Source: Tremella fuciformis (Eukaryota > Basidiomycota > Tremellomycetes > Tremellales > Tremellaceae). From it: a DNA stretch of 64,000 nucleotides. The stretch covers positions 8,122,001-8,186,000 of the forward strand of contig CP136490.1 of the NCBI GenBank assembly GCA_032768795.1. The letters run 5' to 3'. The position numbers were made by a program, and so were the translations under genes. Position 1 is the stretch's first letter. The number at the start of each line of letters is the position of its first letter. Positions 1-64,000 of the stretch are shown one piece after another. The notes below the pieces were generated by a model. That model worked only from the letters and a program-made list of their open reading frames with translations. It made no database searches and had not been told where the DNA came from.

Positions 1-1481
1 CCAGTCGAAACCTTCCAGCATATCCTCCACATTCTGCAGAATCGCATCCTCTCCGCCCTCCGTATCAGCCACTGTGAGACCTGCTCCTGGCAATACGCCC
101 GTCCGCGATGTCAGCAGTACCTCTCGTGAGAAGGCCGTGTTGAGCGGGGGAGGGTGGAAAGATTGGCGTCGCTTGACCTTGCCGTCCTGGAACGTAGGCG
201 GTGCGGCGGTCTCTTGCGCGACAGCCGGAGAGGCCGGTATCGTATTGATAGTAGGCCCGGACGGGTGGTCGTCATCCTCGAATACATCCTCGTGACTTGC
301 CGCTCCATTACGCATGTATTCGTCCCTCCCCTTCTCCTGCTGAGGCACTCGAATATCACCTGCGGCCGGTATTCGACGCGCTGATCGTCCTTCACTCTCG
401 CGGGACGAGCTCGGCGCGAGCTGCTCCACCTCTCCGCCCCTATCTCTGCCCCTGTCCGACATTTGGCGTTGCGCCGGTGGCGGGCCTCTGCCGATGCCAT
501 TACCAAACTCCTGCGTCCGAGGCGAAGGTGCTCGCACATCCGCCGCGGACGGCCGGCGAGGGGGCAACATGGAGCTCTCGCCCAACGGCGAGCGCCCAAA
601 ATTCGCTGCGGTCGGTGTGCGCTGATCGTCAAAGGACGGGCGACTTCTGCTCTGAGTCAAGGCAGAACCAGCATCAGAGGGCGGATAGAGGGAACTCTGA
701 GCGCTGTTCATCGATGTGCTCGAACCACTACGAGCAGTGCGCAGGACAGGTGGGGCGAGGTCCATATTGCGGGCGGTCGGGGAGGACGCAAGCTGCCTGT
801 GATCAATCGTCGGCGCTGCGACATCAGCAGCTTGTTCGCGCTCGCGGCTCGAGGATGTCCAGACGCACTGGAAGAGCCGTTGCTGGGCGGCGGAAAGTTG
901 ACCAGCTCGGGCAGCTCGCCCTTCGTATACGACTTGTACACCTTGACGACCGAGTTGAGAAAGTGCGCCTGCTCGCGCGGCTGATCGACGGTCCACTGGT
1001 ACGTTCGTATCGTCATCGTCAACTCGAAGACGTCCTTCTGCAGCACAGTCAGCGTCCCAGCTGCATCAGCGACGGTGAGCCCACCTCGACAATGGCTACG
1101 CGCCGCACGTCCTCCAGCTGCCACGTCTTGCCCTTGGAGAACGTCAAGTTGTTGTTCCGCTTGGCCTTGTGTATCACGCACTTGCCCAGCCGGGTCACTG
1201 CCGATCAATTCAGTCCAATCCGCGCAGCGCTGCGCGTTCGAGGGACGGCGGGGCGGGGAGGAGGAAGAGACCCCGGGGACAGCCTCACCTGCCAGCATGA
1301 GGTAGCGGACCTTGACGTCGCCCTGGTCCTGCTCGTTGACCTTGATGTACGAGATGAGCGTCTCCTCCATGCTCCCGTCTTCGGCCCGCTTCGAGAAGAG
1401 CGAGTTGACAATGTGCTGCCGGGTCTCGTCGCCGTTCGCTGTGGACGCATTGGACGCGTCGCGCGCCCGGGGGGCCGACAT
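1..1481 (-). CDS. SEC3: Exocyst subunit Sec3, N-terminal part (runs off the left edge)
   Basis: Sec3 is the exocyst subunit that binds PI(4,5)P2 and Rho GTPases and marks sites of polarised exocytosis at the plasma membrane. The ATG at 1481 opens the N-terminal PH-like module (SLFSKRAEDGS, ETLISYIKV, YLMLA). After an intron ending near 1200, a second exon reads VTRLGKCVIHKAKRNNN and GKTWQLEDVRRVAIVE. A second intron leads to VFELTMTIRTYQW and VYKSYTKGELPELVNF. A long Ser/Pro-rich linker then runs to the window edge and ends in ILQNVEDMLEGFDW, a motif typical of the start of the Sec3 coiled-coil/C-terminal region. The linker frame differs from the PH-exon frame, so a further junction near 850-910 is required, and I could not place it with canonical sites. 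The rest of the gene lies outside the window. The identity is well supported; the exon map is less certain. Confidence 0.85.
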
Positions 1482-1820
1482 GCTGCAGTCTGCGGATTGC
1501 GATGGGGACGAGAGGAGCTCGACACGGGGAGGGAAGGGAATGCGACTTTGACAACTGGTGTCCGGCTAAGTGACGCAACACCGGTCGACGTCGAGCGGCG
1601 CTCGCCGCCCGCCTTGAAGGCGTCCCAGAACTCTGCCAGAACGGTCATGGTAGGGGGCGAGCATTCATGCAGGGAGACTGGTATAGAGCTCATGAGTAGC
1701 AGAATCTAGTCGTGATTGTATGTGTGGGGACGCGCTTGGGATGTGTTACTGATATATGGTGTCATTGCAATTGTCCAGAACGTGTCATGCCTTCTACTTT
1801 CCCCCTTCTCTTTTCACTGC
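1482..1820. other. Spacer between SEC3 and the kinase gene
   Basis: About 340 bases separate the SEC3 start from the stop of the next minus-strand gene. A minus-strand ATG near 1648 opens a short peptide (MTVLAEFWDAFKAG) upstream of SEC3, but it is in a different frame and has no clear splice into the PH exon. I treat it as leader or promoter sequence. No other gene is visible. Confidence 0.4.
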
Positions 1821-4800
1821 TCACATGCGGATGGCCACAGGTAGTTGCGCGCTGCCTGGGGCGTTCATCTGTTGCGGTGAAGGGAACCTCGGACTGCTCT
1901 GGAGCACAGGTGTGGTCGGCGCGGAGACGGCGAGGCGAGTTGGGGGTGCAGAGAGCGATTGCGGGCCTGGCGTAGCGGGCTTGGTATGGAGTGATTGGGT
2001 GGCGGAGACCGGGCTTGGGCGAGGCAGAGAGGTGCCTTCAATAGCATCTCTGAGCTGCTGGAAGATGACTGATCTAGTCAGCTCACGCTTCGCTTGAGAA
2101 TGCAATTGAGACTGACATTTGAAGCTTGACTGAGCGCCTTTCTCCTGTGTAAGGGAGACAAGGGTGTTGTAGCCACCCGATGTATTTTGTGTGGACCGAG
2201 AGAACTCGATGCGGAATCGTACGCTCTTGACGCCATCTGTATCATCAGTACAGGTAGCAGCAGGGGCCGCCGGGCGGAAACCCACCTCTATAGTCCTCGT
2301 AGCGACATTTGAGTGCTCGCAGACCATCAATCTCGACAGTCATGACCTGAACGCCCATGTCAGAGAGCAGCTTTTTCGCCCTATCACGTGTGTTGCCAAT
2401 GTTGTCGTGAGACAGCAAAGTGCAGCTAGCCGGGCGGAACGAGAACAAATTGTTGAACCAGCTCCTCTTGGGGCTCGGCGAGACACCAGCACTCGCGAGA
2501 GGCGGCTCGAGGTTGAAGCCCAGGCCTGCTCCCAGTTCGATAGGCTGCGGCTTGGCCTTCTTCTTCTTGAGCATTCCAAACCCGTCCTGTGCCCGATGTG
2601 CGCCGAAGCCGGACGACTTGCTGCCCCACGAGGCCGTCGTGGGGTCGACGGGCGTCTGGTCTGCCGCGTCGAGCACGACATACGACTCGTCCCTCTGCAG
2701 GGTGGTGGCGACGGAGAGAGGGCGAGCTGGTGCTTGTGGAGCAGGGCGCGTGGGAGCCAGGCGCGAAGCACCGCGTGGCGGCGGTAGAGGAGCGGCACGC
2801 TGAGCTTGTAGGGATTGGTGGTGATTCGGCTCTGCCCACACCATCGGGTTCGGGCTGTAGAGTCCGGGCGACATGATCGGCTCGCCATATGACGTGGCTG
2901 AGGTACCGCGGTGCGAGGAACCTGCGGAAGAGGCATAACTCCACCGGTTGTTTCCGGTCGTGATGGGGTACAAGCCAGGTCGAGCACCATGCGCCGGAGC
3001 TGCGCCGATACCCAGACCGATAAGAGGCGAGGTTTGGCCGGCATGAATGGAAGGGCTGACATTCGAGTGCAGAGAGGCGACTTCGGTATCGTCATCGTCG
3101 GCATCGGCAAACTGGTTCGGGTCAAGCTCAACAGCTGTGACCGCGGGAGAGCTTGGAGGGACACCACCGCCGTTGGCATACGCGAGGTACGCCTGGTAAT
3201 CGGTGCCCAAGATGGCAGACGAAGACGAGGAGCCAGAAGCGACCGAAGATCGAATGTTCATGGTGTTGAGCTGACTGGCAACCTCGTTGAAGAAGTGCTG
3301 CAACTGCGAGTCCTGAACCTGCGGCACGTTGAGTGGTCCGAGCTGGGCTGAATCCATCATGTTGGGTGTCGCGATGATCTCTGATCTGGGCCGTGGAGAT
3401 GGTGATGGCAGCGGAGGCGGGAGCATCTCCTTTGTAGGTGTTGCCTCTTGGAGGATGATGGCAGGTGTATGAGCACCGGCGGTATCGCTCGATGCAGCAG
3501 AGCCGTTCCGAGGCGACATGGGCGGTCGCGGACCAGCGGGAGACCTGGGAGGCGGGGCTGCCAGAGTGCTCTGCCTCTTGGCAGCTGCAGGTGAAGAGGG
3601 CACGCCAGCCGCTTTCTTTGGAGTGGGCGCCTGGGGTCGCTGGACAGGGATGCGCTCTTGAATGGTCTCGTTCTCCCCAAGAGGCGCCAATTTGGGTTTC
3701 TGGGCGATCTGGGGTGCAGCGCCCTTCCGCTTGGCAGGGGATGGGCCGGATGAAGACGCTTGTCTGCGAGCTTGTCGCCTAGCTCGTGCCTCGGCATCCT
3801 CTTCATCGTCCATGTTGTAGTTCTCGAGATGCTTGTTGCGGTACTTGATCAGCAAGTGGTAGATAGCCTTCTCCCATGTCTTGTCCCGGCTCATTAGTGC
3901 CGCAACTATCTCATCGTCTGAGGCGCCGTGCCATAGAGTCTTCAGGTTGCCCATGATATCGGGGTCGATCTCGGCTGGCGAGTTTACTGGCCGTTCGACC
4001 TCAGTCAGCGAAGGTGGCGAGACAAACTGCCTGCCAGGAATAGGTCGTGGCGGCCGGGACACGAAGAATGGGTGGACCAAAATGTCAGGCATCTATGTTG
4101 TCAGATCATGACATGACTGAGTCCATGAGACGCACGGTGATACGGGTCTCTGGGTCTTTCTCCAACATGCGAGAAAGGAGATCGCGAGCGGGGCCTTTGA
4201 TCTCGTCTGGCATGTCAAACTTGCCGATCTTGACCTTTTGCAGCAAGGAGCGAATGTTGTCGTCATCGAATGGCAGCCGCCCGGTGAGCAGAGCGAACAG
4301 AATGATACCGCAAGACCAGATATCGCTGGCGTTACCGTGGTACGCCTTGCCCTGACAGCAGTCAGCAGTGCTCCCTCAGCGGAGAGGTCTACTCACGGCA
4401 ACAATTTCTGGCGAGGCATAATGCGGGCTCCCGCAGGACGTCTCGAGCATACGCTCGCCCGCTTCCCACGCAGCCATACCGAAGTCGGCGACCTTGATGT
4501 TCTTGTCTTTGTCAAGGAGGAGGTTCTCAGGTTTCAAGTCTCTGTGGCAGATGTTGAACCGGTGGCAGTAGTCGACGGCGTGGATGATCTGCTGAAAGTA
4601 GTGCAGTGCCTCAGAAACAGGTAGCCGTCCGCGCTTGACCAAGTAGTCGAACAATTCACCGCCTGGGACATACTCCATGATGAGGTACCTAGCCTGTCAG
4701 GAATCGAAGACGCTCGTCTGCAGGCCCGACTCACAGCTCCTGAGATGTCTCCCACACGTCGTACAGGCTGAGGACATTTGGGTGGTCGATGAGCTTCATG

Positions 4801-5185
4801 ATGACAATCTCCCTCTCGATCCCCAGCAGGACCTTGTCCTGTCTCGCTCCGGCATCCGTCATCGACATGCGCGACTCCATGATCATCCCCTTGGGCACGA
4901 TTTTGATTGCAGCATATTTGCCTGTGATGGCATGTTTGGCGATCTTGACCCGGCCTGTTTGTCAGCGTATGCCATTTGGTTAAGATCGCTCGAGTGAGGC
5001 GTCGCGACGAAAACAGTGCACGCACCAGATGAGCCCTTGCCGATGGTCCTCCCGATCCTCCACTGCCCGATCATGGCCTTGTCATCCCGGCCTCCTGCCG
5101 AGGAGGCAGTCTTCTTCCGCTGCACCGATCCGTGGTGCTTTGAGCTCGACGGCTGAGCGTAGCTCTGGCTTGCGACCGCCGCCAT
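1821..5185 (-). CDS. Hsl1/Gin4/Nim1-type Ser/Thr protein kinase
   Basis: This is a septin- and morphogenesis-linked kinase of the Hsl1/Gin4/Kcc4 (Nim1/Cdr2) family, which in yeasts couples bud-neck or cell-size signals to mitotic entry through Wee1. The ATG at 5185 starts a short tail, then the kinase: glycine loop [36 protein letters not shown], catalytic [21 protein letters not shown], and the activation segment [14 protein letters not shown] that is diagnostic of the family. Later exons give [20 protein letters not shown] and [12 protein letters not shown], then [11 protein letters not shown] long Ser/Pro-rich tail follows. The C-terminus ([19 protein letters not shown], then after an intron near 2240-2290 [14 protein letters not shown]) resembles a KA1-like membrane-binding domain. 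At least five introns of 40-60 nt close in frame. The stop at 1821 follows AIRM. Confidence 0.88.
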
Positions 5186-6215
5186 GATGCCTTGCAGCTC
5201 CTCCGACGGTCACTCAGCCGTTGGTGATATCGAGGTGTTCGATCCCTCGCCAGCAGCCTGAAAGGCTCGATTGTTTGCGTCCTCCTTCTCAAACCTTGAC
5301 CGCTCCCTCAAATCGTCTACAAGTATTTGTGCTGCGTCGCTGTTCGTCTCGATGTCGTGTGCGATGCAAGATGCTGGTCGCAATGCTGCCGATGCTTCCA
5401 GCGGTCAATGAACGAATGACAGCAAGGACAAAAGAAGCAGTGAGAGAAAGATCAGTGACAGCAGTCAATCGACACACTCAGCCAAGCAGGCAGCGGGGGG
5501 AAGGGGTCGTCGTTCCGCATCGCTGCGCCCACCTCCCAGCGGGAAAGAGAACTCTGCCTGTACGAGCGCCCACTCCTTGCGCCCAAGCTAGCGATCCCAA
5601 CAATCCTGATGCTCCGTACGTCTCGTGGCGCATATCACCCGCCGTCGTTCGAGCGCCCTGAGTTGTGCGGGCCAGAGAGGAAAATCAGCCGCGTCACACA
5701 CCCCTGCTTCCCCAGCGGGCTGTTCGAGTGAGGGGGTTGTTTGCACGCATTGCCAGCGCTTCCGCCCTGAAGCCATGGTCAGCAGCACATGGCCTGTTGT
5801 TTGGTGAGTGTTTGCGAGAACCCCGGAGAGCAGAACGATGACATGTTCCATCCGACGAGTCTCCGATAGTTGTTTGGCCCGGACCTAGCTGCTTGTGGCA
5901 CTTCACAGGCCGAGGCCTTCGTACAGGCTCAAAGACGTCGTAGCGTCTCGACGTCATGATGCATGGGAGAGTGGCACTGAGCATCATGCAGAGCTGCATC
6001 GACGATCCACTGCCGGCGACCAGCGACCTCAGAGCTGCATGACTCGAGCACGAACGTGGCAGCACCGGAGCAGCTCGATATCACGACAATATTGTACAGC
6101 TAACAATGCACAACAACATGTCAAAGATATATGTCTTTGCTACCATCCTGCCGCTTGTCCTATGCTCTACTTCTCCAACACGACAAGACAAGTCTGTCGC
6201 AAGCTCTCAACATCA
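5186..6215. other. Intergenic region upstream of the kinase gene
   Basis: About 1 kb lies between the kinase start and the end of the Sel1-repeat gene. Six-frame reading shows only short unrelated ORFs with no recognisable motif or splice pattern. It probably holds the kinase promoter and 5' leader and the 3' UTR of the Sel1 gene. No RNA gene or repeat is seen. Confidence 0.4.
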
Positions 6216-8500
6216 CTACTTTGTGTACTTATCCTGACTCATCAGCACGGACCGATTTTCCGCTTGACGACAACAGACCTTGTATATCCAAGACAACCCA
6301 AGAGTATTCTTCGACCCGTGATCCACAGCCATACGATACCACTTGGCTGCCTCTTTCCTACTTGATCAGCTGACGATCTGCAAGGCCTTGAAGCGACAAT
6401 AACTCACATGTCTTTCTTGATTCCGTTTGAGCCTTTCGATAGCAAGAATCCCATTTCTGCGATGAGCGCAATCTCTTCGCATACCATAGATCACACTCAC
6501 GTTCTTGCGAACCGACGTCGCCCAGACTAGCAGCACACCGTAGGTACCGTAAAGCAGCATCAGGTGTCTTCTTGACGCCTGCCCCTTGCAAGTAGGCATT
6601 GCCCAACTCGGACATGCACGCAGCAAGGTCTTTCTGGCATAATGAGCAAAGAAGGAGTTGTCACCATCGGGTATGCTCACTAAAACAGCACCTTTGCGTT
6701 TGGGCGGTAGCTGCTGAATATCGGTCGACAACATATACTCCGCTCCCCCATCGAAAAAGGCCTCGTTACAGGCTTGATGCAGCTCCGCTACCGCTCGCTT
6801 GTCATTCTGTGCGACACCTTGACCCAGCTTGAAGCAAAGTCCTGGACTCTCAGCATGACCAAACCTGTACAGGATGGTATAGGCTCACCCCAGTGTATGC
6901 GTCCGCGGATGTTCCCGCCCTCGGCAGCTTTCATAAAGTACCAGACGGCCTTGGCAGCGTCACCCCGCGCCTTAGCTTCCAGTCCGTCCTCGACAAAATC
7001 GTCAGGGGTCTTCCCTCCTTCTCCTGCCCCATGGCCCCGCTTGACCGGTTCGCTGATGGTTCTCTCGCGAGGATCCCGCTCCTTCTCCAGCTTCGAGAGG
7101 GAGACTTTGTGATACCGCCCGTTCGGAAAAGCAAGGTCTTTGGGCGATGGGCCGAAGCCCAGAGGAGGGGTGGCAGTCGGCGTCGTCGGCGAAGAGCCAT
7201 CGGGGCCAAGCTCGTAGAATGAGTACGCCATAGACTGGAATGACATGTGAGAATTGCGGGACTGGCCTTGCGCCATGAATGGCGGCCGAGGCAGATCATC
7301 CTCGTCCTTCAATGCCACCATGATTGGCCCTTGAGGTGCACTGGACGGAATAGCGGGTGCAATTCGTGTGTGGTCTGGTAAAGGGGAACCGTCTGCGGTC
7401 CAACGTCCGTTAAGCGGCGGACGCAAACTTGTATTCCCTTGGGTGATGGACGGCTGGAGCGGTCCGCGCCGAGCTGCCGGCTGCAAGACGGTCGGGTGTG
7501 ATATCGAGGGTGCGGTCACAGTTGATGGGGAACTAGCCTTGCTCGAAGATCTGGTCCGACTTTTTGGACTCGCTGGGGCGACCATGGAGTCGAATGTGAG
7601 AGGCGGTGGGGGAGCCTTGCGCAGAGCCACTGGCTTCTTGAGTCGTTTGCCCTCTGCCTTCATTGAGGCTTTGAGCTTCGCAAGCCGCTTGCTCGGCGAT
7701 GACTTCTCCCCACCGTCCCCGTTCATCGCCTCGGGCGCGTCAGCGTCGAGCCACTCGAAATTCGCCTCGTCTTCTCCCCAATCTTCTCCCTGCTCGCCAT
7801 GTATGCTGAGGGTGTCCTGAGCTAGCTCCTCGTGAGGTAGATGTGCAGCGACTTCGCGGGCTTCAGGTCGCGAGTGGGAGCGAGGTCGCCGACCGACCTG
7901 AGGTCTCAGGTGTGGATACGAGGTGGATTGTTGGAGGAGATGCTCGGCAGCGGCGCGAGCAGGCGATGGAGGTGCAGGAAGGTTGCGGGACCGGACGACG
8001 AAGGTCTTCTTCTTCGGAGTGACCTGTCCCGTGTCGTCTCCTCCACTCGAGGACGACTGAGAAGGTCCAGCATGACTAGTAGCGAAGTAGTCAGCCTGCT
8101 GAAAGGCGACTGCTCGCGGCGTCGTGGCGCCCTCTTCGTCGTCCTCCTCCTCCTCGCTGTCTCCATGCGAGATCGTGCTCAAAGACGCCATAGAATCGAC
8201 CGAGTAACGCGACTTTGACCTCTGGAACAAGTTGAAGTCGATCGGCGGTACAACGGGACCTGACGTGCTCGCAGTGGTCTGTCGCAGAGAAGAGGACGTC
8301 GACGAGGATGCCACTGGCCCCTGCTCGTCAGACACGTCTTGTGCGACGCTTGTGACGCGTACGGGCAACAGGTCTGGCTGTATTCTGAGGGCTGTGAGCG
8401 GCGAGTTGATGCCCCTAGCCCCAGCGAGATCTGTAGCAGACCGCATTCTGCCCATTGGCTGGGGGCCAGCGTGTCGAGCTGAAGGTGGCTGTACTGCCAT
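6216..8500 (-). CDS. Sel1-repeat protein with long disordered N-terminus
   Basis: Sel1-like repeats are alpha-helical TPR relatives that act as scaffolds; fungal members include chitin-synthase activators (Skt5/Chs4) and Dsf2. The first exon (8500 to about 6890) encodes roughly 535 residues rich in Ser, Pro and basic patches, ending with a helix pair (EDGLEAKARGDAAKAVWYFM). Spliced exons continue the solenoid: LCFKLGQGVAQNDKRAV, MSELGNAYLQGAGVKKTPDAA, LRYLRCAASLGDVGSQE, GFLLSKGSNGIKKDM and KEAAKWYRMAVDHGSKN. Introns of about 45-50 nt with tidy phases join these blocks, which supports the model. The stop is set at 6216-6218 by reading through the last exon, but a further intron there is possible. 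The family is sure; the specific role is not, and Skt5-like and Dsf2-like functions are both possible. Confidence 0.75.
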
Positions 8501-9062
8501 GTTCGCCTGCGCAGAGCCCTCTCAGCCGACAGAGTAGAGAGCAAACGCGACTGAAAGAGCGATCGAGAGTCGGCTTTCGAGGGTGCTGTGCAGGTGTTGG
8601 AGCCGACGCCAAGGCCAGGAAGAGCAACGTAAAGATAAGATTTGGGGTCCGTCTCTCTTTGGCTTTGCCTGTTGCTTTTCGTCTGCGTTTTCGTTCTGTC
8701 TGTCCGCACCGAGACAGCGCGGAAAGAGATGCAGTGTGCAGCAAGAAGGCCACGACACGGCAAAGGTGTCGCGTGGTCGAGCTCGACTCTGTGCGAGAGC
8801 TCAATGCTGAGCTTCCCCGAGGCTACCTCCTTTGATTGCCGCCCAAACAAGGTGACAGGTCCCCCCATATGCTCGAGATGCACTCGGGGGTCAGGCAGTG
8901 GTTTCAAGCCAGCAAACGAGGGTCCTTGACGACGAGGGGCTGATGGATCGGCGACGACGCCCTTGACGACGCCGAGGAGGGTTCACCTGCTTTGATTGAC
9001 ATGACTTCTGACACCTCCCCTTCTAACCGTACAACCACCCGTCGAACAGCGGCATCATCAAG
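8501..9062. promoter_or_regulatory. Divergent intergenic region between the Sel1 and Myb genes
   Basis: This 560-base stretch separates two genes transcribed away from each other, so it should contain both promoters and leaders. On the Myb side it holds a short upstream ORF (9001-9066). No conserved operator or TATA element could be named with confidence. Confidence 0.4.
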
Positions 9063-9066
9063 ATGA
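9001..9066 (+). promoter_or_regulatory. Upstream ORF overlapping the start of the Myb-like gene
   Basis: An ATG at 9001 opens 21 codons (MTSDTSPSNRT...) and stops with the TGA at 9064-9066. This stop overlaps the main ATG at 9063-9065 as ATGA. Such stop-start overlap is a known arrangement for translational control by termination-reinitiation. Whether the transcript begins upstream of 9001 cannot be seen from sequence alone. Confidence 0.45.
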
Positions 9067-9613
9067 AAGACCGAAAGCCCTGCGTGCAAGAGTTCGCAGC
9101 ATCGCGAGAAGACACAGGCCCCGCCTATCTGCCCTCGCCCTCCCCTTCTCCCGCTCGAGCCGCCAAGCGCAAGAAAATCGCCTCCAGCAACGCGGCCGAG
9201 AGGAAGAAAGGCGCAGCATCTGTCAAAGTCGAAGGTGGCCATGGGGGAGCCGGCGGGCCGAAGAGGGGTTCGTGGACGAAGAAAGAGGTGCGGCAACTGT
9301 GGGACGCGCTTGGTCTCGTACCCGTAAGTCGAGTCGGTTTACAGACCATCCCGATATGCTCTAGTCGACCCTAGCTAAGCGTACTCCCAGCTCAAGGGCA
9401 TCAACTGGTCCGACGTCGCTGACAAGGTGGACGGACGTGACAAGCTTGTGAGTATTGAAAAACGGCCCCGCGCTGAATGTTGTGGCTGACGAGACAGTCG
9501 TGTCAGAACAAGGTAGGTCGGGGGTATAGCAGGTTGGGTGCTCACCCAGTACATAGTGGCGATACGATCTGCTCCCAAAGGTCCAAGCCTTCATTGACAG
9601 TCTGGGCGAATAA
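9063..9613 (+). CDS. Small Myb/SANT-like DNA-binding protein
   Basis: Four exons splice into one small protein. Exon 1 gives a basic Lys/Ser-rich tail (ARAAKRKKIASSN) and then RGSWTKKEVRQLWDALGLVP. After an intron (donor gtaagt near 9325, acceptor before 9391) come LKGINWSDVADKVDGRDKL, SCQNK (a 15-nt exon) and WRYDLLPKVQAFIDSLGE before the TAA at 9611. The spaced Trp residues (W..., W.DVA..V, CQNKW) match a Myb/SANT three-helix fold, suggesting a nuclear DNA-binding or chromatin protein. The in-frame closure of three introns and the intact Trp pattern make the exon model strong. An upstream ORF overlaps the start codon. It ends 39 bases from the convergent neighbour. The target sequence and pathway are unknown. 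Confidence 0.75.
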
Positions 9614-9651
9614 GCCATTATAGCACACTCCAGGATTATGCATCGTCGCAA

Positions 9652-10988
9652 TCAGGCCCATTCAAGCTTGGCGAGTCGGTTCTTATACGCGCCACTATCG
9701 TCTACATATGTCCATCCCAGTAGTAGCTCCATCTCATCTGTGCCCAAAAACCCAGGGAACGCCTGACCCGCGTAGCATGGAAAGCTGCCCGCCTCGGCCT
9801 TATAGAAATCAGTGTTGGCGCTCCAGTTGTACAGCGTCCCGTCGAGGGAGTAACGGAAACGAAACGTCGAGTCGAGGTTGGATATGTACACCAGGGCATA
9901 TGTCTGGTGCGTCGTCGACCAGAACATGGTGCCCGATCCGGTGTTGTCTTTGTCGGGCAAGATGTTAAGACTCGGATCGTCGTCCGGCAAGGAGGACGAC
10001 CACGTCTTGCTCGAAGGCAGATAGTATGAGTATGTTGACAGCTTGGCGACGGAGGCAAGCGGGACTCTGGCCATTGCCAATCCACCCGAGGTTAGCTCGG
10101 CAAACAGGTAGACGTTGCCATCGTCATTGTGTAGTCGTATAGCGGCATAAGACCCGAAAGCCAATTGGTCGGCCTGCACATCAGCCACGGCTGAAAGCTC
10201 AGAGGAGAAGCTGACAGCGAACAGCTGGCCAACTGTGCGCTCCGCCACCGGTTCATCGCCCACCGTCAACGTGACCAGGGTATTATATAGGCTTTTATAA
10301 GTGACGGCTCCCAAGCTGGACACGTCGACCTCGGCAAGCGAAGGAAATATTATTGCTTGATTGCCGGACGTGGGCACCAGGCCCTGGTCTGGCCAAAGCG
10401 CTATTCGTTGCTTTGAGCCACCAGACGCTGCATTGTCCCAGCGCTGCTTGTTCTCTTGGATCTCCTCGGAGGTGAACGGAATTGCCAACGAAACATTCGA
10501 TGGCGATCCGACGTAGAAGTCTGTGACTGTCAATGGCGTAGAGGGATTGAACTAGGACATCAGCCGGATTGGACAAACCCGTTGGGAGCACGCACATAGG
10601 CCGCCGTGTTGGACACGAATGTCGAGGACGTCTCGCTGTCGCAGAAGAGAAACACGTTCTTGCCATTCACTTGTCCACCTGCAAATCCGTCTCGGGAGAC
10701 ATCGGACGACGATCCCGCATCACCGAGGACTGTCACGGCTTTCACGCTCGGTTTGACTATTGTCGCGCTCGACTTGCTCGTTAGTCCCAAGGATCTGGAG
10801 GAAAGGAGGGGCGTTGATGAGGATGTTGCCTTAAGGGAAGTAGAAGTCACATGCGAGGTCACCGCGCTGGTTGTCTTTGAGGCTGTAACAGATTTGGACG
10901 TCATGGAAGTGGGGTGGTTCTTGGCGGCGCACACTCCGGCAAAGGCGGGCCGACTGAGGATAAGAGTGGCCCAGATAACGCCCAACAT
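9652..10988 (-). CDS. Secreted protein with DUF4185/GH43-like propeller domain
   Basis: The ATG at 10988 starts a classical signal peptide (MLGVIWATLILSRPAFAG), followed by a Ser/Thr-rich linker (repeated TSK/SVT/SST) likely to be O-glycosylated. The catalytic-fold region begins with VTVLGDAGSSSDVSRDGFAG and NGKNVFLFCDSET, which resemble the RDGG...G..vwvFgDt signature of DUF4185-type five-bladed propellers, relatives of glycosidases. A 43-nt intron (donor gtgcgt after SNTAAY, acceptor before FNPSTPLTV) joins the second exon, which ends NRLAKLEWA and a stop. The protein is probably extracellular or wall-bound and may bind or cleave glycans; no catalytic residues can be assigned. A longer ORF upstream of 10988 is in frame, but the signal peptide favours this start. 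Confidence 0.7.
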
Positions 10989-11212
10989 GTCGGAGGTGAC
11001 CTCGCGACGAGAAGGAACAGTGTGCGGCGATGACGGTGCCGCGCTGAGGATGACAATAGCATGAGTAAATGGATGCCCACCGTCAGTCACAGCATGTGAT
11101 CAGTCCCACAATCTGCCCCGTGAATTGGTATCGTCAAAGGAGGTCTCCTTTCAGGCAAGGTTGGGCTTTGAGATGGATGACGCCCAGTGATACATTTGAG
11201 GGTCATTCTGAC

Positions 11213-12632
11213 TTCGACCGTGCCACTGGCGCCGGTGCGCCTTCCTTTTGGGACGTCTCAGCGGCGGCTTTGATCCGCGATTCAACGTCCTTTTCCATCC
11301 GCGTGTATGCCTCTCGAGCAAGCGTCCGATCCGACAGGACAGGGGGTAGTCAAGGCGAGTTCAGCTCAGATCCAATCTCCCACAATGGGACTCACTGGAC
11401 GACCGCGCAATCCCGGATAGTATCGCCTCCTTGCACGCCTGTCCGGTTCTCCTCCAGGGCATCAAGCTTCGCTGCGAGACCCGCCGGCTGTTTCGAGACT
11501 GCCGGCTGAAGATAGCGGACCGGTGCAGATAGTGCGAACATGACCGACTGCACCGCACGATTCGGAGACGGAGTGAGCAGCACAACTAGTGGGAAGAGCG
11601 CAATGTATCTGTGGCATCAGACACGCCTCAGCAGCAAACGAGGTGACTTACAATATCCAAAGCAGCCAGTTCTCTTCCACACCCAGTGTCGGACGGACCA
11701 CCTCGGATCTTGACCACGGCATGATCACGTTAATGCCCATGATATTGCTCTTGACGCTCTCGTCCCTCTTCTTTATAGTCCCGTCCGCTTCTGGCACCTC
11801 CTTGGACAGACCCACGCGATTGCTCGCAAGAGTATCCAGTATAAGCTGGAAGTGGTTCATGAGCAGTATCGTCTCCACACCCTTATGCCCCGCTTCCTGT
11901 AGCGAACCGGTCCGCTTTCGCTTCACGCCGTGCAAGGTCGGTATGGCGGCAGACCACGAGGGCGCAACTAACGAGACGATCCGAATGTTCCTCTCGGCGG
12001 GCTGAGCGAGCAGCTGTGGTAGCAGAGACGTCATGAGGTGGAAATGCAGCTGTTGCGTTGTCCACTCGTCGGATGACAGGGGTCGTGAGGCGTCATGCTG
12101 GGACGTTGAGGGGTCTTGCACCTCCCAGCCTGATCCCAGTACGATAGCGTCCAGGCGGCGACCGCCTTCTCCTGCTTGACCTTGCTCGACCGAAGCCCAT
12201 TTCCTCGCAAAGTCGCGGACGGCCGTCTTGGTGCGAGGTAGCGGCTCACAGTGGAGCTGTGCGAGAGGGTTGCGAATCCCCAGGCGCAAAGTATGTAGAA
12301 TTGTCAAAAGGTCGTCCGGGAGGGGGGAGGGATAAGGAGGAAGGAACAGGACCTGTGGGGGAGACGGCAATCGTAGGAGGCCTTCGAGCAGCGCGAGAAT
12401 CACTGGAGTAGGCGATGCCTGCATTCAGCCGCTGTGCAGGTCTGAGTCGTCAACAAAGAGCGAAGCCCACCACGACGATAATCATCTTTCCTGCCCATTC
12501 TCGCTCCCCGGTGGACTTTCTGCCCCCGGTGTACGCCTTGAGCGTGACAATGCCCAATACTCCGAGCGCGCCGGCGAAGAGTGTGTCCAGCGAGACATTG
12601 TCCACCGCAGACGCGAAGGAATGAATGGGCAT
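11213..12632 (-). CDS. SDR-like (Rossmann fold) fungal membrane protein
   Basis: The short first exon starts at 12632 (MPIHSFASAVDNVSLDTLF), has a hydrophobic stretch, then WAGKMIIVV. A 50-nt intron splices exactly to ASPTPVILALLEGLL, giving a Rossmann-like first beta strand but without the usual glycine-rich loop. Further SDR-like elements are LDAIVLGSGWEV, IRIVSLVAPSW, and a helix MNHFQLILDTLASNRVG followed by INVIMPWSRSEVVRP. The next exon (YIALFPLVVLLTPSPN) is hydrophobic. The C-terminus, around 11213-11390, reads as a charged helix ending in VARSKSE, but the last splice could not be closed cleanly. The pattern fits a fungus-specific SDR-like family such as DUF1776, whose activity is unknown. 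The missing TGxxxGxG-type loop suggests it may not bind NAD(P) normally. Confidence 0.55.
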
Positions 12633-12771
12633 GTCGCTAAATGAAAAGTAGATTCGACAATTCTCTGGAAAGAAGACGGGTGGACTGCTGCGGTGGAGGC
12701 TTCTTAAAAGCTCGAATGGCAAACATGGTAGCCTTTCAATGCAAACATATCATTCCTGAACAAGGACAATC

Positions 12772-14740
12772 ATGATGTCTCAGGTGAGCGGTGTTGTGGA
12801 TCCACGCTGACTACCCAGCAAACCTCCAGAATTCTGTCAAATGCCACATTGGCTAGAATAGAACAGGTTCTCTCACGATACAAGGTAGCTGGTACAGCAA
12901 TCACTGTGGTCAAGAAGATAGATGGAGAGTGGATACAGGAGAACCACTGCCATGGCACAGCCAATACTCATGGGGAGGATCCCATTACTGAGCATGTTGG
13001 TCCTGTAGAACTCCTGTAGAAGAACTCAATCCCGGTAGACTGGCTGATTGCAGTCTGTATTTGGGATTAGCTCCAATTCAAAGCTAATCACTGCTGCAGC
13101 AATTGGACTTCTGATCCATGATAAAGTGAGGACCCCAAAGGGTGATCATCTCACCTGGGACACAAAGATCAAGGACGTCTTACCAGAATTTGGGTTAGCA
13201 AGTAGAAGGGGAGCAACCCAAGATGCTGCAAACAAGGAGACAGATAACATCACAATACGACATATTCTCAGTCATACTTCAGGTCTAGACGGTCATTGCC
13301 AGGCAATCCAGTGAGTGTCTCTTTAGCGTTGGTATATGGCGGGCGGAGTAATCCTTAAAGGGGCAATTCTGCAGAGAAACTCATTCAAAATCTGAGATCC
13401 TTCGGCATCTCACACCCTCCTGGGACTAAATGGCAGTACTGTAATATAGGCTATCTTGTTGCATCCAAGATTGTAAGTACACTGTGTGAGCTTGACTTCC
13501 ACACTTTTGTGGCAAAGAGGTTGTTCGAGCCCCTGAAGATGTCTGAGACAACTTACGACTGCCGTAAAGCAAAACTCATGGGGTTGGTGGATGGTCACTT
13601 CCGGGAGGGAGTGAACTACCAAATGATACCACGCACTGACAAGATTGACCTTACTGCAATCCCACCAGAGGCACTTGGGACCCCTGTTCCATTTGGCTGG
13701 TGGGGTGAGATCAGGGATATTGTTCAAGATGGTTACATTGATGCCCTGATGTCACCTGTTGATATGGTGTGCTTTTCAGCTTTGAGACAGCTTGAAGCTC
13801 ATTGCAGGGGCGATGGCTACAGACTCTTGTTGACCCTCCAGAGGAGCTCAGAAGCTTCCTGTCAGAGGCATGCAGCAACATTGCTACACCAACTGGGCAC
13901 TCAGGTCATGAAGAGTTGGGCTCAGCAACATATGGACTGGGTGTCTATAACTTTTCCTACCGAAACCACATGGTTCATGGTCATCCTGGTGGGCTTCAAG
14001 GTGGCTCAAGCCTTGTATTGCATGACTCAAGTAGTTTTGGGATGAGTATTCTGACAAATGATGCCTATGGGATGGCACCAAGTTGGGTTTCTGCTTTTAG
14101 GATACTGGATGACTACTTGGATCTGGAACCTGCTGACTGGGAGTCACGTCTGATGACTCCTGCTCTAATCAAGGGCGAAATCTGGCCAGGTGTCCTAACA
14201 TATGTACCTGAGCGCTCTGATGACGGACCATGCGATGGCAAGCCACTCCAGGACAAGGTGGAAGCGTTGCCACCACCAAGTGTCTCGCTGGCTGGAGCTT
14301 ATTCAAACACAGTGTATGGCTCATTGGACCTCATACCGGTCCAAGAACCTGGAAGGCACCCCACACCAGCTTTGCACAGACACCTGAGGCAATCACTTTC
14401 AGGCAAGGTGCAATATGCGGTCAAAGATCCTGTCTATGTCACAGTTCTGGACAGTGCATCCAGTACTCACATTGTTTTTTCTCACAAGTCAGGATCAGTC
14501 TTTAAGTGGGCCACAGTGTGGATATACACTAAGAGGGGTGTGTCCAAAAGACCCTGTGGTCTTGCAGCTGATGCTTCTGATTTTGTCAGTGAGGTGAGTG
14601 ACTCAGGAGAGGCGGTATTCACAGAAAATGGGGTTGGTATGTTTGGGTATTGGACTTGTCCTGGGCCAATGACCTGGTGGCCAGCAACCACTACAACCAA
14701 TGTGGAGGGCGAGTGTGGGACTTTCTTCAGTAGAGTCTAG
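12772..14740 (+). CDS. Beta-lactamase-fold serine hydrolase (class C/EstB-like)
   Basis: Members of the serine beta-lactamase/D-Ala-D-Ala peptidase clan act in fungi as esterases, lactamases or amidases. The start MMSQ splices to TSRILSNATLARIEQVLSRY and VAGTAITVVKK. A second intron leads to FGISSNSKLITAAAIGLLI, whose SNSK is the SxxK nucleophile motif. DITIRHILSHTSGL is the usual next block. WQYCNIGYLVASKI supplies the YxN motif, and GVYNFSYRNHMVHGHPGG the HxG-type motif. The C-terminal third may be a lipocalin-like domain. One junction, near 13313-13374, does not close in frame with the obvious GT/AG pair, so either a weak donor is used or there is a one-base lesion. The DNA is visibly AT-richer than neighbouring genes and sits at the edge of a gene-poor stretch. 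No signal peptide is seen. Confidence 0.72.
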
Positions 14741-15411
14741 TCGCTATCTCAATGCTTGTCATCATATTTCAAGTCCTTGCTGTTGCTACTTCCACTTTGT
14801 ATTCCTGATCATGAACTCTGTCCCCTTTTCATTCTTCTGTCTTGTTGTCACTGTTATGTTTGCAAAAGTTTAGGTGTTATGACCCCACTGAGGGTCAAAC
14901 CACCAGTATATACTCAGATCACACTCATTACTCCTGATTGTGATTCTGTGCCTTTTGGCTGAACGGTTATACCCCATCAGCCCTTCCCCTGCTGTATTGC
15001 TTGATGCATTTTAGTGAATTTCAGGGGACCAGGCCAGTCGTTGACTGATAGGTGTCAGACCAGACTTATGTAAGCGGTCATAAGAGAGCCTGCAGTGCAT
15101 TCACACTGTACCAAAAGGTATTTTAACGGATCCTTACCCTAAGGAATCCGCACCGCTTATATCAGACTCGTGTCAGTTTCCTGGCACGAGACCCTCTCTG
15201 TCAAAATGGCCACACCCTTGACAACCTACGCATGTGACCGACACCTCTCACATGGCCAACATGTGTCCTACCTTGGGCTGGAAAGCCTTGACAAGAGAGT
15301 AGACGTTGGATGAACACGCGACAATGGGAAGCAGGCGCAGAGTCATATACGATGCCCCAGGCGCCTGTTGTAGTTCTTCAGCACTCTGTCACGACCCAAC
15401 AAGCTGCTTAG

Positions 15412-15540
15412 AGCGACAAAAGCACAGCTCCTATGTGTCATGCATGACACATTGCCAAGGTAGTGTCAGGAAACCGACACGGCATCCTGACCACGAGACT
15501 ACCACGAGGCAATTTCCGACGGAAACATCCAAAGGATCCT
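15412..15540 (+). repeat. Left arm of a long inverted repeat
   Basis: The core at 15465-15540 (TGTCAGGAAACCGACACGGC... to AAGGATCCT) is repeated almost exactly in inverse orientation at 16234-16308. Weaker similarity continues outward to about 15412. Arms of 75-130 bases separated by about 700 bases suggest terminal inverted repeats of a small non-autonomous DNA element. No target-site duplication could be confirmed. Confidence 0.6.
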
Positions 15541-16233
15541 GTCAGACCTGTACCCGGTGACCTGTTTTAGATCCAACTAAAGCTCACCTAAATCAATCTA
15601 TCGGTTCAAGCTGCTAACTATCAACGACTATTCGTAACAGATAGTAACAAACAAGAGTAGAGTGGAACCAAGCTGGGTGAGGAGCGATCAAGACTCACTT
15701 CACTTATCTATCTCTCGTCACTGGTACGGTCGATTCTCTAAGTAGACGTTCTATCTAGAGGACTAGTTAACTAGATTGCTGAGGACTTCCTCTGCGATCT
15801 TCCTTCTTAAGTATCCGCTTACTCTCGCTCGCTCTCTCTCTGATCCTTCTAGCATCATCCTTCGTGGATCGTTCCATCGTTCTCCTAGTCGTTTCTACTC
15901 GTTCCCAATACTCTCTAGTATTCTCTCGTCGTCTCTCTTCTTTTCTATCGTCTTCTCTCCGCGCTGGCTTGCATCTAATCTCTTTGCGTGCCCGACGTCG
16001 TCCTTATCGTCCTTGGTCTCCGTCCCGTGGCCCTGACTGTGAGATAACTCTATCCTCCGCTATCGTGGACCTGACTCTTGTCCTTGCATGCGTTCCTATC
16101 TCAACTCGGCCGATGGAAGACTGTGATGTATCCTTCTATCGTTCTCTAGGTTGTTCCAGCGCCTTCAAGAGCAAGTTGTAGTTGTTTGTGACTAATAGTG
16201 ACGGTTCTACCGTACTCACGTTCTTCGGTTTGT

Positions 16234-16360
16234 AGGATCCTTGGATGTTTCTGTCGGAAGTTGCCTCGTGGTAGTCTCGTGGTCAGGATGCCGTGTCGGT
16301 TTCCTGACAACCGGCCTGGCCCCGTGACATGACACGAGGTGTATCCTTTGGTCTGACGGG
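16234..16360 (-). repeat. Right arm of the long inverted repeat
   Basis: The reverse complement of 16234-16308 matches 15465-15540 with only a few substitutions and one indel. Looser matching extends to about 16360 through a shared GTGTCATG segment. The arms flank a gene-free CT-rich centre. Confidence 0.6.
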
Positions 16361-17028
16361 CGCGGCAATACCTCATGGGTCCGGTCTTGGCAAGTCGCGG
16401 CAAGCCTCCGTGAGCGCCAACAAGTGGCCAACTCATGTGCCTTTGGGTTGGTCTTGCTGCTGCTTTGGTGTCATTTGTGACACTAAGCTCGGCAAGCCTG
16501 GGTGAATTCTTCTGTTGAAGACCTGTTGCCCGCTCTGAACTTGCAATGAGTGATGAAGAGCGACAGGGGGCAACATTCTACAAGGTTGTTTAAACACGGC
16601 ATTATGAGCAGAGTTTCACCAAGTTGAGTTTGTAGCATGCTGTTGCCTTGTCAAGGCTTGGTAAACTCGTCGAGGTTTGTCAATTCTCATCAAGTTTGCT
16701 CGGAGATTTGAGCGTATCCTCCTAATTCCAATAGTATTTGCTACAATGACAGGCTACAGTCTTGGACCTGAGTCTACAGATGACTATGCACCTGATTACA
16801 AACCTTTTGTCACATAGTAAATAACCTCTATGTGGCGTCCATCTATCGGTTTGCTGTATGTCTTGGTCTGTCAATCACGCAAGACAGAGGCTTTGTAGTG
16901 TGAGCAACATGGTATGATAAGGTGTGCATTGGGACACTATTATAATGCAAGTATCAAAAGCTGGCTTAACCAATGCTGCTCCAGTAGGGTTGGGTCACTG
17001 GCAATGGGTGGAAATGCCTTGAGCATGA

Positions 17029-18153
17029 TCAACAGTCAGAGACCGGGTCAAAAGCATTTCTTAGTTTGGGTGCATACTCCAACGTGCCTGTCCATTGGAC
17101 AGGGGATCTTGGCATGACCTGCTTTGCAGTTACCGGTTGTATTGGACAGCCTTGTGCACTTGTCGTCAAAGCTTCAGCCAATCTCTCCCAACTTATGAGC
17201 TTTGCAATGTCACTGTTTGGAGCCTTTAAGATCTGCTCTATTGTCAGTTCGGAACAGTTGGACGCGGTCTCGGGATCCATCTCCAAGTCTTTGAGACTCT
17301 TTAGCACGCCTTTATACCACGCCCATAGGGTTTTACCACAAAAATGCTCTCGCACCTTACGCCTGTGATATCGTGTCGGGTCATCTTTTGGCTCTGTTGA
17401 GTGGTCAGCATCATCCTGGCACAAGTGGCCAGTGAATTTGACAGTAAGATTATTGGCTGCCCAATCTTGTGTAGAAGCTCGGTGGAGTCTGACCAGAGCG
17501 CTGAATCCATCTATGTTCTGGTGGAACTCCCCCTTCTTGCCGTATATGTATAGTTTGGCCTTATCAGGATGGCCTTTGGGCTGCGCAGATTTTGAATGGC
17601 AGATGTTACTGTAAATCTTCACAGCCTTGGAGTCATCATAGCTTTTGCTTACGGTCTGCATCCCCCTTGAAGCCTTTCCAGATCCCTTACTTGATCCTTG
17701 CAATGCTGATTTGCTCGCTGGTCCTTGCACCTCCTGCTGGCAATGGGGTTGCCTCGACTCCCTGGTGAGATGACCCTGTGTAGAAAACTGTTGGGGCTGG
17801 TTCATGAGGGTCATGCGCTCCTGCTGAAGTAGCCCCAGGTCCGGGTAGGCCAAGCTCTGTGGGTTTTCCCAAGGGCCGGTGTATGTAGAGGGATTGGTCA
17901 TTGTCATTTGACTATTTTCTTGTTGCAAGTCAAAGTTGATAGTGCTGCTTGCAAATTGGGATGGCAAGAACCGACTCTCTTCTCCTTGGACGGCATTAAT
18001 GAGCCACCAGCTGTCATAATCCGCATTGGCATTCAAGGGCGTGGATGAATCATCCTCTGAACTCTGCATGCTGGATGACTTCACTTCTAGGGCGGATGTA
18101 GGGTTCAAAAGGTTGGTCTGAGATGCCTTCAAGCTATGCAATAGAGGAGGCAC
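17029..18153 (-). CDS. Orphan open reading frame, 374 codons
   Basis: I do not recognise this protein. It is a single uninterrupted frame. The N-terminal half is Gln/Ser/Asn-rich and looks disordered (DLQQENSQMTMTNPSTY, KGSGKASRGMQTVSKSY). The C-terminal half is better folded, with AKLYIYGKKGEFHQNID, LHRASTQDWAANNLTVKF, a Cys/His-containing piece (FTGHLCQDDADH) and ELTIEQILKAPNSDIAKL. An additional 5' exon could lie around 18183-18497. Its base composition matches the beta-lactamase island, not the core genes. There is no signal peptide or membrane span. It could be a lineage-specific gene or part of a decayed mobile element. Confidence 0.45.
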   Translation of the reverse strand: MPPLLHSLKASQTNLLNPTSALEVKSSSMQSSEDDSSTPLNANADYDSWWLINAVQGEESRFLPSQFASSTINFDLQQENSQMTMTNPSTYTGPWENPQSLAYPDLGLLQQERMTLMNQPQQFSTQGHLTRESRQPHCQQEVQGPASKSALQGSSKGSGKASRGMQTVSKSYDDSKAVKIYSNICHSKSAQPKGHPDKAKLYIYGKKGEFHQNIDGFSALVRLHRASTQDWAANNLTVKFTGHLCQDDADHSTEPKDDPTRYHRRKVREHFCGKTLWAWYKGVLKSLKDLEMDPETASNCSELTIEQILKAPNSDIAKLISWERLAEALTTSAQGCPIQPVTAKQVMPRSPVQWTGTLEYAPKLRNAFDPVSDC

Positions 18154-19773
18154 CCTGGTTCAGGTAAGCAGCCTATTCCTTGTCAATTGTACAGTAATCT
18201 TGTAAACAAGAATGCAGTCTGCAAATACGGTTTGGGGGGCTTCTGCAAGGGTGCTTCTGGGTTATAAGGCAAACAGTGATGAGACTGGGCAAAGGAGGCA
18301 ATGCTGTGCACAGGATAAAGGGTGGTTTGGGTACTGAATGGAACAGCTTTGAGGCTATGCTGCAAATCCAACTTCACAAAGGATGGTCCTCCTTTCCATG
18401 TTGTGAGCATCGGCCATGATCTCAAGCGGGAAGGCGCTTCCCTTGGGATAAGCGAGTACATCAGATTAGCCAGCAGCTTTGTGAGCCTGGGCCTCATTGG
18501 GCCTCACTCCTTTTGTCACATTGGCCACGCCGCTGTGATTGCCAACGCATTCCTGCAACCCTTGTCCCAGCCCAGCCCGCCTGTCAGACATGTGAGAGCA
18601 TTGTCAATGCTCAAGTACTTTTGACAAGCCTCAAGTAGCCTTGACAACTTTGGAGCTTGAGCCTTGTCTGTCGCAATGCTTTGCTCTCCCATTGGCAGAG
18701 GCCCTCTTGCACAATATCAGAATCAGGAATAAAGGATAATGGGGTAAAAACGAGGGTGTCGGGGTCTCGAGGTTGGATCCTCGTTGAGGCAACAAGGTCG
18801 TTGAGGTAACAAGGTCGTTTATGATACAGTGTGAGTGCAACTCAGCCACACTGTGTGCCAACGGAGAGAGTGAGATTGTCGAAGCTTGCTCTTAATCCTT
18901 CCAAACTATGACTTGCTGTCCAACTGATCAATACCCAGGACATATCTCTATTGATAAGTCCCTATCGTTAAACCGTCTCATTCGCCCCTGTCTCCATTTG
19001 TTTAGTCTAGGTCTGGTGGGGACAGGCCTGTGATATTCTTTGTAGTCTGCCTGCTCTGTCCGTTGCTTGGCTTGCCAGCAACACCAAGTACCATGCCGAG
19101 TTCCCCACTGCGTCTTCTTGACTTGCCTACGCTTGTCAAGCGAACCCAGCTCCTCGCCAAGTACAATGAGCCCCTCGCCGTATCCTCGCACTCAACCCGT
19201 TCACCCCTTTCGCCTTGTCGAGCTCGGAGACCGAGGTCCCCGCCGATCTTCTCGCTCAGCTCCGCTCAGCTCGTCCAGATTGCCTTGCCTTGCCCTGTCT
19301 AGCCTTGTCTTGCCTTGCCCTGCCTTGTCTAGCCTCACCTTGCCTTGCGGTGCCTCGCTTTGCCGAGACTCTGCACCCGCGACGACTCTGCCTTCACATC
19401 CTGTCCTGCGGCTCGCGTTGGCTTGCAGAAGTCGAATAATCTTGGTCATTCAATGACGGGCCCTCGTTAAGGGACGGACGGACAGGTGGGGTAAGGAGCA
19501 ATCAAGTGTCAATAGTCAGTGAACAGGTCGATCATGGAATGCAATCTCGCAACCGCCATGCTCAGGTCGTCTTCAGCGGATCAATGAAAAGGGAACTACG
19601 GGTCTGCAAACAGTCAAATGGTCCGCAGATGCGTGCACATGCCATGCATCGATGGAGTGTGAGGCAGAGCCCAGGTGTTGCGGCCAATGGCAATATTGAT
19701 ACAATGCAGGAGCAGCTTGTGCGGAATGCGAGGTGATTGTCGGGTCCCTGATCAAGAGGGCGGTCAACTGGAA
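18154..19773. other. Gene-poor stretch with simple repeats
   Basis: No convincing gene is seen apart from a possible upstream exon for the orphan ORF. At about 18780-18820 a 17-base unit (CGTTGAGGCAACAAGGT) is repeated twice in tandem. At about 19280-19370 there is a degenerate pentanucleotide array. The region ends at the stop of the ETF-QO gene. Confidence 0.4.
19280..19370 (+). repeat. Degenerate (TTGCC)n pentanucleotide microsatellite
   Basis: Repeated units TTGCC, TTGTC and CTAGCC follow each other for about 90 bases. The array is imperfect and lies in non-coding DNA. Short frames on both strands here (runs of ALPC/LSLP) are products of the repeat, not genes. Confidence 0.7.
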
Positions 19774-21991
19774 TTAGGTGAGTGCTGAATGTCAGTCTTG
19801 GGCGGCAATATGCGGCCAAAGGCTTACCGTACTTCGGACCACCGCCTCCTTCGGGGACTGTGAGTCAGCACCATTCTAAATCGGCCGCTAACGCCAATGC
19901 TCACCGGTCCATGTGATATCTTGAGTCGGTACCTTTATTGAACATGTCTTGCACTATGGCAGTCAGCGAGGGATCGAAGAGGGTCGTATGGTATACTCAC
20001 GTGAATGCAGTTTTGCGAATTAATGACAAACTTCTTCCCAGCTGCATCCACTTCCCCTCCTTCGGCGTCCGCATACTCGTACACTGCGGCAGGGCATGCG
20101 TTGCCAAGCAGACCCGCGTACTCGGTCACATTGGCCTCGGTATGTCTTGCACGTGCCCCCTTCTCCTCAGGCAACCGCAGATGGACAGGCTGATTCTCGG
20201 CGTGATTTGTACCAGTCAATGATACCGAGGTGAGGATGTCGAAGGAGAGTTTCCCGTCTGGTTGAGGGTAATCGATGGGCTTGACCTCGCTGAAGATGAG
20301 CTTGCTGCTACATGAGCGCCAGTCCAAGCCCACCTTGACTTCTTGGTGGCCGCCGAGTCTTCCACCTTATTGTGAAACGTCCAGGGCACTCGTCCTTTGA
20401 GGATCAAGCTGTCCACCCCACTGTATGCGATACCTCCCCATAGGCCCAGCGGGTTGTGGAAAGAAGGTCGAAGGTTGCGAACTTCGTTGAGTTCTTTCCA
20501 GATGAACGAATCCTTCACTGCTTGCTCATAAGCCGACATGTCGAGCACGTCCTCTGAACTTGTTTCTTCGGCCTCGACTGCGCTTTCTGATGCGGGGTGA
20601 AGAGCAGCATATGCTGTTTCGGCAGCTAGCATGCCGGACTTCATTGCATTGTGCGTGCCTTTGATCTATTCGTCAGACCGTGGATTTCACAATGCAATAG
20701 ACGAAATGACCGACCTTCGGTACGTTGAGGAAGCCTGCCGAACATCCGATCAAAGCACCTCCGGGGAAGTGCAATTTTGGTATTGACTGCAAGCCTCCCT
20801 CGTTCAATGCTCTAGCGCCATATGCTAGACGCTCGCCGTCCTTGAGAATGTTGGCGAAAAACGGATGATGCTTCATGCGCTGCACGTCGGCTGGGATCCG
20901 GGTAAACTGCTCCGAAGAGGCTCACCTGAAATTCCTTGTACGGCGAGAGATGTGGGTTCTGGTAATCCAAGCCAATCACCAAACCCAGGCTGACCATGTT
21001 GTCCTCCATGTGGTAGAGCCAGCTACCCCCGTACGTCTTGTAATCCAGTGGCCAGCCCAGGGTGTGAACGATCTTGCCCGGCTCATATACCTCGTCCCGT
21101 ACTCGCCATACCTCCTTGATGCCCAAGCCGTATGTCTGCGGATCTACGCCATCGCGAAGGTTGAACCGCTTCTGCAACTCCTTTGACAGACTGCCATGTG
21201 CGCCCTCGGCGATCAAGGTGACCTTTGCGTGAAACTCCATGCCTGGCTCGTAGGAGTCTTTTGGTTGGCCGTTCTTGTCGAGACCCACGTCGCCGGTACA
21301 CACGCCCTTGACACCCTTGCCGTCTTCCGTGTAGAGCACCCGTGCGCCGGCAAAACCCGGATATACCTCTACGCCGGCGGCTTCCGCTTGCTCGCCGAGC
21401 CAAGCCGTGAATCGGGAGAGGGAGACAATGTAGTTGCCCTTGTTGTTCATCTGAGGCGGGTGAGGCATGGGAAACGAGGACGAGGCGGTGAGGAAGCGCA
21501 TTGCATCGGACGTCGCTGGCTGGTTGAGCGGCGCACCCAGCTCTTTCCAGTCGGGTAGAAGCTCGTCGAGTGCGCGAGTTTCGATGACGGCGCCAGAGAG
21601 GATATGTGCGCCTGCAGTTTGAGCCGATGCAACCGAGCATACCGCAAAGAGGCCACCCACCGACTTCAGCGCCCTTCTCTAGCACGACCACTCGAACCTC
21701 GTTGCCCTTCTCCTGCTCTAGCTGTTTGAGCCGAATCGCCGCGCTGAGTCCAGCCGGTCCCCCTCCGACGATGCATACGTCCACTTCGTCTGTAGCGCGT
21801 TCGACTGACAACGGGTCGAACACCTCTTCATTTGCTTCTTGTGGTTCTGCATCGTGATCCGAGACTGTGGCATAGCCTCTCGAGCTGAGAATCGAGCGCG
21901 AGGATGATACCCATGCTCTCGGCGGCAAAGGTCGGGTGATGGCAAATACGGCTCGGGAAGAGGCGGTTAAGCGGCGAGGTAGGGCCGACAT
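19774..21991 (-). CDS. Electron transfer flavoprotein-ubiquinone oxidoreductase (ETF-QO), mitochondrial
   Basis: ETF-QO passes electrons from acyl-CoA and amino-acid dehydrogenases, through ETF, to ubiquinone at the inner mitochondrial membrane. The ATG at 21991 starts a basic, Ser/Arg-rich presequence. The FAD-binding motif is [19 protein letters not shown]. Later blocks include [50 protein letters not shown] and [19 protein letters not shown]. The 4Fe-4S ligands are visible near the end: [10 protein letters not shown] and, across an intron, [20 protein letters not shown] last intron places the C-terminus as [13 protein letters not shown] with a TAA at 19774-19776, close to the usual GGGP(K/A)Y ending. 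At least six short introns close in frame. It diverges from COA3, another respiratory gene, 384 bases away. Confidence 0.92.
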
Positions 21992-22375
21992 GATGACGCT
22001 GATGCTGTTTCGTGCAGCTCAATCGGTGATGACGGCGATGAGGTCTGTCCTCTGCGCAGGAGGTGTTGATATACAAACAGATGCGATGTGAATGGACGGA
22101 CGGATCAAGACGATGGCTTTTTACGAGTTACCCAGAATCGGAGACCGGTGGCCGGAACACAAAGTCGAGAAACGAAATGATCGGAGAACGGAACAAGAGC
22201 GAGCCAATACCGGAGCTCAACGGCCAATCGAATTGCCCATCATTGGCATCTAGAACCGAGATCGTACCTGGCTCATGCCTAATGTGCCGTGCATTGCCGC
22301 GCTTACATAGGCATGCTAGTCCAATGACTTCCGCAACGTTCCACTGACCGTGTTCTGTCGCCACCAACTAACGAG
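21992..22375. promoter_or_regulatory. Shared divergent promoter of ETF-QO and COA3
   Basis: 384 bases separate two mitochondrial genes transcribed outward. The arrangement would allow joint regulation of respiratory functions. No specific factor site was identified by eye. Confidence 0.45.
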
Positions 22376-23014
22376 ATGGCCAGCTCGTCACAGCTCAACC
22401 CCAAGTACGACAGCTATCACCCTCACGGAGTGGTGCGTCTCCTACTGGGCTGTTATTGCTCCACGCTAATCAGCAGGACCAGTCAGCGGGCTTGGCTCGA
22501 GCTAGGAAACCATTTCGGACGGCCAACCTTCTGGTTGGGGGAGGTTTGGCCTTGTTCGCGGTCGGTGTATACGCATATTCAATCTCGGCAGTGAAGCAGG
22601 ATGACTTTGTGAGTCTTTTGCTATTTGTACCCAGCTATACGGGTTTGCAGCTGTACTGAGCTGACTTGGTAGAGCGACGTTGCAGATTTGCTGCCACCAC
22701 TGGAGGAACGAGCGAAGATCCGCTCAATCGAGGATGAGGCTCGGGACAAGCTGCTAGCATCAACACCTCTGGGCGCCCCTCAATTACCTGTCGCCACTCC
22801 CAACCTCGCTTCCGCCTCCACTCCTGCATCATGGCTTCGGCTACCGGGACGACTGAGCGACGTGGCCTGGATCAGGTCAAGAGGATGGGTGGAACAAGAG
22901 CGAGGAAATGTCCTGGTATGGGGCGCACCGCCCGTGGACTCTATCGGCCGGATAAGCGACAGCTCTGCACCAGCTCTTCGAGCCCAGAGTGCTGCGGTGC
23001 AGAGGAGGGTGTAA
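22376..23014 (+). CDS. COA3: Cytochrome c oxidase assembly factor 3 (Coa3/CCDC56 family)
   Basis: Coa3 is a small inner-membrane protein that, with Cox14, holds newly made Cox1 and couples its translation to cytochrome oxidase assembly. Exon 1 encodes MASSSQLNPKYDSYHPHGV. After a 44-nt intron come DQSAGLARARKPFRTANLL and the single membrane span GGGLALFAVGVYAYSISAV, followed by KQDDF. Another intron leads to SDVADLLPPLEERAKIR. The R-x-x-N-L-x-x-G start of the span, with KQDDFSDV after it, is the family signature. The tail after the conserved part (about 110 residues, Ala/Pro/Ser-rich) is longer than in yeast. The gene ends 66 bases from the convergent CHMP1 gene. Confidence 0.85.
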
Positions 23015-23079
23015 TGTCATTGGGCCGTAACCGTGCATAATCTTCACTAGTGTACAATAGTCATGACAACTCGTCTCAT

Positions 23080-23985
23080 CTATACCGCAGGCTATTGTCG
23101 TCAGCTCGGTCCCGGATCTCAAGAGGTCGACACACTCTCAATGCACGCAACCGCTCAGCCAATCTGTTGTCCTCCTCCAGCGGCGCCTCTGCCTGTACCT
23201 GCGCCGGGGCCGCTTGGGGCACTTTGACCTCGCCCAAGCCCTGCTGTATTTCGAGCCCAGCTTCGTCTGCCACCTGCACATGAGCTGCGCCCTGCCAACT
23301 AAAACACCTGCATTCCCACCTGGTTGATGAGCTGGTCGACCTGATCTTGCGGTGTCGTCAGTGCCGTCGTATCGCTCATCGTCGACTCCATATAGCTCGT
23401 CTGCACATCGAGGTCCGCAAACTGCGCCTCGAATTTGTCCATCACCAGCGATATCCGCTCGAGGTTCATGCTCTCCATCGCCTTGTCCATACCCTTTACC
23501 ACCTGCCCCATCGAATTGGTCACTTGGCGCATCGTCACTGCTGTTTCTACTCGTGCGGCGACGGCGTCTATACGCGAGGCGAGGCGGAGGAGGTTGAGGT
23601 GCTCAGTCTTCTTCCGTATGGCATTCTGGGCGTAGATTCGCGCTCCTTCCTGGTTGCCCTTTTGCAATGCCTATCGTGTGGGCGTGACGGTACAGTGAGG
23701 TGGCGATGAGGTAGTAGTGCCGTGGAGAGAGAAGATGTCAGCGAGCTTCCACTCTTGAAACACGGCAGCTCACAGCCTTGAGCTTGTTCTTCTCAGACGT
23801 CTCGTCTTTCGCTGCCTTCTTCGCTTGCCGTTGCAAAGACTTGGCCGTGAACTGGGACGATCAGCAATCTCGCACCAGCTAAGTCTCCGTGATTCCGAAG
23901 CTCACTTTGAGGTTGAACAGTGATTCTGCAGTTCAGCTACGAGCCTTGATACACTAGATTGATACTCACTCTCGAGAGCGCTCAT
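23080..23985 (-). CDS. DID2: ESCRT-III subunit Did2/Vps46 (CHMP1)
   Basis: CHMP1 is a late ESCRT-III subunit that recruits Vps4 to disassemble filaments on endosomes. Small exons assemble to [28 protein letters not shown] and [10 protein letters not shown], then a large exon with [56 protein letters not shown] and [17 protein letters not shown]. The final exon carries [13 protein letters not shown] and the C-terminal MIM motif [10 protein letters not shown] that binds the Vps4 MIT domain. A last intron would give the ending RPAV and a stop at 23080-23082; without it the frame runs to 23076. The length (about 200 residues) is normal. It diverges from SVP26. Confidence 0.9.
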
Positions 23986-24417
23986 CCTGTCACCCCGTCT
24001 ATGCTCCTCGTTGCTGGTCGGTCTAAGGATGGCAAGCAGTGACAATGCTGGCGGCGTTAATGCTGGCTCTGGCCGGTTGCATTCAGGGTCCGGACCCGAA
24101 CCCAAGCATGCCACGAGCGAGTGACGTTATATATGCTCCCGCTCACCCCACACCGAACACCTCTTTGCTGGAACCACCTCCTCCCATTCTAGACTGTTGA
24201 CGTTTCGAGACCGCAGCTGGATCCGCGTGCAACTTGGGCAGGCGCCTGCATCAAGAGAGCGCGTCTCGGCCACTCGCAGACCACCTCCCCAGCTTCGGAG
24301 CAGTGTCGGACACATTCAATCGGGCCACGTTGCACCCTTCGTTCGCGCCGCCCAGCTCCGACCCCTGCCGCCTCCGCGTACACATCACACGAGGATCCAG
24401 AAGGGCGTTCGTGAGAG

Positions 24418-25771
24418 ATGGCACTGCTGCACCTCTTGTCATATGCGGGAGGATTGGCGGCGTTCCTCTTTGTGACACTATCTCTCGGTGAGTCAGCTTC
24501 CGGAGTGACCAACGACAAGCTGACTGCCAGCGAGCGGATTGCTTTGGCTTGCAGAGCTGATTGAGGAGCACAGTCGGTATGCCAAGACAGTAGGGAAGAG
24601 GGCGATCTATGTCAGTCATCACTGCGTTGCTCTACACCATTCGACTTGCTATTCACTACTTGCTCGCACGGGAATAGGCTGACTCGCAGACTATCATTGC
24701 CCTGCACCTCTTACTGGCCATCACCGACGGCCTACCCATACCCCAGATTCTCTTCTCCGTCGCATGTCATGTCGTCTACCTGCAAAACTTTTCGGCAACA
24801 TGGCCATACATATCACTCACCTCTCTCAAGTTTATCGCATCCTGCATTCTCGTCGTGGCGGATCACTTCATGTGGTTCTTCTACTTCGCTGGCAAGGCGC
24901 AAGAAGCCAAGAGATACCGCAAGCCGACATACCGTTATGGCGGGAAAATGAAGGAGGAAGGCGGAGTGGCATTCATGGACGTAGCCGCGTTCTTCGCGAT
25001 CTGTGTCTGGTTCGTGCCGCTATTCTTGTTTTTGAGCCTGAGCGCCAATGACAATGCGCTGCCGTCTTTCGGGGGTGAGCGACTCTTATCCTCGATCGCA
25101 ATAGCAGTCACTGACATACAGACTCCTCGGCGCCTTCTTCGCCAAATGTCAAACCCTCGACGATCGACTTGTCCACTCCAAACCTGTCTTCTCCCCGCCC
25201 TCAGCAGTATGGATCCCGGCAGTCTCTGATCAAGACTATTCTCAACCCCGTCTTCGCCCTTTTGCCACGTATCGGCCGGCGTCGAGGACCAAAGAACGAA
25301 GAAGGCCTGATTGCACCTCGAACACCGATTCGGGGCTCGCCGATCCACTCCCCTGTCTCCATGCCCAACTCGTATTTCCCGTGGGGCGAGGAGAACACGT
25401 CGTTCAGCAACTCTAACAACCTGACACCTGAAGCGCGTTCCGGCTCTGGGTCAAGTTCCGCTTCCCAAGTCACGCGCACCCTTCCGCCTCCGCGTAGAGT
25501 GCAGAGCGAGGCTCAAATATCAGGAAGAGGGTTGAATCCCAGAGGGATAGCGATGCGAGGTGGCGTGCCAGCAGTGCCAGATTCCGCGTTGCCAGATGAG
25601 CCCGTCGCCATGGCAGGAGAGGACTCGCTGGGATTAGCTGGGAGTATAAGCGGGAGAGGGCCGCGCAAAGTGCCGACGCGACCTAGCAGTCCGAGCATGA
25701 GTTTGGGACCGCAGGGCGCAGACAAGGTGGGAGACTCGGAGATCATAATCAGTAAGCGAAAGGCAGATTGA
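24418..25771 (+). CDS. SVP26: Svp26/Tex261 family ER-Golgi membrane protein with long tail
   Basis: Svp26 is a multi-span cargo adaptor that sorts type II membrane proteins such as mannosyltransferases into COPII vesicles. Exons join to MALLHLLSYAGGLAAFLFVT, LASGLLWLAELIEEHSRYAK, TIIALHLLLAITDGLPIPQI, VVYLQNFSATWPYISLTS and ADHFMWFFYFAGKAQEAKR, then FMDVAAFFAICVWFVPLFLF. These are the expected hydrophobic spans and the conserved WP.I.L.S..F and HF.WF.F blocks. After ANDNALPSFG an intron leads to an extension of roughly 220 residues rich in Ser, Pro, Arg and Gly (GRGPRKVPTRPSSPSMSLGP), longer than in yeast or animal relatives and probably cytosolic and disordered. The stop is at 25771. Confidence 0.88.
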
Positions 25772-26026
25772 TAGAAGTCTCGATGGGACACTGGAGGTGT
25801 TCATGCATATGCATTGGCTGCGGTACGCTCTTGCTGTGTGATGCGAGGCCTCCTATCACTGGCTCGACGCGACAGCGTGTCTGTTGCGCTCATGACGCGC
25901 GTTTTGGTGCAGGATCAGGATACCGGCGGCGAAACAAAAGTTGCCTCCTGCTCTCCTGCCAATCTCAAGGGAGAACTCGCCGAACTGCTGTACATTCATA
26001 CCTCTCCACCTCACCTCCCATCGAAC

Positions 26027-26044
26027 ATGCCGCAAGATCAATGA
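26027..26044 (+). promoter_or_regulatory. Five-codon upstream ORF overlapping the NAA30 start
   Basis: ATG at 26027 encodes MPQDQ and stops at TGA 26042-26044, overlapping the main ATG at 26041 as ATGA. The stop-start overlap resembles that of the Myb-like gene at 9063 and may tune translation by reinitiation. Confidence 0.4.
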
Positions 26045-27233
26045 CCCACTCGCTCCGCAGTCTCCAGCAGGAGCTCCCCGACATCTCTGCAACACCCTCC
26101 AATCGTGCACTACCCGAAGCTGGGCCATCGCGCCTTCCCATCGGGAACCCAGCTGAATCTCTGCCCACATCTCAACAAGAGGTGTCTGTACAGCGCGACG
26201 AACCCAGCACAACCCCTTTTCGTGATGCTGCCGGTGACCAGCTTTTCTTCAGGCCGTACAGGTCCGAAGAGGAGGATCTGGCGGGTATCATGGACCTTGT
26301 AGCGCAAGAACTGAGCGAGCCGTGAGTGTCTCATCTGCCCTGTTGAGCAGCATAATCGCTCGCCTGCTGTGTTTGAGATGTTCGATGCTGATGGTCCAGG
26401 TATAATGGTGGGCTTGACATATTATAATACTCTACAGTGCTGCGAGCTGACAGCAGTCTACACATATCGATACTTCCTGGAAGACTGGTATGCCCCAAAT
26501 GACCCGTAATCCGATCTGATGTGACTGACCCCAGGCCTCATCTGACATTCCTCGTCTATCCCACACCGACGGCCCAGAGGGCAATAGCGACCATCGTATG
26601 CAAGCAGGACTCCCATAAGGGCAAGACGAACAGAGGGTACATTGCCATGCTGAGCGTCGACAAGGTCTGGCGCAGAAGAGGCATTGGTGCGTCGATCTTC
26701 TTCTATTCTGCTCCTGCCGGGGAGGGAAAGCTGAAGTGCAGCGTCCAGGCTGGTCGAGATGGCCATCGCAGAGATGGCTGCGCGGGGTGCGCACGAGGTG
26801 TGTTCGCTGTTAGGAGAGATGCCAGGGCTCATAACAGATTGTGCTTGAGACAGAGACGGACAATGACTCTTCGCTTGCCTTGTATGGTGCTTTGGGCTTC
26901 TTGCGCGAGAAACGGATCCAGCGCTTCTACTCTAATGGCAAAGACGCGTGAGTGGTCATGCCTGACAAAGGCCGTCACACCGACCACTGGCGTGAAGCGT
27001 TAGCTGATGGTAGGTTCCGGCTGATCCGCCCTCTGCCAACATATCCCCGCTTCGACGAGTCTGACGACGAGGCGGAAACCGGTCGGCAAGTGGTCGCTAG
27101 CGGTCCCCCGGGCGATCATCCCATGTATCACGCAGACGCAGCAGTTCAACCGCCTGTGAGACCGGGCGAGAGCGCACCACCATCTCGACCAGCGCCTCTG
27201 CCCGCAGAGCAGGCGTGGGGAATGTACACCTGA
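26041..27233 (+). CDS. NAA30: N-alpha-acetyltransferase 30, NatC catalytic subunit (Mak3)
   Basis: Naa30 acetylates nascent proteins starting Met-Leu/Ile/Phe/Trp as the catalytic subunit of NatC. A disordered N-terminus of about 65 residues precedes FFRPYRSEEEDLAGIMDLVA. The acceptor-binding block QELSEPYNVYTYRYFLEDW is complete only if an 8-base microexon (26400-26407) is included between two introns. The GNAT core follows: RGYIAMLSVDKVWRRRGI with the R-R-x-G-I acetyl-CoA loop, ASRLVEMAIAEMAARGAHEI, LETETDNDSSLALYGALGF and REKRIQRFYSNGKDA. A final exon gives FRLIRPLPTYPRFDE and a tail rich in Pro and acidic residues. All six exons join in phase. A short upstream ORF overlaps the start codon. 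Confidence 0.9.
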
Positions 27234-27406
27234 TCCCACCCCCGTGTTCTGACAATATAGACGTGTCCCATGGTGCTAGCATCGTTCATTCGCATACATC
27301 ACAACCATCGTGCATGTTGTCTGTCATCTGTCATCTGTCATCTTGTACAAGGTCTTCGGTACAGGCGGTAGGTCCGGCATGTACAACGAACGCGACGATA
27401 GGGAGA

Positions 27407-27805
27407 TCACGAGTTGAGCTTCTCAGCCTGGGCCTTGAGCTGGCGCGTCAGCCGACTGCTTGCGCTACATTGGACCACCGGAATACCAAAGAGAGTGCGC
27501 TCTGACATGGAAACTCACCTCTTCGCGCGACTTGGGCGCCTCGAGTCCCTCGGCAATAGCCTTCTCGGGGACATGGGGTCCCCGGGCGTTATAAGCGTTG
27601 GCAGATGCGCTCTGCAGCCCGCCGCGCTCTTCCGGCTCTTGGTTCAGGTCGGACGGGTTGTTGGTTTTGGCGGGATGAGGGAGGATGTTGAATTCTGCCA
27701 CCGTCAGCGTCGCCACCCAAAGCTCCTTTCGCATGCAGGGTGAGATATGAGATATGGGGGAGAGGTGGATCACTCACGTTGCTCTTCTTCTTTCTTACCG
27801 GACAT
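27407..27805 (-). CDS. Small conserved-looking hydrophilic protein
   Basis: Three exons give a protein of under 80 residues: MSGKKEEEQQ, then FNILPHPAKTNNPSDLNQEP with GGLQSASANAYNARGPHVPE and AIAEGLEAPKSREE, then LKAQAEKLNS and a stop at 27407-27409. Splice sites are canonical and phases agree, which supports a real gene. The protein is hydrophilic with no membrane span or signal peptide. I cannot assign a family. Small soluble stress or ribosome-associated proteins look like this, but that is only a guess. It converges with NAA30, whose stop is 173 bases away. Confidence 0.6.
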
Positions 27806-28036
27806 TTTGGCTGCTCTTCTGATCTGTGTGGATGCTGGTCAAATGATAAGATGCAAAACGAAGAGTGTGCAGAAGGTTGCGTGTCGTCTTGGACACATGG
27901 CCAAGTCTTCGTTGTGTGAGATGACGTCAGAGATCGTCAGAGTTCCTGAACGCGCTTCGAGGTGGTAAAAGCAGAAGACAGCAATACTATGCATGGCAAA
28001 GGCGAGACAACAGTACCTTCACAGCTACAAGCCTCA

Positions 28037-29090
28037 TTATACGACAGATGTCCTCAGCCTCTTGTCGTTGCCGCCCCAGACACCTTTGACCCGGTCCCAG
28101 GCGCCTCCAATTTCCGCCAGGCCCTTGCGATCGACGCTACGCGTATTCGTTCGGGCTGGCGAATCAGGCGGGAGGTCTACAACAGATGTGTGCTCTTTGG
28201 ACCGCATGAGAAGCGCAGACATGCTAGACGGATGGTCCAGCATGAGCGGGAAGTATGTAATGCCGCGCCTCAAGGGAGGCCGAGCAGCATGTGTCGGGGA
28301 TGTGATCGGCGCTGACCTCGGTGCTGGATTAGGGGGCGTGACGACTCTTTCCAGGCTGTCGGGCGATGTGCTTTGAGCCCTGGACTCGCCAGGCTCTGGT
28401 GACAGAGCGGGTACCGGAGGAATGTGGTGGCCTTTGTGTGACCATTCAGCTGAAGTGTCCACACGAAATGCGAGCGATCGCTTCGAAGACCCTTCCGCCA
28501 GACGCTGGAAACCGAGAAAGCGCCGGTTGAGGCGGACGAGGCTGCGATAGTTAGCTCAGGTTGCAAGCTTTCTGAAGCGCAAATTCGCTCACATCGCCCT
28601 GCTGAGGACACCGCGCTGAGCTATCGCTAATTCTACAGTAGTATCCGATATAGCGTCGATGTCAGAATCCCCGTCGTCGTCTGCACGATTGAGTGGAGAG
28701 TCGCTGCATGTACGCGTCTCGGTCGAGACCACAAGGGAAGTAGCAGCAGAGGCAACGTCACACGCGCTCGTGTCGCTACCATCAGAATAGCTCGATTGCA
28801 GACATAAGGACTCACCCGTTGTCGAACAAGGGGTTGCTTTCAAAGAGCATACCATGCCCCTTGCGTCGTCGCTGTCGCTGTCTCTCCCGCCTTTGTAGCT
28901 CGTAGGCGGACAGACGCTGCAAACTCGGGGCTTGGTATGACGATCTAATGACATCAGCGGCCTGCAGGCAAGGCCGTCCAACTCACGCTGCTTCGATCAT
29001 TGGCGGCGCAAAGGACGCGTCAAACCGCTCGAAGACCCTATTATGCTCAGTGCGCTCGGCTTGCTCAGCAGTATGCTTGTAAGGGGCCAT
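28037..29090 (-). CDS. Unrecognised protein with basic N-terminal helix
   Basis: The start at 29090 reads MAPYKHTAEQAERTEHNRVF and FERFDASFAPPMIEAA. After an intron come SSYQAPSLQRLSAYELQRRE with a very basic run (RQRQRRRKGHG) and MLFESNPLFDNG. Two further introns join an acidic Ser/Thr-rich segment (ADDDGDSDIDAISDTTVELA), ILVRLNRRFLGFQRLAEGSS, and a Pro/Ser-rich C-terminal exon ending RTSVV at 28037. All three introns close in phase. The pattern (basic helix, acidic stretch, disordered tail) suggests a nuclear or regulatory protein. No domain is recognised. Confidence 0.55.
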
Positions 29091-29575
29091 GGTAACAGCA
29101 AGCAAGGGGAAGAAGACTTCGATCACCGATTGTCCGCAATGACTGGGCGGCAAGGCGGTCGGGCGTCCATCCTGCTTGAATGGGAGATCTCAGACCGGCC
29201 GGACCCATGATTGGGTAATTGTGGGAGCTCTGAAGAGCATTGAAAGGGTCCTGAGACATTTCCGACACACTCGACATGGTCAGTCGTGACCCAAGCTGGG
29301 TCAGATGACGCCTGTCCTCAATAGCCCCCAGTCGCGACGCGTTCAGTGCTGCTGAGGATGACGTCGATGTAGATTAGTCGATTGAGCGTCCATCAGTATT
29401 GAGCAACTGGGAGTCAGAGTGCGTCATGAACCCTCTTTCAGGTCATCGATAGTGAGTTCATCGTCAGCGTGACTTCCCTTTTGAGAACAGATCGCAATGA
29501 GGTGCAAGTCGCGTCGGCAAAAGACTCGTTATCGTGTCGACAAGATCCGGCCTGTCGATAAGGCCAGTCTCGGCC
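29091..29575. other. Spacer with no gene seen
   Basis: About 485 bases upstream of the preceding minus-strand gene. A minus-strand frame at 29065-29277 (MSSVSEMSQDPFNALQ) could encode a leader peptide or an alternative 5' exon, but I see no splice joining it to the 29090 start. Nothing else is recognisable. Confidence 0.35.
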
Positions 29576-29977
29576 TCAATGTCCCTTCTCTATGGCCAGC
29601 TTCAGTCGCTTGATCTCCTTGGTCAAGTCCTCCAGCTCCTCCTTGACCTCGTGCAGCTCGTGAGTCAAGCTGCTGAGATCACCGCCCTTGCGGGATTGGG
29701 AGAGTCTGCCGAGCATGACGATGAGGAAGAAAAACAACAAGACGGCCGCGGGGAGGATCATAGTCCTGGCAGATTCGGGTAACAACTCGGCAGGTCGTCT
29801 GCCATTGAGTCAGCTGAGTGGCTCTCGCGAATCGTCGCCGTAAGGGACGAACAAGGACTTGGCCGGGAAGATGGATGCGCCCGCTGGCGGGTTCTCCTCG
29901 TCGCGTCCCTCCTCAGCGCACGTTGGTCTGTCCCCCGTCTCGGGATCGGTGAGGGGTACGGCGTTGTAGCCCGACAT
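29576..29977 (-). CDS. Small single-span membrane protein with coiled coil
   Basis: The C-terminal exon encodes a strongly hydrophobic span (MILPAAVLLFFFLIVMLG) and then a heptad-rich helix (LTHELHEVKEELEDLTKEIK) before the stop at 29576. The N-terminal exon from 29977 reads MSGYNAVPLTDPETGDRP. The joining intron is ambiguous: a donor after GDRPT (gtgcgc) closes in frame with an acceptor near 29800, but a longer first exon is also possible. The layout suggests a small organellar or ER membrane protein with a cytosolic coiled coil. No family is assigned. It lies divergently from the formin gene. Confidence 0.5.
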
Positions 29978-30449
29978 GTCGTGCGAGGCTCTCGCCAGGT
30001 GAATGTTGATGAAGCTGTAGAGACTGCGGCAAGACTCGAGTTGTAGCCTCTCGGTGCTAGCTCGTGGCTCGGCAGGCACGCCGACAACTCTGCGGGCACC
30101 CTGAAAATCACTTGCTCCCCCCTTGACAACCGCCGGTATTGTGTCGTCTTCTTCACCCTCACCGAGTTACGATGGACTTGGACCTGTCACGCAGCTGTGA
30201 ATCGCAGACCAGAGTCGAGTCGGGGAGAAAGCGGCAGCGTAGGACGAGGAAAGGCATGTGTCTCTTTCCTATGACGGGGCTACGAGGTCAGAGGGGATCT
30301 GTGCGTTCACCATCAATCATCCACTCACTCTTTTCGCTCATTTGGGTCTTGTCTCATCTCATTGTTTTGAGAATGTCTGTTGCTCACCCTGTCTGTTGGG
30401 ACTCGACATCCATCATGGTTGACGAGTGAAAAGGCGCCCTCAAGCAAGC

Positions 30450-33400
30450 ATGGGGGACGCGCGGAGTCCCAAGGCGATTGACATCTTACTCCCCACCTTG
30501 CCACCCAGTCACGTCGGACTGCTGATCGAGCCGACTGCCTGCGCGGACGACATAGTCAAGCAATGCCTAACGCGACTGGAAGGGGACCTTATACAACAAG
30601 GTGTAGGTGGGCTCGTGCCCTGGTGGAAGGGCCCCAAGGCAGAAGGATGGCGTTTGCGCGAGATCAGGTCACAAGACGAGGGCAAGTGGTGGTCAGAAGC
30701 GGAAGTCGAGGGATACCAAGACCGTAAGCCTTCTGCAGAGTGCCGTGAGAGATCTGGCGGCTCACCGCTCCAGCGCTGCTCTCCCCTGATGCCTGTATCA
30801 GTGCGGAGACCCTCAGCTTGCAGCTCCTCGCACCGGACACGCCGCTCATTCGGATAGCGATACAACTTCCTACCACCACGTCTACCCTGCCAGTGATCTC
30901 GACGCTACCCCTCAACTCCCGTGCTACACTGTTGACGGTTCTGGCAACCCTGCGGCAAGAGCTTGGTCTGCCTGCGGCAACTGGCGACATCATTTCTACC
31001 TCGAGCACTCAAGGGAACAAGGCTCGTGCCCGGTCTGACTCACGAGCACTGGCTTTCTCGGCGTCTCGCATCGCAGACGAGGGGAACGGTGACATTAAGT
31101 GGAAGGCATGGATTGAGGACGAGAATGGCATGGTCGAGTTGCATGAGGAGGAGCCTGTGGTGCAGCAGCTGCGGCATCGCGATGTCCAAATGATTCACGT
31201 CGCGATGGATGAGGATTGGCTTTTCGAGAAGACTCCCTCGAAGAAAGCAGCGCTTCGACCATCGCAAGCAACTCAAGGGTCCGACTCCGACGAGCCGCAA
31301 GAGGACACGCTCAAGGCGTCGACATCTGCTGCCGCTGTGCCTGCAGGCGCAATCACCGCCAACAGTCTTGCATCTCCTTTGTCTTCCCCAGCACTAGCCT
31401 CCGTTCGCCCTGCACCAGCCAGTCCGTCCTTCATTCGACCCTCAAGCTTCTTCTCCTTGTCAGCCGGCACGTCGGCCGGGCTTTCCAAACTCCTACCGCA
31501 GATCACAGGCGGTGGTCCCAGCTCTCCTGCTAGTGTGGCGGAAAGACAGACTCATCAGGGTTGGGCAAAACGGTTGTCGATTTCGAGTCTCGGTAGCTGG
31601 ACGAGCGTGCCGCCGAAAGATGCCGGCGATGCAAGCACTCAGAGAGCAGAGAGTATTCGATCGGTAGACATACAGCCAATATCAAGACAGACCACCGGCG
31701 GTCTTTGGGGATGGTGGACTGGCTCGAACAAACCCGAAGAGGGCAGTGCCGAGGCGTGTATCGTTGATTTGAAAACCGCCAAGAAGCCGCCGAGTCAGCT
31801 CAAGCATCTCATCGCATTGCGAACGACACTGGCTACGGCTCCCATCGGCTGGATGAACGATTTCATCGACCTTCGTGGACTCGATGAAGTGCATACCAGC
31901 TTGGCTCGCGTTTCTCCCAGAGCCCGCTCGACCCCTGGGGAAGTATATGAACAGGTAATCGGGGAGGTCATCAGATGTCTGCGGACGATCATGAATACCG
32001 ACGTGAGACCACTGAACACTGAAAACCAACGCAGCAGCTGAATGGATAGGTTGGGTTCTCGGGCGTCCTGGATCGTCCAGCGCTAGTGAACGAAATCGCC
32101 GAATGTCTGCATACTCCTTCGCTCAGGGTACGAAGCCACATTCTGGAGCTGCTGTCCGCTTTATGTGTTTTATCGGCAAATGAAGGGCACGATCTGGTTC
32201 TCAACGCCATGTCCGACTGGCGCATCTCCATGAGCGAGACCCACCGTTTTGAATGGCTACTTGCTCAGTGCATCGATCCTCCAAGCGACGATAGCGGTCT
32301 GATTTGGGAGTGGCGTACAGGGGTTCTCGCACTCTTCAACGCGATTTGCAACACACCAAACGACACCGAGACCCGATGCGAGCTGCGAGGCGAATTGTAC
32401 CGACGTGGCATGGGTCACCTGCTGGAAGTCATCGGTAAGCAGGACCCTCCCGCCGAGTACGACCGGCAAGTCTCTGTCTGGATCGACGAACGCGATCAGG
32501 ACGTCGCCGAGTTGCGAGCATTGCATCTCAATGCTGCCGAAGGTATGACGGAGTCCGAGAGCGATGCATCCGTCATTGCTTCGTTTGTGGACGAGGTAGA
32601 GGTACTTCAACGACGAGCCAACGACCTTCAATCCGAGGTGGGGCTTGATGATACACAGCTCGACTCGAGGCTGATCAGCAGCGCAAACAACTCCAGTCCT
32701 CCCTCGCGCAACAAACCGCAGAGCTTAATCTCCTTCGATCTCTGCATAATGACGGTGAAGATACCGGCATTGTGCATCGCTTGGTTGAGCAAGAGAGGGA
32801 GCTCGCTCGCCTCAGGACCTCAGAGTCGGGCGATATCAGCGGGCTTCGAGAGGACCGTAATGAAGATCTGAGGGAGAGAGAGAAGCTTCGCCTCACTTCT
32901 CTATCACAAGAAGTCGCCGAGCTGAAAGATATGGTAGGAACATTCTGGGCAAGCCGATGTAGCTGACTTGCTAGCTCCAAGATCGCGAGGAAACCCTCCA
33001 GCAGCGTCGGAAAGACATCGAATACCTGGAGCGCGCTCTGGAAGCCGTCCACTCAAGACTGACCGCTACCGAGCCTACCTCTCCAAACATGGTCTCGGCA
33101 CACAGCAAAGATGTGACCGCTGATGCACAAAGCATCGCTAGCCAAGCGATTGCGACGTACGTGCGGCAAGAGGAAACGATCATTTCGCTTCGGGCAGAAG
33201 TGGAACGCTTGACTGTCCTCAGCAGGTCTTTTGTGTCCAAGACGGAGCCCGCAGCAAGTTTGGCGACATCGTCAAGGACTACAGCATCCCGGGCGGAGAC
33301 GGCAACGGTCATCTCACCTTTTTCGCCGGGGACGGCAGCCACAGTGGTCCTTGACGATATGGAAGGGCCAAGCCCTTCAGGAGAAGCGCATGCAGCGATT

Positions 33401-35757
33401 TTCTCTCCCCCCCCTCCTCCTCCACCACCGCCCATACAACTCCCCGGGCGCCTGAAGAGCGAGGATCCTAGGCGTGAGTATCCACAAAACCAGGTCGATG
33501 TTCCTTCAGCTCCGTCAGCGCCACCGATGCCCCCCATGCCATCAACGACGCTCGTGCCTCCGCCTCCGCCCCCTCCGCCGCCCCCTCCACCACCAGTCAT
33601 GACCGGACACATCTTTAGTGGACCTGGGCCGCCTCCGCCGCCACCTCCCCCTTCACCGCCAGGACCACCGCTCGGCCCCGTCCTGAAATCATCCGCTGCC
33701 CCATCAGGACCATTGCACCGGGCGCTTCTTCCTCCGCCTCCTCCACCGCCACCGCCTCCAGCAATGCCCACAAGTCTAGCGCCTAGCCTAGGGGACCGAC
33801 TCGTGGGCTCTTCGACTTTACCAGTTCCGCCTCCACCGCCTCCGCCGCCACCTCCAGGTGTTGGGCTCGGGCATTTTCCTCCCCCTCCTCCACCGCCGTC
33901 AAATGCCTTCGCACATCAGAAGCTGCGACCAGCTGGGCCCCCAAGCGCCGCGAAACCAGTTGTGCCAATTGTCAAGCTGAAGGTAAGTCTCATCTTTTCG
34001 CGCAGACCTGTCAAAGCTCTGACGACCTTCGAAGCCTTTCTTCTGGTCCAAGCTGCCCACACACGCTGTCAAAGGTACCGTTTTTGGCTCATTCGAGGGC
34101 GAGGGTGAGTATGATCTGTCCGATCTGGCAGATGTCTTCGCCGTCAACCAGGTGAAGAAAGGGGGAAAGAGCCTGCCTGCCCGAAAGTCGGGATCCGCAG
34201 TCATCTCGCTGCTTGATATCAGTACGCACTGCACTGATTCGTGTATCTGGGGAGTCTGACCCAGTGCAGCCAGGTCAAACAATGTCGGCATAATGCTCTC
34301 GCGCTTGAAGCTATCGCCAGCCAAGATACGGTCAGCCATTTTGTGTTTTGACGACGAAATCCTTGATGCGGACGACTTGGCAGCAATTGGTCGCATGCTC
34401 CCGACCACGGAAGAGGTGGGATATCCGGCCCTCACACAAGTGCGCTGACGGGCCAAAGATGGAGCGACTTCGCACCTTTGACGGCGACCCCGCAAAGCTG
34501 GCACGTCCAGAGCAATTCTTTCGCGAAGTCAGTCATGCATAAAGAGTATGAAATGTTGATAGCAGATCATGATCATTCCCCGTCTCAAGACCCGCCTCGA
34601 TACCATGGTGTTTCGCAGGCGCTTCGAGCTGCAGGTTGCTGAGATCCTTCCGGATCTCGGTCTGTTACGCTCCGCGGCGCTGGACGTGCGGGATAGCAAG
34701 CGGTTCAGATCGGTCCTACAGGCGGTGCTGGCTCTGGGTAACGCGTTGAACGCATCGACCTTTCGGGGCAACGCTGCTGGCTTTCAGCTAGATGCCCTCC
34801 TCAAGGTGAGAAAGACCGTCATGTCTGCCTTTCTCTGACGTGACAGATGAAAGAGACCAGGACTGAGAAAGGGTCCGAATGCCCTACTTTGCTACACTAT
34901 CTGGCCAAAGTGCTGCTTCAGGCCGATGCGAGGCTGATCCTGTTCGGTGAGGACATGCGGTCCCTGGAAGCAGCATCGAGGCGTAAGCACTTCCAACCTG
35001 ATTTGCACTTGATCCTGACTCTGCAGTCTGCTTTGCGGATGTCGTCGCAGCAATTGCCGCCCTGAAGAACTCTCTCGGAGCGTCTCGACGAGAATTGGAA
35101 ACAATCTCAAAGCTCGACGTGCCTCCACCAGTTGAGAATGAGTTCAAACGCGTTATAGATACGTTTATCGCCCAAGCGGAACCCGAAGTCGTCCGGATCT
35201 CCCGTTTGCAGGCCGATCTCGAGATGGAGCTCAAAAAGCTTTTCATTTTCTTCGGCGAGAAGGAGGAGAACGCTGGGAAGCCTGAACAACTTTTCGGAAC
35301 GGTAGCCGCGTTCTCGACATCGCTACAAAAGGCAGCGGCTGAGATGACACGACACTTGGTCAACTCCGAAATTCCCGTTTCCAATGGCGCAGCGCCGATT
35401 GGGCCCTCGCTTCATCTCATCGGCGCCTCCGATACAAGTAGTGGTAGTCCCGATCCGACCCTCAAAAGCCTCGCGCCCGTGTCAGTAGGAATGGATGGCC
35501 TCTTTATGCCACCGACTGACAATGTTCCGCCTATATGGGCAAGCATGTCGCGAGCCGCTGGACAAGGGCGAGGGACTGTCCGAGGGACTCTGTCCAGGGG
35601 AGAACTCGACGAGGCGATACGGACCATACATGGCGGTGTGCGTCGCAGGGAGAGACGCGAAGCTAGTACGGTTGGGCAAGGCGGGATGAGGCTGAGCAAG
35701 ATGTTCTTGGACGGCGCAGGGAGTGTCAGGGGTAAACACATGGCAAATCAAGCTTGA
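30450..35757 (+). CDS. Formin (GBD/FH3-FH1-FH2 actin nucleator)
   Basis: Formins nucleate and elongate unbranched actin filaments downstream of Rho GTPases for cables and cytokinetic rings. The start MGDARSPKAIDILLPTLPPS opens an N-terminal region with ubiquitin-like features, then a Ser-rich linker. The GBD/FH3 armadillo part contains LRTTLATAPIGWMNDFIDLR, LVNEIAECLHTPSLRVR and LELLSALCVLSANEGHDLVL. A coiled coil follows (YLERALEAVHSRL). FH1, at about 33400-33930, has five or more polyproline tracts that bind profilin-actin. FH2 starts WSKLPTHAVKGTVFGSFEGE and includes LARPEQFF, LGNALNASTFRGNAAGFQLD and ALLKMKETRT, then a tail ending HMANQA. Introns are short and in phase. A five-codon uORF (30415-30429) precedes the start. 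Bni1- or SepA-like identity is likely but not resolved. Confidence 0.92.
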
Positions 35758-35886
35758 CATGCGACAGCTCTGTTACACCGATTTAACGAAGACTCGGATT
35801 GATTGTAGCATCTTACAAGGCTTATGGTATAGGTCATCATATATGAGTGTGCAGACACAGTACAGGACCTCGCCGTTGGTCGCTAT

Positions 35887-37128
35887 TCAGGCGTGCTGGA
35901 TGGGAGTGATCTGCGCCCGACCTGTTCTCCTCGTTCGACTCAGCAAAGGCGTTGGCTCTTGCCGACGAGCGTGAGTGACCGATGTGGCGGTCACCGACGG
36001 ATGAGGAGTGAACGTCTTGTCCCCCACGGGCTCGCCCGTATATGATTCGAACTCGGTGAGGTACGTCACCGATTCGATCCACTGGTACAGAGTGTCAATG
36101 CTAAAGGACTTCTCGCCACTGAAGTTCTCCCACACCACGACGCTGTGCATCGTCAGCGGTCGCCACTCCGGAGAGTGGACGTACTTGTGAGTCCCCTTGT
36201 TGTCGGTGTTGGTGGACCTGACAGCGACGCACGAGCTCCACGCGAGAAGGTCGTTGTTGCCTTTGAAAGCAAGTATCATGGGTGTCGAGTCAGAGTGTTG
36301 CGAGAGGAGTGTCCCTGTGGCCTTGTTCAGACACCGACCGTTGCGGTACTCTGGTGGACAAGAAACTCACACAGGTCATCCTGGGACAACTCGCCGTCCG
36401 AGTCGCCCGTGTACTTGGTCGACGAGTCGTACCCCGTTACAGCCTCCAGGGGGTAGCTGCACGATGATCCCACGCCGCTGGACACATACTGCGTCTGGTA
36501 GGCGATCTTGTACGCGTATGGCCACCTATTCCCGTCAGCCGCCGAGGGTCCGTGCGCATGAGGAGGAACATACCACACGTCCCCACTGATGGCGGAAACA
36601 ACGTAGTAGTCACTGTTTGTGGTGATAGGGCACACTGCGTCGGTAGAGACCGGCTCGAGCGTGTTCGGCGCAGCAAGCGCGACTTGGGTCGTGCCGAGCG
36701 CTTTTGGGTCCCCTCCTTCAACAGATCAGAGGCCTTCAGCGTAGGTTTGGCGAGCTTACCGGGCGGGTAGACGTTGACTATGATCCACCCGTACGACTTG
36801 TACACGACCGCGCACAGCGCGGCGGCGAGCTCTGTGTAGACTGTGGAGTCGAAGGACAGGGTACTGGTCATCTGGTCTCATTCGTCAGTTGTCTATCATA
36901 TCCTGCCTGGGTTGTGAGCAAGGCACCTACCCTGCACGATGTCGCTGCATGTTGGAATCTTGTGATTTGCCGGGTCGTTGAAGTACACTGCAGACTGAAC
37001 GTTGGTGCACTGGCCTGGAATACGTGAGCATCATAGCGAATGCGAACCCGACGCACTCGAGAATTGGACACTCACCTTCAAGCACCCCGATCGACAGGGC
37101 GGCCCAAAGCAACCGAAAATACATCATG
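35887..37128 (-). CDS. Unrecognised secreted protein
   Basis: The start at 37128 gives a signal peptide (MMYFRLLWAALSIGVLEG) followed after an intron by QCTNVQSAVYFNDPANHKIP and TCSDIVQ. Further exons read TELAAALCAVVYKSYGWIIV, EPVSTDAVCPITTNSDYYVV, WPYAYKIAYQTQYVSSGVGS and SCSYPLEAVTGYDSSTKYTG. A last exon has LLAWSSCVAVRSTNTDNKGT and a Ser/Thr/Arg-rich tail. Several Cys residues and aromatic beta-like segments suggest a disulphide-bonded extracellular domain. Five introns of about 45-75 nt join in frame. No family is recognised; a wall-associated or effector-like protein is possible. It converges with the formin gene. Confidence 0.6.
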
Positions 37129-37495
37129 CTGCGCAAGACTTGCGACGATGATCGCTGGCTAAAGGTAGCAGCGCAGCTGACCGCTACCTCAGACTACTGC
37201 GCACTTATGAGCGCGGTTGTCTTGTCAAGGGAGCTGCCACTTCCGTTGACTATTCGCCCTGCGTTGCCTCGACGCCAATCGTCACGTTTGCAGCTCCTCA
37301 TATCCTTTGAAAATGTGTCGTCTTTCCGTTGTCTGCCGCGGACAGGAGTCGGGATGGTGGCGTTCGCTGGGCTTGGCGCTTGGCCTGGCAGCACATTCAC
37401 TCTGATTGTGCCCTCTGGCGCCTGCCCTGGACTACATGAGTCACTGTTTGCATAGCAATTACATAACAGTACGGAGTTCGTTAGTTATCCCATAA
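37129..37495. other. Spacer with no gene seen
   Basis: This 367-base gap separates two minus-strand genes and should hold the promoter of the secreted-protein gene. No motif or RNA gene is recognised. Confidence 0.35.
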
Positions 37496-38176
37496 TCAAG
37501 TCCATATCGCCGCAAAGGGTCCCGATGGATCGCTCCGCTGGCTCGACCCCCCGGAATCCTTCGACCTGGAACTGCCATCCCCATCCTCATCGTCTTCTTT
37601 TTCCATCTTGCCTCTGCTCTTGGGGCTCGCTGCGTCTTCGGCCGGCCTGGGACGCGAAGCGGTCTGTGCGGTATTCGCCCACAAAGACAGGGACCACTCG
37701 CTATCCTCGAGCAACGAGCCCTTCAGCGCCTCGTACCGCGCGCCTTCGGCAGACCAGATGGACAGTGTGAACTGACGCGAGTGGGGCTGGAAGCCCCCAT
37801 CCTCTGGGATATTGTCGAGGACGTATTCGTAATCATCGTGAATGTGCGATAGAGCTTGACGGATTACACTCTTCAATTCTTGCTTGTGATGTTTCATCGC
37901 CTCCTGATTTCTTATTTCCCAAGCTTCGTGTCCCTCCCCGCCAGACGAGTTCTCGTTAAAGCTGATAGTGATGCGTACCATGTCAGTCGCATTCTTACGA
38001 GTCGACGGAGCGAAGGTCGTGTAGTCCTTGGCGGAACCGCAAAGCTTCTTCTTCTCATGTAAGCTCTTCAAGTGATCGCATTCCTCTTGCACGATGCTCT
38101 CTAAAGCTGAAGGCTCCCAAGGATCCTTGATCCATCCGCTGAGTCGGGCCTCCCCAATGCTGGCAGACGTGGACAT
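37496..38176 (-). CDS. Unrecognised intronless protein, 226 codons
   Basis: The ATG at 38176 starts MSTSASIGEARLSGWIKDPW and the frame runs to a stop at 37496 with no intron. The central part looks folded (MVRITISFNENS, HHKQELKSVIRQALSHIHDD, YEYVLDNIPEDGGFQPHSRQ, FTLSIWSAEG). The last 60 residues are acidic and Ser-rich. The helix/strand alternation with a conserved-looking core suggests a real protein, but I cannot name a family. There is no signal peptide or membrane span. Confidence 0.5.
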   Translation of the reverse strand: MSTSASIGEARLSGWIKDPWEPSALESIVQEECDHLKSLHEKKKLCGSAKDYTTFAPSTRKNATDMVRITISFNENSSGGEGHEAWEIRNQEAMKHHKQELKSVIRQALSHIHDDYEYVLDNIPEDGGFQPHSRQFTLSIWSAEGARYEALKGSLLEDSEWSLSLWANTAQTASRPRPAEDAASPKSRGKMEKEDDEDGDGSSRSKDSGGSSQRSDPSGPFAAIWT

Positions 38177-38985
38177 TGTCGACTTAGAGGACACAAGGGG
38201 CGAGACTGTTGTATGCACGGCAGGAAACTAGACTCCCACAAATGTTAAGATCAAGTGGCAAATGCAAGCGCTTGCATAGACGTGGATTTTCGCCCTCAGG
38301 CGCCATGCCTCATCGACCGCTTCCTTTGAACTCGACGGCCTTGGAGCTCCTCCCCTTATCCTACGAATCTATGCAGAAGGCCGCGAACGCAGAGAGTTTT
38401 CTGCTCGGTGCATGGGATAGGAGCGCGGCCAATGTGATGCGTTACTCGGCTATGATGATGGTGACTTCTTGACTGTCCTTGAGTCCCTGTGCATTTTTAT
38501 ATGAAGCCTAGCGGAGCGGTTCCTACGGAATTGTATGCAAAATGTATCGCACACCTACCTATCGGCTTTCTGGTTTGCTTCCATGCCACAAAAGCACCGA
38601 AATCTTGTGATCCCTGCTCCTTAACAGGACCGTTGGGGTCTGTACGCGCTCGGGGTCAGACCTGATGTCGTACAAAAGCCTGAAAATCCAGTGTGATACA
38701 GGTGCAAATCATAATGCTCAACGTGCTAGTGGGACAAATACCTTTCGAGGGTGAAGGACGAGGACTCCTTGAGCCGGCGGGTACGCACGGACCGGTAGCA
38801 CATATGTCTAGCGCCAGAGCGATGTTCACATTCAATGCAACCCAGGCACGCGAGGGACCCTCGATTCAGCTGGGAGCCACTTGGTATACTCGCCACACTC
38901 AGGAAAGCCGTCACGTGACCTCACTAAAGTGGCCAACTCAGTTGCTCATTGCAGAGTTCACTGTTCTGCAACACCTGCAACGGCC
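38177..38985. promoter_or_regulatory. Divergent intergenic region
   Basis: About 810 bases lie between two genes transcribed away from each other. Frames here are short and lack any family resemblance. It presumably contains both promoters; no site can be named. Confidence 0.35.
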
Positions 38986-40268
38986 ATGCTTCTCGCAAAC
39001 TACGACTCGGACTCGGACGGCTCAGCCTCGGAAGGAGAGCCGTCTCGACCTCCTGCTGTCTCCGCAGCTCGGCCTTCCGTGCTGCCGGCATCAGTCAAAC
39101 CAACCCCTGCAGCAGCACCGAAGAAGAAAGGCCCCATCAAGATCACCCTCGACCTCCCCAAGCCCGGCTCCTCGCACGATGAAGAAGGAGATCCAGTGGC
39201 AAACAGTAGCACAAAGCATGTTGAGGAAGACGAGGGCGACGGACGAGAATCGAAGCGACCCAGATCTGGCATAGGGAAACCAAAAGGCGGAGCGGGCTCG
39301 TGAGTCGTTCTGGAGGATTGCCCTTGCCAAAGCGTCTACTGACATGCAGGTCTTCGTTATTGGGCATGCTCCCTGCTCCGAAACGCAAGCTACCGACTGC
39401 TTCATCTTCGAAGTCTGGCTTGTCCGTGAACAAGAGTATGGCCGCGAAACCCGCTCCTACTGCAGACGACGTCCCCGCAGAGCTGGCCGAGCTGCGGGCT
39501 TCGCTGGGCTCAGACGTACCAGCCAGAGTAGCCGACGAAGGCGAGGATGTTGCGGGTGCCTCGACACTACTACCACCTTCTTTGCGAGTCAAGGCGAAGA
39601 AGACCGAAAGCGCAGACTTCGATCTATTTGGGCTCAGTAAGTCAGCTGGAACTGGAGAGTGCTGTAATTGAATCTTAGGCTCTGCGCCTCCCACCCGGCC
39701 CCTGCCGTCCAGCTCAAGCTCTAAATCCAAGCCGCCAGCAATCACATCGGCACCGTCCGTGGCAGACTTCGTGCCTCCACCGCCCACCGCGACTGACCCG
39801 TACCCCGGATACTACCAACTTCCGGGAGGCCAATGGGCGGCTTACGATCCGGAATACTATGCTTCGTTCTTCTCCACCGACGAGCACGGGGCCGATTCTG
39901 CAGGCAAGAAGAGAGGAGAGGATGGAAGAGTTGGTCATCATTGGGACGAGCTGGACGACGGGCGTGGGGAAGTGGTCGACGTCGATGTCAGCGCGGGCAT
40001 TCGCGAAGCACGAGAGCAGGAGGAGAGAAAGGCGAAGATGGCCAAACCGAAACTGCCGGGAGACGATTATCAGTACAAGGCGATCGGACAGACAAAGGGT
40101 CTGGCAGCCGAGCGACATCAGCTCACCTCCCTACTCAACACGGCGTTCACGCAGCGAGAGGCATTGGAGGAGCGGATTGCACAGAACAAGAAGAACATGC
40201 GCCTGGCTGGCACCAAATACGGTCGGTTTCCCTTGCCCTGCTGACAACACTGATGTTCAGGATTCTGA
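38986..40268 (+). CDS. PRCC-domain nuclear protein
   Basis: PRCC-domain proteins are nuclear and linked to pre-mRNA splicing and mitotic checkpoint control in animals. The start MLLANYDSDSDGSASEGEPS matches the family's acidic N-terminus (SLVAYSDSD-like). A Pro/Ser/Lys-rich middle follows with KGPIKITLDLPKP. The conserved C-terminal domain reads PKLPGDDYQYKAIGQTKGLA, ERHQLTSLLNTAFTQREALE and ERIAQNKKNMRLAGTKY, with GF and a stop supplied by a final tiny exon after a 41-nt intron. The KYGF ending is the family hallmark. Two earlier introns lie near 39300-39350 and 39636-39678. It converges with the RXT2-like gene 82 bases away. Confidence 0.82.
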
Positions 40269-40350
40269 TCTGTATTACATAGACCATGTACAACAGGTTG
40301 GCGTGAACGCCATTGTACAACGCGATGCAGCTTTCGTTGCTCGAGGGAGA

Positions 40351-41556
40351 TCATCGGCCACGCGCTGTGTCCACTTCCTTCTGTGCTCTCTCCTTGACGG
40401 TGCCCCACACTCGTTTCCTCAATCTGGCCACATCTGCCACCCGTTGTCTCGCCTCCTCTAGCCGGCGCTCATACTCTTTGCAATCGGAGAAGAGCTCCAT
40501 GATCCGTTCGATGGCGTCATCCACCGCTCGGCACTGAGTTGAAAGATTGAGGTTATATTTGATATGTCTAGGGCGCATGGCGTGGTCCGAGGGCAGGCTA
40601 AGACCCGGATGATTTGCACTCGGTTTGGAGTTAAGCGTCAGTCCGTCGGGATGCGTAAAGAGTCGATGCAAAGGGGTGACCACCGGTTCGGGTGAAGGGG
40701 ATGCCACAGACACCGCAGCTCCTGGTGGCGTCGTTGTGTAGGATATCTCCGGTTGGGGATGATGATTCAACAGCTCCTGGGTGACTCGCCAGAGATTGTC
40801 CGTGTCGGAGATATGGGGAAGGGGGGGAATTACGGTCGGGTCGGTAGCAGACTCCTCAGATTGCGAGTTCCCGTTCGCCACGGCGGTAGGCGGCTCGCTT
40901 ACTTCGAGACCAAGCTGGTTACCGTTTGGGACCTGGGTCTCCACGTCTCCGTTTGCCTCACGCTCGGTGATGCTTTCTCGCGAATGGACACGAAGAACTT
41001 CCTGCAGGCGACCAAGGGCATGGGCCAGACCGCGCTCGCCTTCCAGCAGCTCGCTGGCTGTGCGCTGCAGGCCACGTTCCATGGTATCATCGCCAAGAGA
41101 GTGCGCCAAAGCATCGTTCATCATGAGCTCGACATAGGACGTGGGGACAGCCAGCAGACTCGTGAGTCGCGTGGTCGACGCCGGGGGTGACGGAGATCGG
41201 ATGAGGTGCGGTAAAAGCCACTTTTCGTCTTCTTCCCTGTTTCGTTTCTTCTCCTCGCGACGCCTCTTCCGGCTGACAACATTTGCAGGCAGAGGCGCCC
41301 CAGCTTCGGCCGCGGCCTCGGGCATGATCTGCTCGAGTACGTCTCTCAATCTCGAGCGAGCTCGACGTTCCCGGGTGACGTCTTCGAAGGCATGAGACCA
41401 GGCATACATCTTGCGGTTCCGCATGAAACGGGCGCCGATTTCGAGCTTGTTGCCGGAATTGGTGCGAAGATTGTAGGCAGGAGGCGGAGGCGAGGCGGAG
41501 ATGATGGACGAATCTGATGGGGAAGAGGGAGGGTCGTAATATGCTTGAACATCCAT
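40351..41556 (-). CDS. Rxt2-like subunit of the Rpd3L histone deacetylase complex
   Basis: Rxt2 is a nuclear subunit of the large Rpd3 histone deacetylase complex. The frame starts MDVQAYYDPPSSPSDSSI and soon shows NLRTNSGNKLEIGARFM, which matches the Rxt2 N-terminal signature (NRGNKL..GA.F.R). A basic stretch (SRKRRREEKKRNREEDEK) can serve as nuclear localisation signal. The remainder is mostly disordered, ending in a coiled coil (KEYERRLEEARQRVADVARL). An alternative start lies further upstream at 41712 (MRAARQSPTAQPRYS) joined by a gtacgt-type intron; the motif content does not change. No acetyl- or DNA-binding domain is visible. Confidence 0.7.
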   Translation of the reverse strand: MDVQAYYDPPSSPSDSSIISASPPPPAYNLRTNSGNKLEIGARFMRNRKMYAWSHAFEDVTRERRARSRLRDVLEQIMPEAAAEAGAPLPANVVSRKRRREEKKRNREEDEKWLLPHLIRSPSPPASTTRLTSLLAVPTSYVELMMNDALAHSLGDDTMERGLQRTASELLEGERGLAHALGRLQEVLRVHSRESITEREANGDVETQVPNGNQLGLEVSEPPTAVANGNSQSEESATDPTVIPPLPHISDTDNLWRVTQELLNHHPQPEISYTTTPPGAAVSVASPSPEPVVTPLHRLFTHPDGLTLNSKPSANHPGLSLPSDHAMRPRHIKYNLNLSTQCRAVDDAIERIMELFSDCKEYERRLEEARQRVADVARLRKRVWGTVKERAQKEVDTARGR

Positions 41557-41579
41557 ACTCGGGAGTGTCCTATATCTGA

Positions 41580-42127
41580 TCAGCTCGGACACAAGCCATA
41601 TGGTGCAACGACGTACTCGAGCTCCTTGATGTTGGCAGGAGGACGATCTTTCCGTGAAGAGGTGGCCGAGTAGCGCGGCTGCGCTGTTGGCGACTGCCTA
41701 GCAGCCCGCATGGCGCCAGTCTACATGGTCAATCCCGAATTCATCCCATGGTTCAGAAGGTTTGGGAGCCGTCATACAGCAGTTGTGGTGCAGTCAAACC
41801 CGAGGGTCCTATATATGCTTGTCTTTTGGTATGTTTTTGAATCATTGGCTCGTGGGACAGAGGGGAGGTGGGAGGGGGAGGAAAAGCGCGCACCTGTACG
41901 AAATTGACAGACGCCTTGAGGAGAGTGATCGCGGAATCTGTCACGAAGTCAGTCTGCTGCAATTCGAGGTATCTCCAAGTGCAGCGGATGAGGGTAGCAT
42001 CAGACTGTGTGGTCAACTCCGATCGATCACCCCTAGCGAAGGATAACCAACAATTTGGGCTGTTGGGTGAACAGGGTTGAAAGCGAGGGAGAAGGACACG
42101 CGTCAGCTTTTTCTTCCTCGCAGACAT
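41580..42127 (-). CDS. Possible small gene upstream of the RXT2-like gene
   Basis: An exon reading TLIRCTWRYLELQQTDFV and TDSAITLLKASVNFVQ (about 41900-42020) splices in frame to TGAMRAARQSPTAQPRYS and ends KELEYVVAPYGLCPS at 41580. The same downstream exon could instead begin the RXT2-like protein, so this may be extra 5' coding sequence of that gene. The 5' limit is unclear; ATG 42127 is one choice. I recognise no family. Confidence 0.3.
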
Positions 42128-42423
42128 TGAAAGCAGCTCACTATAGATAATTGAGTCGTCTTCGCCCCCGTAGGAGCATCGCGAGTAGCGATTCTTGTTG
42201 TTCTATCCTTTGCAGAAGGAAGGGAGGAAAGGGAAAAACAAAGAAGGACGGTGCTTACTGATTCCAGCGCAGAGCGTCTGACGGGGTACAGAGGTGGTAT
42301 CTCACCCACCGTAGCCCTCACAGCAGCGCTGTATGGCGCATGCGTCGTGACAAGCAGATGGGTTCGTATCAAGAGAATGTTGGGCAAAGAATAGAGAGCG
42401 AGGAGGACTCTGCGAGACGCGGG

Positions 42424-42433
42424 GATAGCGTCG
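42424..42433 (+). repeat. Left target-site duplication of the transposon
   Basis: GATAGCGTCG directly precedes the left terminal inverted repeat and is repeated exactly after the right one (52357-52366). A 10-bp duplication is within the 8-11 bp range made by Mutator-like transposases. Confidence 0.85.
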
Positions 42434-42556
42434 GCCAATTGTATTATTCCGGCAATTTCTCCCATTTATCCCGCAACTTCTTTCAGTGGGGCTCCTCATG
42501 TCCCCCTCAACTTCCTACAATAGACCTTCGATCGCATACATCTAGCCCGCAACTCT
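42434..42556 (+). repeat. Left terminal inverted repeat of the transposon
   Basis: The arm begins GCCAATTGTATTATTCCGGC and contains CATTTATCCCGCAACTTCTT, a CAGTGGGGCTCCTCAT block and, at its inner end, GCATACATCTAGCCCGCAAC. The reverse complement of 52234-52356 matches it over the same 123 positions, best in the outer 66 bases (after the first 15) and the inner 25. Confidence 0.92.
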
Positions 42557-42989
42557 CTCAAATCTTCAACCCGTGCATTGCCGACATCAGATTGGGAGCC
42601 TGAATGCACCGTGATCATACTCGCTTTGAGCTGGAGCTCAATCGCTGCTCACAGTCCTGATCGCAATCCAGAAAGGATGTTGATCGCTGAGGTGGTAACA
42701 GATGATTCCAATGACTCTGCGATTCGTTGTCGATCCAGCTCACCTTTGTCGAATACATCGCTACAGCACACTGATGCATGCTCCCGGAGATCTTGAAGCT
42801 CTTCTCTGCTCGACAAAGTCAGATTTGGACGCGTAGATGGTCAATCAACTGTTTACCTCTGATCGCTGTAAACACCTTTGAGGTGTCCGTGCCCTGATTC
42901 CCACGCGATTTCGCTTGACTTTGTATTCTCACTTTCTCATCCTCTCAGATAGCCTCGTCTCTATCTTCACTAATCTCGCCAAGATCGGG

Positions 42990-45601
42990 ATGCCGCCGCG
43001 ACAACGAGCAACATCGCAGCCACCAGCGTCGCTGGTGGCGACGCATCATGTACCCAGTACGCTGAGCGGCCGAAATGCGAAAGCCTGGCAGGCGGGTGAT
43101 CAGCCTCTCGACCCCATATGGCGGGACGACGCGTCATTGCAGGCATTCGTTGAGAAGCACGGCGCAGTACAGGATCTAAGCCATGTTCTCGACCACTATT
43201 TCCCGAACGCGGCTCGCGATCTTGGACTCATCCCGTACAGACCAGCTGAGAACGAATGGTGGTCTCAAGCGGCTTCGCGGGGGCCACAGTGCTACACCGA
43301 TCAGGATCCAGCTAAGAAGCTGGCCAAAGATTGCTGCAAGGGACGTCTACCTGCATTTGGCTACCAGTGAGTCCGCTCGCAATCAATCTACCATCTAAGC
43401 AGCGTGTTCGGGTGTGTGAATCAATTGTTCGCGGGTGAATCGCCAAGCGATCGCATTCCGGTGGCCAAAGCAGTGCGATCGCACAAGACATAGATCTATG
43501 TCTTGTGCGATCGCACTGTTTTGGCCGCCAGAATGCGATCACTTGGCGATTCGCCCGCGAACACTTGATTTCACAACCCATTGTGAAGAACTTAGTTGAC
43601 GCGCAGGCCGCTCGACGACGAATACGCGTTCGCACCTTGGCATTGCGCAAAAGCCGAAACCGCCGGCAAACCAGTCGTGTGCGTCGGATGGGATCCAGCC
43701 ACGCTCAAAGCCATATCCTGCCAGTACTGCATCTCCACTACGAAGGGCGGATGCGGTTTCTTAGGATATCAGCTCAAACGGGCTATACAACGGCGTCAAG
43801 CGCAGGAGGCGGCACATGATGAGCTCGAGCCGAGCAACTCCGGCGATCGCGAGTCCGATACGGATCGCTCATCTGAACGTACGGATCGCGAGCAGTCCGA
43901 GGGTGAACCGGAGATGTCCGCGGATGAAGACGATCGCACTCGCAATCGCAACAAGGCGCCACCCTCATCAGCGCACAAGACTCCGATCGCTAAGGGTCGA
44001 CACTCAATGCCCAAGACTCCGACTCCTGCGCATCGGAAGGAGATCGCCCGAGGATCGCTAGCGAGCCAGACAAGTCCCGCCAAAAAGAGAAAAATAGGCT
44101 CGTCTACGGCTCCAAAGCTGTCCGATCGCGCTTTGGGAAAGCGCAAAGCTGTCTCTCCCCCTCGTTCGCAAGAGGTATGTTCATTCTCTAGGAGATCGCA
44201 GTGTTTTGAGCCTGATCGCTTACGCACAGACGGACACCGAACGTGATGTTACGGAAGAGCAGCAATTTGATCTCCCGCAATTGCAGCCTGTAAGTCCGAT
44301 CGAAGTGATTTGCCGCGATCGCTAACTTTCAGCCTTTTGAGCTGGCTCCGGGGGACCAGAATCTGCTGTCCGAGCCAGGACCTAGTGCGATCGCTTTCAA
44401 CGTGGATGAATCGCACACGGTCGCGCCAGCCGAGCAGCGATTTGAGCGACCGGTCGCCGAATGGACAAATGAGGACATCCTCGCGTATCGGAAGAAAGCG
44501 ATGAACACGATCGACGAGTTCTTGCGCGAGCTGCCCTCTCAACCTGACGCGTCTTTCACCCGGATGCCAAGCGAAGAGCTGGACACTGAGATTCAATGGC
44601 TCATGGGGCCGTCCGATCAGCCCGGCTCAGCAGGTCCTGCGATCGCAACGGGACCTGCCAAAGAAGGGGCGATCACAGCGGTTAGATTCAGGGAGCCGGT
44701 GATCGCAAACCGAACATCGTCTGCCGGCCCGATCGCGGGACCCGCAAGCACCGATCGCGCTCAGAAAGAGACCGATCGCACCGATTCTGCCCTAGTCGCG
44801 ACTCTGCCTCGCACAACTCATGTCGACCCTGCTCCGTTCGCTGGTCTTCCTGGCGCAGAACAGTTCATCAAATGGCAGGAAGAAATGGGAGACTCGATCG
44901 CTGCTACATCGACTTCCTTGTTTCACGCCTACACGGATATAGCCAACTTGCGAACTCATCTCGAGGAAAAGATGCGGATCGCTGTCACTCAGTGGAGGAG
45001 TACTGCACAAGGGCTCGAGCGATCGCGGGCGATCACACTTCAGCTTGGTGCTCGACTTAAAGAGAACGAGCGTCAATTGTCTGGTCTAGATGGACAGATC
45101 GTGGCTCTTCGAATCGAGCTCCAGCGCAAGGATCATGAGATATCCACATTGCAGTACAAGGCCAAATTTCACGAAACCGAGCTGGCCAGAGCGATCGAAG
45201 CCAAAGAGGTCGCTGAGGGTCGTCACACGGTCTTAGTGAAGGAGCGCGATCGCGCGAGCAAGAGAGCAGACGATGCGGAGATAGCGAAGCAGCAAGTCGA
45301 CGGGTTACTCGGTCGCGCACGCAACGTGATTGAGATCTTAAAAGATCGATCGAATCACACCGAGGACGAGAGCATGCTCATGAAAGAGGACAACAAGAAA
45401 CTTGAAGCGCGACTGAAGGAGACCGAGGCACAGCTTCTTGCTCTGCATCAAGAACACTCAGAGATTCCTGTCGCTGTTCAGACTGAGCTTGCATCTCTGC
45501 GGGCGCGTTGCCAGCACTATGTCGAGAAGTATGAGAGCGGCGGAGATGAGGTGACTGCTCAGGAGGCTGGGCCCTCCACAGCAGCGGTGCAAATTGTGTA
45601 G
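42990..45601 (+). CDS. Transposon companion protein: Cys-rich head, charged linker, coiled coil
   Basis: Four exons (42990-43366, 43607-44174, 44230-44289, 44333-45601) join in frame. The head reads DLSHVLDHYFPNAARDLGLI, then crosses the palindrome-bearing intron to DDEYAFAPWHCAKAETAGKP and ISCQYCISTTKGGCGFLGYQ, whose Cys residues could bind zinc. A charged linker (RESDTDRSSERTDREQSEGE) and basic patches (SPAKKRKIGS, GKRKAVSP) look like nuclear targeting signals. The C-terminal half is a long coiled coil (IVALRIELQRKDHEISTLQY). Arg-Asp and Ile-Ala pairs are over-used because GATCGC is embedded in the codons. The role is unknown; an accessory DNA-binding or assembly factor for transposition is plausible. 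An in-frame upstream start at 42915 is possible. Confidence 0.8.
43427..43562. repeat. 136-bp near-perfect palindrome inside an intron
   Basis: The two arms are inverse copies centred between 43494 and 43495 (TAGA/TCTA). Each arm carries GTTCGCGGGTGAATCGCCAA-type sequence, and AGTGCGATCGCAC occurs in both. Weaker pairing continues to about 43410 and 43579. It accounts for most of the 240-nt intron (43367-43606), whereas other introns of the gene are about 45-55 nt. Confidence 0.85.
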
Positions 45602-45824
45602 CGCATGTGTCTATCCATGTTTGATTTGGAGCTGTACATATCGCGATCGCCAACCTGTATACACATAGACTCCGTTCTCGATTCGTTATGTCTAGATCGC
45701 ATCTGTATATAGTCATGTATCACGCGATCGCTCTGAATAAATCATAGATAGGGAGTGCGATCAGGAGTCGAACCAGCCCACTGCTTCACATGGCTCCTAC
45801 CTATCTACACAGTCTCGCTACTCC

Positions 45825-48800
45825 TCAACAAGCTCTCCATATGTCCTGCCTAACCTCGAAGATGCACTCTTTGAGTGTGGCCCGTTCTTGTTCGCCTGAC
45901 CAGCTCGACCTGCCCTCTGCCCAGAGCACAGCCATGCAGTGCACCCAAAGTGCTCTCCTTAGATTGACTCCCTCGGAAGGCGCTAGTCCCAGGCGACGAT
46001 TCTGCTCTGAATCATCCAGATTTTGTCGACAAGGCTTGAGACCTTGAGCTAAACAGACGGCGGCTGTTGCGGCCAGTGGCCCGCAATTGTAGGAATCCTC
46101 TTGCTCGAACCAGCCGATCGCTTCGCGCCAAGTCGATGTGTTAGGGCAGATAATCCAACCTCGATTGGTATCCTCGTCCACCAGACAGCGCTGAAGCTCC
46201 CATTCGAGACGTCGATCGAGTTGATCGCGCCAGAGAGAGTATAAGTGCGGATGATCCAATGCGCCCCCTTTCCCGTCGTAGAACACCAAGAGGCGTTGCT
46301 CGCCAAAGATCGCCAATGTGCAAAAATGCAAGTTCGGCGCCGCGCTGATAGGAATGAAAGTAACTTTCTTCCTCCAAGCTGCCGTCGGTCCTAGCACTTC
46401 CAAGGGGTAGCGATTCTGTGCGATCGCCAGTCGACCCATCGGGCGATCGATTAGGTCTGCCATGGCGTGTTCGCCCCGCCACGCAGGGGATCGCAGAGAT
46501 GCGGAGATCGCTACATCGACGCTTTGACACAGATCGCTAATCAGCCAATTGGTCCACCACCTTGTCTGTTCCGAGAAATATCTCATGGTGTCATCTGTGT
46601 CCATTCCGAAGGTCCGTCCGAACGTTGTCATTCCCGCGATCACGTTTCCCGACTTGCGCTGTCGCTCCAATTCGCTTTGACCTACTGCGAACAAATCGAA
46701 GGTAACATCGGGCAAGACCGGCACAATGGAGACGAGGGGTCGCACGTCTGCCCAAACTATCTTCTGGTAGCGGACCAACGCCTCTGCCTCAAGAGCGTGT
46801 TGTTCTTCAAGTTTTACGGCTAGCACGGCATAATCAAACTCCACCAGTGGCGGGGCGTTTGTTTTGACCAACACAACCTCGGGCGATTCTGACACTTTGT
46901 TGAGGGACCTGGACACCGCCTGGGACCGTTGTTTTACCCTCTTCGACCGAGCAGCCGCGCCAGCCATCAGGCTAGGAGATGGCGGTGGGGGTACGACACG
47001 TTCGCTGAGGCCTTTTGGGTGTGAGAGTGCAGTTCTTGCCATAGCTGCTTGTTGCAGGTTTCGATTCGAGATCGCGGCGACTATGGGATTGATCTTGTCC
47101 TCTGCTGGCTTGACTGTTGACAAGGACGAAACCGCGATTCGTGGTACGGCTCGTTCGTAGACAAGGTAAATTGGTAGGAACGGTCCTCTAAAGGCGTCTT
47201 GCACGCCACTGAGCCTGGTCGCTCTATGATCGCTGAGTCTCCACCAATTTCCCTCGTGCCGCAAGATCAGACAATAATGCCCCGCACTCGTGTCCACGCC
47301 CGATCGAACAATCACGTACGATAAACTATATCGTACATTTGAGGTCGCTCCCGAATTCGAGTAGAAGAGTGGAATGTCAACCTCATGTTCGATCGTGAAA
47401 GATAGCGATCGCTGAGCCTCGTCGGTCTCGAAGGCCTTCATTGGATATTGAGGATGAATTGCGAACAGATCGCCAAGCTGCGAATAGGCGATCACGGACT
47501 TCAGAAGATCATGGTGCCCGCAGCTCCCACAAGCCAAGGCAAGTGGCGGGAGGGCGTGTACACCCTCAATGGAGTGGCGCACGAGACCAGTCACACTGCG
47601 ATCGAACAGTGAATCGTTCGCCGGGTACGCGGTCTGGCTGATGCCATGAATACTGGTGCAGTCCTGTGATGGCAGATGAGATTCGCATGCCCGACACTGG
47701 AAGCGAACTGCAGAAACGTGCTCAAATGCCAGCCGATAGCTGTGATCGCCGACCAAGGTATCCATGTGTTGGACTAGTTTTTCGAGAAACTCAACTGGAT
47801 CGTGTTGGTTTGACGAGTGGTCATCGATCAGATCGGCATCTGATCATCAGACTTGAGCCGTGACGGCTTCGAATAACTCACTCATGAGACGTTCTTGAAG
47901 GCCCATGAGTGTTACAGCTGCACCGTTCTGGATCGCCTCTCTTGCTTGCAAAATGTACGGGAAAACGGCACCGGCTGGATTTTCCGTCTGAAGAAGTTTT
48001 GCGCGATTCGCGGAGTCCAGGCTATCGAGCGCCGCCAGACGCGACCACATTCCCAGGATACACAGGGCAAAGCAGTCCGTTGATGGATTCAAGAATCCCG
48101 TGGGAGGCAATTGTGGGGTCAATTTTCCCGGTCGCGGAGTCAAGCTTGATCGCTGTGCCTTCTGGTGGGTTGGAAGCTTGTGGGTTCGCGATATGACGTG
48201 AGGAGCAGGACCAGATACTCGAGACGCTTCACCGGACCCCTTTTCTGCATGATCGCTCGCCCGAGCGCCAATTCCCCGGGAGACAGATTGGGCCAGGTCT
48301 TCCGCCTGGTCGCTGATCGCGAGCACGGGTTTATGGGGTACCTCAGTTGTTGCAAAGGGCTTGAGCAGCTGAGTCGAAGGTTGATGTCGTCTTGCGATCG
48401 GCCCAACAGACCACGATCCATCGAGATCGGTCTCAAGCAGTCCATTCTCGGCGTTTGTGTATGTCCAATCAAAGTTGCCCAGAACCTCGTCAATCTCTCG
48501 CTTTGTCTCAGCGCCCGAGACGAACGCAGAGTCATCCCCAGTCCCCTTACCCGCCTGTCCGGCCAATGAGCGCATGTAGCGTTGTATCTTGGCGGAGGAA
48601 TTGAAGGACTTCTGCTCGTAGGTGGTAATGTCATTTGCCGTTTCGAATGCGGCCATTGCCCAGAGATGTTCGCAGCGTTTTCCGGTTTGTTCGAATGCAG
48701 TGCAAGAGCAAAATTGTCGGGCATCGCACTCAGAGTTGCCGTTCGCACCTTGGAGGGGTGCTTCCGAGGCGATCCACCATCCGCAGTACTGAATCTCTTT

Positions 48801-51800
48801 ACCCGTATCTCCAGCGATCGAGAAGACCGGGTTCGCGCGCCCTCGGTATGCCAATGGAACCTCATTTTGGTCAAGGCGAAGGACGCGATCGGCCTCCCAA
48901 GCATTGAATCCGGCGAACAGTTGTCGAACAAGCTTCGGATCAGGTCGCGATCGTTCCAGCCAGTTATGTCTATAAAAGGGGAAGTAGATCTGAAGCAAAA
49001 CCATGATGAGGCGGTCGATTCTGTAGATCAGTCGCGGCGCACCAGGCTGAAATTTTACGCACGGTTTGTTCATCCTGCACAGCAGGAACACGGCGTCGAA
49101 CGTCTTGAATAAAGCCTCCGCATAGTTGTTCGTTGACCACGGCCCGTCTCTGGTGATGTGCCCCGGCATTCCATAGTCCACGGCATGATCCCTCCAGTGA
49201 TCGCTAAACCACGTTCGCAGCAAATAGGAGGAGATGAACTCCCAAAAAGCTTCTCCTTGCCGGCCACCGCCCACCACGCCGCGCATATCATTTTCGAAGT
49301 CTTTCCAGTATTGGTCCCATTGCGATCGATAGGGACATCTTTGGAGTCGGCGAATGAGGCGGAGAGCGGTCTCTGTATGGGTGTCGGAGATGGGGGTCGG
49401 CCCAAAATGCCCTCGCAACACTGCCCTGCAAGACTGCATCAGGTGAAACTGGCAAACTCTGATGCAACAGCCTGGGAATACTGTCAAGATCGCTCGCCGC
49501 TCGGCCCCGCTCGCATCGATCATGAACATGGCGGGCTTGAAGCCCTCCTGTACAATTGCGCGGCAGTTGTTCATAAGGTCTTCGTGGAACTGCGGAAGGC
49601 AAATTGGTTTGCGTTCGCCGTTTGCGATCGCCTTTGCTAGCTTGACAATTGCCTCCTTCAAGACACGCAGGAATGCCGTGTAATCCTCACCTCTGATCCG
49701 AGTATGCACGTTCGCCGCGACTAGATGGTCAATTGACGTGCTTGACTGTTCGCATAGGACTTGCCTGGGGTCATCCGGTGAGTGTCTCCCAACGTAGACA
49801 CCATTGTCAATGGAGCCTTGAGGGAGTTCTTGTTCTTATGCGACGTGTCTAGAAACAGTCCCCGAACCGGGCCGTGAAGGATCGCGGCTTCCAAAGCATG
49901 CTGAGGAGCAATGATACACGAGAAGTCATCATCGAGGCTCTGAGGCATCGCGGCCCGTCCCTCAATCTCAGCAAATCGCAAGCTGCAAGTAAGCATCAGG
50001 TTCATTATGGAGAGACTCACTGAATGATATCACTGTGATGGATTTCCTGTAGCATGGCGATCGCGGCAACAGGGTCCGCGTGCAGCCTCTGGCGACGCAA
50101 TGCGGTGCGAACAGAGGACTCATACACGCGATTCGAGGCAGGCAGGCGGTGGGGTGCTTCTCGCTGCAGAAACTGCAGATGCTCATCGGTGTCACGCTCG
50201 AAGGGGAAGCCCAAGGTAAAGGGCACGAGGGGGTCTAGTCTCTGGCTCGTAAAGCAAGGGGACTGAGGGATCGAGGACAAGAGTGCTGGGTTCAGACCAG
50301 CTGTGTGACTTTTGTGACGGGACACAAGAGATCCATTGCTGAAGAAACTATCTTGGCCGGAAAGTGGCCTCCTTATATAGACAAGAGGGCTATGTACGCC
50401 GAAGGGATTTGCCACCCGTTTTGCCACCCATTCCATGAGAAAAGTTTTCCTGCTGCCGATATTTCTCGAGTGCAAGCGATTCTCCTCGCTGCAGATCTGT
50501 CTATAATTACTGGGAATGGAAAGGTGGCTGAAGGCCGCCGAGTAGGATCACCGGAAAAAGTAGTGACTTCAGGGAAGATCACCGATAAAAGTATTGACTT
50601 CAGGGAAGATCACCGACAAAAGTACTGACTTAAATCGGCGATGTCCCAGAAGAGGTAATGTTTGAGCAGTTCGGTGGAAAAAGTACTGTGTTTTGTAGGC
50701 GAATGGCGTAAAAAGCGGTGACTTGTGTTTGAGATGAGGTCGGTCATGACAATCGGCCTCTATCATGTTCGATTGGAACCCTGAAACTGTCAACTGGTTC
50801 GCTTGCCATGAGAAATCAAACGCACGTATTCGCAGCTGAGTCGGCGTTGTTCCGATTTGACTCGCCAGTCGTTGTAGAAGATTGCGAACGTAACCCGAAA
50901 CTCGCAGACAGGAGAGTGACCATGGTCTCCGGTGACATGTCGGTAAGGTGATCCGACAAACACCTCTCTGGACGTCTCGTACTGTCATTCGCACCTTCGA
51001 TCAGCTGATCGCCCCGTCTTCTTGCTGATCGCTTACCACCAACACCTGCCCGCATTGCTCGTTCGACTCCGCAGTTTGCAATGGACTCGCAAGACGACGC
51101 CTCTTCCTGTGTCGATCCTCCTCATGAGAGGTCCCCACTCTCCGCTCGTCCACTTCATCAGTCGTCACGGGGATCATGCGATTGAAGAACTGCCTTGCTT
51201 TCACATAGGTGACAAACTCCTCAGTTCCGATCGAGCGCGATTGGGCTTTCTCGCCAGGGCAAGCCTCGTCACAGGCTCGCGAACACTTGAATATCGACCG
51301 CCAGACAAGCCGATCTGGCTCTAATCCTGTGCTATTAGGTATGGAGAGATGGAATCGCCTTGATCGAATGTCTGCCGGAATGTATCCAGGAGGATCTATC
51401 GGTCGCACCTCGACACAAGCCGAGTATGTTTGCTGATAGATCTCCCAATCGTGTTCCTGCAAGCTTAGGCAATTGTTGACCATTATTAGAGCTGATGACC
51501 CACGAGAGCGTCGAAGACCTTGGGAAGATCCAAGAGAGCTACTTCCTGCTCGAAATAGGAAGGTGTCTCATGCAGACGATCGTACAGGGAGACATGAAGC
51601 GCGTGTAGCTTGCGATCGAGCCCGGGGATGTCGACCAGGGGCTGTGTCACATACATGACTCGCTCACAAGCTGGCGCAAGCTTATCGATCAGAGCCCGAG
51701 TCCTTCTACCAGCTGATCGCGCTGAACATGGTGACCAAGGCGCGTCCGACTGCTGTGTCGCATGCGACCGATAGGAAGGTGGGACGCTGGAACCCTCAGA

Positions 51801-51986
51801 ATGCTGGCTCGGAGTGACAGCTGCTGCTACGGGAGGGGTCGCCGGAGGAGGGTCAAAGAGCTCATTGGGCCTCTTTTTTGGCCCGTTAACATAGGCCTTC
51901 CGGGGACGCCCTGGGCCTCGACGAGGTGCTTGTGGCACGACACCGCCTGCGATCGCCAGGGCTATAGGCTTCTTGTCGTGAGTCAT
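45825..51986 (-). CDS. MULE transposase fused to USP deubiquitinase and Ulp1 SUMO-protease domains
   Basis: From 51986: an AT-hook (RRGPGRPRKAYVNG); a zinc-like segment (FKCSRACDEACPG); after a long intron, VSRHKSHTAGLNPALLSS. The DDE core has GLFLDTSHKNKNS (first Asp), AMFMIDASGAERRAILTVFP with CQFHLMQSCR (second Asp), and STNNYAEALFKTFD (Glu). A SWIM finger follows (FCSCTAFEQTGKRCEHLWA). TGFLNPSTDCFALCILGMW is a USP Cys box. Intron 47795-47881 (donor GTGAGT) joins LQERLM to IEFLEKLVQHMDTLVGDHSY, continuing the USP: FQCRACESH and LACGSCGHH fingers, then the His box SAGHYCLILR with WWRLSDHRATRLS. The end is Ulp1-like: NLHFCTLAIF, LVFYDGKGG and EQEDSYNCGPLAA (His, Asp, Gln/Cys). One core intron (49721-49764) is GC-AG. 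The N-terminal exon chain between about 51200 and 50400 is not fully resolved. All three enzymatic domains keep their catalytic residues. Confidence 0.85.
50549..50641 (+). repeat. Three tandem 31-bp repeats
   Basis: Units 50549-50579, 50580-50610 and 50611-50641 share CACCGA-AAAAGTA-TGACTT and, in the first two, CAGGGAAGAT. They lie in the unresolved intron or spacer between the AT-hook exon and the DDE exons. They may be transposase binding sites or a slippage product. Confidence 0.75.
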
Positions 51987-52233
51987 TATGCGCGAGAGGT
52001 GTGAGCATGAACATAACACTGCATCTGTACTTTGTTTGTGTCTATGTCTAGGTTCGCCCTCAATCCTGCTCTGAGTCAAAGTCAGGGTTCAGCGTTGAAT
52101 GATAGATGGTGACTCAAGTCGGTGCGATCAGGGTTGAAAATTTTTTGGGGCCAGCGAACAGCCAGATGAGTGCTTCTGACGTACTCTGAGAGGACTAGCT
52201 GCAGTGCAGAGAGCCAATCGCTGCCATATAACA

Positions 52234-52356
52234 AGAGTTGCGGGCTAGATGTATGCAATCAGGGGACTGATGCACGGACTTGAGGGGTAAATGAGGAGCC
52301 CCACTGAAAGAAGTTGCGGGATAAATGGAGGAAATTGCCGGAAAAATTATACACGC
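52234..52356 (-). repeat. Right terminal inverted repeat of the transposon
   Basis: Read as reverse complement it begins GCGTGTATAATTTTTCCGGC and then matches the left arm through CATTTATCCCGCAACTTCTT and the CAGTGGGGCTCCTCAT block, ending with GCATACATCTAGCCCGCAAC. Its length, 123 bases, equals that of the left arm. Confidence 0.92.
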
Positions 52357-52366
52357 GATAGCGTCG
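52357..52366 (+). repeat. Right target-site duplication of the transposon
   Basis: GATAGCGTCG follows the right terminal repeat and is identical to 42424-42433. Removing the element and one copy would restore a continuous host sequence. Confidence 0.85.
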
Positions 52367-52506
52367 TGCCCATTGTGGCAGAAATGAGATCACGTGTTCG
52401 CATCACCTAACCTTACTGGGTTCATGCTTCCAACGCCGTGGGTCATCAAGAGCATCATCAAGGGCTACTACCGGTTTGCTTCGTCGGTCAAGGCAGCTAG
52501 GCAGCC

Positions 52507-55151
52507 ATGGACGTGGGCGAGAGCCTCGTTCGGCGAGCCGAAGTGGCCGCTGCCGCCCTCAGATTGGATTCGACGGCCCGGCGGGGTGCGTCCTTCCGCT
52601 CACATCAACCACCAGATGAGCTGAACTGTCAGAGCTCGCCCTGTCCTTGCTATGGTCTTTGCCGAGACATGGTAGGCCACGACTTCAGAGAAACCACGTA
52701 TCACTCTGACTGTCCGTAGAAGTTGTGGAGATCAACGAGCGCTTATTCAGCATGATGCAGAAGGATATTGTAGGGGTCCGTTTTCAAGCCTACAGGCTCG
52801 GCTCGTGTGGCTCACGATCAGTTGCTCCCTATCGAGATAGCGATTCAAATCCTTGCGCAGCTTGATATGCCTGATATCCTCAACTGCGCACTCGTGTCTC
52901 GCAATTGGGCGAAACGTGTCAATGAGCAATGTATATCCTTCCCATCAACCAGGAGCAAGCGCTAATGAGAAAGCGCTTTGGGCTTTGCTCTGTAACACGC
53001 ATGTTCCGCCAATTGCTCCCGCGTCGCCTACATGGGCGGATCTATCGCTACATCGGCACCTCATGCACATGACGTCTCGCACCGTCAGTCCGCCAAGCCC
53101 TTTCGCGGACGACGGCGACTCGGACGACAATGTCGAGATGGACCTGATCGACGCCATACGGTCTCACGGCGGCTACCCCAGTGGAGCACCCCCTTCTGCT
53201 TCTCCCTCAAGACCCGGCGTGCGCCGGGGTGTATGGGAAAGATCGGGCTCCGCGTTGCCCATGCACATGCACTTCCAGTCTTCGAAGCCATCTCCGATAC
53301 CTTCGGTATCTGCAGCCGATACGAGCTCGACGCTCATAGACGAGCCTCCCCTGCAGTCCCACCTTCCACTTCCTACGACCTTGCCGCAAGTCAACTTCAA
53401 GCATCTGTATATCGTACACCATGTGCTCCGGCGCCGGATGAGGGGTTTGGCCCCAGCCGAAACGCACACCGGCCCTGGTCCTCCCACGAACAGTCCCACC
53501 AGCCGATGGCGAAAACGAAAAAGCCGAGCTTTCGACGCAATAACCTCTATAGAGGCTGGAGGTCTCCCCGGGCATTCTGAGTGTATCTATTCTCTCGAAC
53601 TTATACATCGAACTATGCGCATCACCATGCCACGCCCCTGTGATGACTGCACGAAACCCTCTTTCGCATCCCCCTTCGATGCGATAGTCCAACCGACAAC
53701 ACCGCGAAGCTCGCGACGGACGAGTCACCCTAGCCTCGATGCGAGTTCGCACCATTCTACGGCGACAGTAAGCGGTCGGGAGTGGCTTTTGACGGGCTCA
53801 AGGGATACATCGCTTCGACTGTGGCAGCTGAATTGTGCCAAACCGCGAGTCGTCAAGATCTTCCACGGAGGGCATGTGGGATCTGTGCTGTCACTCTGCG
53901 TGGTGGAAGTCGCTTTGAGCAAATCGAACAATAGGACTTCATATGATATGTCGCCCTCGCGGTCAGTCTCGTCGCCGAGCAAGCTTCGCGAAGCCACAAC
54001 CAGGGTCCTTGCCGTCAGCAGTGGCGGTGATGGCAAAATTTGCCTCTGGGATGTCGAGCATGGCGAAGGGCGGCCAGAAATTGCAGTTCAGGCTCACGAG
54101 GACTCCGTCCTTTGCGTTAGAGCGGACGACGAGAGAGTAGTCAGCTGCTCAAAAGGTCGGTCTACACGGTGGCGATTGAGTCATGCGTTGCTTATGGATC
54201 AGACAAGACGATACGCGTTTTTGACATTCACACTCTCGAGCAGCTGGTCGTCATCGGGGGTAATCAAGATGGCCATCGCCGTGGGGCTGTCAATGCTGTC
54301 GCATTGAGCAAAGATTACATGTGCGTTGCTCTTCGTCAAATCACGAAAAGAACTGAGGCTCAGCGTTTCGGCATCGGGCGACAAGACCATTCGCGTGTGG
54401 GACATCCACACTGGAGCTCTGCTTGCATCTGTGGAAGCGCATTCGCGAGGCATCGCCTCGATCGCTTTCACCACTGCGCCATCTCCGCATACATCATATC
54501 GTCCCAGGTCCGGCCGCGAGTTCCGCGGTACCATCATTGCCGGATCCTCGGACGCCTCCATTCGGACCTTTTATCTTTCTGCTCGAACGAGCAGAGCGTC
54601 TGTCTCGACCTATGCCCCTTCCGTCGCAGGCTCCACTGCCGAGCTTGTCCCTCCAATGGAGGACCTTACATTCCGCGAGATGCTGGATACCGAGGATGAT
54701 GTCGTTATGGCACCGGCTATTCATGCCCAGCCCGTGACTCCAAACGGTGGCGCCGAGGGTCTCATGCTCGAACGGGGACCGCCATGTTGGAGTCCATGTA
54801 CCTGTCCTGCAGGCACGCGCGTTGAAGGGCGGGCGTGTGGAAGATGTATGAACAGGGGTCATACGGATCTCGTCCGCAGCCTGCATCTGAACGAAGATGT
54901 GGTGCTATCCGGAAGCTATGACACGTCTGTCAAGGTGAGCTGAACAGCCCAAGCTGGAGGCGAGCGGTGCTCATGTCCAGGTCTGGGACCGTAAGACAGG
55001 CAGCCTTCTGCAGGACCTTACCGGCGCCCACACGGGTCGGGTCTTCGCCGTGACTGGCGACAAATGCAAGGTCGTCTCTTCCGGTCTAGACACACGTATC
55101 GTCATCTGGGACTTTGCCGAGGGCCTCGACACGTCGTTCATCAAGCCCTGA
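52507..55151 (+). CDS. F-box/WD40-repeat protein (SCF ubiquitin-ligase adaptor)
   Basis: F-box/WD40 proteins recruit phosphorylated substrates to SCF ligases. Small exons assemble an N-terminus (MDVGESLVRRAEVAAAALRL, LALSLLWSLPRH, VVEINERLFSMMQKDI), then the F-box LLPIEIAIQILAQLDMPDIL with NCALVSRNWAKRVNEQ and, after an intron, LWALLCNTHVPPIAP. A long Ser/Pro-rich linker precedes WD40 repeats: SGREWLLTGSRDTSLRLWQL, VLAVSSGGDGKICLWDVEHG, KTIRVFDIHTLEQLVVI, VSASGDKTIRVWDIHTGALL, VVLSGSYDTSVK then VWDRKTGSLLQDL, and VVSSGLDTRIVIWDF. The stop is at 55151. The architecture resembles Cdc4/Met30/Pop1-type adaptors, but no single orthologue can be named. The transposon ends 150 bases before its start codon, so its promoter may be affected. 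Confidence 0.85.
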
Positions 55152-55264
55152 GGCAATCATCCCCGTCTCAGCTCGATTTGAGCCAAATCTAACATTCGTT
55201 GTACCGATGGAATATGTTGTGCAATTCATCTGTTGTGTGCATGCAGAATGTGTAATGCTGGCTG

Positions 55265-56896
55265 CTAGACGAACGACTCCAGATCCATCTCGTTTCTTCC
55301 CCTAGATACTCGTATCGGTGCTGAAGGGCTTGGCAGAGCTTTGTGTCTCCGTTCTCCTGCGGCCTGCGAGGGGAAAGAGGCGAACAGGTCTGGGTGTTTG
55401 GGAAGAGGATGTTCGCTGCATGTCAGAAAAGAAGTATTGGGAACCAGGACGGGACTGACCTGAAGTAAGGATGCTTCTGCGCAACCTCTGCAGTGATGCG
55501 CCTCGCGGGGTCGTATGTGAGCAGAGAGGCCAGAAGATTATGGCCTTCGGACGAGAGATGCTTGAACTTTTGTCGCAAAGTGGAGAAGCTATCATCAGCT
55601 CGGCCACAGCATCGAGCAGGCATTAGCTCACGGCGGTCCAACAGGATTGAGTTTCTCCACGAGGGGCAGCTTGGAGTACCCTGCCCAGACATCGTCGTTC
55701 GGCTGACCGAGGAGGCTGAAGATCTGCAGATCAGATCAGGGCCATGAACAACTTGAGACAGGTGTACCTTGTTGATCTGATCTATTTCCCCTCTGCCCGG
55801 GAACAGCGCCTCTTTGGTCATCAACTCGGCAAATATGCACCCGGCGCTCCACATGTCGACTGGCTTGTCGTACTCTTTGGCACCTAGCAGAAGCTCTGGT
55901 GCGCGATACCACAACGTCACGACGAGCTGGGTCATCTCCCCGAGGGGATCGCCGAATTTGCGAGCCAGCCCGAAGTCGGCGACCTTGATCTGGCCCCGAT
56001 TGTTCATGAGCAGATTGGAGGTTTTGAGGTCGCGGTGCAGCTGGCAGATGTCAGCCCGGCCGTAGCATAGAAGAGGCAGACGCACAATCCAATTAGCGTG
56101 ACAGTGCCCGACGGCTGACAGGAGCTGCAGCATGAGGGTCTTGACTTCGCTCTGCAGGAACGGGTGAGGCATGTCTGCCAAAAGCGTCTTGAGGTCGTGC
56201 TCGATGAAAGGCATCACGATGAAGATCCTACTTGTCAGCATCGTCCTGATATCGGAGGCCTCTCGAGAGCACTCACTGATTCAGAGTATCCCCGACCACT
56301 ATTTCCTTGATCCCCACGACATTCTCGTGCCCTCCAGCAATCATCAACGCCATTACCTCCCGCAGACTCGTTATTGGAAATCCTTGCTTCTCCTCATCCA
56401 GCTTGAGCTTCTTCAAAGCATATATCCCATTTGTATCGTTACATCTTGCCCGGAATACCACCCCGTATGTCCCTTCCTCGATATGATTCAGCCGGGTGTA
56501 GTTGTAAACCGACCGACAAGGAATGAGGCCAGGATGTGCCGAACGCGGCGGGGCAAAGGGGCATGCTGGTGGAGGCGGAAGCTTCTTCGGGCTGCGAGGA
56601 GAAGGAGACCTGGGATGTGTGATAGGAGCAGGTGAAGGCGATCGCGACGATAAAGGTCGTCGCGGCTTTTTGACAGGCTGATTTGCTGGGTTGTCGTCGT
56701 CTGTCTCTGAGACCTCAGGTCTACGTGTCTTTGGAGGCCGAACGATGCGTCGCTTGATGCTGGCTGGTACGTCGGAGTCTCTCGTCTCGTCTGTCATCTC
56801 TCGAGGGTCTCGTCGACGATCGTTGTCTGCATACGGACGGGAATGTCGGCGACGGGGCGACGATGGGCCAGCATGTGATCCGGGCTCGGAAGGCAT
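55265..56896 (-). CDS. PITSLRE cyclin-dependent kinase (CDK11 family)
   Basis: CDK11-type kinases act in transcription, pre-mRNA splicing and mitosis. The N-terminus is Arg/Ser/Pro-rich (SIKRRIVRPPKTRRPEV, LSSRSPSPAPITHPRSP). The kinase has the glycine loop IEEGTYGVVFRARC, Lys in IYALKKLKLD, and the family-defining helix GFPITSLREVMAL. Downstream are IFIVMPFIEHDLKTLLADM, LHRDLKTSNLLMNNRGQIKV, DFGLARKFGDPLGEMTQLVV, TLWYRAPELLLGAKEYDKPV and LTYDPARRITAEVAQKHPYF. A last intron leads to SEHPLPKHPDLFASFPSQAA and the stop at 55265-55267. Several 45-60 nt introns close in frame. The RD and DFG residues are intact, so it should be active. It converges with the F-box gene. Confidence 0.9.
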
Positions 56897-57255
56897 ATCA
56901 AAAATGCGTTGCCTGAGGCACGAAGGGGCGGTCGAGAAGCTGATTGCGCGTCCCTCTCTCGTACCCTGGTGGCTGCCTCCTATACTATCGAGTACCCGCT
57001 CTACTTCGATGGCAAGCTATGGTATCATGCGTAAAGAGTCTATGTTGGGCGAAAATGTGGCCATGTTGAGCAGAAGATCGGTCGGATCCGAAAGTTCGGC
57101 CTCACGTCACCGAGCATGCCCTGAAATGTCGGCGACGAGATGGGCCGGCGACTAACCCATCTCTTCCAAGTCCTCTGCCTCCCGATCCCATCCACTCACG
57201 AAGATGCTTCGGGATCAGGACTGCTGGCGGCGACCAGAGTAGCACTCCACTGAGT
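56897..57255. promoter_or_regulatory. Divergent promoter region between CDK11 and the ABC transporter
   Basis: 359 bases separate two outward-transcribed genes and should hold both promoters. Short frames here have no family resemblance, and no specific site can be named. Confidence 0.4.
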
Positions 57256-60200
57256 ATGACTCGTTTGGGGAGGCGATATACCGAGCCTGGCTCGTTCTGG
57301 GCGCAATTTGCCGCCTTGTGCAGGAAGAACTAGTGAGTAGTCAGGCATGCCATGCCTGCTTTGATCGTGGCTGCTCTGCTTGATTAAGAAGCTGATGAGT
57401 AGTATAATATTTCTTCGGCGTGCTGGCATCAACTTCTTTCGCTGCGTCACTGCTCCAATTCTATATGCCGTTTATTTTGCCAATGCCAGGGTGAGTGGCG
57501 GCTGGATCGATGGGAAAGCGCTGATCGGGGGCAGAGATTTTTCAGGACAAGAGGGCAGGTACGTTCGCTTCTAGCTTGCTGGTAGGGGCAAAGAGATCTC
57601 ACAATCAGCTCGGGGAGGGGAGCATCGCACCTCTACAGCCACTCGCAGATGACTTTCTTGGCAGGAAATTCGTCTGGGTCCCTGCTCCCCAAGCGGCAAT
57701 CAATGAAACGGTCGCCGCATTCTACGATGATCTCATGGACCGGGTCCTAGCTGGGACTTCGGGCAATGTGGTCAAATTGACCAACTCGACCGAGATCGAG
57801 GATGAGTGTCCGGAAAACCTCAACGCCCTGAGTGAATGCTTTCTGGCGGTGGTATTCGAGAACGGCGATCTCGCCTCGAAGACATTGGTCAGTCCGAAGC
57901 TTGACGAAGACGTTGAGCTGATTTTCGAGAACTACACATTGCGTGGCGATTTCGGACTCGGCTATGTGGACGTCGTGGATCAGTCCAAAGACGATGTTCA
58001 GCGAAGATATCTGCCCATGCAATGGGCGATTGACAGCGTTCGTTGACATCATTCTTCGATTAACTTATCTGACACGATAGAATTTCATCGCCATGTCAAC
58101 TGGCACAACCCCACAGACGCCGTACAATTGGGAATACACGAATCAGAGTAATCAGGAATTTGACGAAGAACAGAGGATCTGTCAGTTCCGGTTAAGGTCT
58201 TATGTCCGCGCGGTGCTGATCTCACAGCCTACCTTCGCGGTATCAGGTCTATCCTTGTGCTCGCCATATTCTTGATCTTCCTGGGAGTGGGATATCAGAT
58301 TGCCGGATCCATTGCAGCCGAACGCACGGCTCTCCTTACGTCGCATCTGGGCGCCATGGGCTGTCGCAAATCAGCCCTTACCCTGTCCTGGTTGGCAAGT
58401 GTCAGCAGCTTCTACTTCCCCGCCTGGGTGGTTCAGGCAATCGTCCTACAACTCAGCGTGTTCAAGAAAACCAACATCGGCTTGTTGATTGTCATATTCG
58501 TCCTGACGGGCGTATCTCTCGCGGCGTGGTCAATGATCGTAGCCGTCCCTTTTGCCAAAGCTCCCACTCTAGCCTCCGTGACAGGTCAGTGATGACATGT
58601 TGAACCCTGAGTCTTACGCTCATCGCCAGCGACTCTCTTGGCGATACTTCTGTCTATAGTCGCTACACTGGCGGCTACCGGAGTAGCTTCTCAGATTGTG
58701 CTTACCCTGCTTTTTCCCCCAATGTTCTTCATCTTCTGCATAAAAGCGGTCGCGGCCTTTGAGATCGATTCACTGCATACGAATATCGCGAAGAGGAGTC
58801 CGAGAGGTGATGCGCCTATACTGGCACTCATCATTGTGACACTGGTGAGCAGGTTTACCCTGGCATGCCCCCAGCCAACGCAAAGGTTGCGATAGTGCTC
58901 TATCCGACGTTGTCAACCTGGCTCGAGGCTCAAGTATACAACACGCGTACACCCGATTATCGAGGCTTTCTGCGGAGTTCGTGGTCCAAAGAGCCTTCTG
59001 AACAGCCTACCGACCATAGTGGCAACGCTGTCGAGGTGGATCACCTCCGAAAGGAATATCCAACCAAGCTTTTCGGCCTTTTCGGCAAGGGGAAACCAGT
59101 GACTGCCATCGAGGACCTGTCTTTGTCAGTGCCCAAGGGAGAGATATTCTGCCTACTAGGCCGGTCTGTGTCTCCATTTGGTTAAGAGTTTCAGCTGAAG
59201 TAAAGTAACGGTGCCGCCAAGTCGACTGCGCTCTCGGCTATCGCACGTCTTCTGAGCTACCAAGGCGGACGGATCAAGTATGCCAAAGACCAGCATGTCG
59301 GCATCGCCTCCCAGAAAGACGTTCTGTGGGACGACCTGTCATGCAAGCAGGTCGGTGTTACGATAGCTGTACCCTCTGCCGTGAGCTCACTCCCAGCACG
59401 TAGCTTTGTGGCGCTCCATCAAGAATACTCCAAAACACCTGCAGGGTGAAGGTGATCTCGACCTGCTCGCCAGATGTGACCTGGGCAGCAAGGTCGACTT
59501 CCTGTCGAAGAACCTTTCCGGGGGACAGAAGCGTAAATTACAGCTCGCTTGCGCATTGGCAGGTGGCTCCAACCTTCTTCTGCTGGACGAGATCAGCAGC
59601 GGTCTAGATCCTCTTAGTCGCCGGGCGATCTGGAAGCTTATCATTGCCAACAGGGGAACGAGCTCGATTATATTCACTACACACTGTAGGTCACTGAGTT
59701 GAGCAGAATAAAGGCTCAAGTAAAGCGCTGGATGAGGCGGACTATCTCGGAGACCATGTTGCCATTCTACAAGCTCCAGGAAAGCTCCTTGCCCTCGACA
59801 GCCCAGTGCATCTGAAATCAACTTTCGGTAAAGGCTACACAGTCTCCGTTGCTGGGGCAAGTCGTGTCGATACTGCGTTGCTGAAACGCCTAGTAGAGGA
59901 GATTCCAGGCAGCCATGCCCATCTACAGCAAGGTAAACTCCTGATTCAAACCGGATCCACAGATCTGGGCGCTGTACGGAAGCTGGCACGCGTGCTTGAA
60001 GCCGAGTCGCAACCACCCCTTCGATATCAAGTCAACGGGTCGACCCTCGAAGATGTTTTCCTCGACCTGAACAAGGCCCCCGAGTCCCTGGGTGGTCATA
60101 TTGCCGCAGCCGATCTGGATCGACCATCGTCGTTGCATAATGGAATCCCCAAGGGTGAGGTCGGCGATTCGCGAGACGCAGAGAAGGCGGAATACGTGGT

Positions 60201-62864
60201 CGACGAGCACTCTGCGACTGGGCTCACCCCTGGGCATAAAGGCTCCCGCTCTCGAGGCGTACTTTTGGACATATGGACGATCTTCCTCAAGCGGATTTAC
60301 GTACTTCAATTGTCTTGGCTTCTGCCCCTCATCGCCATACTGCTCGTCATTGGCTTCTCCTGTGTGCCGCTCTTCTTCATCAGGGATCGCGTCCAGACGT
60401 GCGCCATCCAGGTCGATCAGGAGGACTTCACGGCTTTGACGTACCCGCGAAGCTTGCTTCAGATATACAGCGGGCCAGTCGTCGTCTCACCGCCAGATCT
60501 CTTTGCCAACGATGCCATCTTTATCGGTGGACGGACTACCGAAGCCGATAATTCCTCTTTCGTCCAGCTTTTCGGGGACGAGTATCGCAATCTCACGTAT
60601 GGTGGGGTTTCCCTTGATACATCTGGGAAAACTCTGTTCGCCTGGGAGGGCAGTCAGAGAGCCAATAAGGGACCGTCGGTCCTGAACCTGGTCTCCAACG
60701 CCTTGTTGAACCAGCTTAGCCCGAGTACGAATGGCTTTCGCATCAACCTGAACTTTCAGTATATCCCGAGTCCAGATTTCACGAGCACAGGCCAAGCCAT
60801 GAAATGGATTGGGTTCTTGTGAGTTGCCGAGGTCGCCGCAAGGTTGTAAGCTGACAGGTAGCGGTCTGGGCATATCACTATGGCCGGCCTTCGCCATTGT
60901 ATACCCATCGCTCGAGCGCTCTTCCCGTGTGCGTCAAAACCAGTACTCGAACGGCGCCAGTCCTCTTGGCGTATGGCTCGGGCATCTCCTTTTCGAGATG
61001 CCGGCCATCCTCTTCGCCTCCACCGTCATCATAATCATCTTCGCGGTGGCGACTAGTCAATTCAACTACCCCGGTGCTCTGTGGGCTTGTTTTGTGCTCT
61101 TTGGAGTTACCGGAAGTCTCTGGTCATTCATGTTCTCTCTCGGTATCAAGTCGGCTCTAGTAGGGCTGGCCGCTGTGGCGGGCTTTAATCTGATCTTCTT
61201 CATTCTATACCTGTAAGTTCTCCTATCGGGTGTAGAAGGACTAAAGGCTGACAGGCAGGGCTGCTTATCTCCTGGTCCTCACTTTCGACAGGAGCACCTC
61301 TGGCCAAGATCATCTGAACATCGTGCACTTCACAATGGCTCTGGTCAATCCTTTAGGCTCTATCATTCGCGCCGTCCTGGTGTCCGTCAATCTTTTCAAT
61401 CTTCTCTGCGATGGGCATGGCGGACAGACGACCAAACCTCCGTCTGACATGCTGCTGTTCGGCGGTCCCATCGTCTACCTGATCGTCCAGGGTCTGTTGG
61501 CCTTTGCTTTGCTCATCTATAACGATTCAGGGTACCCGTTGCCGCGCTTCTTGCAGTCGATTCGCAAGCGGAAAGGATCGCATACTGTCACCACTTCAGC
61601 TTCGATGGATGTGGTCGAGGAAAAAGATCGAGTCGAACGGGGTCCGGAAGATGCTCTAAAAGTACTCGGGTTGAAGAAGAGGTTTCGAGAAGCCAAGGTA
61701 TCTGCAGTAGACGACGTCACCTTTGGTGTGAAGCAAGGCGAGACGTTTGCTTTGATCGGTCCGAATGGCGCAGGGAAGACGACCGCGCTGGCGTGTATCC
61801 GCGGATCGGAGCGGCCGACTGGTGGCGATGTGTTTGTGACGGGGCACAGCATTGTCCGTGCACGGAATGCCGCGTGAGTACGGTACCGATTCACTAAGTG
61901 CCAATATTGACGACAAGGCGTGATTATCTCGGGGTATGCGAGCAGTACAATGCCATCGATGCCAATCTCACAGGTGAGCATAGTGCCCTCTGAGCTGGCT
62001 CGGGTTTGACCGCTAGTCCGCCAGCACCTTTGGCTGTACGGCAGACTGAAAGGGGTACCATCGGCGGCGCTGAAGCACGACATTACAGCTTTGCTACGTG
62101 CTTCCAACCTGTCAGACAAGGCAGATGATCTGGCGACATCGCTGTCTGGCGGCAATCAACGCAAGCTCAGCCTGGCCATGGCTCTGATCGGCGACAGACC
62201 CGTCGTGCTCATCGACGAGTTCAGCAGCGGTGTCGATCCATTCAGCAAACGCGAAGCATGGGCCGTGGTGAGTGCCGTTACCTACTACATCAGCCCTAGG
62301 CGGGACCCGTGCTGACATGTAGCTCACTGCCCTGACCAAAGACCGGGCGGTCGTGATGACTACTCATTCGATGGAAGAAGTCGATGCGTTGTCATCCCGC
62401 GTCGGCATTCTCGCCGCCAAGCTGTTGGCGGTCGGTACGCCTGAAAGCCTCAAGTCTCGTTTTGCGACATACGAAATCCACCTGTCGGCTGATGAGGTCG
62501 ATCGTACCCTAGCCTTCTTCCAGGCAAATGGGTTCGAAGGGGCGAAGCGGAGTATGGATACGTTGACTCGGATCAGTGTACCTGGTGTCAAAGAGCGGGA
62601 TTTGGACCGTCTCTTGGGCTGTTTGAGCGATGCCAAGGAGCAGCTCGGCCTGGGCGAAGTGTCTCTGCAGGAGTGAGTCGCATCGGAAAGTTCAGTATAA
62701 TGTTCGTGCTGATCGATAGAGCATCAACGGAGACTGCTTTCCTGGAAATTGTACGCCAGCACAATATACAGGAGGAAGAGTCTCGGCAGACGGCCAAAGG
62801 CCTCAAGAGGGCTTGGTGGAAGCGCCTGTTCCGGCGTTCTACGAGACCAAAGGCAGACTCCTGA
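57256..62864 (+). CDS. ABCA-type full-length ABC transporter
   Basis: ABCA proteins move lipids across membranes with two halves, each a six-span domain plus a nucleotide-binding domain (NBD). Exon 1 (MTRLGRRYTEPGSFWAQFAA, LCRKN) splices to SIIFLRRAGINFFRCVTAPI, the first span. Spans continue with ILVLAIFLIFLGVGYQI, SFYFPAWVVQAIVLQL and IGLLIVIFVLTGVSLAAW. NBD1 reads GEIFCLLG then GRNGAAKST (Walker A, with Ala for Gly), LSGGQKRKLQLACALAG and NLLLLDEISSGLDPLSR. The second half has spans such as WLLPLIAILLVIGFSCVPLF and IIIIFAVATSQ. NBD2 has FALIGPNGAGKTTALACI, LSGGNQRKLSLAMAL and VVLIDEFSSGVDPFSKR, followed by MTTHSMEEVDALSSRVGIL. The C-terminus ends RRSTRPKADS. More than a dozen short introns are needed. 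Location is likely vacuolar or plasma membrane. Confidence 0.88.
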
Positions 62865-63148
62865 GACGGATTGGTGTGATAACGACTGCGTCCGCGTGAT
62901 AGTGTAGCTAGTAATGATCTTGTAGCGACCTAGTTGTGTGATGAATGACTGCATGACTTGGCAATGACGTATGAGTTTGGTGTACAAAGTTGTTCCTATC
63001 CTCTTCTCTTCTTCACGGTACTTCCTAGTCGTACACTGCTCGTTTGCATATTGGTTCCCGGTCCATTGTATAGACATGCACGTGTGGTTGCAGCTGTGGT
63101 GTAGGTGGTGGGTCAGTGGCGCTCAGCGCTCACTGCTTGCCCTGTGAG

Positions 63149-63921
63149 TCAGCGCGGGCAGAAACGACTAGAGACGGATGAATGTACGAAGTAGCCCATG
63201 TTGCCTCCTTTGGTCTTGGTGGGCGAAGTCGCGAGGCCGTTGGCGGCAGGGGGAGACTGGGCAATGCCATAGGACGTCTGGGCAATGTGCGCCAGGTCGA
63301 CATCTGCCGTCAGCCACCTCAACATGCACCAGCAGATCGAGGGACGCACTGCCATTGTGGCTCGCGCGGCGGACCACGCCCTCGCGGTACACCCTCGCGC
63401 GCTCGCGCTCCTCGTCGCTCACGTTGCTCATGCGCCTGTTGAGCTGCGCGGGCTTGGCCTCGCCCTCAGAGGTGGAGCTCATGCTCTCGCTGGGCGACGT
63501 GGCGATCGTGTCCGCCTCGCCGTTGGCCGCGCCCGCCGCGGCCGCGTGCTGCTGCGCGGGAATGGGCGCGCCGCCGGCGCCGTCCATCTCGAACACCTCG
63601 GCGTCGGCATCGTTGAATGCCTGCTGCTCCAGCTCGCCCTCCTCCTTGAAGGACCCCCAGTTGTGTGCGCCGGCGCCGTTCTTCCGCGCCAGCTCGGCTT
63701 TGAGCGGGAGGCCCGAGCGCGAGTGCCGGTCTTTGAGCAGCGCGGCGGGGGCTTGGTTGCGCTGCGGCGGTCAGCGGGCTGAGATGGAGGGGGAGGTGGT
63801 GGGCGGGACAAAGGATGCGGGTGGGTGAGGGGGAGGGGGCAGGTGGGTGGAATGATGGCTGGTCGTGCGAGCGGTGGTGGTTGGTGGTGGTGGAGCAGGA
63901 ACTCACTTCGGTACGAGTCAT
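63149..63921 (-). CDS. STF2/Tma10-like small protein with extended tail
   Basis: Exon 1 is only MTRTE (from 63921). A long C/T-rich intron of about 140 nt leads to RNQAPAALLKDRHSRSGLPL and AELARKNGAGAHNWGSFKEE. The K-x-GAG-x-HNWG block matches Stf2/Tma10-type proteins (MTRT start and G.G..NWG motif), which stabilise the inhibited F1Fo-ATPase or associate with ribosomes under stress and desiccation. The middle is acidic and Ala/Ser-rich (EVFEMDGAGGAPIPAQQ), then MSNVSDEERERARVYREG. The C-terminal exons are uncertain: one reading gives VDLAHIAQTSYGIAQSPPAA and GGNMGYFVHSS. It is much longer than the yeast proteins. Very GC-rich DNA produces several overlapping shadow frames here. Confidence 0.55.
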
Positions 63922-64000
63922 GATGTTAGGTTGTGTCTATGCTAGCTGTGCGCTGCTGGCTGTGGGCTGTGGACGCGGTGTGGTAGCTGTTGCGGTGGAT

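Follow-up and report, generated by a model that had tools for sequence, protein, structure and literature searches.

A two-gene Mutator-like transposon of Tremella fuciformis whose predicted transposase appears fused to USP and Ulp1-like protease domains

Positions 42434 to 52356 of the window (the whole 64,000-nucleotide stretch of Tremella fuciformis DNA that was analyzed) are, as judged from the sequence, a Mutator-like element, a cut-and-paste DNA transposon with two genes. Its transposase, USP and Ulp1-like domains appear to be encoded as one very long protein. The order in the predicted polypeptide is an AT-hook-like N terminus, a DDE core, a SWIM zinc finger, a flexible linker, a USP domain (C19), another linker and an Ulp1-like domain (C48). 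We favor, with moderate confidence, the reading that the fused USP and Ulp1 domains are active and would remove ubiquitin and SUMO from the transposase, as well as from proteins at the element to which it is bound. The architecture, the terminal repeats, the target duplications and the conservation of catalytic residues and intron position were read from the sequence, and the features were as follows.

42424 to 42433, no strand: left target-site duplication, GATAGCGTCG, identical to the 10 bases at 52357 to 52366
42434 to 42556, plus strand: left element end, with the TIR arm at 42443 to 42556; boundary common to the C4 copy
42915 to 45601, plus strand: accessory gene, in convergent orientation to the transposase gene, from frames and blastp, borders approximate; exons at about 42915 to 43370, a poorly resolved middle, and 44402 to 45601 (coiled-coil-like C terminus)
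45825 to 47794, minus strand: exon encoding the zinc finger and His box of the USP domain (its second half) and the C-terminal Ulp1-like domain, running to the stop codon
46077 to 46331, minus strand: Ulp1-like catalytic motifs from the lineage alignment, His at 46305 to 46331, Asp at 46266 to 46286, Gln/Cys at 46077 to 46109
47217 to 47288, minus strand: USP His box (SAGHYCLIL, 47262 to 47288) and third and fourth critical residues (WWRLSDHRAT), from the lineage alignment
47795 to 47881, minus strand: 87-nt intron in phase 1 that splits the USP domain, GTGAGT...CCAG, predicted from sequence
47882 to 49709, minus strand: main transposase exon with DDE, SWIM, linker and USP Cys box, from frames, profiles and motif positions
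48060 to 48101, minus strand: USP Cys box, in the main transposase exon
48660 to 48710, minus strand: SWIM, in the same exon
49107 to 49130, minus strand: catalytic Glu, in the same exon
49497 to 49526, minus strand: second catalytic Asp, in the same exon
49760 to 50020, minus strand: upstream transposase exon, borders approximate, with LFLDTSHKNKN, the motif of the first catalytic Asp, at 49826 to 49858
50190 to 50751, no strand: solo LTR of 562 bp, TGTCAC...ATGACA, 5-bp duplication ATCGG, inside an upstream exon of the transposase gene in this copy
50753 to 52079, minus strand: rest of the 5' transposase exons, borders approximate, partly read in the C4 copy, which is without the LTR
51891 to 51923, minus strand: AT-hook-like RRGPGRPRKAY, spotted by eye
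52234 to 52356, minus strand: right element end, with the TIR arm at 52234 to 52347, pairing with the left arm
52357 to 52366, no strand: right target-site duplication, GATAGCGTCG, identical to the left 10 bases

The TIR was 114 nt long, and its two arms were 86% complementary. The C4 copy had CGTGCTGAA on either flank; the duplication length at the window copy and the C4 copy was 9 to 10 bp, within the MULE range of 8 to 11 bp. The F1 and F2 copies had 61-bp TIRs and 9-bp duplications, CCTCCAGAG and CTCCACTTC. Ends with target duplications were seen at two insertions of the focal family and two of the F1 type, and the TIR search that picked up F1 and F2 found none for F3 to F7. The solo LTR was missing from the C4 and C8 copies, and its sequence had at least 44 matches in the genome, with at least six pairs spaced 5.63 kb. 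When nine ORFs flanking the element were searched with Pfam, one had a diaphanous (formin) GTPase-binding domain, another a WD40/propeller, and the other seven no match.

The initial annotation had placed the fusion at 45825 to 49720. The two frames in it were as described (47847 to 49709, 620 aa, and 45825 to 47765, 646 aa, both on the minus strand). The extent was too short, since the first Asp motif and the 5' exons lie outside. Removal of the predicted intron fused the frames in phase 1 into a frame of 1265 aa, and the proposed GTGAGT donor, CAG acceptor (here CCAG) and junction LQERLM-IEFLEKLVQH could all be read in the sequence. The Cys box was found where it had been claimed, at the end of the transposase frame and in uninterrupted exon common to the transposase. 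In the next frame, the His box indeed preceded the Ulp1 motifs, but the Pfam C48 profile did not match the window copy. One predicted intron is sufficient for one protein because the transposase and the Cys box are in one exon and the His box and the Ulp1-like domain are in the other.

An intron was predicted at the corresponding point in six of the seven modeled lineages, the focal one counted. The seven were focal, F1, F4, F5, F7, F8 and F10; F3, F6, F9 and the C1:8.40-Mb locus were left out. The modeled intron fell at focal residue 610-611 in F1, F5, F7, F8 and F10 and at 595 in F4, where its position is uncertain; it was modeled in phase 2 in F5 and in phase 0 in F8. Under stricter donor rules, with acceptors limited to YAG, F7 had one candidate, with the model's donor and an acceptor 30 nt earlier, which left the frame unchanged. 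The splice-aware gene models contained doubtful introns in variable linkers, and only those in conserved domain parts were used; the last intron modeled in F1 and F2 is not credible.

The combination was common among related loci. Twenty transposase matches, with split ones merged (C4:135437-135658 was joined to C4:126810-128283 despite a 7-kb gap), gave 16 places in the genome, and at 14 of these both USP and Ulp1 were matched within 21 kb downstream, on the strand of the transposase. The proteases were missing from two places, C4:126810-128283, which holds a degenerate relative, and C10:646165-646371, where the match is 207 bp long. In the six other modeled lineages, the transposase was 34 to 44% identical to the focal one and the domain order was identical. 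Therefore, the fusion is more than chance; both chance and Pack-MULE capture were rejected because both proteases occurred in order at those 14 places. It is very improbable that the fusion is an artefact, either of adjacent separate genes or of a recent Pack-MULE-type capture of host fragments. Joining the frames does take one predicted intron, but the two-exon layout and the domain order common to seven lineages and to the 14 places argue against an artefact, and separate proteins would each carry half a USP because the intron splits that domain.

Relatives were also sought elsewhere. A transposase alignment search gave 28 metagenome relatives, 24 of which carry PF10551; some of them, e.g., P0022 and P0025, have MDSSWRNKNA in place of the focal LFLDTSHKNKN. 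Ten of the 28 were examined: P0001 and P0006 have the USP Cys box within the transposase frame, and the other eight end short of that region. Neither the joined protein nor its USP-Ulp1 half had a homologue in the protein collection at an E value of 1e-3 or below (8000 candidates scored in each search). The transposase is therefore shown to extend beyond this genome; evidence of such spread for the USP comes only from the Cys box of P0001 and P0006. F1 and F3 differed by 10 synonymous and 10 nonsynonymous changes over 1075 codons, with no stops; the pN/pS of 0.31 comes from 20 changes with no significance test, and F3 is split by other sequence.

Profile searches supported the domains unequally. 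In the joined protein, UCH scored 24.1 bits against a Pfam cut-off of 23.9 (E = 3.3e-5). The focal scores for MULE and SWIM were below their cut-offs, and C48 gave no match in the window copy at an E value of 5 or below. PF10551 (MULE-type DDE) matched five of five lineages at an E value of 1 or below (best, 6.7e-6; focal, 24.0 bits versus a curated 27.6), and PF04434 (SWIM) matched four of five at the same threshold (best, 3.5e-4; focal, 17.9 bits versus 19.6). UCH was found in all five lineages scanned at this threshold (best, 4e-13), and the USP profile matched USP7 with an E value of 3.2e-10 over positions 4 to 283 of 303. The SUMO-isopeptidase family C98 gave a weak match in one of five lineages (0.016). 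By profile and critical residues, the domain is a member of the USP (C19) family.

For the Ulp1-like domain, Peptidase_C48 matched F1 (1.2e-5, above the cut-off) and F8 (0.036, below it) among the seven lineages scanned, with none in F4, F5, F7 or F10. When run against the whole genome, the C48 model gave five matches at two places, neither of them an element locus. The best PDB match of a five-lineage Ulp1 profile was an unrelated phosphatase (0.33). A seven-lineage profile matched 6dg4, an Ulp1-like SUMO protease (0.2), phosphatases (0.64 to 0.75) and SENP1 (0.83), all weakly. A single-sequence structure model of this part had a pLDDT of 37 and was left unused. On this sequence evidence, the Ulp1 assignment is weaker than the USP assignment. 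The spacing in the Ulp1-like domain, 17 residues from H to D and 6 from Q to C, presumably matches yeast Ulp1 numbering.

The catalytic residues had been called intact in all domains, which calls for one qualification. USP residues N8 (the oxyanion Asn), C13, H249 and D265 (the fourth residue) and Ulp1 residues H80, D97, Q155 and C161 were unchanged in all seven lineages. The third USP residue is Ser in the focal protein, neither Asp nor Asn, and Asp in the other six. At the GHY position, F8 has NHY and F7 AHN; these changes and the low USP identity among lineages count against the favored reading. Loss of catalysis in one or both domains, leaving ubiquitin- or SUMO-binding modules that aim the transposase, would fit this Ser and also the C48 profile, which gave little or no signal in six of the seven lineages and when searched against the genome. 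We regard such a loss as unlikely, since the USP and Ulp1 residues listed above stayed constant although identity to the focal domains was 18 to 27% for the USP and 28 to 38% for the Ulp1-like domain. Ser is also the third residue of USP16, USP30 and USP45, all catalytically competent according to PMC10867860.

Because distant relatives keep the transposase with both proteases, the combination probably helps the element to jump or to escape silencing. We infer protease activity, and removal of ubiquitin and SUMO during transposition or silencing. Both proteases would be active and, being attached to the transposase, would act on it and on proteins at the bound element; the tags removed would be ubiquitin and SUMO, or related ones. 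Their removal may shield the transposase from proteasomal turnover and, during transposition, may lift silencing or repair blocks that depend on ubiquitin or SUMO.

It is quite improbable that the two domains serve instead to cut a polyprotein, freeing the transposase or one another, although a long polypeptide that carries two cysteine proteases and has long, variable linkers could suggest it. USP and Ulp1 enzymes normally cleave after a folded ubiquitin-like moiety, and a Pfam search of the joined protein at an E value of 1 or below gave no ubiquitin-like domain. It is possible, with a smaller share of our confidence, that the proteases act not on silencing but on ubiquitin- or SUMO-regulated proteins of repair or of the transposition complex, with low-damage excision and gap repair as the outcome. 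The fusion would place them at the DNA break, and a repair role has been put forward for transposon Ulp1 and OTU domains (PMC2836005). This repair role and the favored dual tag removal alike require active proteases, and the present data fit either.

Part of the second gene was also shared among lineages. Its N-terminal domain of about 100 aa had blastp matches in F1 (1.7e-6) and F5 (1.6e-5), and the corresponding domains of F1, F4, F5, F6 and F7 matched each other.

The hexamer GATCGC occurred throughout the element, at 90 sites versus 12.4 expected. Its density was 8.7/kb in coding and 10.6/kb in noncoding sequence, in either orientation, and it fell in every codon phase of the two main exons; this is not the distribution of VANDAL-type arrays of noncoding tandem repeats. 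The best nonrepetitive hexamer had a z of 22.0 in the element and 11.8 in F1, compared with 4.4 to 6.5 in eight 10-kb control windows outside the element, seven of which overlap by half. Values for F7 (10.0), F5 (9.1), F4 (6.7) and F6 (6.3) are from windows, not mapped elements; F8 reached 7.4 (4.1 kb) and F10 4.2 (6 kb). In windows over the sequence interrupting F3, AATAGT gave values of up to 9.9, so a z of 9 to 10 is no proof. The F5 hexamer was discounted, as it lay mainly at 13 to 19 kb of the oriented region, among retrotransposon-like frames. By sequence, at least one related lineage has a motif of its own; the motif is CTCCGC in the F1 and F8 lineages, and perhaps GTCGAA in F7. We propose, as a doubtful extension, a putative self-addressed anti-silencing in which an element protein binds the spread-out motif, concentrating the USP and Ulp1 domains on element chromatin and stripping ubiquitin and SUMO there alone. 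The binder might, just as speculatively, be the transposase or the product of the second gene, with motif and protein co-evolving in each lineage.

Ubiquitin and SUMO proteases occur in several unrelated transposons, in which their role is unproven. That both kinds are kept in the transposase chain across lineages 34 to 44% identical suggests that dual tag removal benefits the element, and the separable protease domains offer a way to test what is removed and why. Ulp1 with Mutator transposases and a USP with another transposase were known; no paper among those listed, judged by title, opening of the abstract or text passages, had both together. The initial annotation's statement that no fusion of transposase, USP and Ulp1 was known to be described stands among those papers, from a search outside which most subscription journals lay. 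Its reference to an Ulp1-type domain in KAONASHI-type MULEs is borne out in print (PMC13317346). Mutator elements with an Ulp1 domain are reported from hydra, lancelet, Arabidopsis, maize, rice and melon (PMC2836005). Like the focal element, these and KAONASHI/KIU (PMC13317346) are Mutator type with an Ulp1-like protease; the available text of both sources mentions no USP in them, whereas the focal transposase carries its Ulp1-like domain fused C-terminal to a USP. Arabidopsis KIU belongs to a set of three coding genes carried by non-TIR MULEs (PMC13317346), while the focal element has long terminal repeats. A Trichomonas vaginalis protein with Transposase_11 and Peptidase C19 is likewise a transposase-USP fusion, but of a different transposase family and with no Ulp1 mentioned in the accessible text (PMC2836005). 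Ginger1, in that same text, has a C-terminal Ulp1 behind a DDE transposase and TIRs, as here, but a Gypsy-integrase-type core with OTU or Ulp1 and no mention of a USP. Helitrons with VTD and OTU domains likewise carry two kinds of cysteine isopeptidase per transposon, and DUB activity is reported for VTD domains; these Helitrons are rolling-circle elements with protease families unlike those of the focal element (PMC9741609).

In layout, the focal element resembles Mutyl (ascomycete, group 35), a fungal Mutator-like element with a 9- to 10-bp duplication and an antisense second ORF, MutB; the word "protease" is absent from the main text of PMC6446971. VANDAL21/VANC likewise has a short element-specific motif at high density. 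According to PMC5735166, the motifs of VANC occur mostly in noncoding tandem repeats, with a single orientation, whereas GATCGC lies in coding and noncoding sequence in both orientations. If bound by an element protein, the motif packing would be a case of sequence-addressed anti-silencing beyond the plant VANDAL elements. VANC and its motif co-evolve, as would the binder and motif here, and isopeptidases as the effectors would be particular to the addressed reading of the focal element.

The window (C1:8122001-8186000 of the 28.1-Mb genome, which is in 11 contigs) contains a DNA transposon at 42434-52356. Its ends are inverted repeats of 114 nt, 86% complementary, and contig C4 carries another full-length copy with the same ends. 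Because GATAGCGTCG borders the window insertion and CGTGCTGAA the C4 insertion, each on both the left and the right, the target duplication is 9-10 bp. A third copy, on C8, is without its left end, and its C-terminal gene part lies 8.6 kb off. Over the long aligned parts, the C4 copy differed from the window copy at 1 of 7756 and 2 of 1605 bases, and the C8 copy at 4 of 3758 and 2 of 1605. From these few differences we infer that the family has moved recently. The main features of the window copy are as follows.

42915-45601 (approximate), plus strand: second gene, convergent, flanked by the transposase stop and the element's left end
45825-47794, minus strand: exon with the USP zinc finger, His box, linker and Ulp1-like domain
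47882-49709, minus strand: exon with the second catalytic Asp, Glu, SWIM finger, linker and USP Cys box
49826-49858, minus strand: first catalytic Asp motif, upstream of the main exon
50190-50751: 562-bp insert bounded by TG...CA and flanked by a duplicated ATCGG, inside an upstream exon

The window copy is not whole, an upstream transposase exon being interrupted by the 562-bp insert, which is missing from the C4 and C8 copies. At least 44 genome matches to the insert were listed (40 of 119 candidates scored). Since six pairs among them sit 5.63 kb apart, the insert is read as a solo LTR, from a retrotransposon that is present many times in the genome. An ORF at 50017-50475 (minus strand) reads out of the LTR and continues in the downstream exon. 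Elsewhere in the element, a near-perfect palindrome of 2 x 76 nt without spacer was found at 43419-43570; at this site the C4 copy has a 172-nt stretch that aligns in the inverted orientation as well.

The initial annotation had placed a transposase, a USP deubiquitinase and a Ulp1 protease within 45825-49720, joined in one protein through the intron at 47795-47881. The domains are there, but the first catalytic Asp motif lies beyond that interval. Profile searches with the joined protein (1265 aa) bore out the assignment in part: Pfam UCH, the USP-type model, scored above its cut-off (3.3e-5; 24.1 bits against 23.9), but MULE (3.3e-4) and SWIM (0.0084) each fell below theirs, and C48, the Ulp1 family, gave no match at E<=1.

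The fusion itself was supported by related elements of the same genome (F1 to F10). Searches with each frame located 16 transposase places, counted after merging split matches, and 14 of them were followed, on the same strand, by matches to both USP and Ulp1. The distance from transposase to Ulp1 match was below 5 kb in nine of the 14 and 5.1 to 16.6 kb in the rest; the C10 element holds about 14.6 kb of other sequence. Seven lineages were modelled from transposase to Ulp1: the focal one, F1 (C3), F4 (C6), F5 (C11), F7 (C4), F8 (C2) and F10 (C5). F2 (C5) is 99.8% identical to F1 across 10,314 bp, and F3 (C10) about 99%. Domain order was the same in all seven, and the intron fell at focal residue 610-611 in six, counting the focal one (F4 was modelled by script at 595). 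Intron phase was 1 in the focal lineage, F1, F7 and F10; the models gave phase 2 for F5 and phase 0 for F8, divergent splice sites being approximate. Of 28 metagenome proteins matching the transposase, 10 were inspected; the two that reach the USP Cys box region, P0001 and P0006, carry the box. The joint between transposase and USP, at least, is therefore shared beyond this genome. A lone Ulp1-like match (41%) was also seen at C5:55781-55948; no transposase match was listed close to it, and it may be a remnant or a gene that became separated. Beside the second gene of F5, an opposite-strand frame of 1305 aa resembles, by eye, an inserted copia-type retrotransposon.

A USP profile built from five lineages matched 98 distinct PDB sequences at E<=1; the 60 shown were USP enzymes except for two TssM deubiquitinase sequences. 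The best match was USP7 (3.2e-10), aligned from the Cys box to the Asp. Pfam UCH was found at E<=1 in all five lineages. When the whole genome was searched with UCH, the cut-off was exceeded by the three focal copies (3.0e-7 each), F10 (1.3e-11) and F7 (3.9e-4), F6 (0.009) and a locus at C1:8.40 Mb (0.019) were below it, and the F1-F5 and F8 loci were not among the matches listed. The catalytic residues had been described as apparently intact in all domains. This held for the Ulp1 tetrad and, in the USP, for the oxyanion Asn, the Cys, the His and the fourth critical Asp, unchanged across seven lineages, with a reservation on the third critical USP residue, which is Ser in the focal copy and Asp in the other six lineages. 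According to the accessible text of Keijzer et al. 2024 (PMC10867860), Ser takes this position in 5.4% of USPs, USP16, USP30 and USP45 are catalytically competent with it, and in USP1, USP15, USP40 and USP48 it is the fourth residue that is essential. The focal USP may therefore well be active. Between the USP and Ulp1 domains of F7 (C4, 2.25 Mb), several GATA-like zinc fingers were seen by eye; Pfam GATA matched one stretch, below its cut-off (2.8e-4).

The Ulp1 assignment stood on its residues and much less on profiles. His, Asp, Gln and Cys are unchanged in all seven lineages, with spacings H-17-D and Q-6-C, which we take to be those of yeast Ulp1 numbering. Only F1 exceeded the Pfam C48 cut-off (1.2e-5); F8 scored below it (0.036), and the other five lineages, the window copy included, gave no match; the genome-wide C48 search listed two places, neither an element locus. 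Against PDB, a five-lineage profile found no Ulp1 (best match, an unrelated phosphatase at 0.33). The seven-lineage profile ranked a Ulp1-like SUMO protease first (0.2), followed by phosphatases (0.64-0.75) and SENP1 (0.83). Mainly because of the tetrad, we consider the C-terminal domain very probably a divergent Ulp1-type domain. A comparison of F1 with F3 across 1075 codons gave 10 synonymous and 10 nonsynonymous changes and no stop (pN/pS 0.31, resting on small numbers, with F3 split by other sequence). Together with the residue conservation, these figures point to function.

The element is also packed with GATCGC, counted on either strand: 90 occurrences in 9.9 kb versus 12.4 expected from dinucleotides (z 22.0). 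Counts per kb from 40 to 54 kb were 1, 1, 4, 14, 18, 12, 10, 9, 8, 6, 2, 6, 1 and 0, reaching background at the element ends, which bound the packing. Reading frame does not explain it: on an approximate exon map, the motif occurs in every codon phase of the two main exons, at 8.7/kb in coding and 10.6/kb in noncoding sequence. It is denser on the second-gene side (14.3 versus 6.4/kb) and absent from the LTR insert. GCGATCGC occurred 846 times in the 28.1-Mb genome, 16 of them in the element, versus 234 for the reversed control pattern. In D, a 93-94% identical relative, 7 of 8 focal sites were kept versus 64-69% survival expected from identity alone, the numbers being small. F1 and F8 have a common motif, CTCCGC (z 11.8 and 7.4), elevated in F1 between its terminal repeats, and windows over F7 gave GTCGAA (z up to 10.0). 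The hexamer analysis found no enriched motif of this kind in F4, F6 and F10. Control windows reached z 6.5; because sequence inside F3 reached 9.9 with a different hexamer, the F7 packing is only suggestive and F5 was set aside.

The N-terminal domain (~100 aa) of the second gene matched F1 (1.7e-6) and F5 (1.6e-5), and the counterparts in F1, F4, F5, F6 and F7 matched each other (5.6e-4 to 8.6e-30). No Pfam family reached its cut-off in the second-gene frames of the element. The C terminus is coiled-coil-like, and a CW(S/A)C stretch was seen by eye in the second exon of the gene in F4, F6 and F7.

The transposase-USP-Ulp1 protein would bind the element ends, and perhaps internal sites, and its USP and Ulp1 domains would strip ubiquitin and SUMO off the transposase and neighbouring proteins. 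What matters might be the stability of the protein itself, silencing chromatin or repair. In the portions of the sources available, Bao et al. 2010 (PMC2836005) proposed that Ulp1 and OTU domains act in repair, and the VTD paper (PMC9741609) that Helitron proteases guard against proteasomal degradation. The initial annotation knew of no element with transposase, USP and Ulp1 fused, and among the papers listed by our targeted literature search, which covered few subscription journals, none likewise described a transposase that combines USP with Ulp1. Already published are Mutator elements with an Ulp1 domain, a Transposase_11 protein combined with USP, and a Helitron that carries two types of deubiquitinase. 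Mutyl, as described in the available part of PMC6446971, resembles the focal element in having an antisense second ORF.
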